From: Halorarum halophilum | GTDB taxonomy: Archaea; Halobacteriota; Halobacteria; Halobacteriales; Haloferacaceae | Assembly: GCF_013401515.1 (NCBI RefSeq) | Contig: NZ_CP058529.1 | Location: 1,798,001 to 1,862,000 of the forward strand | Direction of reading: 5' to 3' | DNA: 64,000 nt | Part shown: one piece after another, positions 1-64,000 of the stretch | Position numbering within the stretch: position 1 is the first letter of the stretch | Layout of the letters: each line of letters begins with the position of its first letter | The notes under the pieces: generated by a model | What the model was told of the DNA's origin: nothing | The model's database searches: none | What the model saw: only the letters and a program-made list of their open reading frames with translations | Position numbers and translations under genes: made by a program

Positions 1-317
1 TCACGTGGGCGGACGAAGACGGGGACGAGGACCTGCTCCGGGAGGTCGTCGCGCCCGCCGAGCGGGCGCTCACCCACATCCCGCGCGTCACCGTCGCCGA
101 CAGCGCCGCGGCCGAGATCGCCAACGGCGCGCCGGCGTACGCCCCCGGCGTGCTGGAGGTGTCGGGCCCGACCGACTCGCCCGACGCGGCTCCCGCCGAG
201 GGCGACCTCGTCGCCTGCTACACGGCGGACGGCTCGGCGGTCTGTCTCGGCACGCTCGTCGGCGACCCCGACGCCGAGCGCGGCGAGGTCGTCTCGCTGG
301 AGCGCGTTCTCGTCTGA
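1..317 (+). CDS. cbf5: Cbf5 pseudouridine synthase, C-terminal PUA part (5' end outside window)
   Basis: The open frame enters from the left edge (first complete codon at base 3) and stops with TGA at 315-317. About 104 residues are visible. They match the C-terminal part of archaeal Cbf5/TruB pseudouridine synthase: an 'ERALTHIPRVTV' segment leading into a PUA RNA-binding domain ('DLVACYTADGSAVCLGTL' then 'GEVVSLERVLV'). Cbf5 is the catalytic subunit of H/ACA ribonucleoproteins that modify rRNA. The catalytic Asp domain lies outside the window, so the name rests on the PUA pattern and the link region. Confidence 0.8.
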   Translation, partial: TWADEDGDEDLLREVVAPAERALTHIPRVTVADSAAAEIANGAPAYAPGVLEVSGPTDSPDAAPAEGDLVACYTADGSAVCLGTLVGDPDAERGEVVSLERVLV

Positions 318-382
318 TCAGTTCCGTCCGGCGAGACTGCCGGCTGGCGGGGCTTTTTCACCGGCGTTCGTGAGTCCGTGGT

Positions 383-1507
383 ATGACGAACTCCATCGAG
401 GTCGGCACCGCGAACGCGGCGGCCGGCGAGGTCGCCGACGGCTGGCTCCCCGTCACGGGGCTCCCGACCGGCGGCGACGAGCGACTCCCGGTGACGGTCG
501 TCGACGGCGCCGACGAGGGGCCGACGCTGTGGGTTACGGGCGGCGTCCACGGCGACGAGGCGACCGGCGTCGCCGTCGCGCAGGATACGGCACGGACGGC
601 CCGGGAACTCGCTGATGAACTCGCCGGCGCCATCGTCGTCGTCCCGTTCGTCAGTCCGGCCGGCCTGCGGCGGAACGAGCGCACCACCTACTACGGCGGC
701 GACGACCCGAACCGCTACTTCCCCGACGTGGAGCGCGAGTCCACGCGCCCGCCCGAGACGCAGGAACGCGTCGCCACCAGGCTGTTCGAGGCGGTCGCGG
801 ACTCCGCGGACCTGCTCGTCGACTGCCACACGGCGCAGGCGGGGTCGGTTCCGTTCGCCATCCGCGACCGGGTGCTGTACGGCGAGGAGCGAACCGAGGA
901 CGAGGCCGAGGAACTGGCGTCGGACCTGGACCGGATGGTCGAGGCGTTCGGCCTGCCGATCCTTACGGAGTACCCCGCCGAGGAGTACCTCGAACAGTCG
1001 CTCCAGCGCTCGACGGCCGGCGCGGCGCTGAACACCGCCGGGATCCCCGCGTTCACGGCCGAGCTCGGCGGCCACAGCGTCGTCGAGGAGCACGCCCGGG
1101 CGGCCGGCGTCGCGGGCACGTTCGCCGTCGCGGCGGAGTTCGGCCTGGTCGATTCGATTCCGGAGGACGTGGGGGGTGCGGACGAGGAGATCGGGGAACC
1201 GGGCGCCGGCGTGCCGGACGCGCCGGTCGACTTCCCGGTCCGGCGCTTTGTCGGCCCGCGGGCCGAGACGGCTGGGCTGGCCCGTCACCGGGTTGACGCC
1301 GGCGACGCGGTCGAGGAGGGCGAGGTCGTCGCGGACGTGCTGTCGCCCCACGGCGAGACCCTGGAGTCGGTCGAGTCCGAGCACGACGGCTACGTCATCG
1401 GTCGGCGCGAGGGCCTGTCCGTCTACGAGGGCCAGCCGGTGGCGAGCATGGCCGTTCGTGACGACGGGGAGCTGGTGGTCCCGCGCGATGAGGAGGACGA
1501 GGAGTGA
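383..1507 (+). CDS. succinylglutamate desuccinylase/aspartoacylase family zinc hydrolase
   Basis: A 374-residue protein of the AstE/AspA (M14-like) family, which removes acyl groups from amino-acid amides using Zn. The metal site is visible as GGVHGDE near residue 53 (the H-x-x-E pair) and a later DCHTA His. 'AELGGHS' supplies the conserved C-terminal Glu. A second, beta-rich region after residue 290 ('ETAGLARHRVDAGDAVEEGEVVADVLSPHGE') resembles the lipoyl/barrel-sandwich tail common in this family. Substrate cannot be told from sequence. It stands alone on its strand, about 65 bp after cbf5. Confidence 0.85.
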   Translation: MTNSIEVGTANAAAGEVADGWLPVTGLPTGGDERLPVTVVDGADEGPTLWVTGGVHGDEATGVAVAQDTARTARELADELAGAIVVVPFVSPAGLRRNERTTYYGGDDPNRYFPDVERESTRPPETQERVATRLFEAVADSADLLVDCHTAQAGSVPFAIRDRVLYGEERTEDEAEELASDLDRMVEAFGLPILTEYPAEEYLEQSLQRSTAGAALNTAGIPAFTAELGGHSVVEEHARAAGVAGTFAVAAEFGLVDSIPEDVGGADEEIGEPGAGVPDAPVDFPVRRFVGPRAETAGLARHRVDAGDAVEEGEVVADVLSPHGETLESVESEHDGYVIGRREGLSVYEGQPVASMAVRDDGELVVPRDEEDEE

Positions 1508-1613
1508 GTCGGGGGTGCAGGGTCCGAACCGGGGGACGAGGCGGCCCCGTCGGGCGACGGTGGGCCGACTGAAACGAAGCGCTTAACCCCGGGCCTCGAT
1601 TTTGTGTACCTGC

Positions 1614-1684
1614 GGGACCGTAGGGTAGTGGTATCCTCTGCCGATGGGGTCGGTAGGACCTGAGTTCGAATCTCGGCGGTCCCA
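1614..1684 (+). tRNA. tRNA-Pro (anticodon GGG)
   Basis: A full cloverleaf can be drawn. The acceptor stem is GGGACCG (1614-1620) paired with CGGTCCC (1677-1683), with discriminator A at 1684. The D-arm is around 1623-1637. The anticodon stem is TGCCG/CGGTA with loop ATGGGGT, which gives anticodon GGG at 1646-1648. The T-arm is CTGAG-TTCGAAT-CTCGG (1660-1676). No intron and no encoded CCA. Its 3' end is the attachment site of the element that follows. Confidence 0.95.
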
Positions 1685-1687
1685 CTC
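1672..1687 (+). repeat. attL: 16-bp direct repeat in tRNA 3' end
   Basis: CTCGGCGGTCCCACTC overlaps the T-stem/acceptor end of tRNA-Pro and is identical to 8381-8396. Integrases of this type recombine at tRNA 3' ends and restore the tRNA. Confidence 0.85.
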
Positions 1688-1748
1688 CGTATAAACCCTT
1701 TTTGGAGGGTTTTCTGATAGGTAGCGGCCGCTCTCCGGGGTGGTTCGC

Positions 1749-1859
1749 GTGAGCGTCCACTCCAGCGACGAGACGCCTATCTGCGACTACTGCGGCGGCT
1801 GGATTACCGAGCCCCACCAGCGCTGTCCCGCGCTCGACGAGGGAGTGTGTCGCCCATGA
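1749..1859 (+). CDS. 36-residue Cys-rich protein
   Basis: Starts with GTG at 1749 and ends TGA at 1857-1859. It contains ICDYCGG (CxxC) and two further Cys spaced for a zinc knuckle. Its stop overlaps the ATG of the next small gene (ATGA at 1856-1859), which supports translation as an operon. Such tiny zinc proteins are common at the regulatory end of haloarchaeal viruses; the function is unknown. Confidence 0.55.
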   Translation: MSVHSSDETPICDYCGGWITEPHQRCPALDEGVCRP

Positions 1860-1978
1860 GGCGGCATTGCCGCGTCTGCTGTGGCCGGATGCGTGTCGAG
1901 ACAAGTCCCGGCGGTATCCCGCGCCGCGTCTGCGAGAACGGACCCCACGGACTCGGGGAGGCGTTCGCCGGACCATGA
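1856..1978 (+). CDS. 40-residue Cys-rich protein
   Basis: ATG at 1856 overlaps the preceding stop, and its own TGA (1976-1978) overlaps the ATG of the SWIM gene at 1975. The N-terminus reads MRRHCRVCCGRM, with a later Cys (RRVCENG), giving a possible zinc site. The chained ATGA overlaps on both sides are the main evidence that it is a gene. Confidence 0.55.
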   Translation: MRRHCRVCCGRMRVETSPGGIPRRVCENGPHGLGEAFAGP

Positions 1979-2418
1979 GTGCCGACACGCCAACGCCACC
2001 CTCGACCGACGAGACGGCCCCCGGCGAAGCGCTAGACTTCGACGCGCTCGCCGGCACCGATACGACCTCGTGGCGCCGCGCAGACCCACAGCGCGCGCTC
2101 ATTGAGTCCGTCGGTCGCTACGGCTATCGGGTCGCGCTTCAGGACGGTGCAGACGTCCACATTGTCGCGGTCGCGCTCGATGATGACGAGCACGTTGGAA
2201 CGTGCGACTGTCGCGGCTTCGAGTATCACGACGGGCCATGTGCCCATCTCTGTACCGTCAGGAAGGCCGCGTTCATCGACGCGAAAGACACGCACGGTGA
2301 CTCCGTCCGTATCCGCCGGATCGATCTCGACAACGTGCACGATCCCGAACGCGCGGCCACGGACGGCGGGCACATCGACCGGGCGATGCACACTAACGCA
2401 TTGGAGGGCCGCCGGTGA
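1975..2418 (+). CDS. SWIM zinc-finger protein
   Basis: A 147-residue protein starting at the ATG that overlaps the previous stop. Residues 77-91 read CDCRGFEYHDGPCAH, the CxC-x9-CxH signature of SWIM zinc fingers, which bind DNA or proteins. The N-terminal 35 residues are acidic and Thr/Pro-rich, and a His/Asp-rich tail follows the finger. SWIM proteins occur repeatedly in haloarchaeal plasmids and proviruses, fitting its place next to attL. The target is unknown. Confidence 0.8.
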   Translation: MSADTPTPPSTDETAPGEALDFDALAGTDTTSWRRADPQRALIESVGRYGYRVALQDGADVHIVAVALDDDEHVGTCDCRGFEYHDGPCAHLCTVRKAAFIDAKDTHGDSVRIRRIDLDNVHDPERAATDGGHIDRAMHTNALEGRR

Positions 2419-2475
2419 ACGAGTACTCAATCTCGTCCTCCGTCAGTTGAAGGCAAGTCGTCGGGTGGCGCACTC

Positions 2476-2610
2476 ATGCGCGCGCACGTGAGCGCGCGCG
2501 AGGCCCGCACGCTGCCGTCCCGGTGGGGGCGTACTAACCCACTTACTTTCGGGGTTCCGTCTGTGTATTACGGCGCGAATCGCTGTACTAACAGCGAGGT
2601 GGGCGCGTGA
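2476..2610 (+). CDS. possible 44-residue protein before the RHH gene
   Basis: ATG at 2476, TGA at 2608-2610, overlapping the GTG start of the next gene by four bases. The translation is basic at the N-terminus and has no recognisable motif. The same stretch holds an AT-richer segment (around 2535-2580) that may instead be the promoter of the next gene, so this could be non-coding. Confidence 0.25.
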   Translation: MRAHVSAREARTLPSRWGRTNPLTFGVPSVYYGANRCTNSEVGA

Positions 2611-3005
2611 GCCGCCTGCAGTCTTCGGACTCGCGGGCCACCATTACCTTCCGTGTCGACGAGGCGACGAAGGAGGCCTACAAGGAGAACGTCAATAGCA
2701 TGAGCGGCGATCTCCGCGAGTACGTCAGCGCGGTGGCCGAGGCGGATGGCGTCGAGACCTCCGATCTGCCCACTGACGAAACGCTGCGAGAGGCCTACCT
2801 CATCCTACTGGAGTCGGCCGGTGACAACCTTCGGCTGAAGACCGAGGCTGCCGAGTCAGTACTCGCTCAAAAACTCAGCCGACCGAAGACCGCCGTGCGG
2901 AGTGGCGTGCTGAAACCGTTGGAAAACCGCGGCTTCACCAAAGCGAGTTGGGGTGTCATCACTGTGCAATCACGGGACGAGAGGGGTCCGGAAGGAGGGG
3001 CGTGA
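2607..3005 (+). CDS. ribbon-helix-helix / winged-helix type regulator of the element
   Basis: A 132-residue protein with a GTG start at 2607. The N-terminus 'RATITFRVDEATKEAYKE' looks like a ribbon-helix-helix beta strand and first helix. The C-terminal part (from about residue 88, 'ESVLAQKLSRPKTAVRSGVLKPLENRGF') resembles a winged helix. Both are DNA-binding folds, so I infer a transcriptional regulator of the integrated element. It ends 15 bp before a convergent zinc-finger gene. Confidence 0.6.
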   Translation: MSRLQSSDSRATITFRVDEATKEAYKENVNSMSGDLREYVSAVAEADGVETSDLPTDETLREAYLILLESAGDNLRLKTEAAESVLAQKLSRPKTAVRSGVLKPLENRGFTKASWGVITVQSRDERGPEGGA

Positions 3006-3020
3006 CGGACGATACAATCA

Positions 3021-3176
3021 CTAATCAGCTATCTCCTCCTCCGAATCTTCATGCTTCCCGACAACAGCATCGACAAGTTCAGCTTTCGAATGGCTTTGGT
3101 CTAGATGTGTCCGGAGCTCTTCATCGTCTAACTCACGGTTGCACAGCGGACAGTGGAGAGGGAGTCGGGACGCCAT
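3021..3176 (-). CDS. 51-residue C2H2-type zinc-finger protein
   Basis: Start chosen at the ATG at 3176; the frame is open upstream, but the extra residues look non-coding. 'LHCPLCNRELDDEELRTHLDQSH' (residues 7-29) gives CxxC-x12-H-x4-H, a single C2H2-like finger, followed by an acidic tail. Isolated fingers of this type are frequent in haloarchaea and their viruses. It converges with the preceding regulator. Confidence 0.65.
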   Translation of the reverse strand: MASRLPLHCPLCNRELDDEELRTHLDQSHSKAELVDAVVGKHEDSEEEIAD

Positions 3177-3336
3177 ACCGAGTGAGAGGACTCCGAAGCA
3201 GAAGTAGGTGGGGTCCTGAGCGCGACGGACTCGAAGGGGAAATTCGGCAGGCTTCGACCTGGTCAGAACGAAACTATGAGACATTGACGTTCGAATAGCT
3301 CTGTTAAATACCTAACAATTGATGGGTTCGGACGGG

Positions 3337-3356
3337 CGTGCTGAATACAGGGCGCG
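3337..3356 (+). repeat. direct repeat, left of the usp gene
   Basis: A 20-bp sequence around TGCTGAATACAGGGCGCG, identical at 4074-4093. The pair flanks the UspA gene. Shorter relatives with core TGCTGAATAC occur near 4679 and 5111, and one inverted copy near 4757. The 337 bp between the zinc-finger gene and usp hold no other gene that I can support. Confidence 0.7.
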
Positions 3357-3513
3357 AAGTCAGCATGACGTGTTAGCAGCGAGCGGACCGCTCGGCTTGT
3401 CTACTCGAGCGGTTATTATTTCCACTAATATAAGGTGCTGGAGCATGTGCGAGCGGTTCGGGCGTGTTGCAGTGGAAGGAAGGTTGTTCACTGTCAGGCG
3501 CGAATCGGGGACT

Positions 3514-3948
3514 ATGGAACAGCATATTCTCGTCCCGGTAGACATCTCATCCAGTTCTGAGAGCGCCTTCGAATACGTCTTGGAGGAAATTCCGGGCCCG
3601 AAGATAACCCTCTTGCATGTCCTGAATCCAGTCACCATCTTCAACTATCCGACTGCTGAGGGGTTTGATTACGGGAAAGCGCAGCAAAACGAGCAGGAGA
3701 GACGTGAAGACGTCAAAGGGATTTTCGAGAGATACCGGACCAAGGAGCCGGCACGCGATCGGCAAATCGAAACGGTCATCGAGGCAGGAGTCCCCGCAGA
3801 AAAAATCCTCGCGTACGCCGAACGCGGGGACGTGGATCACATCGTAATGGGGAGTCGTGGGCGAGATGGCCTCGAAGGAAAACTCCTCGGGAGTGTGGCT
3901 CGGGGCGTCCTGAAACGAGCCGCCGTTCCCGTGACGATCGTCCCATAG
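3514..3948 (+). CDS. universal stress protein UspA family
   Basis: 144 residues from ATG 3514 ('MEQHILVPVDISSSSESAFEY'), the usual length of single-domain UspA proteins. The C-terminal nucleotide-binding motif is present: GSRGRDGLEGKLLGSVARGVL, fitting G-2x-G-9x-G-S. Such proteins bind ATP and are linked to stress survival. The frame is open further upstream, but the homology starts at this Met. The gene sits inside the integrated element, in lower-GC DNA than its surroundings, between two identical 20-bp repeats, so it looks like an acquired cargo gene. Confidence 0.85.
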   Translation: MEQHILVPVDISSSSESAFEYVLEEIPGPKITLLHVLNPVTIFNYPTAEGFDYGKAQQNEQERREDVKGIFERYRTKEPARDRQIETVIEAGVPAEKILAYAERGDVDHIVMGSRGRDGLEGKLLGSVARGVLKRAAVPVTIVP

Positions 3949-4073
3949 CAATCGGGACATGAAGCGACTCCGTTTCAGCACTCGTCGATTAATACCGAAC
4001 GCCAGTTGTGTTCACGCGAAATGTCCCAGAACGACCTTGTTGAAACCCTCACTCGATGAGAGGAATCAGCGGT

Positions 4074-4093
4074 CGTGCTGAATACAGGGCGCG
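4074..4093 (+). repeat. direct repeat, right of the usp gene
   Basis: Exact copy of 3337-3356, on the same strand. It may be an end of a small transposable unit or a recombination scar; no transposase gene is seen between or beside the copies. Confidence 0.7.
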
Positions 4094-4155
4094 TATCGGA
4101 CACGAGGGCAGTCCGAAGTGACGGTCGATTGTATCGCTAAGAACAGGGGATGGTG

Positions 4156-4530
4156 TTATCGAACGATGGTTGATATACGAACTTCTTCGTCACGGATACT
4201 GACGCTGAGTTTCCGTCCGTCTCTATTGGTCCACTCATGTGAGTCGGTTCGGTCTTCATCTACTGAAACTTCAATCGCATACTTCACGCCCTCCTGAAGC
4301 AGATTCCGATAGGACTGCGACTCCTCAACGTCGAGTGAAACAGTTTCTGAAAGTACCGTCTCGTCGGTCGTCATGTGATTCACGGTGAGAGACACCTCAA
4401 CGAGTTCATTTGAGTAGTTAATTAGCACTACCTCGGGCCACCCCCTGAGTCCCACACATCCCGCTGTTACACCGACAGACATTGCCCCAAAGGAGCGCAA
4501 CAGACGTCTTCTGGACGGGTGTGGTGTCAT
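4156..4530 (-). CDS. small Tat-type lipoprotein
   Basis: 124 residues from the ATG at 4530 ('MTPHPSRRRLLRSFGAMSVGVTAGC'). The N-terminus has a twin-Arg stretch, a hydrophobic segment and a lipobox (VTAGC), as in haloarchaeal Tat lipoproteins anchored outside the cell. The mature part (about 95 residues) is predicted beta-rich, with no domain I recognise. GC is lower than in housekeeping genes here, fitting cargo of the integrated element. Confidence 0.7.
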   Translation of the reverse strand: MTPHPSRRRLLRSFGAMSVGVTAGCVGLRGWPEVVLINYSNELVEVSLTVNHMTTDETVLSETVSLDVEESQSYRNLLQEGVKYAIEVSVDEDRTDSHEWTNRDGRKLSVSIRDEEVRISTIVR

Positions 4531-4861
4531 ATCCCCAGTATATGGACGTTCGTAATGTGCTTTGTGTTGTACTTTCCCTGACCTACGAGGAACCATTACC
4601 GACGACGCATGGAAGGTTCGCAGGTTCCTCTTCGCGGCTGTTTCAGCATCCACTCACCGAAAATATCGGAGGTGCGCTGCTGAATACACCCTCTGAGTCG
4701 GTCATGCCGGTCCTGACGGGGCGCAGGTAGGTTGAGGGCCTCCTTGCGAGATCAAAGCGCGTATTCAGTCTGGCCTTGTTCCCGGTAGGTCAGACGCTAC
4801 GTGCCGGTATCCGCCCCCTCCTGTCTGATCCGGGCCCTCTCCGGGGATGTTCTTGGCGTAG
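4531..4861. other. gene-free stretch with TGCTGAATAC-type repeats
   Basis: No convincing gene. A copy of the TGCTGAATAC motif lies at about 4679-4688, and the reverse complement (GCGTATTCAG) at about 4758-4767. They face each other across some 70 bp, as the ends of a tiny inverted-repeat element would. No transposase is encoded. Confidence 0.45.
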
Positions 4862-5020
4862 CTATGACTCGGACTGTCCAAACAATACGAGACCTGCCCC
4901 GAGAAGTGCGACAAGTGCAGCGAGAATTATGAAGGCACCAGCGTTCTGTGTCGCCGCTATTATCCCGATAACAACTCCGCTTGCCATGAAAAGGCGGCCG
5001 AGAAACCGGCTCCGTTCCAT
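4862..5020 (-). CDS. 52-residue two-helix membrane protein
   Basis: ATG at 5018-5020, stop TAG at 4862-4864. The protein is a short basic N-terminus (MERSRFLGRLF) followed by two hydrophobic segments separated by a small polar turn (TQNAG). The coding pattern, although AT-richer than average, is clean. The function is unknown; small membrane proteins of this size are common in haloarchaeal viruses. Confidence 0.55.
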   Translation of the reverse strand: MERSRFLGRLFMASGVVIGIIAATQNAGAFIILAALVALLGAGLVLFGQSES

Positions 5021-5273
5021 CTGATTAATTTGGGACTGCCCCTAAAGAAATTTCCCATCCGTCTGAGCGGTCGGCTCACCGGAAATCGGCTGGAACGAAC
5101 GCCAGTCGTATGCTGAATGCATCCTCTGTATGCAGCAGGCAATTATTATCAGTTTCTGAGGCTTTAACAAAGCCGTTCGAACGGTGCTGTATGAAGTGTG
5201 ACGCCGATTAGTGGACGCCCGCTCCTGACTACCCGAACGAATAACCCGGTATCGTAGGCGCCTCCGGGCACCA

Positions 5274-5513
5274 TCATGACGGGTGGTCTTCGCTACCAGA
5301 ACCGTGGTCACCCTCCGTCGCGGCCTCCATCGCCTCGCCCTCCTCCTTGCCGGGTGGCGGCGCATACGGAAGCTTGCCGATCACGACACGGCCGAAGCCG
5401 CGCAGCCGCTCGATGCCGTAGCGGAACGGGACGCACATCCCCGCGGTAAACGCGAGGACGACGACCGCGACCCACTCCGCCGGAACCGCCGTACCGAGGA
5501 TGCTCATGCTCAT
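5274..5513 (-). CDS. single-span membrane protein of the provirus block
   Basis: 79 residues from ATG 5513 ('MSMSILGTAVPAEW'). One membrane segment (residues 13-30), then a basic stretch and an acidic Gly/Glu-rich tail. The start overlaps the stop of the upstream gene (ATGA). It is the last gene of the minus-strand block. Confidence 0.65.
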   Translation of the reverse strand: MSMSILGTAVPAEWVAVVVLAFTAGMCVPFRYGIERLRGFGRVVIGKLPYAPPPGKEEGEAMEAATEGDHGSGSEDHPS

Positions 5514-5926
5514 GGTTGAATCGCTCCGACGAGCCACGCCCGCCAGAACCAATCGAGAGGTGTCCAGATGCCGAATGCGTGCTCGAGGGCGTCGTCAGCC
5601 GCGACCAGAACCCCAAGGATGGCGACACCGCGGGCGCCAACCCACGGGTAGGACTGCCAGAACGGGCCGACGATCGGGAGCGCGAGGCCGATCCCCAGCG
5701 CGGCCAGCGTCAGCACCGCCCCCGCGACGGCGTAGTACCGCCAGACCAGGGCGAACGCGAACGACCCGGCCAGGAGCGCGACCAGGAGCGCCCACGGCTC
5801 GACCTGGCTCCGGTCGTCCCACACGACCAGGAGCGCGACCGCGGCGAGCAGGACGCCGAGGTAGTAGTGGTGCGGCGCCCACGTCGCCCCGTCCGGAACC
5901 GAGTGATGCGGGAATCCTCCCATCAT
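5510..5926 (-). CDS. polytopic membrane protein of the provirus block
   Basis: 138 residues from the first of two Met codons at 5926 ('MMGGFPHHSVPDGATWAPHH'). About four hydrophobic helices can be counted, with His-rich ends (HHSV, APHHYYLG). The ATG overlaps the stop of the virion-like gene upstream, and the stop overlaps the next start. I do not recognise the family; its position between a fibre-like protein and another membrane protein suggests a virion membrane component. Confidence 0.65.
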   Translation of the reverse strand: MMGGFPHHSVPDGATWAPHHYYLGVLLAAVALLVVWDDRSQVEPWALLVALLAGSFAFALVWRYYAVAGAVLTLAALGIGLALPIVGPFWQSYPWVGARGVAILGVLVAADDALEHAFGIWTPLDWFWRAWLVGAIQP

Positions 5927-6534
5927 CAGATACCGTGGGCGTGTGACGGGAGGTCGACGTGGTACAGCGTGATGGCCGAGTCCTGGCACGTTGCGGCGCC
6001 GTCGGCTGTCGCGTCCACCACCTGCTTCGGCGGGTCGATGATGATTTCTCCCTGGCCCGTCCCGCCCCCCGGTGCGCTCACGCTCTTGCTGTCTGACGTG
6101 CCGTCGGCATAGTTGACCGTGAACGTCTGCGTCTGTTCGCTGGCGCATCCCGTGGCGTCAATGTCGAGGACGGCCTTTCGGCAGAATCCCGAATTGCCGT
6201 TGTGCGTCGGGTGACTGACGTAGCCCCCCTGATTGGCGTTGACGTCTCTGCTCTCGGTCTGCGTCCCCGTCGGCCGGGAGTGGTGCGCGTCGGCATCCGC
6301 CGCGTGGCTGTCAACCTTGTTGTCAGTCGCATACTGCGGGTGGTCGTCCTGGTCGAGATCCGAGAGGGCGCCGTGCGACGTCACGGTTTGCTCTATCCAG
6401 GCCGCCCCGTCGAAGACGAACGCCTTGTTGGCGCCCGTTTCGTACCACTCTTCCCCCTCCTCGGGATCGACCGGCTCGGGGTTCTGCACGTAGTCGTACC
6501 CGCCGCCGCCGCCGCCGCCGACTATGCCGGTCAT
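5926..6534 (-). CDS. spike/fibre-like structural protein
   Basis: 202 residues. It starts with a poly-Gly run after MTGIVG, then a segment typical of tail-fibre and spike proteins ('ALSDLDQDDHPQYATDNKVDSHAADADAHH'), where HPQY plus repeated SHAADADAHH-type units mark trimeric fibre shafts. The tail is Thr/Cys-containing and ends LPSHAHGI. Related DHPQY segments occur in phage fibres, and I believe in some haloarchaeal icosahedral virus spikes; the latter is from memory. This is the strongest structural hint that the element is viral. Confidence 0.65.
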   Translation of the reverse strand: MTGIVGGGGGGGYDYVQNPEPVDPEEGEEWYETGANKAFVFDGAAWIEQTVTSHGALSDLDQDDHPQYATDNKVDSHAADADAHHSRPTGTQTESRDVNANQGGYVSHPTHNGNSGFCRKAVLDIDATGCASEQTQTFTVNYADGTSDSKSVSAPGGGTGQGEIIIDPPKQVVDATADGAATCQDSAITLYHVDLPSHAHGI

Positions 6535-6917
6535 GACTCGAACGTCACCACCACTTCGTCGCCCGCGGTCGGCGTTCTGACGTGGATGAGCGACGTGTCC
6601 GTGACGCGGAACGTGCGCCCCTGGCCGGCCGCCGTGAGGGCCGCCGCCTGGGTGTCCGCGTCACCGACGAACACCGCGCCGCTGTTCCCCTGGCGATACT
6701 CGACCAGCACCTCGACCCCGTGCGGGACCGAGTGCGACGGGAGGATTTCGGCCGTGTCCCCGCTCGTCTGGTGAACGACCTGCTTCAGTCCGTCGAAATT
6801 GCCCACGCGGTCCTGTAGCTCGCGCTGGTTGTCGGCGTCCGCCGCCGGCCGAGCGTTCCCGTCCCGGTCGCGGACGGCCTGCACCTTCCCCACCTCCGCG
6901 GTGGTGTCGAGCACCAT
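6531..6917 (-). CDS. probable virion protein of unknown fold
   Basis: 128 residues, ATG at 6917 directly after the previous stop. The C-terminal half is beta-rich ('VEVLVEYRQGNSGAVFVGDADTQAAALTAAGQG') and ends in strand-like VVVTFES. It overlaps the fibre-like gene start by four bases. No family recognised; its role is inferred from neighbours. Confidence 0.6.
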   Translation of the reverse strand: MVLDTTAEVGKVQAVRDRDGNARPAADADNQRELQDRVGNFDGLKQVVHQTSGDTAEILPSHSVPHGVEVLVEYRQGNSGAVFVGDADTQAAALTAAGQGRTFRVTDTSLIHVRTPTAGDEVVVTFES

Positions 6918-7283
6918 CTACGCACCCTCCGCCCGCTCGTAGCCGACGGGCTGGACGTGGTACGTCTGCGGGCCGCCCGAGACGTTCCGAATGATCACCT
7001 GGAGCGATTCGGTGAACCGCCGCGCTGGGGTCCAACACACCACCATGTCGCCAATGTCGGTCGGCGGGATGGCGCACGGCCCGAACATCGTGGTGTCGTC
7101 GTCCTTCAGCTCGTAGGTCGATCCGGCGTGCTTGCTGATCGCGACCGCGGCCAGGATGAACTCGGCGCCCGACTGCTCGGGCGTGTACGTCACCGTGCCG
7201 CGCTGGCCGTCCTCCAGGTCGAACGTGTACGGCTCGTTGAACGGCACGGCCTCCGGGTCCGGGGCGGGGACGATGCTATTCAC
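6918..7283 (-). CDS. probable virion protein, beta-rich
   Basis: 121 residues with alternating strand patterns throughout ('YTFDLEDGQRGTVTYTPEQ', 'ESLQVIIRNVSGGPQTYHVQ'). Length and all-beta character fit a small capsid or turret protein, but I cannot match a family. It overlaps the small gene upstream by eight bases. Confidence 0.6.
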   Translation of the reverse strand: MNSIVPAPDPEAVPFNEPYTFDLEDGQRGTVTYTPEQSGAEFILAAVAISKHAGSTYELKDDDTTMFGPCAIPPTDIGDMVVCWTPARRFTESLQVIIRNVSGGPQTYHVQPVGYERAEGA

Positions 7284-7422
7284 CGTCGCCCTCCTCGGCC
7301 TGGTCGGCCTCGACGTCGACGAACGCGGCCAGCCCGCCCGGCGCCGTCGCCAGGCCCTCGGCCTTCCGCCGCTCGGTCGCGCTCATCGGCTGTACGTCCG
7401 CGTCTCCCTGTCGCTTAGGCAT
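7276..7422 (-). CDS. 48-residue soluble protein
   Basis: Start chosen at ATG 7422 because GGAGG lies eight bases upstream on the coding strand; an in-frame ATG at 7437 lacks this. The protein is charged (MPKRQGDADVQPMSATERR) and ends in an acidic tail. It overlaps both neighbours by eight bases, which supports it being coding. Confidence 0.5.
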   Translation of the reverse strand: MPKRQGDADVQPMSATERRKAEGLATAPGGLAAFVDVEADQAEEGDGE

Positions 7423-7684
7423 CGTTTGAACCTCCATCAGTCCGCGCCGCGTCCGTGTCCGGGTCGAACTCGGCCGGCTGACGGGAGTCCTCGACGCCGA
7501 GTGCTCGCGGGGCCAGCCAGCGGAGGAACCGCCGGTTGCCAGTCGAGCGGTCGTCAGCGTCCGCAGAGCGCCGCGCGTTGGTCCGGATGGAGCGAGAGGC
7601 ACGTCGGCCCTCGCGATACAGCCCGAGCGCCGCACCGGCCGTCACGGCCGCCGCGGCGGCCTCCACGAAGCTCGCGCTGATCAT
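7415..7684 (-). CDS. 89-residue protein with N-terminal membrane anchor
   Basis: ATG at 7684 overlaps the upstream stop (ATGA). Residues 5-22 are Ala-rich and hydrophobic, followed by a strongly basic stretch and an acidic tail. It looks like an anchored virion or scaffold protein; no family match. Confidence 0.55.
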   Translation of the reverse strand: MISASFVEAAAAAVTAGAALGLYREGRRASRSIRTNARRSADADDRSTGNRRFLRWLAPRALGVEDSRQPAEFDPDTDAARTDGGSNDA

Positions 7685-8016
7685 CGGGCGAACCTCCCGG
7701 TCACCTCGGCCGTGTTGCTCGCACTCGACGCCATCCATGCCAGCGCCAGAAGGATGACCGCGACGACGGCGAGCTTCGCGGTGTCGTCCAGGTCGCCGAA
7801 CGGGTCTGGTGAGTCGGGATCCCAGTCCGGCAGGTCCGGCGTGTCGCCGCCCGCATCGTCGTGGTCGTCGGCGCCGTTCCCCGACTGGTTGCCGTCGTCG
7901 GCGTCGGCCGGCGCGTCCTCGGTGACCGACAGCCGCTCCTGGCGAGTACCCAGGGTCGGCCCGAACCGAATACGATTCGCGTCTGGTCTTATCGCGCGAC
8001 TCAGCCGTGTCTCCAT
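7681..8016 (-). CDS. acidic membrane-anchored protein, N-terminus probably replaced
   Basis: Starting at the ATG at 8016 this gives 111 residues. The reliable part runs from about residue 28: an acidic Asp/Gly-rich region ('DAPADADDGNQSGNG'), a membrane helix ('KLAVVAVILLALAWMA') and a short basic end. The first 25 or so residues are encoded antisense to conserved integrase codons (7948-8016), so they cannot be ancestral. The gene has probably lost its own 5' end at a deletion junction. A GTG start at 8073 is also possible. Confidence 0.45.
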   Translation of the reverse strand: METRLSRAIRPDANRIRFGPTLGTRQERLSVTEDAPADADDGNQSGNGADDHDDAGGDTPDLPDWDPDSPDPFGDLDDTAKLAVVAVILLALAWMASSASNTAEVTGRFAR

Positions 8017-8325
8017 TCGCCGTGTCCCCACGGGAAGGAGCGCGAGACGTGCGAGATGACGACGAATCCCCACGCGAGCAAGTGCCCGTCAAGCCGGTCG
8101 CCGCACAAGATCCGCTCAGGAAGCATTACCTGGCAGCTCAACTGTGGCGTGCCGCCGGAGATCGTCGCGGAGCGAGTGAACGCGAGCGTCAGCACGATCA
8201 AGTCACACTATGACTTCGCCACGGCCGAAGAGCGATGGCGGCGCTACCACGACCAGATGGAGAGCCGTCGAGAACACCTCGATCAGTTCGATTTCACCGA
8301 TGATGACAATGACCACATCCTGTAA
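7948..8325 (+). pseudogene. tyrosine integrase, C-terminal remnant
   Basis: The in-frame translation from about 7948 to the TAA at 8323-8325 is the end of a haloarchaeal phage-type integrase. It has a Cys-rich segment ('ATQPCLHSPCPHGKERETCE', 'HASKCPSSRS'), the box II H-x-x-R as PHKIRSGSITWQ, and the nucleophile Tyr in SHYDFATAEERWRRY, with the usual acidic tail. The N-terminal and core domains, including box I Arg, are absent, and no start codon precedes the homology. It ends 55 bp before attR. It cannot catalyse integration alone. Confidence 0.8.
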
Positions 8326-8326
8326 G

Positions 8327-8698
8327 ATGAATCGCCAATCAGCCCATTATCTGTCCTCTCGAAAGCGACAGATACCCGACCTCGGCGGTCCCACTCTTAC
8401 ATCTCATTTGGAGAGTAGCGAGTGTGTAGTTCATCTCGCTCGTGGGCCTGCTCGTAGTAGCGTATTGCCGGACTCCTCTGAAAAATGCGTCAACGGCCGT
8501 CTCGGGAGGTTCGTCGCGCTCTTCGATGGAGCTCGGTTCGCCGGCGCCGCGGTACTCGTGCTCGCAGTTAAACTAGGGAAGGTGCAGGGTAGAGACCCCG
8601 CAGTTGTCGATTGTGTCTACGCGGTTGGTGTACTGTACGCCTTCGTCGCGAGTATAGACTGGTTGAATACGATAATGCCCTCTATAGCTCAAAGGTAA
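8327..8698 (+). CDS. possible small membrane protein spanning attR
   Basis: An open frame from ATG 8327 crosses the att repeat and ends at 8698. Only the last 70 residues look protein-like, with two hydrophobic segments ('FAGAAVLVLAVKLG', 'VDCVYAVGVLYAFVASIDW'). The first part overlaps att DNA and is unlikely to be ancestral, so the true start is uncertain and may lie near 8500. Confidence 0.3.
   Translation: MNRQSAHYLSSRKRQIPDLGGPTLTSHLESSECVVHLARGPARSSVLPDSSEKCVNGRLGRFVALFDGARFAGAAVLVLAVKLGKVQGRDPAVVDCVYAVGVLYAFVASIDWLNTIMPSIAQR
8381..8396 (+). repeat. attR: 16-bp direct repeat of the tRNA 3' end
   Basis: Identical to 1672-1687. It marks the chromosomal side of the element; the sequence beyond it should be the original flank of tRNA-Pro. 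Confidence 0.85.
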
Positions 8699-8736
8699 TT
8701 TGGGTACGTAGTGGAGTAAAATCAATCACAAGAGGT

Positions 8737-8982
8737 ATGATGAAGCGCGGAGATCCCTACTCGATGTTCGAAACGCCCTCCCCAACGCACGGCTACTTCC
8801 GCGTCGTCGTCGCCTTCTGGGTCTACATCACACTCGCGACGGTTGTCGCACTCGGCGCCCGGGAGTTCGGTGTCTCCGCTGGCGGAACGGTTCTCGTGTT
8901 CCTCCTCACCGCGCTTCTCCTGCTGAAACCGTTTCTCCCCGTGTTCCGGCGGCTTCTCCCGGCTCCATCCCGTGAAAAGTAA
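8737..8982 (+). CDS. 81-residue two-helix membrane protein
   Basis: ATG at 8737 ('MMKRGDPYSMFETPSPTHGYF'). Two hydrophobic helices follow (FRVVVAFWVYITLATVVALGA, shown in part; and TVLVFLLTALLLL), then a short basic end. No family recognised. Confidence 0.55.
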   Translation: MMKRGDPYSMFETPSPTHGYFRVVVAFWVYITLATVVALGAREFGVSAGGTVLVFLLTALLLLKPFLPVFRRLLPAPSREK

Positions 8983-9359
8983 CTCCTCCGTAGTTAGCGA
9001 TTGTACGCCACTGACCGTGAGCAACTGGATGTCCGGGAAGGAGTGTAGTCCCGGACGTCGTGGTCCCAACCGTCGAGAGGGACCGGTCTATCACCTCGAC
9101 GTTCCTCTCTAGCAGAGAGCGCAAAATAGCCGCTACGTAGAGCTGCCCACGTAGCGTTTCGACCATCCGCGTACTGTAGACCAGGGTTGTCGAACTCAGC
9201 CTCGAGGTCGTCTCGCCTTTCACGAGCGGGCAAGACCGAGGGCGGCCACTGCCGTGAGTAGATGGCGAACGAGCGGCCCGACGATCTCCCGCCAGTGATC
9301 CAGAGTCTGCAGATACGGAGTGAACATGTTACTCCCCAATGCAACGGACAGCGGAGTTG
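8983..9359. other. gene-poor stretch
   Basis: Overlapping open frames exist on the minus strand, but their translations lack haloarchaeal character (few acidic residues, no domain), so I leave them out. A phrase near 9003-9040 (CCACTGACCG ... GGATGTCCGGGA) resembles phrases near 9850-9875 and 10225-10245, suggesting degenerate repeats. Confidence 0.35.
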
Positions 9360-9704
9360 CTACCCCCAGATCCGTACTCCAACAACGTCTCCGAGAAGAC
9401 TACCGACGACGACGGCGACAACCAGTCCCGGGAGGAGTTTGACCAACGGTACCTGTTGGTCGAATCGGCGACTTACGTAGTACAGAGCCACGAACAGCAG
9501 CACCGGTTCGACGATAAACGTACTCGGGATGAACGCGACCCTCTCTACGACTGAAAGTTCAATCCAGTGGCTGAGTTTACGAGCGAGGAACGTATGATAG
9601 AGCGTAACGATACCGTCCAGAAAGAGAAGGAGCGCCGTGAGTACCACGACGAGTCGAGGTTCCCACTCCCTGTACGGTTCGAGTATGCTGGACGAGAGGG
9701 TCAT
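9360..9704 (-). CDS. membrane protein, three to four helices
   Basis: 114 residues from ATG 9704 ('MTLSSSILEPYREWEPRL'); an in-frame GTG at 9722 would add six. Hydrophobic segments lie at about residues 18-40, 60-75 and 92-110. The function is unknown. Composition is AT-richer than in core genes, as in the rest of 8.4-10.3 kb. Confidence 0.55.
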   Translation of the reverse strand: MTLSSSILEPYREWEPRLVVVLTALLLFLDGIVTLYHTFLARKLSHWIELSVVERVAFIPSTFIVEPVLLFVALYYVSRRFDQQVPLVKLLPGLVVAVVVGSLLGDVVGVRIWG

Positions 9705-10275
9705 CGTATTGGATGATATCACTCTGTCAGAAGTAGTCTTCTAAGGAGAACACCATGAATTTCCAGTTCAGGGGTGGTCACGGACCAAATTCACCGAACT
9801 GGGCGATACGTTATCTCCTGCATTTAGCGATCGCGCCTCGCCTGGCTGTGTACCACTGAATGTCCGAGAATTGGAGGACGTTCCAGCGAATAGGCCTCAT
9901 GAAATTTCACTTATGACCTCCAGTGTTCGTAATCACTGCTACGTAGACCGAGATAACTGCCGTCGTCTGCTCGGCGTTTTCTGACTAGACAATAGCAGTC
10001 GCTCGGGAGTAGTAGAGTGACGGGGTAGGCCAGTCAGCGGTGACCACACGTGGAAACCACGTGAGCCGAAAGGTGCTGCTGACCGTGCCGTCTACCCGAT
10101 CCTCTCTTCCATCGCTACAAAACACCTCCGGTACTCAGGTCTGGCGAGCGTCGAATCAGTCGAGCAAAATCACTCTCCGACCTCCGTCGTCTGTACTTTG
10201 CGAGTTTCCCTCACGTGACTGTGGACCGTTGAACGTCCAAGAACTGGTGAAGTCCCCGACAGAATCGGACCGAAT
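9705..10275. other. 571-bp stretch without a recognisable gene
   Basis: I see no gene. Two related phrases stand out: CGGACCAAATTCACCGAACT (about 9781) and CGGACCGAATTTACCAGTTC (about 10267). There are also ACTGAATGTCCGAGAATTGG (about 9856) and GTTGAACGTCCAAGAACTGG (about 10228). These look like degenerate repeats of one unit, possibly remnants of a lost duplicated gene. Confidence 0.35.
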
Positions 10276-11463
10276 TTACCAGTTCCCGATCCGATCAGTA
10301 ATCACCTCGGAGTTCTGCATCAACACCGTCCCGAGAATACTCATCACCAGCACGTACCCGACCGCAAAAGCCGGAATCACGTTTTGAAGCACGCCACTCC
10401 CCGACCCCGCAGCCAACGCCGCCAGGACCAGCGAGAACTCCCCGCGCGGAACCAGCCCGATCCCCACGCGCAACGACCGCGTCGCGTCCAGCCCGTACAC
10501 CCGCCCCGAGAGCGTCCCGCTCACGACCTTCCCGACCGTCGTCGCGACGAGCGCGGCGACCAGCAACCACGCCACGCCCGCCAGCAGCGTGATGTCGGTC
10601 GTCAGCCCGATTGCGAAAAAGAACACCGCCGCGAAGAAGTCCCGCGCCGGGGAGACGACGTGCTCGATGCGCTCGGTGTGGCTCGTCGCGCTGAACGCCG
10701 TGCCGACGAAGAACGCCGCGACCGCCTCGCTCAGGCCCGCCGTCAGCGCCGCCCCGGCGACGAGCGTCGTCACCCCGAGGATCCGGAGCAGGAACAGTTC
10801 GTCCGAGGTGGCGTCGAACAGGCGCTCGATGTGAGCCGTGCCGTACCACGCGACGAGCGCGAGGGCGCCGAGGAACGCGAACGCGGCGCCGACCGACGCG
10901 GCGGCCTCGGTCACCGACCCGCCGCCGAACGCGACCGCCGAGAGCACTGCCAGGTAGACGGCGATGAGGATGTCCTCGAACACCAGCGTCCCGAGGATGG
11001 GCCCGCTCTCGGCGTTGGCGACCCAGCCGTTGTCGATGAGCGACTTCGTGACGACCGCGCTGGAGGAGATGTAGACGATGCCGGCGATGAACAGCGTCTG
11101 GACGACCGTGAAGCTGAACGCGAACCCGAGGCCGAGTCCGAGCCCGAAGTTCACGACGAAGTCGACGCTCCCGATCTTCGCGATGCGCGTCCGGTCGCCG
11201 AGCAACTGGCCGACGCTGAACTCCAGTCCGAGGAAGAACAGGAGGAAGACGATGCCCAGTTCGGCGACGACGTCGATGAACTCGCCGTAGTCGACGAGCG
11301 TCAGCGGGATTCCCGCGACCGAGGTCGGTTCGTTCGGGCCGATGAGGATGCCGGCGAGGATGTACGCGGGGATGACCGAGAGCCCGACGCGGTAGGCGAG
11401 CGCGCCCGCGAGCGCGATGCCCGTCAGCGCGATGCCGATCTCGAGGAGTAGCTCGCCCGCCAT
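10276..11463 (-). CDS. CPA2-family cation/proton antiporter (KhtU/KefB-like)
   Basis: 395 residues with about 12 membrane helices. Family marks are 'FLGLEFSVGQLLGDR', 'YISSSAVVTKSLID', the charged pair region 'LGTLVFEDILIAVY' and 'RGEFSLVLAALA'. These transporters exchange K+ or Na+ for protons. It lies seven bases after a TrkA-C regulatory subunit gene on the same strand, the arrangement of KhtTU, where the soluble subunit gates the channel in response to pH or nucleotides. There is no fused RCK domain, consistent with a separate regulator. Confidence 0.85.
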   Translation of the reverse strand: MAGELLLEIGIALTGIALAGALAYRVGLSVIPAYILAGILIGPNEPTSVAGIPLTLVDYGEFIDVVAELGIVFLLFFLGLEFSVGQLLGDRTRIAKIGSVDFVVNFGLGLGLGFAFSFTVVQTLFIAGIVYISSSAVVTKSLIDNGWVANAESGPILGTLVFEDILIAVYLAVLSAVAFGGGSVTEAAASVGAAFAFLGALALVAWYGTAHIERLFDATSDELFLLRILGVTTLVAGAALTAGLSEAVAAFFVGTAFSATSHTERIEHVVSPARDFFAAVFFFAIGLTTDITLLAGVAWLLVAALVATTVGKVVSGTLSGRVYGLDATRSLRVGIGLVPRGEFSLVLAALAAGSGSGVLQNVIPAFAVGYVLVMSILGTVLMQNSEVITDRIGNW

Positions 11464-11469
11464 CTCGCG

Positions 11470-12000
11470 CTAGGCGTCCCCCGCGTCACCGCCCTCCACC
11501 CCGCCGCCCCCCGCAGTCCCCTCCTCCCCCAGCAGCTCCTCGAACGCCTGCTGCTCCTCCCGCGTGCCGAGCGAGACGAGCATGTCCCCCGCCTCGATGG
11601 TGACGTCCGGCCTCGGGTTCGCGATCGTCTCCTCGCCCCGCTGGATCGCGACGACCGAGACGCCCGTCCGGTTCCTGATGCTCGCCTCTTGGAGCGTGTC
11701 GCCGACGACGGGCGAGTCCGCGCCGATCTCGACCCACTCGATGATCGACTCGCCGAGCGGCACCTGGATGTCGTCCATCTCGACCGGCTGGAAGTACGCG
11801 CCCTCCAGGATCGAACCGAGCTGTCGGGCCCGCTTCCCGGTGAGGCCGAACAGCTTCTCGCTGTCCTCGTTCTCGCCCGGCCGGAGATACACCTCGCGCT
11901 TGCCGTCGTGGTGGATGAGCACGATGAGCCGCTCGTCGCCGTCAAGTTCGAGCTCGAACTTGTGACCGACGCCGGGCACCTCGGTTTCGTAGATGGTCAC
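11470..12000 (-). CDS. TrkA-C domain regulatory subunit of the antiporter (KhtT-like)
   Basis: 176 residues, GTG start at 12000 ('MTIYETEVPGVGHKFELELDGDE'). The N-terminal part resembles the KhtT N-domain. The C-terminal part (from about residue 80, 'IIEWVEIGADSPVVGDTLQEASIRNRTGVSVVAIQRGEE') is a typical TrkA-C/RCK-C ligand-binding domain. A Gly/Glu-rich tail follows. It sits immediately upstream of the antiporter gene in the same operon. Confidence 0.85.
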   Translation of the reverse strand: MTIYETEVPGVGHKFELELDGDERLIVLIHHDGKREVYLRPGENEDSEKLFGLTGKRARQLGSILEGAYFQPVEMDDIQVPLGESIIEWVEIGADSPVVGDTLQEASIRNRTGVSVVAIQRGEETIANPRPDVTIEAGDMLVSLGTREEQQAFEELLGEEGTAGGGGVEGGDAGDA

Positions 12001-12119
12001 GTCTAACGAATCGACCTCGGGAAGTATAACAACCGGGCACCTCGACCGGTTCCCGGTCGCGCGGATGCCTTCACCCGACGGGCAACCGATTTATTCGCTA
12101 TGCGCGCGAATTTCCCCCT

Positions 12120-13298
12120 ATGGCAGTCGCCCGTCACGGGAGCGGGCCGACGGCGACCGTCCGCGCGTTCGCCTCCCAGGTCCATCCCGTGTTCATGCTC
12201 CCTCCGGTCGCGTCGTCGCTATTCGGCGCTGCGCTCGCGGGCGGCTTCGACCCCGTCATCGCGCTCGTCCACGCCGGGGCGATGTTCTTCGCCGTCTACA
12301 CCGCCCACGTGAAGGACGGCTACGTCGACTTCTACGGCCGCGGCGAGGACGACGATCACCCGATGACCGAGCGCGGCTGTCGGCTCGGACTCGTCGGCGC
12401 CGGCGTCGGCTTCCTCGCCTGCCTCTCCTGGCTGTTCCTCGCGGCCGGCCCGCTGGTCGCGCTCGTCACGCTCCCGACGTGGTTCATCGGCTACTTCCAC
12501 GCCCCCCAGCTCGACACCAACCCCCTGACCACCACGCTGGGCTACCCGACCGGCATCGCGCTGTGTATCCTCGGCGGCTACGTCGCCCAGACCGACGCCC
12601 TCGCACTCCGCCCGCTCGCGCTCGCCGGCGTGTTCCTGCTCACCCTCGCCGGCGTGAAGGTGATCGACGACTCCCAGGACTTCGAGTACGACGCCTCCAT
12701 CGACAAGCGCACCGTCGCCGTCGTGCTCGGCCGTTCGCGCGCCAGGACGCTCGCGTACGCGCTCCTCGCGGCCGGCCTCTTCGCGGTCGTCCCGCTCGCC
12801 GTCGTGGGGATCGTCCCGCCGAGCGCACCCGCGGCGAGCCTCGTCTACGCCGCCGTAGTCGCGGCCGCCTACCCCGCCGACGCGGAGACGGCGACGATGC
12901 TCCTCATCCGGGGCGCGTACCTCTTCCTCGCCGGCCTCCTCGTCGCGACCTTCTTCCGCCCGCTCGCTGGCGTGGGACTCCCCGACATCACCGTCCTCGG
13001 GCCGTACACCTACCTCGCGACCGAGGTCGTCTTCGGCACGGCCGCGCTCGCGCTGCTCGCCCGGCAGGGGAGGGAGGCGATGTGGCGCGCGGCCCGGACC
13101 GTCGCGGTTCTCTACCCCATTGCGTACGTCTGGGACTGGTACACGCTGGAGGTGGGCGTGTTCGCCATCCCGATGCGAACCGGCGTCGAACTCCTGGGGA
13201 TTCCGCTGGAGGAGCACATCTTCATGGTGGTGGTGCCGGCGCTGGTGCTGGGGATCCACGAGACGCTGCACGGGACTTCCGAGACGTCGCGAAGGTGA
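12120..13298 (+). CDS. UbiA-family prenyltransferase fused to a lycopene-cyclase-type domain
   Basis: 392 residues, strongly hydrophobic. Residues 1-275 are a UbiA intramembrane prenyltransferase with both Asp-rich motifs: TAHVKDGYVDF (about residue 62) and KVIDDSQDFEYDASIDKRT (about 180), as in lycopene elongases that start bacterioruberin synthesis. Residues 290-385 form a separate three-helix unit with the CrtYcd-type lycopene cyclase signature: VWDWYTLEVGVFAI, then a Gly run and GIPLEEHIF. The fusion suggests a carotenoid enzyme acting on C40 chains at both steps, or a non-catalytic cyclase-like module. A TATA-like box precedes a near-leaderless start. Confidence 0.75.
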   Translation: MAVARHGSGPTATVRAFASQVHPVFMLPPVASSLFGAALAGGFDPVIALVHAGAMFFAVYTAHVKDGYVDFYGRGEDDDHPMTERGCRLGLVGAGVGFLACLSWLFLAAGPLVALVTLPTWFIGYFHAPQLDTNPLTTTLGYPTGIALCILGGYVAQTDALALRPLALAGVFLLTLAGVKVIDDSQDFEYDASIDKRTVAVVLGRSRARTLAYALLAAGLFAVVPLAVVGIVPPSAPAASLVYAAVVAAAYPADAETATMLLIRGAYLFLAGLLVATFFRPLAGVGLPDITVLGPYTYLATEVVFGTAALALLARQGREAMWRAARTVAVLYPIAYVWDWYTLEVGVFAIPMRTGVELLGIPLEEHIFMVVVPALVLGIHETLHGTSETSRR

Positions 13299-13425
13299 GT
13301 CAGCCGGCTGGCGCGCGTGACGGCGAGCGAAGCGAGCAGACGCGCGCGAGGGACGAGCACCGCAGGCCAAAGGTCAAGGAGCGCAGGAGGCTGGGGATGG
13401 TGAGGGACTGTGCGGTTACGGTCGG
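13299..13425. other. repeat-rich lead-in to repeat family 1
   Basis: Contains GAGCACCGCAGG (about 13355-13366), a partial copy of the core box of the repeat that follows. No gene seen. Confidence 0.4.
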
Positions 13426-13610
13426 GTGGGACTCAAAGGGGCCGCGGCTCTCGGGGAAGCTCTCGTGAGCGCAGCGAACGAGAGTTCGGAAGTCGAGCGG
13501 AGCGAGTCTTCCGTAAGCGCGGACCGACAAGCACCGCAGGAGCGAGCACAGAGAGCGACGAGGAGCGCGGCAGCCGCACCGAGTCCAGCGACGCGGGGGC
13601 TTTCGAGGCG
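13426..13610 (+). repeat. repeat family 1, copy a (arms decayed)
   Basis: Opens with GTGGGACTCAAAGGGGCC (13426-13443), contains the core box AAGCACCGCAG (13529-13539) and closes with GGGGGCTTTC (13595-13604). The 13-base arms next to the outer boxes no longer pair well, and the inside is longer than in the other copies. It lies between the convergent ubiA-fusion and ilvD genes. Confidence 0.7.
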
Positions 13611-13708
13611 GTCGAAGCTACGACCGAACTGACACAGACGCCGACAATTGCGGAAGAGTTCGAGGTATCCGGAGAACCCCGAACGAACCGGGTCAACGAC
13701 CTCCCGAA

Positions 13709-15484
13709 TCAGTCTAGCTTCGCCTTCGGGTTCGTCACCGCGCCGTTGGCCGCGCTGCCGAAGTCACGGGCGTACTTCGCCAGCACGCCGCCCGTATAGG
13801 CCGGCTCGCGGGGCTCCCACGCGTCCCCGCGGCGCTCGAGTTCGTCGTCGTCCACGTCCACCGAGAGCTCCCGGTTCGGGATGTCCACGGTCACCTCGTC
13901 GCCGTCCTCCACCAGGGCGATCGGACCGCCGTCGGCCGCCTCGGGCGCGACGTGGCCGACCATCGGCCCCCGCGTCGCGCCGGAGAAGCGACCGTCGGTG
14001 AGCAGCGCCACGTCGTCCTCGTGACCCGCGCCGACGACCGCCGCCGTCACGCCGAGCATCTCGCGCATCCCCGGGCCGCCGCGCGGACCCTCGTTGCGGA
14101 TGACGAGCACGTCGCCCGACTCGATGTCGCCCGACTGGACGTACTCCATCGCGGACTCCTCGTCCTCGAACACGCGGGCCGGCCCCTCGTGGTGGAACGC
14201 GTCGTCGCCCGTGACCTTCAGCACCGCGCCGTCGGGCGCGAGGTTACCCGTGAGCACCTTGATGGCGCCCTCCTCCTGGTACGGCTCGTCGACGGTGTAG
14301 AGGAAGTCCGCCTCGATGGAGTCGTCGTCGGGGAGCGTCCCGCGCTCCTCGAGGTGGGCCAGTTCCTCGGCGATCGTGCGGCCGGTCACGGTCATCGCGT
14401 CGCCGTGGAGGTAGCCGCCCGCGAGCAGGCGGCGCATGACGACCGGGACGCCGCCGACCTCGTGGAGGTCGAGCATGACGCGCGTGCCGCCGGGCTGGAG
14501 GTTCGCGATCTTGGGGGTGCGCCGGGAGATCTCGTCAAACTCCTCGATGGAGAGGTCCACGTCCGCCTCGGCTGCCAGCGCGAGCAGGTGGAGCACGGCG
14601 TTGGTCGAGCCGCCCATCGCCACCTGCACGGCGATGGCGTTCTCGAACGACTCGCGGGAGATGATGTCGGACGGCCGCCGGTCGGCCTCGACGCACTCCA
14701 GCGCCAGTTCGCCGGCGCGGCGGGCCACGTCGAGCCGTTCGTCCGACTCGGCCGGCGGCGAGGCCGAACCGAGCGGCGCCAGTCCCAGGGCCTCGGAGAT
14801 GGAGGCCATCGTGTTCGCGGTGAACATCCCGCCACAGGAGCCCGCGCCGGGGCAGGCGTGGCGCTCCAGGTCGTCGAGTTCGTCGGCGCTCATCTCGCCC
14901 TCCGCGTAGGTGCCGACGCCCTCGAAGACGTTCTGGACGGTGACGTCCCGGCCCTCGTGTTCGCCGGGCATGATGGAGCCGCCGTAGAGGAAGACCGAGG
15001 GGAGGTCGGTACGGATCGAGGCCATCATCATCCCGGGGAGGTTCTTGTCACAGCCGGCGATCGTCACGAGGGCGTCCATGCGCTCGCCGAAGGAGACGAG
15101 TTCGACGGAGTCGGCGATGACCTCGCGCGAGATGAGGCTGGCCTTCATCCCCTCGGTCCCCATCGAGATGGCGTCCGAGATGGTGACGGTGCCGAACTCG
15201 ATAGGCATCCCGCCGGCGTTCTCGATGCCCTCGCGCGCGGACTCCGCGACGTCGTCGAGGTGGACGTTGCACGGCGTGATGTCGGCGGCGGGGTTCGGGA
15301 TGCCGATCATCGGCGAGGAGAGGTCCCGGTCGTCGTAGCCCATCGCGCGGAACATCGCGCGGTGCGGGGCGCGCTCGGCCCCGGCCGTGACGTCGTGGCT
15401 CGGGAGGTCCTCGGACTTCTCGCCCGCGAACCGCTCTTCGTCCGCTGCGTCCGCGTCGCGATTCCGGCGTTGCTGGTTGCTCAT
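13709..15484 (-). CDS. ilvD: dihydroxy-acid dehydratase
   Basis: 591 residues, full length. It dehydrates 2,3-dihydroxy acids to 2-keto acids in valine, leucine and isoleucine synthesis. Iron-sulfur ligand motifs are clear: [14 protein letters not shown] and [16 protein letters not shown], and the C-terminal '[13 protein letters not shown]' substrate motif is intact. A 40-residue polar N-terminal extension precedes the conserved '[14 protein letters not shown]'. It is transcribed alone. Confidence 0.95.
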
Positions 15485-16019
15485 GAGGTCTCGTTGGGAC
15501 GGACCCGCATAAAGCGTCGCCCACGGACAGTTCTTACTGCTGGTTCGATGGGTAATTGTTTTCGGCGTAGGGTGACGTCGGATTGATCGGCCCCCTGTCA
15601 GGTACGACGGCCACTCGGAACGCCCCCACCAGTCGGAAGCTGGCCGAGCTACACGGTCCGACTACCGAACATGTACGCCGTGGGTAGTCCATCCCACTAT
15701 TCGCCGGCCGACGGTCAGGGGGATGCGGCGGGCGCCACGCGAGCGACCGGAGGGAGCGAGCCGCGCCCGCCGGGGAGGCGTGGGGACCACCACGACGCAC
15801 GACCGACCGTCCAACGGGGAGGGACTGGAAGGAGCCGTTGGCACGCGAAGCTCGGGAACTCAAGCACTAGAGCGTCGCGTTCTTGGCGTACCCGTCAGGG
15901 GATTTCGAGCTGTCAGCGTTGCCAGCGGGGTGAACTCAACGGCTGGTCCGGATACCGAACGAAACCCCGAATCGGGGAATCGCCAGCCGTAAATCCTCAA
16001 CGCCCAGAAGAACGGGACA
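15485..16019. other. 535-bp stretch without a gene
   Basis: Open frames on both strands here are Arg/Pro-rich and non-haloarchaeal in composition. The middle (about 15726-15860) has GCGAGCGACCGGAGGGAGCG-type palindromic sequence and a phrase GGGACTGGAAGGAGCCG resembling box 1 of repeat family 1, so it is probably a decayed intergenic repeat. The last 40 bp are the promoter side of the next gene. Confidence 0.4.
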
Positions 16020-16412
16020 ATGACCGAGACGCTCGATCACGACCTGTACGAGCGGACGAAGGCGCTCCTCGAACCCGGCGACATTGAACTCGAGGGCGTC
16101 ATCGTCCACACCGACCTGGGGAGCGAGGACGACCTCGAGATGCACGAACTCACCGTCGACCTCAACGAGGTCATCGCGGAGCACGCCGGGAAGGGCGAGA
16201 CGTACATCTACGCCGGCAACGACGACACTGACTTCTCCTCGAACCAGTTCCAGGGGCTCACCCTGGAGGACGAGGAGTTCGTCTGGGAGTGCCAGCAACT
16301 GCTCCGCGAGGGCACCTTCGACATCGTGTTCTACTTCGAAGCCTCGGCCGACACCGACGCCATCGCGGCCGACGTCGAGGAGCTCGGCCACCGCGCGACG
16401 GTCGTTCGCTGA
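16020..16412 (+). CDS. conserved haloarchaeal protein of unknown function (DUF5778-like)
   Basis: 130 residues, acidic, with a balanced alpha/beta pattern ('IELEGVIVHTDLGSEDDLEMHELTVDL', shown in part). I believe it matches a short haloarchaeal family annotated DUF5778, but this is from memory. There are no metal or nucleotide motifs. It lies 84 bp upstream of the siroheme decarboxylase gene on the same strand. Confidence 0.6.
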   Translation: MTETLDHDLYERTKALLEPGDIELEGVIVHTDLGSEDDLEMHELTVDLNEVIAEHAGKGETYIYAGNDDTDFSSNQFQGLTLEDEEFVWECQQLLREGTFDIVFYFEASADTDAIAADVEELGHRATVVR

Positions 16413-16496
16413 GCCAACGCCCGACGTGTTCCCAACTCCCTGGCGTGGACGACCGGGAGCGCGACGCTTATCCCCCGCCCGTTCCGAATCGTGGAC

Positions 16497-17567
16497 ATGA
16501 ACCAGGTCGAGTCCGACGCCGACCTCTCGACGCTCGACCGCGCCGTCGTCAACGCCTTCCAGGGCGGCTTCCCGGTCGTCGAACGGCCGTGGGAGCCCGC
16601 CGCCGCGGCGCTGCGGGACCGCGGCGTCGACGTGACCGGTCCGGAGCTGCTGGCGGCCGTGCAGGACCTCGACGAGCGCGGCGTCCTCTCCCGGTTCGGC
16701 GCGCTCGTGAACGCCGAGGAGATCGGCGGCACCGCGACGCTCGTCGCCATGCACGCGCCCCCAGAGCGGTTCGATGAGGTCGCCGAGATCGTGAACGGCT
16801 ACCGCGAGGTCGCACACAACTACGAGCGCAAGCACCCGCATCTCAACATGTGGTTCGTGCTCAGCGTGGCCGAGGAGTCCCGGGTGGAGGAGGTGCTCGC
16901 CGACATCGAGGCCGACACCGGCCAGGAGACGTACAACCTCCCCAAGATCCGTGAGTTCCACGTCGGCGCGAAGTTCCTGCTCGACGGCCCCGTTTCGGAC
17001 GGCGACCTCGACCTCTCCGACCTCGGGCCGGACGTGGCGCCCACGGACAGCCGAACGATCACTCCCGACGAGCGCGACCTCGTCGTGGAGATCCAGGGCG
17101 GCCTGCCGATCACCGAGACGCCCTACGCCGACGTCGCCGCCGAACTCGGCCAGCCGACCGAGTGGGTCGTCGGGACGATCAAGCGGTTCGAGCGGGAGGG
17201 GAAGGTGCGCCGCGTCGGCGTCATCCCGAACCACTACGCGCTCGGCTACACCGAGAACGGCATGACCGTTTGGGACGTGCCCGACGACGTGCTGGCGGAC
17301 GTCGGCGAGGCGGTCGCCTCGCTCGGCTTCGTCACCCACTGCTACCACCGACCGCGCCACGAGGGCGTCTGGCCGTACAACTTCTTCGCGATGACCCACG
17401 GCAGGGACGAGGCCGAGAGCGAGCGCCGGGTCGAGCAGGTACGCGAGACGATGACCGACCACTGGGACGTGGACGAGGACGACTGGGACACGCTGTTCTC
17501 GACGCGCATCCTGAAGAAGACCGGAATCCGGCTGGAAGAGCGCGCGGACGCCCACACACGCGAGTGA
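16497..17567 (+). CDS. ahbAB: siroheme decarboxylase, AhbA-AhbB fusion (AsnC/Lrp-like)
   Basis: 356 residues from ATG 16497; a TATA-like CGCTTATC lies about 27 bp upstream, so translation is probably leaderless. The protein contains two tandem AsnC/Lrp-type units of about 170 residues. The second carries the siroheme decarboxylase marks RRVGVIPNHYALGYTENGM and HCYHRPRHEGVWPYNFFAM. AhbA and AhbB remove two acetate carboxyls from sirohaem to give didecarboxysirohaem, the start of the alternative haem route; here both subunits are one chain. Precorrin-2 dehydrogenase and hemA follow, fitting a haem/siroheme cluster. Confidence 0.85.
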   Translation: MNQVESDADLSTLDRAVVNAFQGGFPVVERPWEPAAAALRDRGVDVTGPELLAAVQDLDERGVLSRFGALVNAEEIGGTATLVAMHAPPERFDEVAEIVNGYREVAHNYERKHPHLNMWFVLSVAEESRVEEVLADIEADTGQETYNLPKIREFHVGAKFLLDGPVSDGDLDLSDLGPDVAPTDSRTITPDERDLVVEIQGGLPITETPYADVAAELGQPTEWVVGTIKRFEREGKVRRVGVIPNHYALGYTENGMTVWDVPDDVLADVGEAVASLGFVTHCYHRPRHEGVWPYNFFAMTHGRDEAESERRVEQVRETMTDHWDVDEDDWDTLFSTRILKKTGIRLEERADAHTRE

Positions 17568-17784
17568 TTTCGATGGGTTCGGCGAACCGTCGGTTCAGTG
17601 AGGTTCGCCGCCTCCAACGAGTGGAACGGCTCGAAAGTCCCACCCGGCCACGACCTCCCCAGCCGATTCGCTCGGTCGGCTCCCTCGGGTCGCCTCTCTC
17701 ACTCATCCCTCGCGCGACGTCGGCCGCGCACGAGGCGCGGCCGCCGCGCGCCACACCGGCTGGTCTCCAGACGAGGCGATACCG
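17568..17784. repeat. intergenic repeat-like sequence between ahbAB and the siroheme synthase gene
   Basis: Contains GCCGATTCGCTCGGTCGGCT and CACTCATCCCTCGCGCGACG, phrases of a kind I associate with haloarchaeal intergenic repeats, plus a GC-rich palindrome near 17725-17755. No gene seen. Confidence 0.4.
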
Positions 17785-18426
17785 ATGATCCCCCTGTTCC
17801 ACGACTTCACGGACGAGACCGTCCTCGTCTTCGGCGGCGGCCGGGTCGGCGCCCGGAAGGCCCGCCGGTTCGCACGCGAGGCGCGGACCGTGGTCGTGAG
17901 CCCCGAGTTCGCCGACGCGGACTTCGGCGACGCGGAACTGGTGCGCGCGGCGCCGACGCCCGGAGACGCGGGCGAGTTCGTCGCGGACCTCCGCCCGGCG
18001 CTCGTCGTCGCCGCGACCGACGACCCGGCCGTCAACGACGCCGCCGAATCCGCGGCCAGGGAGGTGGGCTCGCTGGTGAACCGGGCGGACCGGGCCGGCG
18101 GCCGGGACGCGGGCAGCGTCGTGGTGCCGGCGACCGTCCGTGAGGATCCCGTCGTCGCCGCGCTCGCGACCGGCGGCACCGCACCGGCGCTCTCGCGGTA
18201 CCTCCGGGAGCGGCTCGAAGACGAACTGGCGGACGCCGGGGCGATGGCGGAGCTGGTGGCCGAACTCCGGGCCGAACTGAAGGCGACGGACGTGCCGGAA
18301 GCGGACCGCCACGAGGCGATTCGGGCGGTCGTGGAGTCGCCGAAGGTTTGGAAGGGTTTACAAGATGGCACCGCCAACGCTCTTCAAGAGGCAGAACGGG
18401 TAATGCAGGAGGTACTCGATGACTGA
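17785..18426 (+). CDS. precorrin-2 dehydrogenase / sirohydrochlorin ferrochelatase (Met8/CysG-N type)
   Basis: 213 residues. The N-terminal Rossmann motif GGGRVGARKARRF is diagnostic of the siroheme synthase N-domain, which oxidises precorrin-2 to sirohydrochlorin with NAD and can insert iron. 'ALATGGTAPALSRYLRERLE' is the second family motif. The C-terminal helical extension is short. The hemA start overlaps its end by eight bases, so the two are co-translated and supply siroheme for the neighbouring decarboxylase. Confidence 0.88.
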   Translation: MIPLFHDFTDETVLVFGGGRVGARKARRFAREARTVVVSPEFADADFGDAELVRAAPTPGDAGEFVADLRPALVVAATDDPAVNDAAESAAREVGSLVNRADRAGGRDAGSVVVPATVREDPVVAALATGGTAPALSRYLRERLEDELADAGAMAELVAELRAELKATDVPEADRHEAIRAVVESPKVWKGLQDGTANALQEAERVMQEVLDD

Positions 18427-19732
18427 GGCCGGCGTCATTCGCGGTATCAGCGTCAGCCACTCGAACGCCGACATCGATGAGATCGAGTCGGTCGGCGGCG
18501 GCCCCGTCCGCGAGGTCGTCTCGGACCTGCTCGGCCGCGACGGGGTCTCGGAGGCGTTCGCCATCCGGACCTGCAACCGGGTGGAGGCGTACGTCGTCGC
18601 CAACGACGCGTCGACCGGCGGCCGCGTCCTGGAGGACTTCGCGCCGGAGATCCGCGACGATGCGGTCGTCCACCTCGACCACGAGGCGGCGCTCCGGCAC
18701 CTGATGCGCGTCGCCGCCGGACTGGAGTCGCTCGTGCTCGGCGAGGACCAGATCCTCGGGCAGCTGAAGCGTTCCGTCGCCGAGTCCCGCCGGGCGGGCG
18801 GCGTCGGATCGATGCTCGACGACGTGCTCACGAAGGCGATCCACGTCGGCGAGCGCGCCCGCACCGAGACGGCGATCAACGAGGGCTCGCTGTCGCTCGG
18901 CTCGGCGGCGGTCGACCTCGCGGCGCGGGAGACCGACCTCGCGGGCGCCACCGCGGCCGTGCTCGGCGCCGGCGAGATGGGGACGCTCGCGGCGCGCGCG
19001 CTCGCCGACGGCGGCGTCGAGAAGGTCGTCGTCGCCAACCGGACCGTCCCGCACGCGACCCACGTCGCGGCCGAACTCGACGTGCCGGCCGAGGCCGTGG
19101 GGTTGGACGACGCCCCCGAGGCGGCCCGCGAGGCGGATGTACTCATCGCGGCCACGGGCGCGGACGGCCCGGTCCTCGGCGCGGCGGAACTGGCCGCAGC
19201 GGGGGAGACGGTGTGTATCGACCTCGGCCAGCCGCGCGACATCAACCCCGCGGCGGCGACCGACGACGTGGCGGTCCACGACCTCGACGACCTCGAGGCC
19301 GTGACTGCCGAGACGCGCGCGTACCGCCGCGCCGAGGCCCAGGAGGTTGAGGCGATGATCGACGCCGAACTCGACCGGCTGCTCGCGTCGTTCAAGCGCA
19401 AGCGCGCCGACGAGGCCATCTCGGCGATGTACGAGGGTGCCGAGCGCACGAAGGAGCGCGAACTGGAACGGGCGCTCACGAAACTCGAGGCCCAGGGAGA
19501 ACTCACGGACGAGCAGCGCGACACCGTCAGGGCCCTCGCGGACGCGCTCGTCGGTCAACTCCTCGCCGCCCCCACGAAGAGCCTCCGCGAGGCCGCGCTC
19601 GAGGACGACTGGGACACCATCCACACCGCGATGCGCCTGTTCGACCCCCAGTTCGACGCGGTCGGAGTGGAGCCGAGCGAGGACGCGAGCGGCCCGCCGG
19701 AGCGCGTCCGCGAACGGCTCTCGGACGACTGA
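18419..19732 (+). CDS. hemA: glutamyl-tRNA reductase
   Basis: 437 residues. It reduces glutamyl-tRNA to glutamate-1-semialdehyde, the first committed step of tetrapyrrole synthesis. The catalytic Cys sits at residue 52 in RTCNRVEAY; 'GLESLVLGEDQILGQLK' and the NADPH motif GAGEMG (around residue 183) are intact, followed by the helical dimerisation domain. The C-terminus is acidic. It overlaps the preceding gene by eight bases. Confidence 0.95.
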   Translation: MTEAGVIRGISVSHSNADIDEIESVGGGPVREVVSDLLGRDGVSEAFAIRTCNRVEAYVVANDASTGGRVLEDFAPEIRDDAVVHLDHEAALRHLMRVAAGLESLVLGEDQILGQLKRSVAESRRAGGVGSMLDDVLTKAIHVGERARTETAINEGSLSLGSAAVDLAARETDLAGATAAVLGAGEMGTLAARALADGGVEKVVVANRTVPHATHVAAELDVPAEAVGLDDAPEAAREADVLIAATGADGPVLGAAELAAAGETVCIDLGQPRDINPAAATDDVAVHDLDDLEAVTAETRAYRRAEAQEVEAMIDAELDRLLASFKRKRADEAISAMYEGAERTKERELERALTKLEAQGELTDEQRDTVRALADALVGQLLAAPTKSLREAALEDDWDTIHTAMRLFDPQFDAVGVEPSEDASGPPERVRERLSDD

Positions 19733-19819
19733 GCTCCCCGGATCCTCCCGTCGACCCGTCGGCGACGATCGGTCTGCGCTCGGATTTTTGACCTGTTCTC
19801 CCGCGCGGGGAAAACAGTG

Positions 19820-20761
19820 ATGTGTGATGCCGTCGCACGTCTGTGCATGAACAACGCGGGTGGCGGCGTCGGCAGGCTCTCCACCTCCTCCGTCGAGGAG
19901 AGCGTGGAGTCCGCCTGTTTCGCCGCCCAGTGTGGGAACCCCGACCTCGCCGCGGCAGTGGCGGTGCTGTGTCTCACTGCCGTCTTCCTCCTGCTCTCGG
20001 GCGTCGTCCTCGACAGGCTGATGGACGCACGCGAGGCCGTCGAGACGGAGCGAACCCGGACGCGCGCCGAGCGGGACGCCTTCGACCAGTTCCGACAGCG
20101 CGTCGCGAAACTCGACTCGACCGAGCCGCGCCCGCCCGACCCGACGCCCGGCGGAGGGGGGGTGATGGCCCTGGCCGGCGGCTCGGTCGCCGACGACACG
20201 GCCCTGACGGACGCCCGGCGCGCCTACCGCGAGACGGTGATGTCGACGGCCCACTACGAGGAGGAGTACGACGAGACGCTCGGGGAGAACGTGGCCGAGG
20301 AGTTCTCCGAGACCGTCGCCAGCGCGCTCGCGAACGGCGAGACGCTCACGCCGCAGCTACACTCGGCGCTCGCAACCGGCGCCGACCGCGCGCGGAGCGA
20401 ACGGGACGAGCTCCTCGCCGCCCTCGACCGCGAGGAGGCGACGCTCGAGGCGGCGACTGAGGCGCTCGAACCCGCCGCGTCGGCCGCGGAGGGGATCCGA
20501 GAGTCGGACCTCGACCGGTCGACCTACGCCGACCTCATCGCGGACTTCGAGCGCGCGGAGTGGCACGAACGGGAGGTGGAGTCGCTGCTCGCGGACCGGC
20601 AGACGGCCGTCCACGAGCGGGAGTCCGAGCGCCCGTACTGGTACGAATACCTGTACGGAAGCCTCCCGTCGCCGTACCCCGTGCTCGCTGCGGGAACCAA
20701 CACGCTGGCGGCGCTCGCGGAAGCGAAGGACGACCTGGCCGGCGCGGCGAGCAACCGCTGA
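19820..20761 (+). CDS. haloarchaeal membrane-anchored coiled-coil protein
   Basis: Start set at ATG 19820, about 27 bp below a TTTTTGA TATA-like box; GTG 19817 and ATG 19847 are alternatives. One membrane helix (about residues 50-68, 'AAVAVLCLTAVFLLLSGVVL'), then about 230 residues of mostly helical, acidic sequence with long charged heptad-like runs ('DRLMDAREAVETERTRTRAE'). I recall a haloarchaeal DUF family with this layout but cannot name a function. The helical part should face the cytoplasm. Confidence 0.65.
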   Translation: MCDAVARLCMNNAGGGVGRLSTSSVEESVESACFAAQCGNPDLAAAVAVLCLTAVFLLLSGVVLDRLMDAREAVETERTRTRAERDAFDQFRQRVAKLDSTEPRPPDPTPGGGGVMALAGGSVADDTALTDARRAYRETVMSTAHYEEEYDETLGENVAEEFSETVASALANGETLTPQLHSALATGADRARSERDELLAALDREEATLEAATEALEPAASAAEGIRESDLDRSTYADLIADFERAEWHEREVESLLADRQTAVHERESERPYWYEYLYGSLPSPYPVLAAGTNTLAALAEAKDDLAGAASNR

Positions 20762-20803
20762 GCCGGGAAGCGCTTTTCCCGGTCGCGCCCGACACCTCCT
20801 CGC

Positions 20804-21082
20804 ATGGCAGACCTGCTCGACGACGACGAGATATCGGACCGGCTGCCCGCCGGCTGGGAGCGGGAGGGAGACGAGATCGTTCGCACCTTCGAGTTCGACT
20901 CCTACCTCGAGGGGGTGGGCTTCGCCGCCGGCGCGGGCGGGCTGGCCGAGGAGGCGTTCCACCACCCGGAGCTGACCATCAGCTGGCAGGAGGTCGAGGT
21001 ACGCCTGACCTCCCACGAGGAGGGCGGCATCACCGATCAGGACGTCGACCTCGCGGAACGGTTCAACGAACTCGCGGACTGA
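20804..21082 (+). CDS. pterin-4a-carbinolamine dehydratase family
   Basis: 92 residues, normal length. The signature EEAFHHPELTISWQEVEV with following LTSHEEGGITDQD matches PCD/DCoH, which dehydrates 4a-hydroxy-tetrahydropterin. No aromatic amino-acid hydroxylase lies in the window, so the partner is unknown; some PCD-like proteins instead aid Moco synthesis. Confidence 0.88.
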   Translation: MADLLDDDEISDRLPAGWEREGDEIVRTFEFDSYLEGVGFAAGAGGLAEEAFHHPELTISWQEVEVRLTSHEEGGITDQDVDLAERFNELAD

Positions 21083-21145
21083 TGGCGGGGGAGCGATGAC
21101 GCGTCGTCGACGGGCGCCCGGAGGCGACGCGGCGGGGGCCGGCTG

Positions 21146-21514
21146 ATGGAGGCGGCGTACGTGTTCCGGGTCCGGTTCACCCTCTCGCCGCGCAGCATCC
21201 GGCTCGACCCCGACGAGTTCGAGACCACGGCCAGGGTGCCGGCGCCGACGCCCGGCGAGGAGGGCTGGCTGCTGTTCCGCGATTCCCTCTGGCGGGGCGA
21301 GGCCAACGACGCGGACCACGCGCGGAACCTCGTCGAGGATCGGCTCTCCGGGGGCGTGGAGGTGCTGTCCGCGACGTTCCGCGAGTTCGAGACCGACGAG
21401 GCGTACCTGGACGCGCTGAAGGAGGAGATGGGGCGGGACCTGGCCGCGTTTCGGGCGGAGTCCGTCACCGAGGCGCTGCACAAGTACTTCGGCTCCTCGA
21501 TCCACGTTCGGTGA
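21146..21514 (+). CDS. LWR-salt protein family
   Basis: 122 residues with the motif FRDSLWRGEANDADHARNLV that names this haloarchaeal family ('LWR'). An alpha/beta pattern with a conserved C-terminal helix. Function unknown; found mainly in extreme halophiles. It follows the pterin dehydratase on the same strand. Confidence 0.8.
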   Translation: MEAAYVFRVRFTLSPRSIRLDPDEFETTARVPAPTPGEEGWLLFRDSLWRGEANDADHARNLVEDRLSGGVEVLSATFREFETDEAYLDALKEEMGRDLAAFRAESVTEALHKYFGSSIHVR

Positions 21515-21633
21515 ACGCCCGGTGGGCCGTAGTCGCTCGAACTCCGGAGACCGCGGCGAGTTCCGCCCAGCTGCATCCCTGATGAAGTCACGACAAGGTA
21601 CTTAGTGGAGAACGCCCTACTCATCCCTCCCCG

Positions 21634-22356
21634 ATGGTCCCTGACGCGTACGACTTCTGGCTGTTCGACCTGGACGGAACCGTGGTCGACGCCGACTGGG
21701 CGTACACCCGCGAGGTGTTCGACCGGGTCGGCGATAGCCTCGGCCTCGAGTTCACCGACCGCCAGGCCGAGGTGCTCTGGCACGGCCTCGAAGGGTCGCG
21801 CGACGTGAAACTCCGCGAGTGGGGAATCGACCCTGCGGAGTTCTGGCCCGCGTTCCACGCCGTCGAGGACCCCCGGACCCGTGCCGAGGCGACGTACCTC
21901 CACGAGGACGCCGCACGCCTGCTGGGCTCGCTCCACGAGCGCGAGATCCCGGTCGGCGTCGTCACCCACTGCGCCGAGTTCCTCGCCCAGCCGGTCGTCG
22001 AGCACCTCGACCTGACAGACTGGTTTGACGTCTTCCTCGCCTGCTCGGAGGACACGGGCTGGAAACCCGACCCGGCACCCGTCGAGCAGACGATGTCGGC
22101 GCTCGGCGTCGACCCGACCACCCAGCGCGGCGTCCTGCTCGGCGACGGCGCGAGCGACGTCGGCGCGGCCTGGAACGCCGGCCTCGACGCGATCCACGTC
22201 GAGCGCCACGGCTACACCCGGCGCGGGCGCTGCGTCCGCGCGGACCACCGGGTGACGAGCTTCGACGAACTCCCGCGTGGGAGCGACGTCGACTGGGACG
22301 TGCGGGTGGACTCGTCCGGCACGACCGGCCTCGAGGCGGGCGATCTGGGGTCGTAA
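21634..22356 (+). CDS. HAD-superfamily phosphatase
   Basis: 240 residues. All four HAD motifs are present: FDLDGTVVD (nucleophile Asp 12, acid/base Asp 14), VVTHC (motif II Thr), WKPDPAP (motif III Lys) and LGDGASD (motif IV). The helical cap between motifs I and II fits the phosphoglycolate-phosphatase subgroup. The substrate cannot be assigned. 'EFWPAFH' and 'HCAEFLAQPVVEHLDL' are typical haloarchaeal variants. Confidence 0.88.
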   Translation: MVPDAYDFWLFDLDGTVVDADWAYTREVFDRVGDSLGLEFTDRQAEVLWHGLEGSRDVKLREWGIDPAEFWPAFHAVEDPRTRAEATYLHEDAARLLGSLHEREIPVGVVTHCAEFLAQPVVEHLDLTDWFDVFLACSEDTGWKPDPAPVEQTMSALGVDPTTQRGVLLGDGASDVGAAWNAGLDAIHVERHGYTRRGRCVRADHRVTSFDELPRGSDVDWDVRVDSSGTTGLEAGDLGS

Positions 22357-22404
22357 TCCTGCCCAGGTCGCCGGGCCGAGGCTAGGCTACACGCAGTCCC
22401 GTTC

Positions 22405-23412
22405 TCAGGGTCCCAGTACGCCCTCGGAGTCCTCCTCCTCGAAGGTCGGGTTCGGTTCGTACTCCTCGCCGACAGCGAACGTCATCGCCCGCTCGCGCGT
22501 GCTGATCTCGACGCGCCGGCGCTCGACCATCTCGCCGTCGAGGGAGAACTGGCGGGACTCGGTCGCGTCGACGACCAGCGACGGGACCGTCAGGCGGGTG
22601 AGATACGGGGTGTCCCCCCCGAGGAGACGTTCGATCGCCCCGTTCGCCAGGTAGTCGATCGCGGGCGCGTGTTCGACGACGAGGACGTCCAGTTTCCCGT
22701 CCTCCATGTGCGCCTGCTGGCCGGGGAACCGCCGGGCGTTCCCCGCCAGCAGCACGACGGCCTCGCCCGACCAGATCGGGTCGCCCTGGGGTCCGGCACG
22801 GATGTCGAGTTCCACGCCGTCGAACTCCCGCGTCTGCTGGAGCGTGGTGAGGACGTAGGCGAGGGCGCCGACGCGCTTCTTCAGTTCCGGCTCGGTCTCC
22901 GCGCTGGCCTCAGCCGTCAGCCCGCAGACGCAGGAGTTCAGGAACGGGCGGGGGCCGTCCGCGAAGGGGTCGTCATCGTCGGACCCATCGGTCGGTGTGG
23001 ACCCGCCCCCGTCGACGGCGTCGTCCCCGTCACGGGGATCGTCGACCATCCCGACGTCGAGTCGTCTGGCCTCGCCGTCCTCGAGCACGTCGAAGGCGTG
23101 CGGGACGTCGCGAATGCCGACGTTGTCGGCGAAGCCGTTCCCGGTGCCGGCGGGGACGACCCCGAGAGTGACCTCCCCCAGCCGTCCCGCCCGGTCGACA
23201 CCCCGGACCACGCCGTTGAGCGTGCCGTCGCCCCCGCAGGCCACGATGACCTCGGCGCCGTCGGCGGCCGCCTCGCGCGCGAGCCTGATATCGTCCCCCT
23301 CCTCCTCCGTGTTACGGATCTCGAACCCACGGTCGCGGGCGATTCCGGCCGCCTGGACGCTTCGCTTCTGGTTTCCACTCACCGGATTCCGAACGAGGAC
23401 ACGCCGCTCCAT
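22405..23412 (-). CDS. diacylglycerol/sphingosine kinase family lipid kinase
   Basis: 335 residues from ATG 23412 ('MERRVLVRNPVSGNQKRSVQ'). The DAGK catalytic motif GGDGTLNGV is at residues 60-68, and the second signature VVPAGTGNGFADNVGI follows. A 40-residue Asp/Gly-rich insertion (about 125-160) interrupts the fold, a common halophilic addition. It is likely to phosphorylate an archaeal lipid alcohol; the substrate is unknown. It diverges from the PHP gene by 53 bp. Confidence 0.85.
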   Translation of the reverse strand: MERRVLVRNPVSGNQKRSVQAAGIARDRGFEIRNTEEEGDDIRLAREAAADGAEVIVACGGDGTLNGVVRGVDRAGRLGEVTLGVVPAGTGNGFADNVGIRDVPHAFDVLEDGEARRLDVGMVDDPRDGDDAVDGGGSTPTDGSDDDDPFADGPRPFLNSCVCGLTAEASAETEPELKKRVGALAYVLTTLQQTREFDGVELDIRAGPQGDPIWSGEAVVLLAGNARRFPGQQAHMEDGKLDVLVVEHAPAIDYLANGAIERLLGGDTPYLTRLTVPSLVVDATESRQFSLDGEMVERRRVEISTRERAMTFAVGEEYEPNPTFEEEDSEGVLGP

Positions 23413-23465
23413 GCGTCCCCTTGCCGCCCACAACTGCAAAGCCGTGTCGGCACCACGTGTCACCC

Positions 23466-24146
23466 GTGCCCGAGTTCGCCGTCGACCTGCACAACCACAG
23501 TCGCTTCTTCCACGGCTTCACGGGACGCCCGACGCCATACGACCCGGTCGGACTTCGGCTCCACGCGCTCGCCGCCCGGGCGCGGGGACTCGACGGGCTC
23601 GCCGTGACGAACCACGACTACGCGTACACCGGGAACGTCGGCCTGCCCGCCGTCCCGGGGATCGAGGTGTCGACGACCCGGGGGCACGTCGTCGTGGTCG
23701 GACCGGACCCGCCCAGACGGACGACCCCGGGGGAGCTGACGCCCGTGGAACTCGTCGACCGCGCCCACGAGCGCGGCTGTGCGGCCATCCTCGCGCATCC
23801 GTTCCGGAAGGGCACCGCGCGCGACTCGGACGCCGACTTCGACGCGGTGGAACTGAACGGGAAGAACCCCGAACACGACGTCAGGACGATGCAGCTGGCC
23901 GACCGGCGGGGGCTCCCCGTCGTCGGCGGGAGCGACGCCCACTACCCGATCGAGGTCGGGCGGGCGTACACGACCGTCGAGGCGGACAGCCTCGCGCCGG
24001 CCGACGTGGCCGACGCCATCCGCGCGGGCCGCGTCTCGCCCGTCTCGAACCTGGGCAGGTTCCACCAGGTCATCGATTACGGGTACAACGCAGTCCACCG
24101 GGGGCGGCGGTGGCTCCGATCCCGCCGGACCGACGCTATGGAGTGA
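23466..24146 (+). CDS. PHP-domain phosphoesterase
   Basis: 226 residues from a GTG at 23466. Metal-binding motifs are DLHNHSRF at the N-terminus, TNHDYAY, AILAHPFRKG and the C-terminal GGSDAHYP, together a full PHP active site. Such proteins hydrolyse phosphate esters (RNase P subunit-like, histidinol phosphatase, nucleases). It has a short basic tail. The substrate is unknown. Confidence 0.88.
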   Translation: MPEFAVDLHNHSRFFHGFTGRPTPYDPVGLRLHALAARARGLDGLAVTNHDYAYTGNVGLPAVPGIEVSTTRGHVVVVGPDPPRRTTPGELTPVELVDRAHERGCAAILAHPFRKGTARDSDADFDAVELNGKNPEHDVRTMQLADRRGLPVVGGSDAHYPIEVGRAYTTVEADSLAPADVADAIRAGRVSPVSNLGRFHQVIDYGYNAVHRGRRWLRSRRTDAME

Positions 24147-24180
24147 CGTGCGCGTCGGGCGCCGCGACGTCCGGGTCCCG

Positions 24181-24594
24181 TCAGCCGAGCCGTTCGTCCA
24201 GGATCAGTCGGGTCTTCGTCCCCTCGACCTCCGGCAGTTCGCGCGAGCGGGTGATGAGTTCGTTCACCGCGCGGGTGTCCACGCAGTCCACGATGAGCAC
24301 GATGTCCTCCTCGCCGGACACCTGCCAGACGAAGTCGACCTCCTCCCAGTCGGCGAGCGTCTCGGACACCTCGCTGGTGTTGACGTTCATGTCGACGCTG
24401 ATCTCGACCATCGCCTTCACGTTCCCCGTGCGCGTGGTGACGGTGAACCGCTCGATGATGCCGTCCGCGCTCATCCGGTCGACCCGGTTGCGCACGGTCC
24501 CCTCGCTGGTGCCCACGCGGTCGGCGATCTCGGTGTAGGGGGTCCGTGCGTCCCGTCGGAGGATGTTCAGGATGCGGCGATCGAGGTCGTCCAT
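24181..24594 (-). CDS. Lrp/AsnC-family transcriptional regulator
   Basis: 137 residues. The N-terminal HTH is clear ('MDDLDRRILNILRRDARTPY', then 'VGTSEGTVRNRVDRM'), followed by an RAM/AsnC ligand domain ('KAMVEISVDMNVN', 'DIVLIVDCVDTRAVNELI'). It diverges from carA; a perfect 17-bp palindrome lies between the two genes. Regulation of itself and of carA is likely but inferred from the layout. Confidence 0.9.
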   Translation of the reverse strand: MDDLDRRILNILRRDARTPYTEIADRVGTSEGTVRNRVDRMSADGIIERFTVTTRTGNVKAMVEISVDMNVNTSEVSETLADWEEVDFVWQVSGEEDIVLIVDCVDTRAVNELITRSRELPEVEGTKTRLILDERLG

Positions 24595-24624
24595 ACACGG
24601 GCGTGACGCTCCGGGACCTTACCG

Positions 24625-24641
24625 ATTACGAAATTCGTAAT
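24625..24641. promoter_or_regulatory. putative operator between lrp and carA
   Basis: ATTACGAAATTCGTAAT is an 8+1+8 perfect inverted repeat in otherwise GC-rich DNA. It lies 31 bp upstream of the lrp-type start and 51 bp upstream of carA, where it would cover the lrp promoter and the upstream side of the carA TATA box (CTTATTG, about 24659-24665). Lrp dimers bind such AT-rich palindromes. Confidence 0.65.
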
Positions 24642-24691
24642 TGAGCTTCGAACGACGCACTTATTGTGGCGGAATCCATACGCATCTCGTA

Positions 24692-25756
24692 ATGGCGGAC
24701 GCCTACGTCGCGCTGGAGGACGGACGTGTGTTCGAAGCACGCGCCCGTTCGTCCGGCCGCACACGTGGTGAACTGGTGTTCACGACCGCGTACACGGGGT
24801 ACGAGGAGTCGCTGACGGACCCCTCCTACGAGGAGCAGGTCCTCACGTTCTCCTACCCCCTGATCGGGAACTACGGCGTCCGAGACGAGCGATTCGAGTC
24901 CGATCGCGTCCACCCGCGTGCGGCAATCGCCCGCGAGCTGACCGACAACGTCGCCGAGTGGCTCGACGCGGAGGACGTCCCGGCGGTGGACCACCTCGAT
25001 ACCCGCGAACTCGTCACGTCCGTCCGCGAGGAGGGCGCGATGAAGTGCGGCATCGCGGCCGGCCCGGACGCGACCCCCGAGGACGCCCGCGAGGAACTCG
25101 CCGAGTGCAAGGGGATGAGCGAGCACACGGAGATCGGCGCGCAGGTCTCGACGACCGAGCCCTACACCGTCACGGGCGGCGGCGAGTACGACGTCGCGCT
25201 GCTGGACTGCGGCGCGAAGGGCTCCATCGCCTCCTCGCTCGCGGAGCGCGGCGCCGACGTGCACGTCCTCCCGTACGACGCCGACCCGGCGGACGTGGCC
25301 GACCTCGACCCGGACGTGCTATTCGTCTCGAACGGGCCGGGCGACCCGGCGAACTTCGGCGAGACGCAGGCGCTCGTCGAGGAGTTCACGGGCGAGGTGC
25401 CGCTGGCCGGCATCTGTCTCGGCCAGCAGATCATCGCCCGCGCGTTCGACGGCGACACGGAGAAGATGCCGTTCGGCCACCGCGGCGTGAACCAGCCGGT
25501 GCGGGACCTCGACTCAGGGAAGGTCGTGATGACGACACAGAACCACGGCTACTCGGTCGCCGACCCCGGCATGCTGGAGGTCACCCAGGTGAACGTCAAC
25601 GACGACACCGCCGAGGGTCTCGCGAGCGAGGAGTACGACGTGGTCACCCGGCAGTACCACCCCGAGGCGAACCCCGGCCCGCACGACTCGCTCGACTTCT
25701 TCGACGAGGTGATCGCGCTGGCGAACTCGTCGCGCTCGCCGGTCGTGGCTGACTAA
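24692..25756 (+). CDS. carA: carbamoyl-phosphate synthase small subunit
   Basis: 354 residues from ATG 24692, about 27 bp below a CTTATTG TATA-like box. It supplies ammonia from glutamine for carbamoyl phosphate (pyrimidines, arginine). The N-terminal CPSase domain ('TAYTGYEESLTDPSYEEQVL', 'GAMKCGIAA') is followed by a class I glutaminase with nucleophile Cys in GICLGQQI and His/Glu in QYHPEANPGP. carB is not in the window. Confidence 0.95.
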   Translation: MADAYVALEDGRVFEARARSSGRTRGELVFTTAYTGYEESLTDPSYEEQVLTFSYPLIGNYGVRDERFESDRVHPRAAIARELTDNVAEWLDAEDVPAVDHLDTRELVTSVREEGAMKCGIAAGPDATPEDAREELAECKGMSEHTEIGAQVSTTEPYTVTGGGEYDVALLDCGAKGSIASSLAERGADVHVLPYDADPADVADLDPDVLFVSNGPGDPANFGETQALVEEFTGEVPLAGICLGQQIIARAFDGDTEKMPFGHRGVNQPVRDLDSGKVVMTTQNHGYSVADPGMLEVTQVNVNDDTAEGLASEEYDVVTRQYHPEANPGPHDSLDFFDEVIALANSSRSPVVAD

Positions 25757-25905
25757 GAACCTCTTTTGCGGGGGTCCTCCTCACGCGGGCGGCGGGAGGC
25801 CGCCCGCGTTCGTCGAACCCCCACAAAACCCGTTCATGCCACAATGCCGCGAGCCACGGTCGGCGTGGCTTCGCCACGCCTTCCTCGCTCGCGGTCGGAA
25901 CCCCG
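25757..25905 (+). repeat. repeat family 2, copy 1 (after carA)
   Basis: Starts right after the carA stop with GAACCTCTTTT and GCGGGGGTCCTCCTC, continues with CGAACCCCCACAAAACCCG and GTTCATGC, then CCGCGAGCCACGGTCGGC and a perfect hairpin GGCGTGGCTTCGCCACGCC (about 25868-25886). The T-run next to the stop could serve as the carA terminator. An inverted copy lies at 31490-31728. Confidence 0.75.
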
Positions 25906-25991
25906 GTGCAACAGCGGCGCAAACGCCTCTATAAAATTACAGAAGTGACCTTCCGGGAACGTTCATGGGTCGGCCTGTCGTATGGTACTCC

Positions 25992-27788
25992 ATGGCAGAC
26001 GCCTTCCACGAGGCCGTACCGCTCGACGAACTGAAGGAGGACGGACGGGCGCTGATGCAGGCCGAGGGCACGCCCATCGCGCTGTTCTACCACGAGGGCG
26101 AGGTCCGCGCGGTCAACAACCGCTGTCCCCACATGGGGTTCCCGCTCACCGAAGGGAGCGTCGACGAGGGCGTGCTGACGTGCCACTGGCACCACGCCCG
26201 GTTCGAACTCTCCTGTGGCGACACGTTCGACCCGTGGGCCGACGACGTCGACACCTACCCGACCGAGATCCGGGACGGGGTGGTGTACGTGAACCCCGAA
26301 CCGACGCGATCTGAGCCGCCGGCGGTCCACTGGCGCGGACGACTGGAGGACGGACTCGAACAGAACCTGAGCCTCGTGCTCGCCAAGTCGGCCGTCGCGC
26401 TCCAGGACGCCGGCGTCGACCCGGCCGAGAGCGTCGAGACCGGCGTGTTGTTCGGCACGCGCTACCGCGAGGGCGGGTGGGGACCGGGGCTCACCATCCT
26501 CGTCGCGCTGGCGAACCGGCTCCCGGACCTCGCCGACGATGACCGCAAGCGCGCGCTGTTCCACGGGCTCACGGAGGTGGCGAACGACTGCGCGAACGAG
26601 CCCCCGAAGTTCGACCAGGAGGAGTTCGAGGCCCGTGACGTCCCGTTCTCGCGGCTGAAGTCCTGGTTCCGCGAGAACGTCGAGGTCCGCGACGCCGACG
26701 GCGCCGAGCGCGTCCTCCGCACTGCGGTCGCCGAGGGCTGTGACGAGGCCCAGCTCACGGAACTGCTCGTCTCGGCCGCGACCGACCACCGCTACCTCGA
26801 CACCGGGCACGCCTTCGACTTCCTGAACAAGGCGACCGAGGCGCTCGACCTGATCGGCTGGAACCACGAGCACGCCGACGACGTGCTCGCCTCCCTGGTC
26901 CGCGGGCTGGCGAACGCGAACCGGGCAGAGGAGCGCTCCTCGTGGCGCCAGCCGGTGGACCTCGCGGCGATGTGCGAGGACTCGTTCGGCCGCCTCGACG
27001 ACCTCGTCGCGGAGGGGGAGGGGGAGTCGTGGGACGCCCCCGACGACCTCACCGAGCGCCTCCACTCGGCGGACCCGGAGGTCGTCTTCGACGCGCTCGA
27101 ATCGGCGATCCGCGAGGGGGCCACCGTCGAGGAACTGGCCGGCGCCGTGACCCACGCGGCGGGCAAGCGCGTCGCGCAGTTCTCGACGGGCAACGAGTTC
27201 AACGACTGGAACACGGTCCACCACACGTTCACGTTCGCGAACGCGGTCCACCGCGCCGCGGAGCGGACCGACGCGACGGAACTCTACCGGGGAGTGTTCG
27301 ACGCCGCCGTGAACGTCTATCTCGACCGGTTCCTCAACACCCCGCCGGCGCCCGAGCCGTCGGTCGAACCCGACGCGGACCCCGAGGAGGCGCTCGAACA
27401 GCTGTTGCTCTGCTTCGAGCAGCAGGGCGAGGTGAACGCCGCGGGCGCCCACGCCGCGCACTTCCTCGACGGCGGCGGCGACCCGACGGAGCTGAAAGCC
27501 GAACTGGGACATGCGTTGCTGCGCGAGGACGCGGGCTTTCACACGTTCCAGGCGTACGAGGCGGCGTGTCGGCAGTTCGACCACCGATACGACGACGGTG
27601 CCGGTGCGGTGTCCCCGGAGGCCCGCGACGTGCTCGTCGCCGCCGCGCGCTACATGGCCGCCCACTTCCCGACACGCCGCGAGCGCGAGCAGACGTTCAG
27701 CATCGCGGCGCGGTTGCTCCGGGGCGAGAAATTGCACGGCGAGGAGTCGGAGGCCGACCCCGACGTGGAGGCGACCGCCGACGATTAG
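25992..27788 (+). CDS. Rieske [2Fe-2S] protein with a large helical C-terminal domain
   Basis: 598 residues from ATG 25992. Residues 1-105 are a soluble Rieske ferredoxin domain with C45-x-H47 (NRCPHMG) and C64-x2-H67 (LTCHWHHA). The remaining 490 residues are almost all helical and acidic, with no known catalytic motif; recurring 'AxxxGRAxxxLxxG/AxxxH' helices and several conserved-looking His (TVHHTFTFANAVHRAAE, AGAHAAHFLDGG) could bind metal. It may be an oxygenase-like or electron-transfer protein. It is alone on its strand, downstream of repeat family 2. Confidence 0.75.
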   Translation: MADAFHEAVPLDELKEDGRALMQAEGTPIALFYHEGEVRAVNNRCPHMGFPLTEGSVDEGVLTCHWHHARFELSCGDTFDPWADDVDTYPTEIRDGVVYVNPEPTRSEPPAVHWRGRLEDGLEQNLSLVLAKSAVALQDAGVDPAESVETGVLFGTRYREGGWGPGLTILVALANRLPDLADDDRKRALFHGLTEVANDCANEPPKFDQEEFEARDVPFSRLKSWFRENVEVRDADGAERVLRTAVAEGCDEAQLTELLVSAATDHRYLDTGHAFDFLNKATEALDLIGWNHEHADDVLASLVRGLANANRAEERSSWRQPVDLAAMCEDSFGRLDDLVAEGEGESWDAPDDLTERLHSADPEVVFDALESAIREGATVEELAGAVTHAAGKRVAQFSTGNEFNDWNTVHHTFTFANAVHRAAERTDATELYRGVFDAAVNVYLDRFLNTPPAPEPSVEPDADPEEALEQLLLCFEQQGEVNAAGAHAAHFLDGGGDPTELKAELGHALLREDAGFHTFQAYEAACRQFDHRYDDGAGAVSPEARDVLVAAARYMAAHFPTRREREQTFSIAARLLRGEKLHGEESEADPDVEATADD

Positions 27789-27952
27789 GACGAACCCCGG
27801 TTTGTGGGCCCGCTTCGCGCAAGTCGACAGCCGCGGGGGCTTCCAGGGCGTTCGATGGCGCGACCTGAAAGATACCCGTGCCGACTAAACAGCGGAATCC
27901 AACACATAGACGCAGTACATCTTTTTAGCCGCCCGCACCCACCCACAATCGA

Positions 27953-28561
27953 ATGCAACTCACGCTGAAGTTCTTCGCCACCTTCCGGGAGGCCGTCGGC
28001 TCGAAGTTCGCCGAGCGCGAGGTCCCCGAGGGGGCGACCGTGGGTGACGTGCTCACCGAGCTGGAGGCCGAGTACGAGGGGCTCGCCGGCGAACTCATCG
28101 AGGACGGTGACCTGCGCCCGCAGATCAACGTCCTGCTTGACGGGCGCGAGGTGCTCCACATGGAGGGCATCGACACGACGCTCTCCGACGGCGACACGCT
28201 CGCCATCTTCCCGCCCGTCGCCGGCGGCGCCGACTGCACGAACGCGGGATCCGACGAGCCGACCGCGGATCGCGACGGTTCGAACACGGGTTCCGCCGAG
28301 CGCGTCGAGTCCTATCGGGGGATCTCCCGCCGCCTCGCCGTCCGCTACCTCCGCAACCTCGGCGGCGAGACGGACCGCCCGGACGAGGAGGCCACCACGG
28401 TGACGGGCGACGGCTGGCGGGCCGAACTCAGCGCGGAGAAGGTGAAGGCCGGAGGGAGCCTCACCCTCACCGAGGTGACGGTGCGCTTCTCCGGCGACGC
28501 GGCCGCGCTCGAGGACCTCGTGCCGGCGTTCGACCAGAAGGCGATGCGCGCCGGCGGGTGA
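27953..28561 (+). CDS. MoaD/ThiS (SAMP) ubiquitin-like protein with a second C-terminal domain
   Basis: 202 residues. Residues 1-92 form a complete beta-grasp sulfur-carrier/small archaeal modifier domain ending IFPPVAGG, the length and ending of free SAMP proteins. Instead of stopping it continues through a polar linker (93-120) into a second domain ('YRGISRRLAVRYLRNLGGE', 'KVKAGGSLTLTEVTVRFSG') whose last residues are again AGG. MoaD-like proteins with a C-terminal extra domain exist (I recall one from Thermus), but the function of the extension is unknown. It is followed one base later by the next gene, suggesting an operon. Confidence 0.8.
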   Translation: MQLTLKFFATFREAVGSKFAEREVPEGATVGDVLTELEAEYEGLAGELIEDGDLRPQINVLLDGREVLHMEGIDTTLSDGDTLAIFPPVAGGADCTNAGSDEPTADRDGSNTGSAERVESYRGISRRLAVRYLRNLGGETDRPDEEATTVTGDGWRAELSAEKVKAGGSLTLTEVTVRFSGDAAALEDLVPAFDQKAMRAGG

Positions 28562-28562
28562 G

Positions 28563-28994
28563 ATGAGCAACCATGGAGGGGCTTCGGACGAACGGGAGGA
28601 GTCGAACGACGGGGGAGGATCGACCGACGACGAACCGGTCGAGCACCCAATCGACGGGAACGCGGTCGTGCTCGCGACCGCCAAGGCGAGCGTCGGCCCG
28701 GGGCGAATGCGTGACCTGCTCGTCGCGGCCGCGAGCCACCTCGCCGACCGGCGCGAGGCGTACCGGCGACGCTACGAGGTCGTCCACGATGACGACGAGA
28801 CGCTCGTGTTTCTCGTACCCGAGGGCCACTGGGCCGACCTCGGCGCGGAACTGGGAACCACGGACCGCGAGGCGGACGCGCTCCGGCGGGCACACGAGGA
28901 ACACCTCCGTCGACTCGGCTCCGTCCACGACCGACGCGAGGAGTTCGAGCACGCGCTCGGAATCCGCGAAGCCGTCGTCATCACGACCGACTGA
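28563..28994 (+). CDS. haloarchaeal protein of unknown function, co-transcribed with the SAMP-like gene
   Basis: 143 residues. A 35-residue acidic, probably disordered N-terminus precedes an alpha/beta domain ('GNAVVLATAKASVGPGRMRD', 'ETLVFLVPEGHWADLGAEL'). I do not recognise it. The one-base gap to the SAMP/MoaD gene makes a shared role in sulfur transfer or protein tagging conceivable, but nothing in the sequence proves it. Confidence 0.65.
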   Translation: MSNHGGASDEREESNDGGGSTDDEPVEHPIDGNAVVLATAKASVGPGRMRDLLVAAASHLADRREAYRRRYEVVHDDDETLVFLVPEGHWADLGAELGTTDREADALRRAHEEHLRRLGSVHDRREEFEHALGIREAVVITTD

Positions 28995-29043
28995 CTACCA
29001 CTGTTCCCGTCTCGTTCCTCCCCTCTTCTTCCTACCCATCACC

Positions 29044-29887
29044 TCACCCGACGACGGCCGTGACGCCCCGCTCCACGGACGGGTGGACGTAGCCGGACAC
29101 GAACGCGAGACAGAAGCCGAGCAGGTGGGTGTAGAGGTTCACCACCGCGCCGTCCCCGGTCGGGGCGGGGGGGGAACGCGACGAACGGGAACGCCACGAC
29201 GAGCACGACCCCGACAACGGCGAGTTCCGCGAACCCGGGTTCGCGGAGTCGACCGAGGCGGGTGCCCACCTCGCTGCCCGCGTCCCGATCGATCGTCCGA
29301 AGGAGATGCCAGCCGTAAGCGACGGCGATCACGGCGGAGACGCCCGCCACGGCGAGCGTCGTCGCCGTTCGGGGGGCCACCGCGAGCGAGATGAGCGCGA
29401 GTTCGACGAAGAACAGCATAGCGGCGTCGTCCCACGAGAGCGGTAGCGAGAGGGAGGTCCGTCCGTAGTTGAACAGTTCGAGCGCGAGCAGGCCGAGACA
29501 GCCCATGGCGACGCCCGAGAAGCCGAAGCCGACCCGCGGGCGGACGAACAGGAGGTTCAGCCAGGAGAGGGAGAACGGGACCGCGACGAGCACCGCGATG
29601 AAGCCGATCCGGAACCGGGTCCGCCGTCCACCGAGCACCGCGAGCGCGTAGGCGGTCGGGACGAGCAGCAGGTAGCTCGCGAGGTTCACGAGCAGGTGTT
29701 CCGGGCCGAGGTGGACGGAGTGGGAGGCGTAGGCCGTCAGGAGCGTCGGCTCCTCGTAGGCGAACACGAGCGAGCGCCTCGTCGCCTCCGGAAGGGCGTA
29801 CACCGCGAGGAGGGCGAGGGGGACCGCGGCGACGAGCAGCAGGTCCCCGACCCGACACTCCGACCGGAGTTCCCGCGGGAAGGACAC
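29044..29887 (-). pseudogene. rhomboid-family intramembrane protease with a frameshift at a G8 tract
   Basis: From the GTG at 29887 the translation shows a multi-span protein with rhomboid marks: GPEHLLVNLASY (H-x-x-x-N) and GFGFSGVAMG (the Ser of G-x-S-G). After 'VVAFPFVAFPP' the frame runs into Arg/Pro-rich nonsense at a run of eight G (29167-29174). In the other frame the missing last helix is intact: VNLYTHLLGFCLAFVSGYVH with the catalytic His, ending at TGA 29044-29046. Removing one base from the run restores 280 residues. It may be a real mutation, a phase-variable tract or a sequencing error. Confidence 0.75.
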
Positions 29888-30039
29888 GGATCGGAGGACG
29901 CGGACACCCGTAAAGAACGGTCGGTCCGGGGTATCGGTTCTGAGAACCGACGGAGGTCCTGCGGTGGTCTCCCCTTTGGTCCCGGCCTGGGGCGGGCCGG
30001 AACCGACGGCGGTTTCACGTCCGGGGACGCCTCGCCGGT

Positions 30040-30744
30040 ATGGACACGCGACTCGCCGACTTCAGCGCGGGCGTCAGGGACACCCTCCCACTGCTGCTCG
30101 GCATCGTTCCCTTCGCGCTCGTCGCCGGCGTCGCGGGCGTCGAGTCCGGGTTGACGCCGCTCCAGACCGTCGGGATGTCCGTCTTCATCTTCGCCGGGGC
30201 GTCCCAGCTCGCCGCGATGGACCTGCTCGGCCGCGACGCCGCGCTCGGGGTAGTCGTGCTCACGGCCGTCGTCATCAACCTCCGGATGATGATGTACTCG
30301 GCGTCCATCGCCCCCCACTTCCGGGCCCTCTCGACGCGGGTCCGGGCGGGCTGTGCGTACCTGCTCACCGACCAGGCGTACGCGCTCGCCATCGCGCGCT
30401 ACACCGACGAGGACGAGGACGTTCGCAAGCCGTTCTACTACCTCGGCGTCGGCGCGACCCTCTGGGTCGTCTGGCAGGCGGGCACTGTCGTCGGAGTCGT
30501 CTTCGGCGCCGGCGTCCCCGACGCCTGGCGGCTCGAATTCGCCGTGCCGCTCGTGTTCCTCGCGCTGCTCGTGCCCGTCCTCTCGAGTCGGCCGCGGATC
30601 GTCGCCGGCCTCGTTGCCGCGGCGGTCGCCGTGCTCGCGGCGGGTCTCCCGTTCAACGCGGGGCTCATCGTCGGCGCGGTCGTCGGCGTCGTCGCCGGAA
30701 TCGGAGCCAAGCGGCTCGGCCTCGCGGCCGGTGGTGGGGCGTGA
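30040..30744 (+). CDS. azlC: AzlC-family branched-chain amino-acid exporter, large subunit
   Basis: 234 residues with about seven helices. 'GIVPFALVAGVAG', 'FIFAGASQLAAMDLL' and 'INLRMMMYSASIAPHF' are AzlC signatures. AzlCD exports branched-chain amino acids or related compounds. Its TGA overlaps the GTG of azlD (30741-30744). Confidence 0.9.
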   Translation: MDTRLADFSAGVRDTLPLLLGIVPFALVAGVAGVESGLTPLQTVGMSVFIFAGASQLAAMDLLGRDAALGVVVLTAVVINLRMMMYSASIAPHFRALSTRVRAGCAYLLTDQAYALAIARYTDEDEDVRKPFYYLGVGATLWVVWQAGTVVGVVFGAGVPDAWRLEFAVPLVFLALLVPVLSSRPRIVAGLVAAAVAVLAAGLPFNAGLIVGAVVGVVAGIGAKRLGLAAGGGA

Positions 30745-31076
30745 CGACCAGTTACGGCCCGGCCGCCGTCTGGACGGTCATCCTCCTCGCCGGAATCGCG
30801 ACGTACGCCATCCGGCTCTCGTTCATCCACCTGTTCGGCCGCATCGAGGGCGTGCCGCCGGCGCTCGAACGCGCGCTGACGTTCGTCCCACCCGCGGTGC
30901 TCGCCGCGCTGGTCGCCCCCGACTTCGTGCCCGCCTCGGCGACGCTCGGCGCGCTCGCCGACCCGACGATCGGCGGCGGCGCGACCGCCGTCGTCGCCGC
31001 CTGGTACACCGAGGACGTGCTGTGGACGGTGGCCGCCGGGATGGCAGGGCTCCACGTGGCGCGGTTCCTGCTCTAG
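30741..31076 (+). CDS. azlD: AzlD-family transporter small subunit
   Basis: 111 residues from a GTG overlapping the azlC stop. Three to four helices, with 'GIATYAIRLSFIHLFGR' and 'ALTFVPPAVLAALVAPDF' as in AzlD. It ends overlapping the stop of the convergent gene by four bases. Confidence 0.9.
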   Translation: MTTSYGPAAVWTVILLAGIATYAIRLSFIHLFGRIEGVPPALERALTFVPPAVLAALVAPDFVPASATLGALADPTIGGGATAVVAAWYTEDVLWTVAAGMAGLHVARFLL

Positions 31077-31387
31077 CTGGTCGGTTCGTCCGCGTCGGTC
31101 GCGTTCGATTCCCGGGAGGGCACGCCCTCGGCGATCCCCGCCCGGCGTTCCGCCGCCCTCGCGCGCCGCTCATGTGCGTCCGCGATGCGCTCGTGCGCGG
31201 AGACGAACCGGCCGAACAGCACGAGGAGCCGGTAGAACAGCCAGATGAACACGATGACGAGTACGGGGAAGATCCCCAGCAGGACGTTCCCGAGTACCAG
31301 GAGGCTGTACGCCACGCCGAGCAGGAGGACGACGCCGAGGAGGACCTTGACGAGACCGGACCGGTCGCCGAGCGGGGACTCGCTCAT
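31073..31387 (-). CDS. two-helix membrane protein with a basic helical tail
   Basis: 104 residues. Two adjacent hydrophobic helices (residues 12-56), then a charged helical segment ('RIADAHERRARAAERRAG') and an acidic end. No family recognised. It overlaps the azlD stop on the other strand by four bases. Confidence 0.6.
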   Translation of the reverse strand: MSESPLGDRSGLVKVLLGVVLLLGVAYSLLVLGNVLLGIFPVLVIVFIWLFYRLLVLFGRFVSAHERIADAHERRARAAERRAGIAEGVPSRESNATDADEPTS

Positions 31388-31489
31388 GGTTTGCTACGCG
31401 AAGCAGTGAGTGATAAGGATAGGTGGTTGATGTGTCAAATCCGGCGCCGGAACGCCTCGAGAACCAGCCGGCAGTCACCAGCAGTCGTA

Positions 31490-31728
31490 CCGCGAGCGAG
31501 GGAGGCCGAAGGCCGACCGTGGCTCGCGGCGTTTTGGCACTGACGAGCGAAGCTCGTCTTGCGGCCAGAAACCGACGGTTTCTGGCAGCATTACGGGAAA
31601 TCGAAGATTTGCCGTCAGCAGTCGGATTCCACGGGAATCCGACAGCATGAACGGGTTTTCGCGGGGGTCGACGAGCGAGCGAACGAAGTGAGCGAGCGAG
31701 GAGGCCCCCGTGAAAAAGAGGTTCGTGT
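31490..31728 (-). repeat. repeat family 2, copy 2 with hairpin array (after the AOR stop)
   Basis: Read on the minus strand from the AOR stop: GAACCTCTTTTTCACGGGGG, CCTCCTCGCTCGC, CGACCCCCGCGAAAACCCG, GTTCATGC, then three perfect hairpins: GTCGGATTCC...GGAATCCGAC, CCAGAAACC...GGTTTCTGG and GACGAGC-TTC-GCTCGTC. These are followed by CCGCGAGCCACGGTCGGC and GGCCTTCGGCC. The hairpins are absent from copy 1, so the element is modular. The T-run beside the stop could terminate transcription. Confidence 0.75.
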
Positions 31729-33657
31729 TTAGTCGTCAGCCGGTGCGGTACCGCTCCCGCCGCTGCTGACGCCCGTGCCGGGGCCGAGGTCGATGCCGAG
31801 GTCGTCGAGCTTCTCGTCCGGGACGACGCCGTCGACCCAGCCGCGGTGCTCGTAGTACTCCTCCTTCATCTCAGGGAGCTCGCAGTACTCGCCCTCGCTG
31901 GCGCCCTGGCCGGGGATGCCGTCCTCGAGGAAGCGCTCGGGCAGCGAGTCGTCGGCGCCGTCGAAGCCGACGAGGTTGTTGTAGTAGCGCTCCAGGTTGT
32001 AGATGCGCTCGCCCGCCTCGATGAGCTCGTCCTCGGTCACGTCGAGGCCGGTCATGCCGTTGTACTGGAGCACGTACTCCTCGATCCCCTCCGCGAAGGC
32101 GTTGAACTTGCAGATGTCGAAGCTGTCCGACACCGCGTGGAGGTCCTGGAACGCGGCCGCGAGTTCGCCCTTCCCCTGCCACTCGTACGGGTCGACCTTC
32201 TGCGGGATGCCGAGGATCTCGGCGGCCGGCGTGTACGCCCGCAGGTGGCAGGCGCCGCGGTTCGAGGTCGCGTAGCCGATGCCCATCCCCTTCATGCAGC
32301 GCGGGTCGTACGCCGGGATGGTCTGGCCCTTGACCGCCAGCGAATTGTCGGCGGCGTGGAAGTTCTCGACGAGGCCGTTCGAGCCCTCCGCGAGCGCGTC
32401 CGCGAGGTCGCCGTCGCGGTTCGCGATGTCCTCGATGAGGTCGATCATCGTCTCGGAGTCGCCCCAGTCGAGCCCCTCGCCGAGCTCGTCCAGCTTGCCC
32501 TCCTCGGTCATCTCCATCGCCATCGCCATCATGTTCCCCGTCTCGATGGTGTCGAGGCCCATGTCGTTGCACCGCTGGATCATGAGGGCGATCTCGTCGC
32601 GGTCGGTGTGTCCGGAGTTCGGGCCGAGCGCGAACGCCGACTCGTACTCGTAGGACTCCGTGCGGACGTTCATGTCCTCGCCCTTGTGGGTCACGTCCAC
32701 CTCGACCTCCTTCTTGCAGGCGACCGGGCAGGAGTGACACGTCGGCTCGTCGACGAGGATGTTCTCGCGGACGTTCTCGCCGGAGACGCGCTCGGCGTCG
32801 ATGTCGACGCCCGAGTGGTCGCCGTACGAGCCCGTGGAGGTGTACTTCCCGTTCTTCGTCGGGAGGCCGTCCATCTCCTCGGTGATGTTCATCAGGACGT
32901 TCGTCCCGTACAGCGAGAGGCCGCCCTCGTTCGGCCCGGTGACGTCGGACTCGCGGATGACCTCCATCGCCTGCTGGTACCCCTCCTGGAACGTCTCGGG
33001 GTCCGCCGGCTTGGGCATCTTCGTACCCGACTTCACGACGACCGCCTTCAGGTTCTTGTTCCCCATCACGCAGCCGGTGCCGCCCCGGCCGGACGCGCGG
33101 TCGTCCTCGTTGACGATGCAGGCGTACTTCACCTCGTTCTCACCACCCGGTCCGATGGCCATCACGGAGAGGTTCTTCCCGACCGAGCCGTCGACCTCAT
33201 CGCCGAGTTCCTCGATCGTGTCGTGAACGCCGTAGCCCCAGATGTGCCGGGCGTCGCGCAGTTCCACTTCGCCGTCCTCCACGACGGCGTACACGGGGTG
33301 CTCGCTCTGCCCCTCGAACACGAGGCCGTCGAAGCCGGCCCACTTCAGCCGGGCGCCGGACCAGCCACCGTGGTGGCTGTCCGTGACGGTGTTAGTGAGC
33401 GGCGACTTGGTCGTCACCGCGATGCGGCCGCTCATCACGGTCTGGGTGCCGGTGAGCGGGCCGTTCATGAAGCAAAGCCGGTTGTCGGGTCCGAGCGGGT
33501 CCACGTCGGGGCCCGCCTCGAACACGTACTTCACGCCGAGGCCGCGCGCGCCGATGTACTTGCGCGCGTCCTCGTCGTCGATACCGTGGTAGGCCACGTC
33601 GCCGGAGGAGAGGTCGACGTGACCCACGTTGTCCCTGAAGCCGCCGAGATCGGTCAT
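31729..33657 (-). CDS. aor: tungsten-type aldehyde ferredoxin oxidoreductase (AOR)
   Basis: 642 residues from ATG 33657. It oxidises aldehydes to carboxylic acids with a tungsto-bispterin and passes electrons to ferredoxin through one [4Fe-4S] cluster. The cluster ligands are C307, C310 and C314 (EPTCHSCPVACKK) plus C516 (SFDICKFNAF). The pterin motifs GRGGTGCVMGNKNLKAV and IPAYDPRCMKG are intact. Length is a little over the P. furiosus enzyme because of a Gly-rich tail. Its promoter region has a palindrome also seen upstream of the formate dehydrogenase operon. Confidence 0.92.
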   Translation of the reverse strand: MTDLGGFRDNVGHVDLSSGDVAYHGIDDEDARKYIGARGLGVKYVFEAGPDVDPLGPDNRLCFMNGPLTGTQTVMSGRIAVTTKSPLTNTVTDSHHGGWSGARLKWAGFDGLVFEGQSEHPVYAVVEDGEVELRDARHIWGYGVHDTIEELGDEVDGSVGKNLSVMAIGPGGENEVKYACIVNEDDRASGRGGTGCVMGNKNLKAVVVKSGTKMPKPADPETFQEGYQQAMEVIRESDVTGPNEGGLSLYGTNVLMNITEEMDGLPTKNGKYTSTGSYGDHSGVDIDAERVSGENVRENILVDEPTCHSCPVACKKEVEVDVTHKGEDMNVRTESYEYESAFALGPNSGHTDRDEIALMIQRCNDMGLDTIETGNMMAMAMEMTEEGKLDELGEGLDWGDSETMIDLIEDIANRDGDLADALAEGSNGLVENFHAADNSLAVKGQTIPAYDPRCMKGMGIGYATSNRGACHLRAYTPAAEILGIPQKVDPYEWQGKGELAAAFQDLHAVSDSFDICKFNAFAEGIEEYVLQYNGMTGLDVTEDELIEAGERIYNLERYYNNLVGFDGADDSLPERFLEDGIPGQGASEGEYCELPEMKEEYYEHRGWVDGVVPDEKLDDLGIDLGPGTGVSSGGSGTAPADD

Positions 33658-33733
33658 GGTAACGTACATCCATTAGTAAGGGCTCGAGCGTGTTAGCGGT
33701 TGGCAAAGTAACGTAACCGAAGTTCATTACTGA

Positions 33734-33747
33734 TTTGGTCGGCCAAA
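33734..33747. promoter_or_regulatory. palindrome upstream of AOR shared with the formate dehydrogenase promoter
   Basis: TTTGGTCGGCCAAA lies 77 bp upstream of the AOR start and 50 bp upstream of the divergent VanZ gene. The reverse complement of the site at 51813-51826 (TTAGGTCGGCCTAA) matches it at 12 of 14 positions. Confidence 0.45.
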
Positions 33748-33796
33748 AACGCCGGAAGCCGGCGACTTTACGCTCGTCGGGGACCCACCTGCAGGC

Positions 33797-34186
33797 GTGA
33801 TAGTGTCGGATCGGCGATGGGCGACGTTTGCCGCGGTCACAACCGCGGTCGTCGTCGCCTCGCTCCTCCCCGTTTCCGGCGGCGGCCCCGAGCGGTTCCT
33901 CCTCGGCGTCGGCCTCGACAAGTGGGCACACGGCCTGGGCTACGCCGCCGTCTCGCTGACGTTCGCGCGGTCCCGTGGAAGCGCGGCCGCACCGGATCGG
34001 CGTGCCCGCTCGACCGGCCCGCTTGGCGTCGTCCTGAGCGCAATCGTCGTCGGTTTCACGGTCGGCGCCGGCGTCGAACTCCTCCAGGCGCCGCTGGCGA
34101 CGCGGACGGCGTCGGTCGCGGACGCCGGGGCGAACGCCGTGGGTGCCGTCATCGGCGGCGCCGCGTGGCTCGCCGCCCGGCGCTAG
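33797..34186 (+). CDS. VanZ-family membrane protein
   Basis: 129 residues from GTG 33797 (a second GTG six bases on is possible). Four helices with VanZ marks: LDKWAHGLGYA, GAGVELLQAPL and the D-x-x-AN-x-x-GA-x-x-G segment. Function in archaea unknown. Confidence 0.8.
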   Translation: MIVSDRRWATFAAVTTAVVVASLLPVSGGGPERFLLGVGLDKWAHGLGYAAVSLTFARSRGSAAAPDRRARSTGPLGVVLSAIVVGFTVGAGVELLQAPLATRTASVADAGANAVGAVIGGAAWLAARR

Positions 34187-34223
34187 CGAAGCCGTTTTCC
34201 CCGGGAGGCACCCAGACACGCCA

Positions 34224-35357
34224 ATGAGCAAGCCGAGCCCCGAACCGTCCGAGCGGGGGCGGGGGATGGACGCGCACAACGAGGTGATGCGCGACATCCG
34301 GTCCGAGAAGGACGCAACGTACGATCCCCACGAGCCGACCCGGGTGTGGCTCGACGAGGACAACACGCCCGACGGCGTCAAGCGATCGCTGACCATCATC
34401 CTCAACACCGGCGGGTGCCGGTGGGCGCGGGCCGGCGGCTGCACGATGTGCGGCTACGTCGCCGAGTCCGTCGAGGGCGGCAGCGTCGCCCACGAGGCGC
34501 TGATGGACCAGATCCAGGTCTGTCTCGACCACGAAGCGGAGAACACCGACGAGGGCGAGGGGCCAGCCCCGCTGATCAAGATCTACACCTCCGGGTCGTT
34601 CCTCGACGAGCGCGAGGTGCCAGCCGAGACGCGCGAGGCGATCGCCGAGACGTTCGCGGACCGGGAGCGCATCGTCGTCGAGTCGCTCCCCGACTTCGTC
34701 TCCGCGGGGAAACTGCGTGACTTCACCGGCCGCGGCCTCGAGACGGACGTCGCCGTTGGCCTGGAGACCACCACGGACCGCGTGCGCCACGACTGCGTGA
34801 ACAAGTACTTCGACTTCGCGGACTTCGAAGGCGCCTGCGCGGAGGCGGGGAAGGCGTCGGCCTCGGACGGGCGAGCGGGCGACGCCGACGAGGCGGGGGA
34901 GGCCAGCGCCGGCGTGAAGGCGTACCTCCTGATGAAGCCGCCGTTCCTCTCGGAGTCCGAGGCGCTGGAGGACATGGTCTCGTCCATCGAGCGCTGCGCG
35001 GACGTCGAGAACTGCCACACGGTCTCGATGAACCCCTGCAACGTCCAGCGGTACACGATGGTCGACGAACTCCACTTCCGCGGTGGGTACCGCCCGCCGT
35101 GGCTCTGGTCGGTCGCGGAGGTGCTCCGGCGCACCGCCGACGTCGACGCCATCGTCGTCTCCGACCCCGTCGGCCACGGCTCCGACCGCGGCGCCCACAA
35201 CTGCAAGGAGTGCGACGACCGCGTCCAGACCGCCATCAAGGACTTCGACCTCCGACAGGACCCCTCGGTGTTCGAGCAGGTGTCCTGCGAGTGCGAGCGG
35301 ACGTGGGAACTCGTCCTCGAGGAGGAGACGGGCTTCGCCCAGCCGCTCACTCGCTGA
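34224..35357 (+). CDS. archaeosine synthase radical SAM subunit RaSEA-like
   Basis: 377 residues from ATG 34224. The radical SAM Cys cluster is unusual but typical of this group: TGGCRWARAGGCTMCGYV (C-x7-C-x2-C). 'VAVGLETTTDRVRHDCVNKYF' and 'LLMKPPFLSE' are family marks, and a Cys-rich C-terminus (HNCKECD, VSCECERTW) may bind zinc or RNA. RaSEA converts the ArcS Lys adduct to archaeosine in tRNA. An Ala/Gly/Asp-rich insertion (about residues 212-232) is a low-complexity addition. ArcS itself is not in the window. Confidence 0.82.
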   Translation: MSKPSPEPSERGRGMDAHNEVMRDIRSEKDATYDPHEPTRVWLDEDNTPDGVKRSLTIILNTGGCRWARAGGCTMCGYVAESVEGGSVAHEALMDQIQVCLDHEAENTDEGEGPAPLIKIYTSGSFLDEREVPAETREAIAETFADRERIVVESLPDFVSAGKLRDFTGRGLETDVAVGLETTTDRVRHDCVNKYFDFADFEGACAEAGKASASDGRAGDADEAGEASAGVKAYLLMKPPFLSESEALEDMVSSIERCADVENCHTVSMNPCNVQRYTMVDELHFRGGYRPPWLWSVAEVLRRTADVDAIVVSDPVGHGSDRGAHNCKECDDRVQTAIKDFDLRQDPSVFEQVSCECERTWELVLEEETGFAQPLTR

Positions 35358-35502
35358 AGCCGAACCGGTCCTGAAGGGTTCCTCCGTCCGTCACGGACCA
35401 CTTCGCCCCGCTCGACCAGAACCGCCCTGCTGAGCGCTCACACCTCCGATAGCGGGCGACTAACCAAACAGTAGGTCCGCCTTTGTCCGGTCGAGACCCA
35501 TC

Positions 35503-35613
35503 ATGGAATCAGTCGAGTGCGTCCTCTGTCCGTCGGGGTGGATCGAGCTTCGGAACGCGGCGCGTCCGGGCCAGTGGATCGCGACCGACTCGCCGGTCGA
35601 GTGTCGGGAGTGA
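35503..35613 (+). CDS. 36-residue zinc-knuckle-like protein
   Basis: ATG 35503 to TGA 35611-35613. It has ECVLCPSG at the N-terminus and VECRE at the end: three Cys that could bind zinc. Codon use is typical of local genes. It converges with purQ, 26 bp away. Function unknown. Confidence 0.5.
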   Translation: MESVECVLCPSGWIELRNAARPGQWIATDSPVECRE

Positions 35614-35639
35614 CGCTGGCGCGGAACTAGTCGTGTCGC

Positions 35640-36311
35640 TCAGGCGAACGCCCGAAGTACGCCCTGCCCGTCCGTCCCGCCGACGTCCGGCAGCGTCGCC
35701 CGTTCGGGGTGGGGCATCATCACCGCGACAGTCTCGCGCGCGCCGAGCACGCCCGCCACGTTCCCCGTCGATCCGTTGGGGTTGGCCGCCTCGGTGACGT
35801 TCCCGTCCGCGTCGCAGTAGCGGAACAGCACCCTGTCCTCGTCGTTCAGCGCGGCCAGCCGCTCGTCGGCGATCTCGAAGCGCCCCTCGCCGTGCGCGAT
35901 GGGCACCTCGATGACGGCACCCTCGTCGTACGCCTCCGTCCACGGCGTGTCCGCGCGCTCGACGCGGAGGTGGACCGCCTCGCACTGGAAGCGGGCCGAA
36001 CGGTTCGTCGTGAACGCGCCCTCCGTGAGGCCCGCCTCGCAGCTGATCTGCGCGCCGTTGCAGACGCCGAGCACCGGCGTCCCCTCCTCGGCCAGCGCCC
36101 GGACCTCGTCCATCACCGGCGTCCGGGCGGCCATCGCGCCGGCCCGGAGGTAGTCGCCGTAGGAGAAGCCGCCGGGGATCACGACGCCGTCGGTATCCTC
36201 GGGGAGGCCGTCGGCGTGCCAGACGCGCTCGGCGTCGATGCCCAGGTGGGAGAGCGCGGCGACCGCGTCGCGGTCGCAGTTCGAGCCGCCGAACTGGACG
36301 ACCGAGATCAT
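35640..36311 (-). CDS. purQ: phosphoribosylformylglycinamidine synthase subunit I
   Basis: 223 residues: a class I glutaminase that feeds ammonia to PurL in step four of purine synthesis. The nucleophile Cys is in LGVCNGAQI, the oxyanion motif is VIPGGFSYGDYLR, and the His/Glu pair is MMPHPERA. The ATG overlaps the purS stop (ATGA at 36308-36311). purL is not here. Confidence 0.95.
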   Translation of the reverse strand: MISVVQFGGSNCDRDAVAALSHLGIDAERVWHADGLPEDTDGVVIPGGFSYGDYLRAGAMAARTPVMDEVRALAEEGTPVLGVCNGAQISCEAGLTEGAFTTNRSARFQCEAVHLRVERADTPWTEAYDEGAVIEVPIAHGEGRFEIADERLAALNDEDRVLFRYCDADGNVTEAANPNGSTGNVAGVLGARETVAVMMPHPERATLPDVGGTDGQGVLRAFA

Positions 36312-36559
36312 CGCTCCACGACGTCGACGTCGTAGTCGTGGATGGTCGGGTTCGCGAGCAGTCGTTTCGCCATCTCGTCGGCCCGCTCGCGCGCCGCGTC
36401 GGCGTCCACGGCGTCGAGATCGACCTCGAAGCGGTCGGCCGAGCGGAGCGCCTCGACCTCGAACCCGAGGCGCTCGAGCGCCCCCTTCGTCGTCTCGGCC
36501 TCGGGATCGAGCACCCCGTGCTTCAGCCGCACGGTCACCGTGGCGGTGTAGGCGGTCAT
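36308..36559 (-). CDS. purS: phosphoribosylformylglycinamidine synthase subunit PurS
   Basis: 83 residues, the normal PurS length ('VRLKHGVLDPEAETTKGALERLGF'). PurS bridges PurQ and PurL. It is translationally coupled to purQ and diverges from purU. A 15-bp motif shared with the purC promoter region lies 50 bp upstream. Confidence 0.93.
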   Translation of the reverse strand: MTAYTATVTVRLKHGVLDPEAETTKGALERLGFEVEALRSADRFEVDLDAVDADAARERADEMAKRLLANPTIHDYDVDVVER

Positions 36560-36609
36560 TGAGGGTACTGCGCGGTCGTGCCCAAAAACGGTTTTGGGTC
36601 GCGTCTGGT

Positions 36610-36624
36610 GTGCACGTTCGTGGA
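36610..36624. promoter_or_regulatory. shared purine-gene motif, copy 1
   Basis: GTGCACGTTCGTGGA contains the palindrome CACG-TT-CGTG. It lies between purS (start 50 bp away) and the divergent purU (about 90 bp away). An identical 15-mer lies upstream of purC. Confidence 0.55.
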
Positions 36625-36715
36625 AGGTAACGGTCGCGGGAAGCGATAGAGGCATGACCGTGAGCGAGGAAGGCGTGTCCATGTCCCCTCCGGACGCGCA
36701 GGCGGTGAGCGACCG

Positions 36716-37639
36716 ATGAGCGAGTTGACCGAGATCGTCGTCGTCGGAGACGACGACACGGGACTGGTCGCCCGCGTCACCTCCCTGCTGTTCGAGCGGG
36801 GGTGCAACATCGAGGACCTCGACCAGGCGGTCCGGGACGGCGTGTTCCGGATGCGTCTCCACGCCGACACGGCGGGGATGGTCTGCAAGCCCGACACGCT
36901 GCGCGAGGACCTCGAAGGGCTCGGCGACGACCTCGGCGTCGACGTGCGCGTCCGCTTCCCGGACGAGCGCGACGGCCGGTGCATCGGCCTGCTCGTCACG
37001 AAGGAGGAGCACGCGCCCCGGGCGGTGCTGGAGGCCTGCGCGGACGGCACGCTCGACGCCGACGTGGGGGTGATGGCCGGCAACCGGGACGCGCTCGAAC
37101 CGCTGGCCGAGGAGTTCGGCGTCCCCTTCTTCGACGTCGGCGACGAGAACGGCTCGCACGACGAGTCGGAGCTGCTGGACCTGCTGGCCGAGCACGACGT
37201 GGACTGCATCGCGCTCGCCCGCTTCATGCGCATCCTCTCGCCCGAGGTCGTGTTCCGGTACGAGGGCCGCATCATCAACGTCCACCCGTCGCTGCTTCCG
37301 GCGTTCCCGGGCGCTGAGGCGTACCGCCAGGCGGTCGAGGGCGGCGCCCGCGTCGCGGGCGTGACGGCCCACTACGTGACGACCGACCTCGACCAGGGGC
37401 CGGTCGTCGCCCAGCGCGCGTTCTCGGTCCCCGCGCGCGCCGACGCCGCGGACCTGAAGGAGAGCGGCCAGCCGCTGGAGGCCGAGGCGCTCGTCGAGGC
37501 GCTACGCGCGCACCTCGACGACGCGCTGGTGATCCGTCGCGGGCGGACGCACCTTCGGGAGGGCGTGGATCCGGCGGAGTACGACCTGGGCGCCGTGGCC
37601 GCCCCCGAAGCGCCCGCGCCGGCGCCACCCGTCGAGTAG
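36716..37639 (+). CDS. purU: formyltetrahydrofolate deformylase PurU
   Basis: 307 residues. An N-terminal ACT domain ('IVVVGDDDTGLVARVTSLLFERGCNIEDLD', shown in part) is joined to a formyltransferase fold with catalytic Asn/His in RIINVHPSLLPAF and Asp in VTTDLDQGP. It releases formate from formyl-folate, possibly to supply purine formylation. An Ala/Pro tail ends the chain. It is divergent from purSQ. Confidence 0.9.
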   Translation: MSELTEIVVVGDDDTGLVARVTSLLFERGCNIEDLDQAVRDGVFRMRLHADTAGMVCKPDTLREDLEGLGDDLGVDVRVRFPDERDGRCIGLLVTKEEHAPRAVLEACADGTLDADVGVMAGNRDALEPLAEEFGVPFFDVGDENGSHDESELLDLLAEHDVDCIALARFMRILSPEVVFRYEGRIINVHPSLLPAFPGAEAYRQAVEGGARVAGVTAHYVTTDLDQGPVVAQRAFSVPARADAADLKESGQPLEAEALVEALRAHLDDALVIRRGRTHLREGVDPAEYDLGAVAAPEAPAPAPPVE

Positions 37640-37709
37640 CGCGGTCGCTCGCGGACTCGACTACAGGTGCCGGCTCGACGTGATACCGATGTTCTCCCGA
37701 CCGTTCCGA

Positions 37710-38723
37710 CTACAGGCCCCGAACACGGTCGACCGCGTCCGCCAAGTCGGGCGCGTCGAACCAGTCCCGCCCGGTGTAGGCGTTCGCGCCGGCGGCGTAC
37801 ATGTCCGCGGCGGCCTCGACGACGTCGGCCGGGAGCTCGGGCGGTTCCACCTCGCAGAGCGGGCGCCAGTCGGCGACGCCCTCGCAGTCCGCCCGTGCCT
37901 TCGCCTCGCCGACTGCGTCGACCCACTCCGGATGCTCGCGCTTGTAGTACTGCCGGACGACCTCCTTGGACACCTCCTGGCCGTCGTAGGCGAAGCGGTT
38001 CTCGTCGAACGTGCCGACCACGTCGGCGATGCGGACCTCGCCGTCGGCGTACAGGCACTCGATCTTCCCGTCCTCGTGGACGAACCCCGTCCCGGCCGCT
38101 CGCTCGGTCAGGAGTTCGTTCACGCGCAGCGCGACCGCCTCCAAGTCGTCGACGTCGGCGGCGCCCGCGACGGCGTCCGCCTCCTCGCGCGTGAGGTAGC
38201 GGTCCTGCTCCTCGTACTTCGTGGAGAACTCGACGATCGGACCGGGTAGCGGGACCGCCTCGTCGGGCCACTCGTCGCGGTCGAGGGCGACGTCGCGCGG
38301 TTCGATGCGCTTCCGGAGGCTCGAGCCGACCGGCACTGTGTTGCGGAACACGATCTCGAGGGGGACGATGTAGTTCGAGCCGGCGTTCGCGTGGAAGGCG
38401 TCGTAGTCGTACGCGCCGTCGGCGAAGGGGAGGTCGGGGACGTTCACGAGGTCGATGGCGAGTTCCCGGGGCGGGCCCTCGGCCTCGGCCAGGGGCGTCG
38501 CGTCCGGCCCGACGCCGCGGTAGTGTGTCGGGACGCCCTCGTCCTCGAGCAATTCGAAGTTGAACGACCCCATCGTGCAGAGCGAGGCGCCCTTGCCCGG
38601 GATCTCGTCGGGCATCTTCCCCCAGTCGAAGACGGAGTAGTCGTCGGTGAAGACGAAACTGCCGACGCCGGGGGCCGCGTCGGTGGGCGCGCGCTCGACG
38701 CGGAACTCCTTGACGCTCGTCAT
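37710..38723 (-). CDS. purC: SAICAR synthase
   Basis: 337 residues from ATG 38723. It joins CAIR and aspartate with ATP. Family marks are [23 protein letters not shown] near the N-terminus (shown in part), '[16 protein letters not shown]' and '[15 protein letters not shown]'. Longer than bacterial PurC, like other haloarchaeal forms. It converges with purU. Confidence 0.93.
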
Positions 38724-38797
38724 GGGTGGGAGGGCGGGCGCGGGCCGTATGAATCTTTCATTTCCGTGCCCATCGATGTCGTCGTCCCGCCCTAGTT

Positions 38798-38812
38798 GTG
38801 CACGTTCGTGGA
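38798..38812. promoter_or_regulatory. shared purine-gene motif, copy 2
   Basis: GTGCACGTTCGTGGA, identical to 36610-36624, lies 74 bp upstream of the purC start on the same side as the promoter. Confidence 0.55.
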
Positions 38813-38867
38813 TTGGATCGGGGCACACCACCGACCTAAACCCGGACCGTCGACCCGAAGGGCCCGC

Positions 38868-39305
38868 CTACAGCCGACCGCTGCCGACGTACACGAGTCC
38901 CAGGCTCCCGACGAGGAGTACGACCCCCGCGACGGTTTCGGGGAGTCGCAGTACGTCCTCGCCGACGAATCCGACCAGTACGAGCGCGAGCGCGACGGCG
39001 GCGGGGAGCGGGTGTGCGGCCAGTTGCTGACCGAACACCCTGACCGACCAGTAGCCCGTCTCCAGCATCGACGCGACGGCGACCCCGAGCGGCCGGTTCC
39101 CGTCCGGGCTCCCGACCGGTTCGAACCCGGCGAGGTCCTCTCGGGCGATCGCGTGAAGCTCGCCGGTGTGGACCCGTCGACCGTCGGCCGCGCCGACGCG
39201 GAGGGCCGTGACGCCGTTCCCGTCGGTGCCCACGACCCGGTACGTGCCGTCCGGGTAGTCGGCGTCGGTCGGCCGGAGGTGGTCGTCGACGGACGGCGAA
39301 GTCAT
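38868..39305 (-). CDS. haloarchaeal protein with two C-terminal membrane helices
   Basis: 145 residues. A soluble beta-rich N-terminal half ('GTYRVVGTDGNGVTALRVG') precedes two hydrophobic helices ('LPAAVALALVLVGFVG', 'VAGVVLLVGSLGLVYVG'). No named family recognised. Confidence 0.65.
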   Translation of the reverse strand: MTSPSVDDHLRPTDADYPDGTYRVVGTDGNGVTALRVGAADGRRVHTGELHAIAREDLAGFEPVGSPDGNRPLGVAVASMLETGYWSVRVFGQQLAAHPLPAAVALALVLVGFVGEDVLRLPETVAGVVLLVGSLGLVYVGSGRL

Positions 39306-39347
39306 TCGTGAACCGATACGTCACCTCACTGCCGTAAAGCTTGGGCA

Positions 39348-40439
39348 TCAATCCGACCGGGTTCGCGCCGGCGCGATGCCGCCCTCGTTCCTCGTCAGGA
39401 GGTACAGCACGAACGAGGAGAGCCAGTGCGATCCGGCGTAGTCGTCGGTGAACGCCCCGGCAAGGCCGCGCTCGGCGTGCCGCTCCGCGCTCCGTTCGAA
39501 CGGCTCGGCGTACCGGTGACCGTCGAGCGCGGAGGCGAGTCCCGCCAGACACCACGCCTTCGAGACGTTCAGACCGACCAGGTGGAGCGCGACTCCCTCG
39601 TCCGAGTCGGCGTCCACGCGGACTGGTTCGAGGATCGCGTCGTGCGGGGACGAGGTGACGTCCGGGAGGAACTCGTCGAGCCACGTCGCGAACTCCTCCC
39701 GGCCGTACACGCGCCGCATGAGGTCCGCCTCAGTCAGCGACGGGGAGAGGAAATCCCAGCCGAGCGGTTCGTACGCGACGGGGTAGTCGCGGTCCTCGGC
39801 GAAGAACTCCAACGCCGTCTCCACGACGGCGGACTCAAGCGAGTCGTCGGACACCGTCCTCGCGTAGTCGAGGACGCAGTGCAGGGCGAACGCCGTGTTC
39901 CCGTGGGTCCCGACCCTGAACGGGCGCTCCTGGGACAGGAACTCGGTCTCGACGAGGCTCACGATCGCCCGTTCCAGCGGTTCGAGGATCGACCTCCACT
40001 CGTTCGCCCGCTCGTCGTCCCACAGGGACAGCTCAGAGGCGAGGTGGAGGAACCACGCCCACCCGTACGGCTTCTCGAACGACTCGTTCCCCTCGAGGTA
40101 CGCGACCTCCCGGTCGACGTTCTCGGGGGTGAGCCGGGCGTCGATACTCCCGACGATCTCCGACTCCGCCGGGTGGTCGTCGAACAGTCGAAGCTGACGG
40201 ACGAGCGCCCAGTGGCTGTGGACCGAGGAGTGCCAGTCGAAACAGCCGTAGAACACCGGGTGCTGCTCCTTCGGTCGCTCGACCCCGTCCGGGGAGTCGA
40301 CGAAACCGACGAAGTGGGGGAACTCGGTCTCGATCGAATCGAGCGGGTAGCGCGAGAGGGTCTCCGCGACGTCCGCCCGGAGCCGGTCGGCCTCGCCCGA
40401 CAGAACCGTGTCCGTCTCGATGTCAGCGAGTGTATCCAT
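39348..40439 (-). CDS. DUF2891 family protein
   Basis: 363 residues. 'HPVFYGCFDWHSSVHSHWALVR' and 'GSHWLSSFVLYLLT' are hallmarks of DUF2891, an alpha/alpha-barrel-like soluble family. 'KPYGWAWFLHLASEL' and the many Trp/His suggest a glycan or metal binding pocket, but the activity is unknown. Transcribed alone. Confidence 0.85.
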   Translation of the reverse strand: MDTLADIETDTVLSGEADRLRADVAETLSRYPLDSIETEFPHFVGFVDSPDGVERPKEQHPVFYGCFDWHSSVHSHWALVRQLRLFDDHPAESEIVGSIDARLTPENVDREVAYLEGNESFEKPYGWAWFLHLASELSLWDDERANEWRSILEPLERAIVSLVETEFLSQERPFRVGTHGNTAFALHCVLDYARTVSDDSLESAVVETALEFFAEDRDYPVAYEPLGWDFLSPSLTEADLMRRVYGREEFATWLDEFLPDVTSSPHDAILEPVRVDADSDEGVALHLVGLNVSKAWCLAGLASALDGHRYAEPFERSAERHAERGLAGAFTDDYAGSHWLSSFVLYLLTRNEGGIAPARTRSD

Positions 40440-40596
40440 TCGGGCGGACCGTTCGCGCCCTCCGTAATGAATCGGGTGGTGGTGTGTGACCGGGGGACGC
40501 GGCCGTGGGTCGGGCCTGTGTAATCCGGCTCCACCGGCACTCCGGAAACCGGCTTCACGTACGGATAAACACCATCCTACGCCACCGACGCGCAGT

Positions 40597-41286
40597 TCAG
40601 GTTGTCGATCCTTGGGGGGTTTGCGTGGGAAGCTTTGGGACGAGCCAGGCCAGGAACGAGTCCTGGCTGCGCGTCTGGAGCCAGATTCGTCCCTCGCCGG
40701 TGAACTCGGCGACCAGCCCCTCGCCGCTGAGCAGCGTCGATTTCAGTCCGCCCATCCGCCTGACGGTGAAGTCGGCGGTGTCCTCGAAGGCGACGATGTG
40801 GCCTGTATCGATGGTGTACGTCTCGTCGGGTGCGAGGTCGATCTCCCGGATAGCGCCATAGCTGGACATGAACAGCGGCCCGCTCCCCTCGATCCTGAGC
40901 AGGAACAGTCCCTCGCTCCCGAAGAACGTTCTGGCACCCCCGAACTCGGTGTCGACGTCGAGTGCCGGGTCGGAGGCGATGTACGACCCCGACTGCACGT
41001 AGACGGTGTCCCCGTCGAGCTCGTGGTGGACGACGTCCCCCGGTAGCGGTGGCGCGAACGTGACCGACCCCGGCTTGCTGGCGGTGAAAGTGTTCTGGAA
41101 GACGCTTTCGCCCCCGAACAGCCCCCGACGGATCGACTTCAGGAACCCCCCGGTGGCGTTCGTCTCCATCTCGATGCCCTCGCTGTAGCTCACCATCGCC
41201 CCCGACTCCGCGAGGACCTGTTCTCCCTCCTCCAGGGACACCTCGGCCATCGCGAACGACGGACGGTGCGTGATCTCGTGTTCCAC
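40597..41286 (-). CDS. AIM24/TIGR00266 family protein
   Basis: 229 residues of repeated beta structure: 'SFAMAEVSLEEGEQVLAESGAMVSYS', 'GGESVFQNTFTASKPGSVTFA' (each shown in part), 'GEGLVAEFTGEGRIWLQTRS'. This is the AIM24/tryptophan-RNA-binding-attenuator-like barrel, conserved across domains and of unknown function in archaea. Normal length. Confidence 0.88.
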   Translation of the reverse strand: MEHEITHRPSFAMAEVSLEEGEQVLAESGAMVSYSEGIEMETNATGGFLKSIRRGLFGGESVFQNTFTASKPGSVTFAPPLPGDVVHHELDGDTVYVQSGSYIASDPALDVDTEFGGARTFFGSEGLFLLRIEGSGPLFMSSYGAIREIDLAPDETYTIDTGHIVAFEDTADFTVRRMGGLKSTLLSGEGLVAEFTGEGRIWLQTRSQDSFLAWLVPKLPTQTPQGSTT

Positions 41287-41428
41287 GGAGGTAACTACGC
41301 GGTGCGGCAGAAATAAGGGTGCGCGGGAACCGGGGAGCGGTCCCTCGGAGGTGCGACGAATCGTCGCCGGCGATCTCGACGGATCAGGAATGCACGTTCA
41401 CGGGCGTCGTTCGTCCGGAAATACGGGG

Positions 41429-42823
41429 CTACTCCTCGGGCAGCACCTTCCCCGGGTTGAGGGTGCCGTTCGGATCGAGCGCGTCCTTGATCGACCGCAT
41501 CACGTCGACCGCGGCGCCGTGCTCGCGCCGGAGGTACTGCTGCTTGCCGACGCCGATCCCGTGCTCGCCCGTGACGGTGCCGTCGAGTTCGAGAGCCCGG
41601 TCGACGAGTTCGGCGTACGCGCGCTCGGCGCGATCGACCGCGTCCGGGTCTTCGTGGTCGTAGACGGCGAAGTAGTGGAGGTTGCCGTCGCCGGCGTGGC
41701 CGAACGCGGGGATGAACAGGTCGTACTCGTCGGCGACCTCCTTCACGTCGCGGATCATCGCCGGGTAGTTCGAGATGGGGACGGTGACGTCGCCGGGGTG
41801 TCCCATCGACGCGCCGGGGAGCCACTCGTCGGCGGCGTACGTGATGTCCTTCCGGGCGGTCCAGAGCTCGTCCATCTCGTCGCCCTCGCCCACCTCGAAC
41901 GACTCCACGTCGTGTGCCGCGAACACCGCCTCGCAGAACGCGATCTCCTCCTCGACGCCGTGGTCGGCGTGGAACTCGACGAACGCCATCGGTCGCTCGG
42001 GCAGTTCGGTCCCCGAGTAGTTGTTCACGAGCGCGGCCGAGTCGGCGTCCATCAGCTCGATCTTCGCGACGTCGACGCCGGAGGTCACCGCGTCGCGGAC
42101 CGCGGCGGTCGCGTCGTCGAGCGTCGGGAAGACGGCGCGGCCCCCGCGGATCTGCTGGGGGATGCCCGCCAGTCCGAGCGTCGCCCGCGTCACCACGCCG
42201 AGGGTCCCCTCCGAGCCGACCAAGAGGGCGGTGAGGTTGTAGCCGCTGGAGGTCTTTGCCGCCCTGGTCCCGGTCTCGACGACGGTCCCGTCGGCCATGA
42301 CGACCTCCAGTTTCCGGACCCAGTCGCCGACCTCGCCGTACTTCACGGTGCCCATGCCGGACGCGTCGGTGGCGATCATGCCGCCGATCGTGGAGATGGC
42401 GCCCGAGGAGGGGAGCGGCGGGAACGTGAGGCCGTGGCGGGCGACGCGCTCGTTCAGGTCCGTCCCGATGACGCCCGGCTCGACGTCGACCGTGAGGTCG
42501 TCCGGGCGGACCTCCAGGACGCTGTCCATCCGCGTCAGGTCGAGGCTGATACCGCCGTCGATCGGGGTGACGTGCGACTCGAGGCTCGTTCCGGCCGCGT
42601 AGGGCGTCACCGGGACGCCGCGTTCGTCGGCCGCCGCGAGCACCGTCGACACGTCCGCCGTCGATTCCGGGAACACCACCGCGTCGGGCGGCACCTCCTC
42701 GTCGGGCGCCGTGGCGTACCCGCCGGCGTGGGTGCCCCGGTCGGACTCGCCGCGGGACACCTCGCCGTCGAGGTCGAGGTCCGCGAGGAACCCGACGTCG
42801 CGTTCGGTCGCTCCGTGGCTCAT
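41429..42823 (-). CDS. FAD-linked 2-hydroxyacid oxidase (D-lactate dehydrogenase / GlcD type)
   Basis: 464 residues from ATG 42823. FAD-binding type 4 domain ('VTPYAAGTSLESHVTPIDGG', 'PPLPSSGAISTIGGMIATDASGM', each shown in part) and a C-terminal FAD-oxidase domain with FGHAGDGNLHY and GEHGIGVGK. It oxidises D-lactate or glycolate; the substrate cannot be fixed. No fused iron-sulfur domain. Confidence 0.9.
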   Translation of the reverse strand: MSHGATERDVGFLADLDLDGEVSRGESDRGTHAGGYATAPDEEVPPDAVVFPESTADVSTVLAAADERGVPVTPYAAGTSLESHVTPIDGGISLDLTRMDSVLEVRPDDLTVDVEPGVIGTDLNERVARHGLTFPPLPSSGAISTIGGMIATDASGMGTVKYGEVGDWVRKLEVVMADGTVVETGTRAAKTSSGYNLTALLVGSEGTLGVVTRATLGLAGIPQQIRGGRAVFPTLDDATAAVRDAVTSGVDVAKIELMDADSAALVNNYSGTELPERPMAFVEFHADHGVEEEIAFCEAVFAAHDVESFEVGEGDEMDELWTARKDITYAADEWLPGASMGHPGDVTVPISNYPAMIRDVKEVADEYDLFIPAFGHAGDGNLHYFAVYDHEDPDAVDRAERAYAELVDRALELDGTVTGEHGIGVGKQQYLRREHGAAVDVMRSIKDALDPNGTLNPGKVLPEE

Positions 42824-42912
42824 GTGTACAAGGGACACGTGGACGAACAAGAGGTCACCGGTCCCCGAGGTCGCGGCGGACTCCTTCGGTGTCGCGTTCG
42901 GCCGTTCCGTTC

Positions 42913-42966
42913 GGAAGTCGGGTTCGGGAGTCCTGTTTTGGAAGTCGCGTTCGGGAATCCTGTTCG
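42913..42966 (+). repeat. 27-bp tandem repeat, two copies, upstream of cofH
   Basis: GGAAGTCGGGTTCGGGAGTC... (42913-42939) is followed directly by GGAAGTCGCGTTCGGGAATC... (42940-42966); the two differ at a few positions. Earlier bases (TTCGGCCGTTCCG) hint at a third, degenerate unit. It lies in the promoter-side region between divergent genes. Confidence 0.6.
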
Positions 42967-43072
42967 ACGAGCGCTCGACGGTCGGTCCGTTCGTGGTGAC
43001 GAGCGGGCCCGCGTCGGCAACTGGCGTCGGGTACCGCCCCGCTTTTACTCCCCGGTCGTGATGCTGCTAGCA

Positions 43073-44554
43073 ATGACCACCCCGTCGGCGGCCGACCTCG
43101 ACCCCGACGACCTCGGCTTCGACCACGTCCCCGAGACCGACCAGTCGTTCGAGAACGCGCTGGCGAAGGCGCGCGACGGCGAGCGCCTGACGGTCGACGA
43201 CGCGGTCGAACTGCTGACGACCGGCACGGACCGCGACGGGATCGACCGCGAGCGGAAGGAGGCGGTACTGGAGGCGGCGGACCGCCGGCGCGCCGAGACG
43301 GTCGGCGACGAGGTGACGTTCGTCGCGAACCTCAACAACAACGTCACGACGGCGTGCAACACGGGCTGTCTGTTCTGCAACTTCAAGGACACCGCCCACC
43401 AGTTCGAGGCCGACCGCGACGGCGGAGAGGGGCCGTCGCGGCGCACCGACCACGGGGGCGATCGCGAGGGTGAGGGAGGGCCGTCGCGACCAACTGGCCA
43501 CGGCGGGTTCACCCAAACGCCGGCGGAATCGAGGGAGGCGGTCCGCGCCGGCGTCGAGCGCGGCATCTACGAGGTGACGTCCGTCTCGGGACTCCACCCC
43601 GCGTTCGCGCTGAACGACGAGCACCACGAGATCCTTCAGGGGTTCGAGAACCCAGCCCGCGAGGTGAACTACAAGCCGCCCGAGCGGTACGTCACCGACC
43701 CCGGCACGTACGTCGAGCAGATGGAGGCGATGAGCGTCGGCGGGGTCCACCTCCACTCGATGACGCCCGAGGAGGCGTACCACGCCCGCCGCGGCACCGA
43801 CTGGAGCTACGAGGCGGTGTACGCCGAACTCCGGGACGCGGGGCTCGACTCCGCGCCCGGCACCGCCGCGGAGATCCTCGTGGACGAGGTCCGGGACGTG
43901 ATCTGCCCCGGGAAGATCGATACGCAGGGGTGGCTGGAGGCGATGGAGGGGGCCGTCGACGCCGGCCTCGACGTGACCTCGACGATGATGTACGGCCACG
44001 TCGAGAACGAGATGCACCGCGCGATGCACCTGGAGCGCATCCGGGCCCTCCAGGACCGGACCGGCGGCATCACCGAGTTCGTCCCGCTGTCGTTCGTCCA
44101 CGAGCGCACGCCGCTGTTCGAGCACGGCGTCGTCTCCGGCGGCGCGAGCGACGACGAGGACGAACTCCTCATCGCGGTCGCCCGCCTGTTCCTCGACAAC
44201 GTCGACAACGTCCAGACCTCGTGGGTGAAGTACGGCGACGAGAAGGCACTGAAGACGCTCTCGTGCGGGGCGAACGACTTCATGGGCACCATCCTCTCGG
44301 AGGAGATCACCAAGCGAGCGGGCGGGCAGTTCGGCGAGTTCCGCAGTTTCGACGACTACGTCGAGATGATCTCGTCAATCGGCCGCACCCCCGTCGAGCG
44401 TTCGACCGACTACCGGACGACCCGCGAGATCGACCCGGCGGAGGGCGGCCCCTTCGGCCCGACGCTCGGCCCGGAGGCCGACGGGACGCCGCTGCTCACC
44501 CCGGAGGAACGCGCGGATCGAGGCGGCGACTCCACGGCGGTGGCCGACGACTGA
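43073..44554 (+). CDS. cofH: FO synthase subunit 2 (tyrosine 4-hydroxyphenyl transferase)
   Basis: 493 residues. Start set at ATG 43073, about 27 bp after a CTTTTACTC TATA-like box; an in-frame ATG at 43061 is possible. Radical SAM Cys are C95, C99 and C102 (TACNTGCLFCNF). 'EVTSVSGLHPAFALNDE', 'GGVHLHSMTPEEAYHARRG' and 'SWVKYG' fit CofH, which builds the deazaflavin ring of coenzyme F420. Residues 117-145 are an extra Gly/Arg-rich insertion with an internal repeat (EGPSRRTDHGG / GGPSRPTGHGG) right after the cluster loop. cofG is not in the window. Confidence 0.9.
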   Translation: MTTPSAADLDPDDLGFDHVPETDQSFENALAKARDGERLTVDDAVELLTTGTDRDGIDRERKEAVLEAADRRRAETVGDEVTFVANLNNNVTTACNTGCLFCNFKDTAHQFEADRDGGEGPSRRTDHGGDREGEGGPSRPTGHGGFTQTPAESREAVRAGVERGIYEVTSVSGLHPAFALNDEHHEILQGFENPAREVNYKPPERYVTDPGTYVEQMEAMSVGGVHLHSMTPEEAYHARRGTDWSYEAVYAELRDAGLDSAPGTAAEILVDEVRDVICPGKIDTQGWLEAMEGAVDAGLDVTSTMMYGHVENEMHRAMHLERIRALQDRTGGITEFVPLSFVHERTPLFEHGVVSGGASDDEDELLIAVARLFLDNVDNVQTSWVKYGDEKALKTLSCGANDFMGTILSEEITKRAGGQFGEFRSFDDYVEMISSIGRTPVERSTDYRTTREIDPAEGGPFGPTLGPEADGTPLLTPEERADRGGDSTAVADD

Positions 44555-44653
44555 ACCGCGACGACCGCGACCATCCGTCGGCGACGACCGACCAACTGAC
44601 GAAGGCGGAAACACGCGTCAGTTGAATCCGACGCTCGGCCCGACCGACCAGGG

Positions 44654-44790
44654 GTGGGACTGAAAGGGGCCGGCATCTCGACGAAGGCGGACGACGTAAG
44701 CACCGCAGCCGAGGAAGCGAACGGAGTGAGCGACCGAGGCGAGGAGCGCAGCGAGGCCCCCGAGTCGAGATGCCGGGGGCTTTCACGGGG
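44654..44790 (+). repeat. repeat family 1, copy b (intact arms)
   Basis: Box 1 GTGGGACTGAAAGGGGCC (44654-44671); left arm CCGGCATCTCGAC (44670-44682); core AAGCACCGCAG (44698-44708); right arm GTCGAGATGCCGG (44764-44776); box 2 GGGGGCTTTC (44775-44784). The arms are perfect 13-bp complements. It sits between the convergent cofH and 44852 genes. Confidence 0.8.
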
Positions 44791-44851
44791 TTCTCGTTGC
44801 GGGTCTCGGAATCCGCCCTCCGGACGAACCAGCACCAGTGCAGTACGATTA

Positions 44852-45235
44852 CTACCCGAACCGAATCCCGTCGTCGACCATCCGGAAGTTCCGCTCCCTG
44901 TCGATGCGCTCTGCCAGCCACTCGACCTCGTACACCTGCGCGGCCAGTTCCGCACAGAGGTTCCGCCAGGCGATCGCGTAGATCGGCGACTGGCCCCAGG
45001 CGCGGAGCTCCGGGACGAAGTCGTCGTACGTCTCCATCCGGTCCTCCAGGTGTTCGAGCAGGTCGACCGCCGCCCCCGCGGCCTCCCCCTCGTCGGCGGC
45101 GGCCTCGAAGGCGGACTCCAGGGCCGCCTCGTAGCCGGCGACCGCGCGGTGCATGTCCTGTCGGGCGCCGTCGTCCTCGTCCGGGAGCGACTCGAGCACG
45201 CCGCGGGGCACGCCGAGGTCGATCGTCTCGTCCAT
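44852..45235 (-). CDS. haloarchaeal helical protein of unknown function
   Basis: 127 residues from ATG 45235 ('MDETIDLGVPRGVLESLPDE'). Mostly helical and acidic: 'DMHRAVAGYEAALESAFEAA', 'YAIAWRNLCAELAAQVYEVE'. Conserved-looking Trp and Asp near the C-terminus, but no domain recognised. First member downstream of two small genes on the same strand. Confidence 0.65.
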   Translation of the reverse strand: MDETIDLGVPRGVLESLPDEDDGARQDMHRAVAGYEAALESAFEAAADEGEAAGAAVDLLEHLEDRMETYDDFVPELRAWGQSPIYAIAWRNLCAELAAQVYEVEWLAERIDRERNFRMVDDGIRFG

Positions 45236-45255
45236 ACGGTCCGGTTCGGCGCCGG

Positions 45256-45420
45256 TCACAAAAGTTCGCCGTCGAGGAACGCGCGGTGGTCGGCCGCACA
45301 CGGCCGGCACAGGAGCACCCGCAGGTCGCCCTGCGGGTCGAGCACGTCCACGGCGCCGTACTCCTCGCCCGGCCGGATCGTCCCGCCGCAGCGGACGCAC
45401 TCGTGTGGACGCCGGAGCAC
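45256..45420 (-). CDS. 54-residue zinc-ribbon protein
   Basis: GTG at 45420, TGA at 45256-45258. Two zinc knuckles are clear: HECVRCGG and LLCRPCAADH, separated by about 28 residues. This is a typical small zinc ribbon, 20 bp before the next gene on the same strand and three bases after the upstream membrane protein stop. Confidence 0.7.
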   Translation of the reverse strand: MLRRPHECVRCGGTIRPGEEYGAVDVLDPQGDLRVLLCRPCAADHRAFLDGELL

Positions 45421-45423
45421 GCC

Positions 45424-45612
45424 CTACGCTCCGAACTGGAGCAGCGTCACGACGAGCGCGACGACGAACAGCAGGACCCCGGCGCCGGTGAGCCCGAGCC
45501 GCGTCGTGGCGGCGTCACCCGTCTCCCGGGCCGCGTAGACGACGCCGGCCATGCCGGCGACGGCGGCCAGGAGGACGACGATGCTGTACGCGATGTTGAG
45601 AGCTCCTGCCAT
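45424..45612 (-). CDS. 62-residue two-helix membrane protein
   Basis: ATG 45612 ('MAGALNIAYSIVVLLAAVAG'). Two hydrophobic helices flank a short polar loop (ARETGDAATTRLG). No family recognised; operon with the zinc-ribbon gene. Confidence 0.6.
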   Translation of the reverse strand: MAGALNIAYSIVVLLAAVAGMAGVVYAARETGDAATTRLGLTGAGVLLFVVALVVTLLQFGA

Positions 45613-45755
45613 GCTAGTGAGTACACGGCAGGGAGTGTTAAACTTCGGTGGCGATTGCTGGCTGGCGCGGGCCCGCCCCCAGCGGAGTCCAGTTCTTTCG
45701 GCCGCGTCGGAGAACCGACCGAACGTATTTCCGGGGGCGTCACCGACTCGCACTC

Positions 45756-46160
45756 ATGCGAATGGAACTTCGGGTCTGCAAGCAGTGCTACGAGGGCGAG
45801 CACGGCAACCCCGACAAGACGGCGGTCACGCGGGACATGGTCGCGTGCGCCGAGACGGCCCGCGAGTACAAGGACCTCATCGGGCTCGACTCAATCTACA
45901 TCACGAAGGTCGGGGAGGGCGACGCAGGCGGCGCGGAGGCGCTCCCCGTCATCGTCGCCTCCATCTCCGGCAACGAGATTCAGCTGTCCGACACCCAGCT
46001 CGTGATGGAGGACGACGACGGCAACATGCTCGTGTACCCCGAGCCGGCGGACATCCTCGAGGTACTCACGCGGAACGTCCAGCAGGCGAACACCCACACG
46101 AACAACGACGTGAGCGTGGAGCTCAGTGAGGAGAGCCTCGCGCTCGGCGTCGGCCAGTAG
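45756..46160 (+). CDS. haloarchaeal protein with an N-terminal CxxC
   Basis: 134 residues from ATG 45756. The N-terminus has VCKQCYEGEHGNPDKTAVTRDMVACAET (shown in part): a CxxC plus a third Cys that may bind zinc. The rest is alpha/beta and acidic ('LPVIVASISGNEIQLSDTQL'). Function unknown. Confidence 0.65.
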   Translation: MRMELRVCKQCYEGEHGNPDKTAVTRDMVACAETAREYKDLIGLDSIYITKVGEGDAGGAEALPVIVASISGNEIQLSDTQLVMEDDDGNMLVYPEPADILEVLTRNVQQANTHTNNDVSVELSEESLALGVGQ

Positions 46161-46264
46161 TCGAGAACCCCCGAAGTCGGTTCGCATCGCCTCCCTTCTC
46201 GCGGTCTGGTCGGGGACCGTTCGGCGGTTCGGCCCGACGGCCTCGCCGCCTCCCCGACTGGCCG

Positions 46265-47284
46265 CTACCGCTCGGTCTCGCTTCGCCCGCCGTCGGTCGC
46301 CGTGGTCGGCGGCTCCTCGGCCTCCGACTCCAGCTGGCGCTCCCAGCGGACGCGGAGGAGGTTCCCGTACATCTGCAGCACGAGCCCGAGGAACAGCACG
46401 AAGATGCCCGCGTTGATGCCGACCGCGAGCAGGGTGTTCGTCGGGCCGCCGCCGATCACGAGTTCGCGCGGCACCGGGTAGCCCTCGTCGAAGACGCTCG
46501 CGAGCAGCACGGAGACGATGCCGATCACCGTCAGCGCGCCGACGACGGTCGAGGCGGTGTTCCACGACGGTGCGAGTTCGAGCCGTTCGATGCCCGTCCC
46601 GCCGTCCCCGTCGCCCTCCTCGTCGTGGTACTCGGGAATCATCGAGCGCGGGATGAACGCCTTCACCTCGACGGGGTAGAAGGCGGGGTGGAACCCGTGC
46701 TCGAAGATGTGGAACATCACGCCCATCAGCATGATGACCCCGAGCAGCCCGTGGAAGGTGACGAACGCCATCGCGGCGGTCTTGCTCGCCAGCATCCCCA
46801 TAACGCCCGTCTTGGTCCAGATGAGCACGCCGGAGAGGGACAGCAGCGCCAGCTCCACCGAGAAGATGAACACGACGCCCTTCCCGATGTAGGTGAGCAG
46901 GGGGATCTCGTCGGCGGTACCGCCGGCGAACTGGCGGGCGTTCGGGTGCCGCTCGTCCGCGCTCCCGAGCAGGAACTTCACGTCCTGGACCATCGCCTCG
47001 ATATCACCCCGAGTCGGGAGGACCTCCCGGAAGTTCCCCCTCCCGGTTCCGGTCGTGACCATCATGAGCATCCAGAAGACGATGAGCGCGAGCAGCCCCG
47101 CGCCGGCGATCCGATGGACCGCCGCGACGCCGGTGGAGCCGCCCATCAACCCGACGAGCCACCACAGCTCGTCGTTGAACATCATGCTGTAGCCCGAGAA
47201 GAACAGGACGAACACGTCCAGCGCGAGCAGCGTGTGGAACGTGGTCGTCATGCGGGTGAACTTCCCGTGGTCGAGCTGGGTCAT
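46265..47284 (-). CDS. formate dehydrogenase cytochrome b subunit (FdnI-like)
   Basis: 339 residues with about five helices. Haem-ligand His candidates: TTFHTLLALDVF, AAVHRIAGAG, VTFHGLLGVIML and MFHIFEHGFHP. This matches the membrane anchor/quinone-reducing cytochrome b556 of formate dehydrogenase-N. A C-terminal extension adds two more helices. Its ATG overlaps the stop of the preceding membrane subunit (47281-47284). Last gene of the operon. Confidence 0.82.
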   Translation of the reverse strand: MTQLDHGKFTRMTTTFHTLLALDVFVLFFSGYSMMFNDELWWLVGLMGGSTGVAAVHRIAGAGLLALIVFWMLMMVTTGTGRGNFREVLPTRGDIEAMVQDVKFLLGSADERHPNARQFAGGTADEIPLLTYIGKGVVFIFSVELALLSLSGVLIWTKTGVMGMLASKTAAMAFVTFHGLLGVIMLMGVMFHIFEHGFHPAFYPVEVKAFIPRSMIPEYHDEEGDGDGGTGIERLELAPSWNTASTVVGALTVIGIVSVLLASVFDEGYPVPRELVIGGGPTNTLLAVGINAGIFVLFLGLVLQMYGNLLRVRWERQLESEAEEPPTTATDGGRSETER

Positions 47285-47754
47285 CGCTCACCCCCGCCGC
47301 CAGGGGCGGTGTCGTCTCCGGGTCCGTCCCTGCCGGTCCGGCCGTGCCGGTCGTCCGCGTCGCCGGCGACGCTACCGCCGTCGGCCGCGACCGTCTCGTC
47401 GGACTCCCGCGTCGCGCCGGGGGGCCGCATCCGGGCGGCGAGCCGGCGGAACGCTCCCCAGTGGAGGAACACCATGAACAGGATGAACACGCCCATGATG
47501 ACGTCGGCCGCGTGGGTGATCGCGATGGCGAAGTCGAGCCAGACGATCTGGTTCCCGCTCGTCCAGTCGGCGCCGACGCCTGCGTTCGCCCCCGAGACGG
47601 CCGGGTCGATGCGGAAGATCGTCTCGTAGAACGGGCCGAACCCGCTCGCCCACCAGAGGACGACGAGCGTCACCGCGATCGCGATGACCGCGTTCACCGC
47701 GATGGCGACGCTGCTGTACCCGCTCGTCTCCGGCAGGTGCTTGCGGTAGCTCAT
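47281..47754 (-). CDS. additional membrane subunit of the formate dehydrogenase operon
   Basis: 157 residues from ATG 47754. Two helices ('AVIAIAVTLVVLWWASGFG', 'AADVIMGVFILFMVFLHWGAF', second shown in part) joined by an outside loop, with His in the second helix, and a 45-residue polar Asp/Gly tail. Not part of the bacterial FdnGHI set; probably an extra anchor. Overlaps both neighbours by four bases. Confidence 0.65.
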   Translation of the reverse strand: MSYRKHLPETSGYSSVAIAVNAVIAIAVTLVVLWWASGFGPFYETIFRIDPAVSGANAGVGADWTSGNQIVWLDFAIAITHAADVIMGVFILFMVFLHWGAFRRLAARMRPPGATRESDETVAADGGSVAGDADDRHGRTGRDGPGDDTAPGGGGER

Positions 47755-48431
47755 CTCTCGAACTCCCCGGCGTCGTCGCCGAACACGATCTCCATCGCCC
47801 GGTCGTTGAAGAACGGGTCGGTGCCGCGCTTGTCGAGTTCGTCGGCGATCTCCGTCGCGTCGCCCACCAGGAGCGCGTCGGTCGCACACTCCTCGGCGCA
47901 GGCTGGCCCCTTGCCGACGTCCTGGCGCTCCTCGCACATCGTACACTTGTCCATCGTGCCGCCGGTCCCGAACAGCGACGCCGCCCCCTCGTCCTCGGCG
48001 GGGAACTGCGGCGCGCCGAACGGGCAGGCCGACAGGCAGTACTGGCAGCCGACGCAGAGGTCGTCGCGGACCTCGACGAAGCCGTTCTCCTTCTTCACGA
48101 GCGAGTCCACCGGACACACCGACACGCACGGCGCGTTCTCGCAGTGGTAACACTGCATCGGGATGGACGTCTCGCCCGGACTCGCGTTCGCCTGGCCGAG
48201 CGCCCCCGGGCTGTTCCCGTTGAACTCCATGGGGTCGGCCGGCTGTCCCTCCAGCATCGTCGAAATGCTGATGCGCTGTTCGTCGTGGGGCACGTCCCAC
48301 GTGCGCTTGCACGCGACGACGCACCCGCCGCAGTCGATGCAGGCCTCGACGTCGGGGAAGATGCGAGCACCCTCTCCGGTACTCATCACCCCCTGACCCA
48401 TGACCTGGTCGCTGGATTCGTTGGTTGCCAT
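47751..48431 (-). CDS. fdhB: formate dehydrogenase iron-sulfur subunit
   Basis: 226 residues. Four [4Fe-4S] Cys sets are visible: CIDCGGCVVACKR, CYHCENAPCVSVCP, CVGCQYCLSACPFG and CTMCEERQDVGKGPACAEEC. This is the HybA/FdnH-type electron wire between catalytic subunit and cytochrome b. It has no signal peptide, so it is presumably carried across the membrane with the Tat-exported catalytic subunit, whose gene ends two bases upstream. Confidence 0.9.
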   Translation of the reverse strand: MATNESSDQVMGQGVMSTGEGARIFPDVEACIDCGGCVVACKRTWDVPHDEQRISISTMLEGQPADPMEFNGNSPGALGQANASPGETSIPMQCYHCENAPCVSVCPVDSLVKKENGFVEVRDDLCVGCQYCLSACPFGAPQFPAEDEGAASLFGTGGTMDKCTMCEERQDVGKGPACAEECATDALLVGDATEIADELDKRGTDPFFNDRAMEIVFGDDAGEFER

Positions 48432-48433
48432 TG

Positions 48434-51400
48434 TTATTGCACCGTGGAACTACCGGAGTACTTCCGACGGACGTCGAAGTCCTTCTGCTGGCCGATACCG
48501 TTCCGGTCCTGCGGGAACTCGTAGTTGGAGATGTCGACGACCTCGTCTGCGAGGCCGCCCTCGCCGACCGGCTTCATCGACAGCTCGTCGACGACGTCCT
48601 GGGTGGCCTTCTGGACGCGGACCATCGCCGCCTTCGTCTCCTGCATCTGGGTCTCCACGTCGTACCCACGCGAGGTGATGATGTTCACCGAGTCGCCGAT
48701 GGCGTGGGGAACCAGCCCGTCGGGGTACTTCTCCTCGAGCGACCGGCCGCGGAGCAGACCGCCCCAGTGGAACGGCAGGAACGTCTCCTGGGGGTTCGGC
48801 CGGTGGGTGACCCGCGCCTTCACGAGCACCGACCCCCGGTCGGTCGTCGAGACGACGACGAGGTCGCCGCCCACGACGTCGAGTTCCTCGGCCATCTCCG
48901 GGTGGATCTCGGCGTACATGTGCGGCTGGAGGTCGGCCGTGTAGATGTTCGAGCGCGTCTCCGCGCCGCCTCCCTGGTGTTCGACCTGGCGTCCGGTCGT
49001 CATGATCGTCCAGCGCTTGTCGTTCCCGTCCGCTCCGAGGCCCTTGTCGACGAGGCTCTGCATCGCCCGCTGCTGGACCGCCGCGTTGTTCTGGTTCAGG
49101 CGGTAGAAGTTGGTCTGTTCGCCGTTGGCCGGCCAGTCCTGGACGAGGTCCGGCCGCGGGCTCTCGATCGGTTCGCGGTGGACGGGCGTCGTATCGATGA
49201 AGTTCCAGGTGACCGCCCGCGCCCGCCCGCGCCCCGTCGGCGCGTCCGGTTGCTTGTAGTCGTACTGCTGGTAGAACTCCTCGTCGAAGCCGGAGTCGTA
49301 CCGCTGGTTCATCGCGACGGCCGTGTCGTACACCGACTTGTCCGCGCGGAGCGCGTACTCGTACGGGATCGTGAGCGCGTCCGGGTTCGTCGGGTCCTCC
49401 GGCAGCGTCGTCGAGAAGCCGGGGTACTGCGGAACCCCGCGTATCGGTCCTTGACCGTTCCACCAGTCGGGGTTGTACGGGGCCCTGAGCAGGTTCATGC
49501 CCTCCTGACCCTGCTCGTCGAACGTCTTCTGCATCGGGTACTCCTTGCCGGAGGTGTCCATCTGCTCCCACTGGGACGGGTTCGGCGCCTCGATGCCCCA
49601 GCGGGCGCGGAAGTCCTGCCCGCCCTCGCGCGGGTCGAGGTCGTCGTTCCAGATGATGGGCGTCCCCGGGTGACCCTCTCCCCAGCAGGGCCACGGGAGC
49701 ATCCAGTACTCGCCGTCGACCGGCGAGCCCGGCAAATCGGCTTTCAGGTCCTCCTTCGAGAACGCGTGGTCGTACTCGAGGTGTTGCTGGAGGCGCTCTG
49801 GGTCCTGACAGTAGCCGATCGTCCGGACACCGAGGTTCACCTCGCGGAGACACTGCTCGTACGTCGTCTTCCCGTTGTACAGCTCCGAGCCCGATCCCCA
49901 GTCGAAGTGGTCGCCGAAGCCGAGGCTGTCGGCCAGTTCCTGCATGATCTGCAGGTCCGGCTTCGAGTTGTGGCTCGGCGGACGAACCGGCTCGGACCAC
50001 TGGACGGCGCGGTGGGAGTTCGTCAGCGACCGCGGGTGCTCGTACTGGCTCGACGCCGGGAGCAGGATGAGTTCCGTGTCGTCCAGGTCGGGGAGCACCG
50101 AGGCGACCGACGGGAACACGTCGACGACGACGATGAGGTCGAGGTTCTCCATCGCCTCCTTCATCTTCTCCATCTCGGAGATGGAGTTCACCGAGTGTCC
50201 CCAGATGAACGCCGCCTTCAGCCGGTTCGGCTGGTACAGCGGCGTCTTGTTCAGCCGCCGCTCCTGCGGGAGCGCGGCCTCGAACCACCGCGCGACGCTG
50301 AGCCCGATCTGGAACATCATCGAGCGCGGACTCGGGCGCTCGCTGTCGGCCGCATCCCCGCTATCGCTGTAGTCGACGTACGCCCCCGCCTGATCGTACA
50401 GGTCCTGCGGGAGCTCCCCGTACTGCTGGTACAGGTCGTCGAACGTGACCGACCCGGACGTGAACGGGCTCTTGTCCCACACGTCCGCCCAGTACTCCCA
50501 GGAGCCGGGCGAGGACACCGAGTAGTAGCCGGGCAGGATGTGGCTCGCGACCGCGAGGTCGGTCGCCCCCTGGACGTTCGCGTGCCCGCGCATCACCTGG
50601 AGGCCGCCGCCCGAGCGCGCCGCGCTCCCGGACGCCAGCGAGGTGAGCGCGTACGAGCGGATGTTCTGGGTCCCGTTGTTGTGCTGGGTCCCGCCCATCG
50701 CCCACTCGATCTGTATCTGGGGCTTGTTCTCGATGATGAGGTCGCCCAGTTCCCGGAGCTCCTCCACCGACAGCCAGGTGATGTCCGACACCGTCTCCAG
50801 GTCGTACTGCTCGAGGTCGTCCTCGACGTCGGGCCAGCCCTGGACCCGGTTCCCCAGCATGTCATCGTCCAGTTCTCCCTGGTCACGGAGGTACCGGATG
50901 AGCCCCATCATCAGGGCGACGTCCGTCCCCGGTCGGAGCCGGTAGAAGTAGTCGGCGTGGGCCGCCGTCTTCGTGTACCGCGGGTCCACGACGACGATGG
51001 TCCCGCCGCGTTTCTGCCCCTCGAGGATGTGCTGCATCGCGATGGGATGGGCCTCGGCGGGGTTCTGCCCGATTATCAGGTCCATGTTGAAGTTCCGATA
51101 ATCGTTGATGGTGTTCGTCATCGCCCCGTATCCCCACGTGTTCGCGAGGCCCGCGACCGTCGTCGAGTGACAGATACGCGCCTGGTGGTCGCAGTTGTTC
51201 GTCCCGTAGAACGACGCGAGCTTCCGGAACGCGTACGCCTCCTCGTTGGAGTGGTGCGCGCTCCCGAGCCACATCGTGCCGTCGGCGCCCACCTCCTCCT
51301 TGATGCGGAGGAGCTCGTCCGAGATGGTGCTGTACGCCCGATCCCACGAGATCTTCGTCCAGCCGTCCCCGGTCTTCCGGAGCGGGTGTTTCAGCCGCTT

Positions 51401-51718
51401 CTCGGAGTGTTCGCTGCCGTAGATCGCTGCGCCCTTCGAGCAGAGCGAGCCGTTGTTCACCGGGTGTTCCTCCCACGATTCCTGCCCGACGAACGCGTTG
51501 CCGCGCCGCTCGCCGTGGAATCCGCAACCCACCGCACAGAAGTTGCAGATGGTCTTCGTGAGCTCCGTGTGGTCCGTGTCGGAGCCGTCGGTCTCACCTT
51601 CGTCCTGCGCGAGCGCTTGCCCGGCGCCGCCGCCGCCGAGCGCCACCGCCCCCGCCAGCGCGCTCGCCTTCAGGAACGACCGCCTGTCCAGGTCGAGTGA
51701 TGCTGGTTCCGTGCTCAT
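48434..51718 (-). CDS. fdhA: formate dehydrogenase catalytic subunit, FdnG-type, Cys in place of Sec
   Basis: 1094 residues. A Tat signal (DRRSFLKASALAGAVALG) at residues 11-28 sends it outside. The [4Fe-4S] cluster is held by C58, C61, C65 and C93. The metal ligand region reads NCDHQARICHSTTVAGL: C183 followed by the catalytic His, at the position of Sec in E. coli FdnG. 'GGLQVMRGHANVQGATDLAVASHILPGYYSV' (shown in part) is specific to the FdnG line. The long C-terminal half carries the pterin-binding 'HFHWGGLL'-type segment (PFHWGGLLRG). It oxidises formate and starts a four-gene operon. Confidence 0.9.
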   Translation of the reverse strand: MSTEPASLDLDRRSFLKASALAGAVALGGGGAGQALAQDEGETDGSDTDHTELTKTICNFCAVGCGFHGERRGNAFVGQESWEEHPVNNGSLCSKGAAIYGSEHSEKRLKHPLRKTGDGWTKISWDRAYSTISDELLRIKEEVGADGTMWLGSAHHSNEEAYAFRKLASFYGTNNCDHQARICHSTTVAGLANTWGYGAMTNTINDYRNFNMDLIIGQNPAEAHPIAMQHILEGQKRGGTIVVVDPRYTKTAAHADYFYRLRPGTDVALMMGLIRYLRDQGELDDDMLGNRVQGWPDVEDDLEQYDLETVSDITWLSVEELRELGDLIIENKPQIQIEWAMGGTQHNNGTQNIRSYALTSLASGSAARSGGGLQVMRGHANVQGATDLAVASHILPGYYSVSSPGSWEYWADVWDKSPFTSGSVTFDDLYQQYGELPQDLYDQAGAYVDYSDSGDAADSERPSPRSMMFQIGLSVARWFEAALPQERRLNKTPLYQPNRLKAAFIWGHSVNSISEMEKMKEAMENLDLIVVVDVFPSVASVLPDLDDTELILLPASSQYEHPRSLTNSHRAVQWSEPVRPPSHNSKPDLQIMQELADSLGFGDHFDWGSGSELYNGKTTYEQCLREVNLGVRTIGYCQDPERLQQHLEYDHAFSKEDLKADLPGSPVDGEYWMLPWPCWGEGHPGTPIIWNDDLDPREGGQDFRARWGIEAPNPSQWEQMDTSGKEYPMQKTFDEQGQEGMNLLRAPYNPDWWNGQGPIRGVPQYPGFSTTLPEDPTNPDALTIPYEYALRADKSVYDTAVAMNQRYDSGFDEEFYQQYDYKQPDAPTGRGRARAVTWNFIDTTPVHREPIESPRPDLVQDWPANGEQTNFYRLNQNNAAVQQRAMQSLVDKGLGADGNDKRWTIMTTGRQVEHQGGGAETRSNIYTADLQPHMYAEIHPEMAEELDVVGGDLVVVSTTDRGSVLVKARVTHRPNPQETFLPFHWGGLLRGRSLEEKYPDGLVPHAIGDSVNIITSRGYDVETQMQETKAAMVRVQKATQDVVDELSMKPVGEGGLADEVVDISNYEFPQDRNGIGQQKDFDVRRKYSGSSTVQ

Positions 51719-51812
51719 TGGTCCATGGTAGCATTCGCCGCTGTTCGTCTGCTAACACGAAACATACCCCTCCGAATCCTCATTAATCTTCGGCACGGTA
51801 GGACCGAACTAA

Positions 51813-51826
51813 TTAGGCCGACCTAA
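51813..51826. promoter_or_regulatory. palindrome between fdhA and the divergent iron-sulfur gene
   Basis: TTAGGCCGACCTAA is a 5-4-5 inverted repeat in AT-richer DNA, 95 bp from the fdhA start and about 100 bp from the divergent gene at 51928. It resembles the site upstream of AOR (33734-33747). Confidence 0.45.
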
Positions 51827-51927
51827 CGTTCCGGCCGGCGTACCTCCGGTTATTCCAGCCGAACCGAGGACTCGGTTTTCCTCGATCGGCGTAAGGTATA
51901 TTCGCGTGTCGCCGCTTCACAGACGCG

Positions 51928-54045
51928 ATGAACGTCGGGGCATTCGTCTGTTCGTGCGGCGGCACCTGCGACGTGGACCTCGAGGCGGTCCGCGACGGGG
52001 TCCGCGACGTGGAGGTGGTCGCGTCCTCGGAGACGCTGTGCCGGGACGCGCTTCCCGCCGTCGACGGGCTCATCGACGAGTACGAGCTCGACCAGCTCGT
52101 CGTCGGCGCGTGCGACGACGGCTGCCGGGCGCGCTTCGACGACCTCGTCGCCGAGAAGGGGTTGCATCCCGACGCGGCCGCGTTCGTCGACCACCGGGAG
52201 GAGGCGGGCTGGGTCCACTCCGAACCCGAGGCGACCGACAAGACGGCCCGCCTGGTCAACGCCCGACGGACCGGCCTCGAGTACGAGGCGCCGACGCGCT
52301 CCGTGTCGCGGGAGGCCGGCGAGTCGGTGGTGGTAGTCGGCGACGCGGGGACGGCCGCCGCGCTCGCCGACACCGCGGACGTCACCCTCGTCGCGGACGG
52401 GGCCGAGTACGCCGACGTCGACGCGGACCTCTCGGACGTGGAGATCGAACGGGGCCGGTTCGTCGACGTCGAGGGCGCCTTCGGGGAGTTCGAGGTCACG
52501 CTCGTGGCCCGCGTCACCGAGGACTGCATCTCCTGCATGAAGTGCGTCCGGGAGGGCCCGGACGGCATGGTGACGCGCCGTCCGGTGGACGTCCACCCCG
52601 ACGCGCCCGACGGCGGGTGGACCGACTGCTGTCCGACCGACGCCATCGACCTCTCCGGGGTCGAGCGCAGTATCGATGCCGACCAGGTGATCCACCCCGC
52701 CGGGACGGACTCGGCCAGGGGGGGCCGCGTCGGCTACTACACCGGCCCCGTCGACGGGGCCACGATCGCGGCCGTGGAGTCCCTGCTCGGCGGCGTCGAG
52801 AAGCCGCGGTTCCTCGACCTGGAGATGGACGTCTGTGCGGCCGGCGAGTCGAGCCAGCAGGGGTGTACCGCCTGCGTCGACGCCTGCCCGCACGGCGCGG
52901 TCGACCGACCCGCCGTGGACGAGGTCGAGTTCGACCTCGTCGCGTGTCAGAACTGCGGGGCGTGCACGTCCTCGTGTCCGACCGGCGCGACCAAACTCGC
53001 CGAACCGTCGAACGAACGGCTCGCCCGCGAGGTCGAGGCGCTCCTGGACGCGGAGACCGACGAGGGCGGCTGGCTGTTCGACCGCGGTGGCGACGGGATC
53101 GAGACGCCCGTCGTCGCGTTCGTCTGCTCGGAGTCGGCCGCCGAGGCGCTCCGGGCGTACGGCCGCCGGGCCGCCTCCGGGGAGGAGTTCTCCTACGCGC
53201 CCATCCTCCCCGTCCGCGTGAACTGCACGGACACGGTGGGGGAGGCGCACGCGATGCACGCGCTCGCGGCCGGCGCCGACGGCGTCGCGGTCGTCGGCTG
53301 CGGCGACGCGTGTCTCCACTCCGGCCCTGACCCGAAGGCGGAACTCGTCGAGCGACTGAACCGTGCCACGACCGACCTCGGACTCGGGGAGCGCCTCGCC
53401 TTCCTCGCGCCGGACCCGGGCGACCCGGACGGCTTCGCGGCCGAACTCGACGCGTTCGTCTCGGGGCTCGACGCGACCCCGATTCCGGAGGGCGAGCACC
53501 GCTCGACCGGCGTGATTCGGGCCGACAAGCCCAACCCCGAGTTCAACAGCCACGACTGGACGCTGGAGTCGGTTCGGCGCATCGTCGAGTTCGCCAAACC
53601 GGAGCGCGAGGTGATCCGCGGGCTGAAGGACTTCGGCCTGATGGACGTGACCGACGCGTGCAACCTCACGCCGACGTGCTCGACGCTGTGTCCGACGGAC
53701 GCCATCCGGCGGACCGACGACGGCGACCTCCAGTTCGCCCACGAGGACTGCGTCAACTGCGGGCTCTGCGAGGAGGGCTGCCCCGAGACGGCCATCACGA
53801 TGTCGACGGGGCTCGACCTCGGCCGGCTCCCGGAGGCGCGCGACGGCGAGCGCTGGGAGACGGTGTACGAGGGCGAGATGCTGGAGTGCGCCCTGTGTGG
53901 CAAACCGTTCACCAGCGCGGCGTCGGCAGAGCACATCCGGGAACAGGTGGGCGACCTCGTCGAGGGCGTCGCCCCCGGTGCCGAGCACAGCATCTTCGAG
54001 TACTGCGGCGACTGCCGTGCGGAACTCGTCTTCGAACACTCATGA
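51928..54045 (+). CDS. multi-cluster iron-sulfur protein with HdrA/MvhD-like segments
   Basis: 705 residues. The N-terminus (FVCSCGGTCD, CDDGCRARF) resembles HdrA-type Cys regions. The middle holds three ferredoxin-like sets (CISCMKC...CCPT; GCTACVDACPHG; CQNCGACTSSCPTG). A MvhD/hydrogenase delta domain follows (RVNCTDTVGEAHAMHALAAGADGVAVVGCGDACLH, shown in part), then another pair (CSTLCPT, CVNCGLCEEGCPE) and a C-terminal zinc-like CALCGKPF...YCGDC. No FAD domain is seen. It is divergent from formate dehydrogenase and coupled to TorD, so it probably handles electrons from formate or helps assembly. Confidence 0.75.
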   Translation: MNVGAFVCSCGGTCDVDLEAVRDGVRDVEVVASSETLCRDALPAVDGLIDEYELDQLVVGACDDGCRARFDDLVAEKGLHPDAAAFVDHREEAGWVHSEPEATDKTARLVNARRTGLEYEAPTRSVSREAGESVVVVGDAGTAAALADTADVTLVADGAEYADVDADLSDVEIERGRFVDVEGAFGEFEVTLVARVTEDCISCMKCVREGPDGMVTRRPVDVHPDAPDGGWTDCCPTDAIDLSGVERSIDADQVIHPAGTDSARGGRVGYYTGPVDGATIAAVESLLGGVEKPRFLDLEMDVCAAGESSQQGCTACVDACPHGAVDRPAVDEVEFDLVACQNCGACTSSCPTGATKLAEPSNERLAREVEALLDAETDEGGWLFDRGGDGIETPVVAFVCSESAAEALRAYGRRAASGEEFSYAPILPVRVNCTDTVGEAHAMHALAAGADGVAVVGCGDACLHSGPDPKAELVERLNRATTDLGLGERLAFLAPDPGDPDGFAAELDAFVSGLDATPIPEGEHRSTGVIRADKPNPEFNSHDWTLESVRRIVEFAKPEREVIRGLKDFGLMDVTDACNLTPTCSTLCPTDAIRRTDDGDLQFAHEDCVNCGLCEEGCPETAITMSTGLDLGRLPEARDGERWETVYEGEMLECALCGKPFTSAASAEHIREQVGDLVEGVAPGAEHSIFEYCGDCRAELVFEHS

Positions 54046-54680
54046 GCACCGACGACACCCAACTCGCGATATACGACGCCCGCATCGAACTCGCCGACTT
54101 CCTCATCGAGGTGTTCCACGACACGCCGTCCGTGGCGTTCGTCGAGCGCCTCGGCTCCGGCGAGGTCGTGACGCCGACCGACCCGGTCAACGACCCGCTC
54201 GACAGGGGGTTCGAACGCATCCGAACGTTCGTGGACGGGATCGAGGGACGCGACCCCGAGACTGTCCGGGAGGAACTGGCGGCCGAGTACAGTCGGATGT
54301 TCGTCGGCCCGCGCCCGCCGGTCCTGCTCCACGAGACGTACTACCGGGACGACACGGACTTCATCGGGGAGGGGCTCGCGCAGGTGGAGGCGAGCTACTC
54401 GGCCGCGGGCTGGACCCCGCCCGAGGAGTACGGCGAGGAGAACGACTTCCTGGCGGTCGAGCTGGCGTTCCTGCGCCACCTCATCGGGCGTCAGCGCGAG
54501 GGCGCCGAGGAGACGTTCGGCTACGAGCGTGTGTTCCTCGACGAGCACCTGCTGACGTGGGGAGACGACGCCGCGGCGGACGTCGAGGCGGAGGCCGACT
54601 CGGATCTGTACCTGGCCGCCGCCGACGTGCTCCTCGGGTTCTGCGAGTTCGAGGACGAACTGGTCGCACAGCTGGTCTGA
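54042..54680 (+). CDS. TorD-family molybdoenzyme chaperone
   Basis: 212 residues, all helical. 'LAAEYSRMFVGPRPPVLLHETYYR' (shown in part) and 'ENDFLAVELAFLRHLIGRQ' match TorD/DmsD chaperones that guard Tat signals of molybdoenzymes during cofactor loading. Its ATG overlaps the stop of the preceding iron-sulfur gene. The client is most likely the neighbouring Tat-exported FdhA. Confidence 0.85.
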   Translation: MSTDDTQLAIYDARIELADFLIEVFHDTPSVAFVERLGSGEVVTPTDPVNDPLDRGFERIRTFVDGIEGRDPETVREELAAEYSRMFVGPRPPVLLHETYYRDDTDFIGEGLAQVEASYSAAGWTPPEEYGEENDFLAVELAFLRHLIGRQREGAEETFGYERVFLDEHLLTWGDDAAADVEAEADSDLYLAAADVLLGFCEFEDELVAQLV

Positions 54681-54727
54681 GTTCGGATCGATGACGTTCG
54701 AAGCCGGCGGTCACGAGGTCGGTTCGT

Positions 54728-54979
54728 TCACGCGCCCCGTTCCCCATCACCAGCGACCCACACGAGCAGGAACCCCGCCACCAGCGAGCACCCGGCGAAC
54801 GCGAGCACCAGCGGCGTCCCCACAGCCATCGCCTGCTCCATCAGGAAGTACGTCCCCCACGTCTGCACCGACTCGGCGCCGACCGCGACGACCGCGACAG
54901 CGGTGACCGAGAGCACTAGCCCCAGCAACGACAGCGCGGCGAAGCCTCGGGCGAACGAAGCGACGCTGGGGCTACGCAT
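54728..54979 (-). CDS. 83-residue two-helix membrane protein
   Basis: Two long hydrophobic helices ('FAALSLLGLVLSVTAVAVVA', 'AVGTPLVLAFAGCSLVAGFL'), short ends. Third of three overlapping tiny membrane genes facing torD; the start overlaps the stop of the next upstream gene by eight bases. Confidence 0.55.
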   Translation of the reverse strand: MRSPSVASFARGFAALSLLGLVLSVTAVAVVAVGAESVQTWGTYFLMEQAMAVGTPLVLAFAGCSLVAGFLLVWVAGDGERGA

Positions 54980-55262
54980 CGAACAACCCCCGGACGATCA
55001 GCGACGTCACCACCAGCGGTACGAGCAGCGCCGTCAGGGCCCCGATGAAGATCCCCATGTAGCTGATCGTCGATTCGAGGTGGATCGCCCAGTGCCAGGT
55101 GCCCTTCACCTCCGCGATGACCGCGACCGTGCCGACCGCGAGCACCGACAGGCCGACGAGCGTCGCCAGGACGAACTCCGCCGCCCGGAGGTAGTACAGC
55201 GCCCGGCGCCGGGTCCGGTCAGGCGAGTCCGACCCGATCGCCGGGGCGGTTTCGTTGCTCAT
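54972..55262 (-). CDS. 96-residue two-helix membrane protein
   Basis: ATG at 55262 overlaps the upstream stop. The first helix is 'FVLATLVGLSVLAVGTVAVI', then a loop with His residues (KGTWHWAIHLESTI), and the second helix is 'GIFIGALTALLVPLVVTSLI'. The His/Trp loop could touch a cofactor, but no family is recognised. Confidence 0.6.
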   Translation of the reverse strand: MSNETAPAIGSDSPDRTRRRALYYLRAAEFVLATLVGLSVLAVGTVAVIAEVKGTWHWAIHLESTISYMGIFIGALTALLVPLVVTSLIVRGLFDA

Positions 55263-55414
55263 CGCTCCTCACCCCCGGTGGGGAGGCCGGCGACGTACGA
55301 CCGGTAGGCGTCGTAGGCCGCGATGGCGAGCGCCACCGTCCCCGCGACGATGAGCGCGAGTGCGGGACCGAGGGCCAGCGGCAGGTCCGAGAGGACGTGC
55401 AGCGGGACGGCCAT
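55259..55414 (-). CDS. 51-residue single-span membrane protein
   Basis: ATG 55414, TGA 55259-55261 overlapping the next start. One helix ('LALGPALALIVAGTVALAIA') with a short Tyr/Arg-rich cytoplasmic end. First of the three-gene set. Function unknown. Confidence 0.55.
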   Translation of the reverse strand: MAVPLHVLSDLPLALGPALALIVAGTVALAIAAYDAYRSYVAGLPTGGEER

Positions 55415-55530
55415 TCATGGAGTGCAAGTCTCGCGTGACCAAAGGGATTGCGCCCGCAGGAGTCGGGTAGCTGACGCGACCCGCCGTGGCCCCCGGCCAA
55501 CCCGACTCACCGCCCAGATCGGGCCGGCAG

Positions 55531-55620
55531 GTCTACCCGAACCAGCAGTTCCACCCGAACCAGAGCGTCCACTTGAACCGGGACGTCCACTCGAACCACC
55601 GGTCCCACTCGAACCGTTCG
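55531..55620 (+). repeat. five 18-bp tandem repeats upstream of the lipoprotein gene
   Basis: Units start at 55531, 55549, 55567, 55585 and 55603 and follow the pattern g/t-TCCACyCGAACC-n5. The unit length is a multiple of three and the units differ at a few positions. They end about 40 bp before the next start codon, so they may lie in a promoter or 5' leader; no long open frame uses them convincingly. Confidence 0.75.
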
Positions 55621-55660
55621 GCGAACCCCTTTTTGCCGCGTACGTCCAGGGTACGAAGTG

Positions 55661-56872
55661 ATGCCGTCGAGACGGAGCCTGCTCGGGAGGCTGTCCGCAG
55701 CGGTGGGGGTAGCCGCCGCGGGCTGTGCGGGGCTCCGGCCGCCGCCGGGGCTTGACCTGCCGGCGAACCCCCACGACGTCCCGCGTCGCCAGTTCGCCCA
55801 GCGGGCGCACCTCCGGGAGGACGCGGACGGGAACCCCCTCGGGACGCGGTTCCGCCGGGTGCTCCTCCTCGACCTCCAGCGGGAGCCATCGGCCGAGGCC
55901 GGACGGACGGTCGAGCGGGCGCTCCGGACGCTGGAAGACGCGTACGACTGGTCGCCGGACGGGCTGTTCCACCTCCTCGCGTGGGGGACGAACTACCTCG
56001 ACGACCACGGCGTGCTGAACCGCGTGCCAACCGACCACCCGACCGTCCTCTCCCGGGTCGACACGCCCGAACTCCTGCGGTTCGACGCAGCGCTGGTGCT
56101 CGAATCCGACGTGCCCTCCCACCTCACGGCGGCCGAGAGCGCGCTTTTCGGCGACCGCGCGGAGCTGAACGGCGTCGCCGTGGACCACCGGCTCTTGGAC
56201 ACCTTCGCCCGGCGCGAACGCCGGACGGGCTTCATCGGCGAAGGGCTCCCTGCTGCTCACGCCGACGCGGAGGGCGTCCCCGCCGACGCGATCCCCGAGG
56301 ACGCGCCGATGTTCACCGGCTTCCAGTCCGGCCGCGAAAAGACGCAGGCGAGCGAGGACCGCGTGACCATCGACGACGGTCCGCTCGAAGGGGGGACGAC
56401 GATGCACCTCAGCCACCTGACGCTGAACCTGAAGCGGTGGTACGCCTTCTCCGAGGCCAGCCGAGTGAAGCGGATGTTCGACCCGGAGACGACGCCCGAC
56501 GACGAGGCCGGGTTCACGGACGACGTGCCGTTCGCGGACAGGGTCGAGGAACACGCGAGCGAACACGGCATGGTCGGTCACCACGAGAAGGTCGCCCGGG
56601 TGCGACGGGACGGCGAGCCGTTGCTCCTGCGTCGCGATTTCAACACCGTAGACGGCGGTCACCCGGGCGTCCACTTCCTCGCCTTCCAGCGGGCCGGGAA
56701 GGACTTCCGGCGGACGCGGAAGTCGATGAACGGCTGGTACCTGCGGGACGACTCGCCGGACATCACCGACAGCGAGAACAACGGCATCCTCGACGTGATC
56801 AGGGTCCGCTCGCGGGCGAACTTCGTCGTCCCGCCGCGGGAGAAACGCGCCTTCCCGCTCACCGTGACGTAG
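55661..56872 (+). CDS. Tat lipoprotein resembling DyP-type peroxidases
   Basis: 403 residues from ATG 55661. Tat/lipobox N-terminus: SRRSLLGRLSAAVGVAAAGCAG. The C-terminal segment 'LLRRDFNTVDGGHPGVHFLAFQRAGKDFRRTRKSMN' (shown in part) and the preceding 'EEHASEHGMVGHHEKVARVRR' recall the proximal-His and RR region of dye-decolorising haem peroxidases. The distal GxxDG motif is not intact (nearest is GFQSG). I think this is a haloarchaeal peroxidase-like family, exported and lipid-anchored, with activity uncertain. Confidence 0.6.
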   Translation: MPSRRSLLGRLSAAVGVAAAGCAGLRPPPGLDLPANPHDVPRRQFAQRAHLREDADGNPLGTRFRRVLLLDLQREPSAEAGRTVERALRTLEDAYDWSPDGLFHLLAWGTNYLDDHGVLNRVPTDHPTVLSRVDTPELLRFDAALVLESDVPSHLTAAESALFGDRAELNGVAVDHRLLDTFARRERRTGFIGEGLPAAHADAEGVPADAIPEDAPMFTGFQSGREKTQASEDRVTIDDGPLEGGTTMHLSHLTLNLKRWYAFSEASRVKRMFDPETTPDDEAGFTDDVPFADRVEEHASEHGMVGHHEKVARVRRDGEPLLLRRDFNTVDGGHPGVHFLAFQRAGKDFRRTRKSMNGWYLRDDSPDITDSENNGILDVIRVRSRANFVVPPREKRAFPLTVT

Positions 56873-56954
56873 CGACGCTCACCGACGGAGCCGAACAGTG
56901 GATCCGCCGGACGAAGACGTCGCTCGCGACGCGGCGACGCCCGGACGCGCCGAG

Positions 56955-57131
56955 TTACTCCTCCGCGTCGGCGTCCGCGTCGTCCGCGACGTCGTCCAGG
57001 TCGAGATCGACGACGCCGTCGACCTCGCCGGGATTCAGCTGGTGAGGGCCGCTATCGTGGTCCCAGACGTCGTGTCCGCCGTATCGCTGCCCGACGCCCT
57101 TCGGTCGCCAGCCGGTGTCCTGGTTCGTCAT
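56955..57131 (-). CDS. 58-residue acidic protein
   Basis: ATG 57131 to TAA 56955-56957. The N-terminus is 'MTNQDTGWRPKGVGQRYGGH' and the second half is a run of Asp/Val/Ala ('VDLDLDDVADDADADAEE'). Codon pattern fits. No domain recognised. Confidence 0.5.
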   Translation of the reverse strand: MTNQDTGWRPKGVGQRYGGHDVWDHDSGPHQLNPGEVDGVVDLDLDDVADDADADAEE

Positions 57132-57226
57132 GTGTGAACAGACCGCGTCCGACCCCTTAGACTTTCCCCCGGCAGCGCCCGAAACTCCGTCACGGACGGC
57201 TCCCCACGGGCGTCCGTCGTGACCGC

Positions 57227-57571
57227 CTACTCGGGCGGCGCGTTCGACGGCCGCTGGGTGTCCCCCTCGAGGAACACCGACGCGAACAGGTCCACGTGGA
57301 GCGCGAGCAGCTTCTCGGGGGGAAGGCCCGCGGCGTCGGACTGCTCGGCGAGGAACGCGTCGAGGTCGTCGCTCGGTGCGAACCGAACCCGTTCGCCGTC
57401 TTCCTCCAGTTCGAAGGTCACCTCCGTGGCGCCCGAGATGAGGTGCTCGATCTCCAGGAGGGCCTGCTCGACTTTCACCTCCAGCGCCTCCTCGTCCTCC
57501 ATCAGACGCTGGTCCGCCCACTCGCCCGCGGCCGCCGCCAGCCGGTCGCTCACGGGGAACGAGATGGCCAT
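57227..57571 (-). CDS. haloarchaeal protein of unknown function, zinc-ribbon operon
   Basis: 114 residues, helical and acidic ('QALLEIEHLISGATEVTFEL', 'SDDLDAFLAEQSDAAGLPPE'). The ATG overlaps the stop of the zinc-ribbon gene upstream. No family recognised. Confidence 0.6.
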   Translation of the reverse strand: MAISFPVSDRLAAAAGEWADQRLMEDEEALEVKVEQALLEIEHLISGATEVTFELEEDGERVRFAPSDDLDAFLAEQSDAAGLPPEKLLALHVDLFASVFLEGDTQRPSNAPPE

Positions 57572-57708
57572 CAGAACGACACCCCTTCACCCTCGAACGC
57601 GGGTTCCCAGCGGGTGAGCGCGTCACAGACGGGGCACTCACGCTCCACGGCTCCCTCGGCGTGGCCGACGCGGGTCAACTGTCCACACTCCGTGCACTCG
57701 TACTGCAT
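57571..57708 (-). CDS. 45-residue zinc-ribbon protein
   Basis: ATG 57708. CTECGQL and CPVCDAL, 20 residues apart, form a rubredoxin/rubrerythrin-like zinc ribbon. The stop overlaps the next start (57569-57573), so the two are translationally coupled. Confidence 0.7.
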   Translation of the reverse strand: MQYECTECGQLTRVGHAEGAVERECPVCDALTRWEPAFEGEGVSF

Positions 57709-57736
57709 TGGGTCGATGTGAACGACGCGACGCGTT

Positions 57737-58006
57737 TCAGCGTTCCTCCTCGGGCACCCAGGGCTCCGGGCCGGGTTCGGACTCCTCGAGTTCGCCGAGG
57801 AGGACGAACAGCATGATGATGACCCCGAGCATGACTGCGAGGCCGACGAGCCCCGAGATGGCGGTACGACCGACGAACTCGGAAGCGGTCCACACGGAGT
57901 CCATGCTGTTGAACGTGCGGGTCGCGATGACGACGAACCACGCGCCGATCGCCACGACCATGGCGGTCAGCGGCGGACTCGTTCGGACTGCGTCACGAAT
58001 TCCCAT
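57737..58006 (-). CDS. 89-residue two-helix membrane protein
   Basis: ATG 58006. Helices at about residues 13-30 and 48-70 and an acidic Pro/Glu tail ('ELEESEPGPEPWVPEEER'). This pattern is common in haloarchaea; no function known. Confidence 0.65.
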   Translation of the reverse strand: MGIRDAVRTSPPLTAMVVAIGAWFVVIATRTFNSMDSVWTASEFVGRTAISGLVGLAVMLGVIIMLFVLLGELEESEPGPEPWVPEEER

Positions 58007-58129
58007 GCTAACGTCTGACGCGGGAGACGTGAAAAATCTACCCCAGGGGCCGTCGGGGAATCGGCCCGCTCTCCGGCCGAGCGTCGGCCGTCGACGCCGT
58101 GCCGGTCCACTCTACGTCGGGCTGGAGAC

Positions 58130-58891
58130 TCACTCCTCCGAGAGCGACCAACCGGCGTCAGCGGCCGCGTCGGCCAGCGGGACGAACTCCCAGCCGGCGG
58201 CCTCTGCCCAGGCCCGTTCGCCCGCCGACTCGACGCCGACGAGCACCATCCGCTCCGCGTAGAACATCGAGTGCTCGTCAATCTCCGCGAGCCGCTCCCC
58301 GGGGCCGGTCCCGGTGCCGTTGAAGAAGTCGAGGTCGAGCCGGTTGTCCCGCTGGTACTTGTTGATGCGGTGGGCGTCTACGTCGCCGACGATGCCGACC
58401 CAGTCGGTCCACGTCTCGGCGTCCGCGAGGGCGGCGTGGAGGTTCTCCAGCCGTCGGATGGCCTCGTACGAGATGGCCATCGTCATCTCGTCTGCCCCGC
58501 CGCCGTGGGGACCCGAGGCCTCGGGCTGCTGCTGTGTCTCCTCCTCGCGTTCGTCCGCCGGGACGCCCCCCGCGCCGCCCGACTCCATCGGGATACCGAC
58601 CGGCTTGTCGTCGTTCGCGTACGGCACTCTCGGTGTCGCGGTGTCGGTGGAGGGGCCGGTGTCGACCGAACCCGCGTCCGCACCTCCGTCAGCGTTCCGG
58701 TCGGTACCGTCGGCCGGGTCCGAGGACTGCTCGGCCGAGGTCGCCCAGTCGTCGGTGGACGAGGACGCCGACGCCGACTCGACCCAGTCGTCGTCGCCGT
58801 CGTTCCGCCAGAACCAGTCGCCCCGGTTCGGCGTCTCCTCCTCGTTCTCGGTTGGCGCGTCCAGTTCGTCGAGGTCGATTCGGTCGGTCAT
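58130..58891 (-). CDS. haloarchaeal protein with disordered acidic N-terminus
   Basis: 253 residues. Residues 1-130 are low-complexity Asp/Ser/Gly, likely disordered. Residues 135-250 form an alpha/beta domain ('TMAISYEAIRRLENLHAALA', 'VGDVDAHRINKYQRDN', 'MVLVGVESAGERAWAEAAGW') that I believe is a conserved haloarchaeal domain without assigned function. It is followed on the same strand by the second AOR-family gene. Confidence 0.65.
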   Translation of the reverse strand: MTDRIDLDELDAPTENEEETPNRGDWFWRNDGDDDWVESASASSSTDDWATSAEQSSDPADGTDRNADGGADAGSVDTGPSTDTATPRVPYANDDKPVGIPMESGGAGGVPADEREEETQQQPEASGPHGGGADEMTMAISYEAIRRLENLHAALADAETWTDWVGIVGDVDAHRINKYQRDNRLDLDFFNGTGTGPGERLAEIDEHSMFYAERMVLVGVESAGERAWAEAAGWEFVPLADAAADAGWSLSEE

Positions 58892-58930
58892 GGTCGTTCG
58901 GGCATCAGTCGTGGTCGGTGTGGCGAGTGG

Positions 58931-60697
58931 TCAGTCATCGGTGTCCACGCGTGTGCGGTCGGCGGTCGCGGGGAGCGCGTCGGTCGGCAGGTCGAGTCGA
59001 CCGCAGGTCTCCCGCGTCGGGAGGCCGTCGGCGTCCCAGCCGCGGGCGTCGTAGTAGGCGTCGAGCAGGCGCCCGAACGCCGCAGGGTCGACAGCGCGAC
59101 CGGCGGCCGGGGTGTCACCCTCGGGGAGCGACTCGTCGAACCACTCCGGGAGCGCGTCGTCCGCTCGGTCGAACCCCTCGCGGGCGTTGAACAGGCGGAC
59201 GAGCGTCCAGACCCGCTCCCCGACCGTCGAGAGGTCGTCGTGCGGGACGCCCAGCGCGTCGAGCCACTCGGCGCCGCGGTCGGCCCACAGCGTCTCGCCG
59301 GCGAAGTCGTCGACGACGAGACTCCAGAGGACCGACCGGGCGTTCTGCGCCCCCACGACCGCTCGAACGCGGTCGGCGGCGGTGGCGTCCTCGCGGAACA
59401 CCTCCTCCTCGATGGGTCGCGCCCGGCGGTGACAGCCGCCGCGGTCCGACGTCGCGTACGCGAGCGCCATCCCGAGCGCGCCGCGCGGGTCGTACGCCGG
59501 GAGTTCCATCGACTTCACGGTCGGCACGTAGTCGTCGCCGCCGTACCGGACCGCGGCCGCGTCCACGCCGTCAGCCAGGGCGTCCGCGAGGTCGCCCTCC
59601 CGCCGGGCGATGCGCTCGATGAGCATCCTGGCGGCGTCCTCGTCGCCGAAGCCGAAGTCGACCTCGCCGGTTCTGACCGCCCAGGCGACGGCGTTGCCGG
59701 CGGTGATGACGTCGACGCCGAGCCGGTCGCACGCGCCGCCGAGCGCCGCGACGGCGTCGAAGTCGTCAAGACCCAGCCCCGCGCCGAGGGTCATCGGCGC
59801 CGCGCCGCGCGGGACCGTCTCGCCATCGTCGGTCTCGACGCGGAAGCCGCCCGGGACTGCCGCCTCCGGGTTCTCCCGACCCACGGCGGCCTCGGTCGCT
59901 GCCTCGATGCCGATGTCGTCCACCTCGTCCGCCTGTTCGCGCCAGCCGTGTGCCGGCAACACGCCGACCTCGGCGGCGAAGTCGACCGACTCCAGGGTCT
60001 CGCCGGCCGCCTGCCACCGGCCGGTGTCGTCGTCGCCGAACGCGGCGGCGTCCCGCTCGTGGAGGTCCGCCAGCGCGTCTGGGACCTCGGGCGGGTCGCC
60101 GCGGGCGACGACCGCCTTCAGGTTCTTCGACCCCATGACGGCGCCCGCGCCGCCCCGGCCGGCGTGGTGCTCGCCGCCGTCGGAGGCAATCGTCGCGAAC
60201 GCGACCGCCGCCTCACCCGCGGGGCCGACGCAGGCGACCGCGGCGTCCGGGTACGCCGCCGCTGTCTCGACGGTGTCGGCGCCCGCGACGTCCGCCGCCG
60301 ATTCGAGACGGGGGTCGCCGTCGCCGACGACGAGCGCCGTGGGCTCGGCGGCCTCGCCCTCGACGATCACGCCGAGGCAGTCCGGGAGCGAGCCGGCGAG
60401 GCGGTCGGGGAACGTCCCGCCGGAGTAGGAGTCGAGGAACGCGCCCGTCAGCGGCGACTTCGTCACCGCGGCGTAGCGCGACTCGCCGGGGAGATAACCC
60501 GACAGCGGCCCGAGAAGGAAACAGAGCAGGTTCTCGGGACCGAGCGGGTCCGTCCCCGCCGGGAGCTCCTCGTATAGGTAGCGCGCGCCGAGTCCCTTCC
60601 CGCCGACGTAGCGACGACGCCACGCCTCGGGAACCGTCTCGAATCGGACTTCGCCCGCGGTGAGGTCCACCCGAAGGACCCGCGTGCGTCCATCCAT
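58931..60697 (-). CDS. AOR-family protein lacking the iron-sulfur cluster ligands
   Basis: 588 residues from ATG 60697. AOR folds and pterin motifs are kept: GRGGAGAVMGSKNLKAV, LPAYDPRGALGMALAYATSDRGGCH. But the CxxCxxxC segment of true AORs (CHSCPVAC in the homologue at 31729-33657) is replaced by ENPEAAVPGGFRVE, and the fourth Cys region is NARSVLWSLVV. None of the six remaining Cys has cluster spacing. It could still bind W/Mo-pterin but not pass electrons by the usual route. mobA is divergent next to it. Confidence 0.85.
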   Translation of the reverse strand: MDGRTRVLRVDLTAGEVRFETVPEAWRRRYVGGKGLGARYLYEELPAGTDPLGPENLLCFLLGPLSGYLPGESRYAAVTKSPLTGAFLDSYSGGTFPDRLAGSLPDCLGVIVEGEAAEPTALVVGDGDPRLESAADVAGADTVETAAAYPDAAVACVGPAGEAAVAFATIASDGGEHHAGRGGAGAVMGSKNLKAVVARGDPPEVPDALADLHERDAAAFGDDDTGRWQAAGETLESVDFAAEVGVLPAHGWREQADEVDDIGIEAATEAAVGRENPEAAVPGGFRVETDDGETVPRGAAPMTLGAGLGLDDFDAVAALGGACDRLGVDVITAGNAVAWAVRTGEVDFGFGDEDAARMLIERIARREGDLADALADGVDAAAVRYGGDDYVPTVKSMELPAYDPRGALGMALAYATSDRGGCHRRARPIEEEVFREDATAADRVRAVVGAQNARSVLWSLVVDDFAGETLWADRGAEWLDALGVPHDDLSTVGERVWTLVRLFNAREGFDRADDALPEWFDESLPEGDTPAAGRAVDPAAFGRLLDAYYDARGWDADGLPTRETCGRLDLPTDALPATADRTRVDTDD

Positions 60698-60804
60698 CGG
60701 TGCTAGTGAGTCCCTCGCAGGCAAAAGGGTTCGCCCGGCGGCGAAGGGGTAGTCCAGTACTCGGCACGACAAACGCTTTCCGCGCCGCCCGCCCAGTCCC
60801 GGCC

Positions 60805-61449
60805 ATGGAAGCGGAGGAGCACCACCGCTACGCCGTCGTGATCGCCGGTGGGCGCTCGACCCGGTTCGGCGACCGCGACAAAGCGGTCGCCCCCCTCGCC
60901 GGGACGCCAATGATCCGACGCGTCGCCGACCGCCTCCTCGACGCGACGGACCGCCTCGTGGTTAACTGCCGGCCGGACCAGCGCGACGCCATCGCCAACG
61001 CGCTCGACAGCTACCCGAACCCGGTCCAGTACGCCGAGGACGAGGACCCCGATCTGGGGCCCATGGCCGGCATTCGCACGGGGCTCCGCGGCGTCGAGGG
61101 CTGGGGCGGGCCGGACGCGCTCGCGTTCGTCGTCGCCTGCGACATGCCGTTCGTCGAGCCCTCGCTGGTCGAGTACCTGTTCGACCGCGCGGCCGACCAC
61201 GACGCGGCCGTGCCGCGACTCGACGACGAGTGGTTCCAGACGACCCAGGCGGCCTACCGCGCCGGCCCGATGGCCGACGCCTGCGACGACGCGCTCGCGG
61301 CGGGCGAAGGGAAGATCATCGCGCCGCTGTTCGAACTCGACTACGTCGTGGTCGAGGACGACGAGGCGCTGGAGTACGCCGACGAGTCGACCTTCGAGAA
61401 CATCAACACCGAGGAGGAGTTCGAGGCGGCCGAGAGGCGACTGGGGTGA
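60805..61449 (+). CDS. mobA: molybdenum cofactor guanylyltransferase
   Basis: 214 residues from ATG 60805. The nucleotidyltransferase motif VIAGGRSTRFGDRDKAVAPL and the acidic VACDMPFVEPSLV motif are intact. MobA adds GMP to Mo-molybdopterin to form the bis-MGD used by the formate dehydrogenase type. Divergent from the iron-sulfur-less AOR gene, convergent with yqeC. Confidence 0.92.
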   Translation: MEAEEHHRYAVVIAGGRSTRFGDRDKAVAPLAGTPMIRRVADRLLDATDRLVVNCRPDQRDAIANALDSYPNPVQYAEDEDPDLGPMAGIRTGLRGVEGWGGPDALAFVVACDMPFVEPSLVEYLFDRAADHDAAVPRLDDEWFQTTQAAYRAGPMADACDDALAAGEGKIIAPLFELDYVVVEDDEALEYADESTFENINTEEEFEAAERRLG

Positions 61450-61549
61450 ACTCGGCGACGAACGGCCGGATACCCTCGTGAACGTCCGTATCCGTGGCCG
61501 GTTGCATCTGATTACCGCCCGCCGGTGACACTCGGGCGAACGTCCAACG

Positions 61550-61587
61550 GTGGGACTGAAAGGGGCCGCGGGGGCTTTCGCGGTCGG
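61550..61587 (+). repeat. repeat family 1, copy c (boxes joined, no insert)
   Basis: GTGGGACTGAAAGGGGCC runs directly into GCGGGGGCTTTC with no arms or core between them. This looks like the empty or collapsed form of the element. It lies between the convergent mobA and yqeC genes. Confidence 0.7.
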
Positions 61588-61630
61588 CGCTGTAGGAGTC
61601 GGCGCAAACCCCGCTCACCGAAAACCGGAT

Positions 61631-62365
61631 CTACCGAATCACGTCCACGACCGTGCCGTCCAGCATCCGCGCCAGAACCACTCGATCGATCCGCCCCGAC
61701 TCGTCCGCCGCCATCGCCGCCTCCGCGACCTCCCGGGCGACTTGCTCGTCCCCCTCGTCGTCCACCTTGTTCACCAGCGGAACCACCGTCGCGCCCTCCG
61801 GGACGCCCTTCAATCCACCCCCGGTCGAGGCGAGCACCGCTCCCACCGCCTCGGCGGTGATCTCCTCGCCCACGTCGATTCCGGTGATGGCGCTGACGCG
61901 CTCGGGCCGGTGCACCACCTCACCGGTCAGCGGTTTCCCGACGGCGTGAACCGACGCGACGGGGATCACGGCGTCCGCGCCGTCGGGAACTTGCGGCTCG
62001 CGGTCGCTCGGCGCCTTGAACTCCCGCATCCGGGCGCCGTCGGCCTTCACGAACACGGGGTCGTCGTGGGCCGCCGCGAGGCCGTCCACGACGTCGCGGT
62101 CGTACCCCCTGTAGCGGTCCGGGCGCTCCTGCTCAGGGACGAGGCCGAGCGGGAAATCCCCGGCGTCGGCGTCCGCGAGCGCCGCGATCGGGTCGTCGGT
62201 CGCCTCGACGCGCGCCACGTGCTCGTCGAAGATGGGGATGCGGACCGTCGCGGTGACGACCGCGCGATCCGTGGCTCCGGCGAGCGCGTACAGCGTGGTC
62301 TTCTTCCCGCCGGCGCCCACGACCGCCACGAGACCGTCGGACGGGAGCGCCTCGGCCGGGGTCAT
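61631..62365 (-). CDS. YqeC-family accessory protein
   Basis: 244 residues. The N-terminal P-loop-like motif VVGAGGKKTTLYALA, 'PVFVKADGARMREFKAP' and 'VIPVASVHAVGKPLTGEVVHRPERV' (shown in part) match YqeC, found in bacteria near selenium-dependent molybdenum hydroxylases. The exact reaction is unknown. The nearby hydantoinase, mobA and AOR genes make a molybdenum-enzyme role plausible. Confidence 0.82.
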   Translation of the reverse strand: MTPAEALPSDGLVAVVGAGGKKTTLYALAGATDRAVVTATVRIPIFDEHVARVEATDDPIAALADADAGDFPLGLVPEQERPDRYRGYDRDVVDGLAAAHDDPVFVKADGARMREFKAPSDREPQVPDGADAVIPVASVHAVGKPLTGEVVHRPERVSAITGIDVGEEITAEAVGAVLASTGGGLKGVPEGATVVPLVNKVDDEGDEQVAREVAEAAMAADESGRIDRVVLARMLDGTVVDVIR

Positions 62366-62371
62366 GCTGGA

Positions 62372-62668
62372 TCAATCGTCGGCCGCCGCCGAGAAGCTTC
62401 CGCCGCGGACGAGCCTCAGGCCGGTGCCGGCGATACCGGCGACGACGAACGAAGCGGTCCGGGAGACGGCGCTCACCGCGCCGACTGTCTCGATCGCGAT
62501 CGCCCCGCCGTCGGTGAGCGGCGGGATTACGACCGCGCCGACGCAGAACGCGAGTAGCCCGGCAACCGCGAACGACGCGACCGTGTTCCCCAGCGAGTCG
62601 GTCAGCGCCCCGGCCGTCGCGGCGGCGTACCCTGCTGCCATCGCCGCACAGAGCGTGAACGTTTGCAC
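62372..62668 (-). CDS. 98-residue membrane protein
   Basis: ATG 62668. About three helices, Ala/Gly/Val-rich ('AAATAGALTDSLGNTVASFA', 'AGLLAFCVGAVVIPPLT'). It lies six bases before the yqeC start on the same strand, so probably one operon. Function unknown. Confidence 0.6.
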   Translation of the reverse strand: MQTFTLCAAMAAGYAAATAGALTDSLGNTVASFAVAGLLAFCVGAVVIPPLTDGGAIAIETVGAVSAVSRTASFVVAGIAGTGLRLVRGGSFSAAADD

Positions 62669-62864
62669 GACCGCGCCTCCAGCGACGACGAGCCAGATGG
62701 TTTCGGCGGTAACTCCGACGGAGGAGATGACGAGGCTCCGGGCTATCGAGAGGAGGACCGCGACTCCCCGGCGAGCAGCGCGAGCAGGAACCGTCGTTCA
62801 CGGGTTGTGGGATCGGACGTGGAGGGCACGTGTTGTCCGTCGAAAGGCGGACACCTAACGCTTG

Positions 62865-63383
62865 CTACGGGTCGCCGGCCGCCCGTATCTCCGTCGCGAG
62901 TTCGTCGGTGTCGGGGAACGTCAGCGGCTGGTCCGCGCTCCAGGTGTAGGTGACCGTGCCGTCGGGGTCGACGACGAACACCGCCCGGTTGGCGATGCCC
63001 CGGAGGGGGCCGTCCTCTCGCTGGACGCCGAACTCCGCGATGACGTCGGTGTTGAACCCGGAGACGAGCGGGTAGCTCAGGTCGTACTCGTCGATGAACG
63101 CCAGCAGCGACCACGGCGTGTCGGCGCTGACGCCGTAGACGTTCGCGTCCAGCTCCGCGAGTTCCGCGCGCCAGTCGCGCAGCTCGCACAGCTCCCGGGT
63201 GCAGGTTCGCGAGTAGACGCCGGGGTAGAACGCCAGGACGACGGGGCCGTCCTCGAGGACCGTCTCGAGGTCGAACTCGGCCACGTCGTCGCTGGTGTAG
63301 TTCCCCCGTTCGGCGTCTCGTGCCGCTTCCGGCGTCGCCATCGGCGCAGTGACGCTCGGTGCGGGGTCTCCTTCGGTCAGCAT
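62865..63383 (-). CDS. peroxiredoxin (AhpC/TSA, BCP-like)
   Basis: 172 residues. The peroxidatic Cys lies in YPGVYSRTCTRELCELRD; a second Cys five residues on could resolve it, as in BCP/PrxQ types. The Pro of the usual T-P-x-C is replaced by R-T-C. 'VYGVSADTPWSLLAFIDEYDL' and 'RAVFVVDPDGTVTYTW' complete the fold. It reduces peroxides with a thiol donor. Confidence 0.9.
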   Translation of the reverse strand: MLTEGDPAPSVTAPMATPEAARDAERGNYTSDDVAEFDLETVLEDGPVVLAFYPGVYSRTCTRELCELRDWRAELAELDANVYGVSADTPWSLLAFIDEYDLSYPLVSGFNTDVIAEFGVQREDGPLRGIANRAVFVVDPDGTVTYTWSADQPLTFPDTDELATEIRAAGDP

Positions 63384-63460
63384 GGTTCGGGGTTGGATTC
63401 CGGCGCGATAAGGCTTGGTGGCGCTTCAGGAGCACCGACAGCAGGACTCCGGAGACCAAC

Positions 63461-63578
63461 CCGAAAGCCCCGGTTTCTGCGCTCGCGCGGCACGCTCCGC
63501 GCTCCCGGCTCACTTCGTTCGCCTGCGGTGCTTGAGGTACCGTGCTTCGCGCAGAAACCGGCCCCTTTCAGTCCCACT
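63461..63578 (-). repeat. repeat family 1, copy d (intact arms, inverted)
   Basis: On the minus strand: box 1 GTGGGACTGAAAGGGGCC (63578-63561), left arm CCGGTTTCTGCGC, core AAGCACCGCAG (63533-63523), right arm GCGCAGAAACCGG, box 2 GGGGCTTTC. The arms (63549-63561 and 63470-63482) are perfect 13-bp complements but differ from those of copy b. It lies between the peroxiredoxin and hydantoinase genes. Confidence 0.8.
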
Positions 63579-63701
63579 CGAGGGAGATCCGGTCCAGCGA
63601 AGGCCCGGACTACCGCGTTGACGACCGCGGGTAGTCGGCCGAGCATCGCCTGAAGCAGTGTTGGAGTACCGCGGAAGCGATTCAGTCGACGTCGTCCGCG
63701 G

Positions 63702-64000
63702 TCAGTTCCCGTCGTCGCCGTCGGGGGCGTAGCCGTACGCCTCGCTAGCGGCGGTAGGCGTTAGTTTCCCGAGGCGGAGGTCCCGCTCGATTCGTTCGGG
63801 GTCACGGTCGGCCGGGTCGCCGTACCCGCCGCCGCCGGGTGTGCGAATGCTGACGACCGACCCCGGCGGGAGGTCGCGGGTGTGTTTGGCCGCGAGTTTC
63901 TCGAGTTCCTCGCCATCTTCATCGCCGGACTGCGTCCGGCTGCTCGCGGAGCTTTGCTCCGCGTAGTCGACCAGGTAGGCCGCGCCGTTTCCACCGGGTT
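63702..64000 (-). CDS. hydantoinase B/5-oxoprolinase family, C-terminus (5' end outside window)
   Basis: About 99 residues before TGA at 63702-63704. 'PGGNGAAYLVDY', 'LPPGSVVSIRTPGGGGYGDP' and 'DPERIERDLRLGKLT' are the C-terminal marks of HyuB/OplahB, which cleaves oxoproline or hydantoins with ATP together with HyuA. Between 'VDYAE' and 'EELEKLAAKHT' there is an extra stretch encoded by two perfect hairpins (63925-63939 and 63945-63963), so a mini-palindrome has inserted in frame. Confidence 0.85.
   Translation of the reverse strand, partial: PGGNGAAYLVDYAEQSSASSRTQSGDEDGEELEKLAAKHTRDLPPGSVVSIRTPGGGGYGDPADRDPERIERDLRLGKLTPTAASEAYGYAPDGDDGN

Follow-up and report, generated by a model that had tools for sequence, protein, structure and literature searches.

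A haloarchaeal clade of aldehyde ferredoxin oxidoreductase homologues without iron-sulfur ligands is linked to formate dehydrogenase genes

The stretch of DNA analyzed here (the window) comprises 64,000 nucleotides of the Halorarum halophilum contig NZ_CP058529.1. It encodes a protein of the aldehyde ferredoxin oxidoreductase (AOR) family that has no iron-sulfur ligands; we refer to this protein and its orthologues as AORx. The gene lies beside genes for a MobA-like protein and YqeC, about 7 kb from a respiratory formate dehydrogenase (FDH) operon, and the window also encodes a canonical AOR. The relevant features are:

31729-33669, minus strand: canonical AOR with all four Cys ligands, used as reference (alignment)
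46265-47284, minus strand: membrane protein resembling a cytochrome b FDH gamma subunit (family suggested by sequence only)
47281-47754, minus strand: small membrane protein of the FDH operon (sequence; no Pfam family)
47751-48431, minus strand: FDH beta-like 4Fe-4S subunit (closest to NF038355 FDH3_beta, under the cut-off)
48434-51718, minus strand: FDH alpha with TAT signal and RICH (Cys-His) motif (profile and motif)
51928-54045, plus strand: HdrA/FlpD-type Fe-S protein of the FDH cluster
54042-54680, plus strand: NarJ/TorD-type chaperone
55658-56872, plus strand: DUF7405 protein, conserved in the cluster
57227-57571, minus strand: hypothetical protein, conserved in the cluster
58130-58891, minus strand: DUF7124 protein, a conserved neighbour 39 bp downstream of AORx on the same strand
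58931-60697, minus strand: AORx, 588 aa, ATG start, open frame
60805-61449, plus strand: MobA-like nucleotidyltransferase, divergent from AORx, the genome's best MobA-like match
61631-62365, minus strand: YqeC (TIGR03172 equivalog, 167 bits against a cut-off of 73)

The divergent orientation of mobA is as given in a preliminary description of this DNA. The MobA-like protein matched PF12804 with 121 bits, and its best equivalog, TIGR02665, scored 90 bits, below the cut-off of 152. In many genomes the DUF7124 gene is immediately downstream of AORx, and it is a likely operon partner.

Both AFOR domains span the full AORx protein with Pfam scores far above the cut-offs (AFOR_N, PF02730, 210 bits, E 4e-62; AFOR_C, PF01314, 268 bits, E 2e-79), and a sequence search of the PDB retrieved P. 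furiosus (Pf) AOR (1aor, E 1e-73) and other AORs over the full length. Family profiles matched AFOR families only, with no match in AORx to the FdhD-NarQ sequence family. An AF2 model of AORx built from 20 haloarchaeal orthologues (pLDDT 67.5, pTM 0.72) had AOR-family structures as its only significant Foldseek matches (E 3e-28 to 9mqx and 3e-26 to 1aor), with TM-scores of 0.77-0.80 against 9mqx, 1aor and 1b25. Prediction was poor for residues 228-304, where the cluster loop used to be, so the pocket cannot be judged from the model.

We assigned ligand positions by aligning AORx with 1aor, the reference AOR and the three further AORs of the same genome. The reference has two possible start methionines, four codons apart; with the earlier start, the ligands that the preliminary description numbered C307, C310, C314 and C516 become C311, C314, C318 and C520, which are the same cysteines. 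The central claim of that description, that all four Fe-S ligands are lost, was confirmed: Pf C288, C291, C295 and C494 align with AORx E278, V281, F285 and D463. Other cysteines acting as ligands could be ruled out, since none of the six in AORx (59, 107, 156, 323, 422 and 565) falls at a ligand position. The altered and retained segments, all on the minus strand, are:

60110-60160: residues 180-196, the cofactor-binding motif GRGGAGAVMGSKNLKAV, retained (sequence, alignment)
59831-59878: residues 274-289, GRENPEAAVPGGFRVE in place of the CxxCxxxC ligand loop (alignment)
59801-59812: residues 296-299, PRGA in place of PEYE (Pf E311 to R297; E313 to A299)
59480-59500: residues 400-406, PAYDPRG retained (Y427 and R430 of Pf AOR; alignment)
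59303-59326: residues 458-465, WSLVVDDF in place of DSxGLCxF (fourth Cys ligand to D463; pterin-motif Asp to W458)

None of the four [4Fe-4S] cysteines is present in any of 58 aligned AORx orthologues, and all four are present in each of the 40 other AORs aligned (35 canonical and five sister sequences), so that the cluster-less form, which had been put forward as a possible conserved clade, is indeed one in haloarchaea. The agreement of the 58 orthologues and the open frame rule out a misalignment or frameshift artefact. The catalytic Glu (Pf E313) is replaced by Ala, Ser or Gly in all 58, and its neighbour Pf E311 is likewise gone throughout. The active-site His (Pf H448, AORx H423) is retained in every orthologue, and H423, Y402 (Pf Y427) and T234 (Pf T243) are invariant in AORx. 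Altogether, AORx retains 57 of the 69 residues conserved across canonical AORs, including H448, Y427, T243 and R76 (Pf), the DPRG sequence and the domain-1 motif GRGGxGAVMG(S/A)K; the 12 that were lost are the four Cys, Pf E311, E313 and D489, and positions 104, 177, 264, 442 and 443 in AORx numbering. The claim that the pterin motifs remain therefore stands in part: GRGGAGAVMGSKNLKA and PAYDPRG are present as described and the first pterin motif, DxxG(L/V)D, is kept as (D/N)xLGxD, but the second, DxxGLC, has become WSLVxD(D) or WxLxxD, with loss of the pterin Asp (Pf D489; the assignment of 1aor residues to particular pterins is in part our assumption). Residues fixed specifically in AORx are a W, an R and a DD (R297-G298, W458, D463-D464). 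Across 20 AORx orthologues C156, C323 and C422 are invariant. A Cys-based sulfurtransferase was considered and ruled out, as AORx has no conserved Cys specific to it and the YqeC of the window has no Cys at all.

AORx shares both AFOR domains, about 32% full-length identity and the same predicted fold with the AOR/WOR family (1aor, FOR 1b25, CaAFOR 9g7j, AmWOR 9mqx and BamB 4z3w), the TM-scores of 0.77-0.80 being to aldehyde-oxidising members, and it differs from them in the missing [4Fe-4S] ligands, catalytic Glu and second pterin motif. In a 2026 classification of more than 4,000 WORs, cofactor and cluster ligands vary very little, and Class I is defined by the [4Fe-4S] cluster (PMC13328260). 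Among the Class I features, AORx has the His and the first DxxGL(C/D) motif and lacks the four Cys ligands, the catalytic Glu and the second DxxGL(C/D) motif. Sequence and fold thus place it in the AOR protein family, yet it does not have the defining features of an aldehyde:ferredoxin oxidoreductase. Published WOR mechanisms all rely on the conserved Glu and His (PMC12727526); since the Glu is lost, AORx is unlikely to oxidise aldehydes in the standard way and is probably no longer an aldehyde oxidase.

In a maximum-likelihood tree, 30 thinned AORx sequences formed a single clade (100/100). A haloarchaeal group that has the Cys (L120-L123) is sister to it and comprises the AORs closest to AORx, at 42-47% identity; next comes L124, from another class of the phylum. 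The sister AORs, Natrialba magadii NMAG_RS18645 and L124 keep all four Cys and both Glu, unlike AORx; in common with it they have Tyr in place of Pf N93 and an aromatic residue in place of Pf D489, indicating that these two changes predate the loss of the Cys. The Cys-bearing sister clade marks the point where the ligands were lost, and the alignment and tree indicate a joint loss of the Cys, E311 and E313 on the branch leading to AORx. Members of this sister clade (NC_013923.1 262470-264329; L120-L123) are found on haloarchaeal plasmids amid amino-acid/agmatine catabolic genes. Between close AORx orthologues dN/dS was 0.07-0.27, which rules out a pseudogene; AORx is under purifying selection and is not an isolated decay product. 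It occurs in roughly half of 391 haloarchaeal genomes, an approximate figure because split genes and members of the sister clade both occur among the matches between E 1e-105 and 1e-155, and no member was found outside Halobacteria in 295 genomes sampled across the phylum. A profile search confirmed its absence from all 40 genomes of an AORx-negative panel, with no match above 340 bits (true members score at least 820), so false negatives in this panel could be ruled out.

We called FDH genes with TIGR01591 and motif checks, because PF00384 failed to distinguish FDH from enzymes of the nitrate-reductase type. In a panel of 40 AORx-positive genomes, picked before FDH came into view, an FDH alpha gene lay within 20 kb of AORx in 25, where a simple binomial estimate (six DMSOR-family matches per 4 Mb) gives about 2.4 (p 5e-21, a guide only, as related genomes are not independent). 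A search for related loci placed FDH or FDH-accessory genes within 6 kb of AORx in 17 of 20 other species. TIGR01591 identified an FDH in all 40 AORx-positive genomes if the TAT type, which scores under the cut-off, is included; for one of them (G352) the call is based on the gene present at its AORx locus. The linked FDHs retain the active-site Cys-His and fall into three architectures, with varying gene orders: a TAT-FDH, a NuoG-fused FDH with a NuoF-like subunit, and an FDH of about 700 aa. The order yqeC-mobA-AORx-hypothetical-FDH-NuoF was found on a Haladaptatus salinisoli plasmid, and AORx-NuoF-fdhF-glyA on annotated plasmids of two Haloterrigena. Haladaptatus salinisoli has two AORx genes, one beside a NuoF-type FDH and the other in a TAT-FDH/TorD cluster; that each copy has a different FDH type as its neighbour looks like system-specific pairing. 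No FDH, mobA or yqeC was found near the Cys-bearing sister AORs (L120-L123 and NMAG_RS18645).

Three AORx loci with NAD-type FDH (NZ_CP069192.1 171787-189475, NC_013745.1 339688-357379 and NZ_CP095488.1 155564-173234) also carry genes for a BCCT transporter, a Rieske dioxygenase, an FAD oxidoreductase, GlyA or folate metabolism, suggesting a cluster for C1 oxidation from betaine demethylation. Two small conserved families with no Pfam match (about 90 aa, L066:9557-9829; about 187 aa, L084:7620-8174) are encoded beside FDH. A gene for an FDH-like protein of about 760 aa occurs in six genomes that have no YqeC (G014, G026, G121, G228, G249 and G316), adjoined in at least five of them by a second DMSOR-family gene; it is a different FDH-like system.

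YqeC was present in 40/40 AORx-positive and 17/40 AORx-negative genomes (Fisher 3e-9). This protein is a known selenium/Mo-hydroxylase marker; in haloarchaea it tracks FDH and mobA. A xanthine-dehydrogenase-type enzyme as the client of MobA and YqeC was rejected, as this genome has no PF20256 match. Genes for mobA and yqeC flank FDH in AORx-negative genomes too, and about 16 FDH-positive genomes have MobA and YqeC without AORx. Genomes with AORx thus always had FDH and YqeC, whereas FDH also occurs without AORx, so AORx is not universally required for it. FDH scored above the family cut-off in 59 of the 80 panel genomes. FdhD is the usual cofactor chaperone and sulfurtransferase of FDH, and FDH activity in E. 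coli depends on it. It was detected in none of the 80 haloarchaeal genomes with PF02634 and in none of 391 with TIGR00129, searches that a very divergent FdhD may escape and that were positive in 8 of 14 control genomes, archaea included.

We propose, at about even probability, that AORx is a redox-dead AOR scaffold that binds the cofactor and serves in the maturation of haloarchaeal FDHs, as a carrier, loader or chaperone. AORx would bind a Mo/W-pterin cofactor in MPT or MGD form, made with the help of MobA, and would hand it to FDH or protect it, for which no electron path is needed; R297-G298, W458 and D463-D464 may serve binding or docking instead of redox and substrate roles. The direction of transfer is putative, as is a contact of AORx with MobA or FDH. 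The loss of the Cys, E311 and E313 from all 58 orthologues while other cofactor-site residues are kept supports this proposal, and monophyly, selection, FDH linkage, co-occurrence with YqeC and the undetected FdhD favour it; that the linked FDHs keep Cys-His and that the Cys-bearing sister AORs lie away from FDH count for a role in FDH. The preliminary description, whose interpretation is partly supported overall, had already raised a cofactor carrier, the idea that fits best after the present analysis. The main evidence for it is additional to that description: an FDH operon at a distance of 7 kb, the neighbouring yqeC, an FdhD that seems to be missing and a catalytic Glu that has been lost. 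Against maturation count the loss of the Asp of the second pterin motif and the FDH-positive genomes that manage without AORx. Furthermore, known AORs carry bis-MPT and FDH needs bis-MGD, which also counts against it, MGD binding by an AOR fold being putative.

In a more specific form, AORx would replace FdhD, loading a Mo/W-bis-pterin into the FDHs of Halobacteria together with MobA and YqeC, which we regard as tentative and somewhat unlikely. FdhD and FdsC resemble AORx in this proposed role, cofactor binding for FDH maturation, and have no sequence relationship to it. Binding of bis-MGD defines the FdhD-like chaperones, in which the CXXC is dispensable and not conserved (PMC6239281), so a Cys-poor cofactor binder is plausible as a functional analogue of FdhD.

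The main rival to maturation is a re-purposed C1 redox enzyme, in which AORx would keep a W/Mo-bis-pterin, act on a C1 or other substrate and pass electrons directly to a partner in formate/folate C1 metabolism. The folate and C1 genes at some loci (FolD in L041; formate-THF ligase) mean that the link might be to C1 metabolism instead of maturation, and betaine-type catabolic genes adjoining FDH, formaldehyde dehydrogenase genes in short-FDH loci and the invariant H423, Y402 and T234 point the same way. However, E311, the catalytic Glu and the whole cluster loop are gone in all 58 orthologues, respiratory TAT-FDH loci, including that of the window, have no folate genes, and we saw no conserved electron-transfer partner besides FDH; we consider such an enzyme unlikely. 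AORx could otherwise support the FDH complex structurally or regulate it, as a docking subunit or a sensor of pterin or metal status, and the close, often divergent AORx and FDH genes (0.3-0.5 kb apart; G257, G029 and G272) and the fixed W, R and DD would suit such a role. Its pairing with three FDH types argues against a fixed subunit, however, and AORx also travels with mobA and yqeC away from FDH (G098, G051, G055 and G182), making this improbable. A general cofactor store or neutral relic with no specific role in FDH would explain why some FDH-positive genomes lack AORx, but is very unlikely given purifying selection, the new residues fixed across the clade and the strong FDH linkage.

The DMSO-reductase-family enzymes DorA and BisC are cluster-less and exchange electrons directly with a partner protein. 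They are analogous to AORx in the loss of an Fe-S cluster from a bis-pterin enzyme, but they have another fold and keep their catalytic machinery. A search of the openly accessible literature turned up neither a description of a cluster-less AOR clade nor one of its link to FDH. Genes of the AORx type are labelled aldehyde ferredoxin oxidoreductases in public records, and our findings caution against that label. With no FdhD detected, AORx, MobA and YqeC are concrete candidates for supplying haloarchaeal FDHs with their cofactor, and with a sulfido ligand if there is one. If the proposed maturation role is true, AORx would be a case of a tungsten oxidoreductase that has come to handle a cofactor without redox function and, to our knowledge, the first maturation protein derived from a tungsten enzyme.
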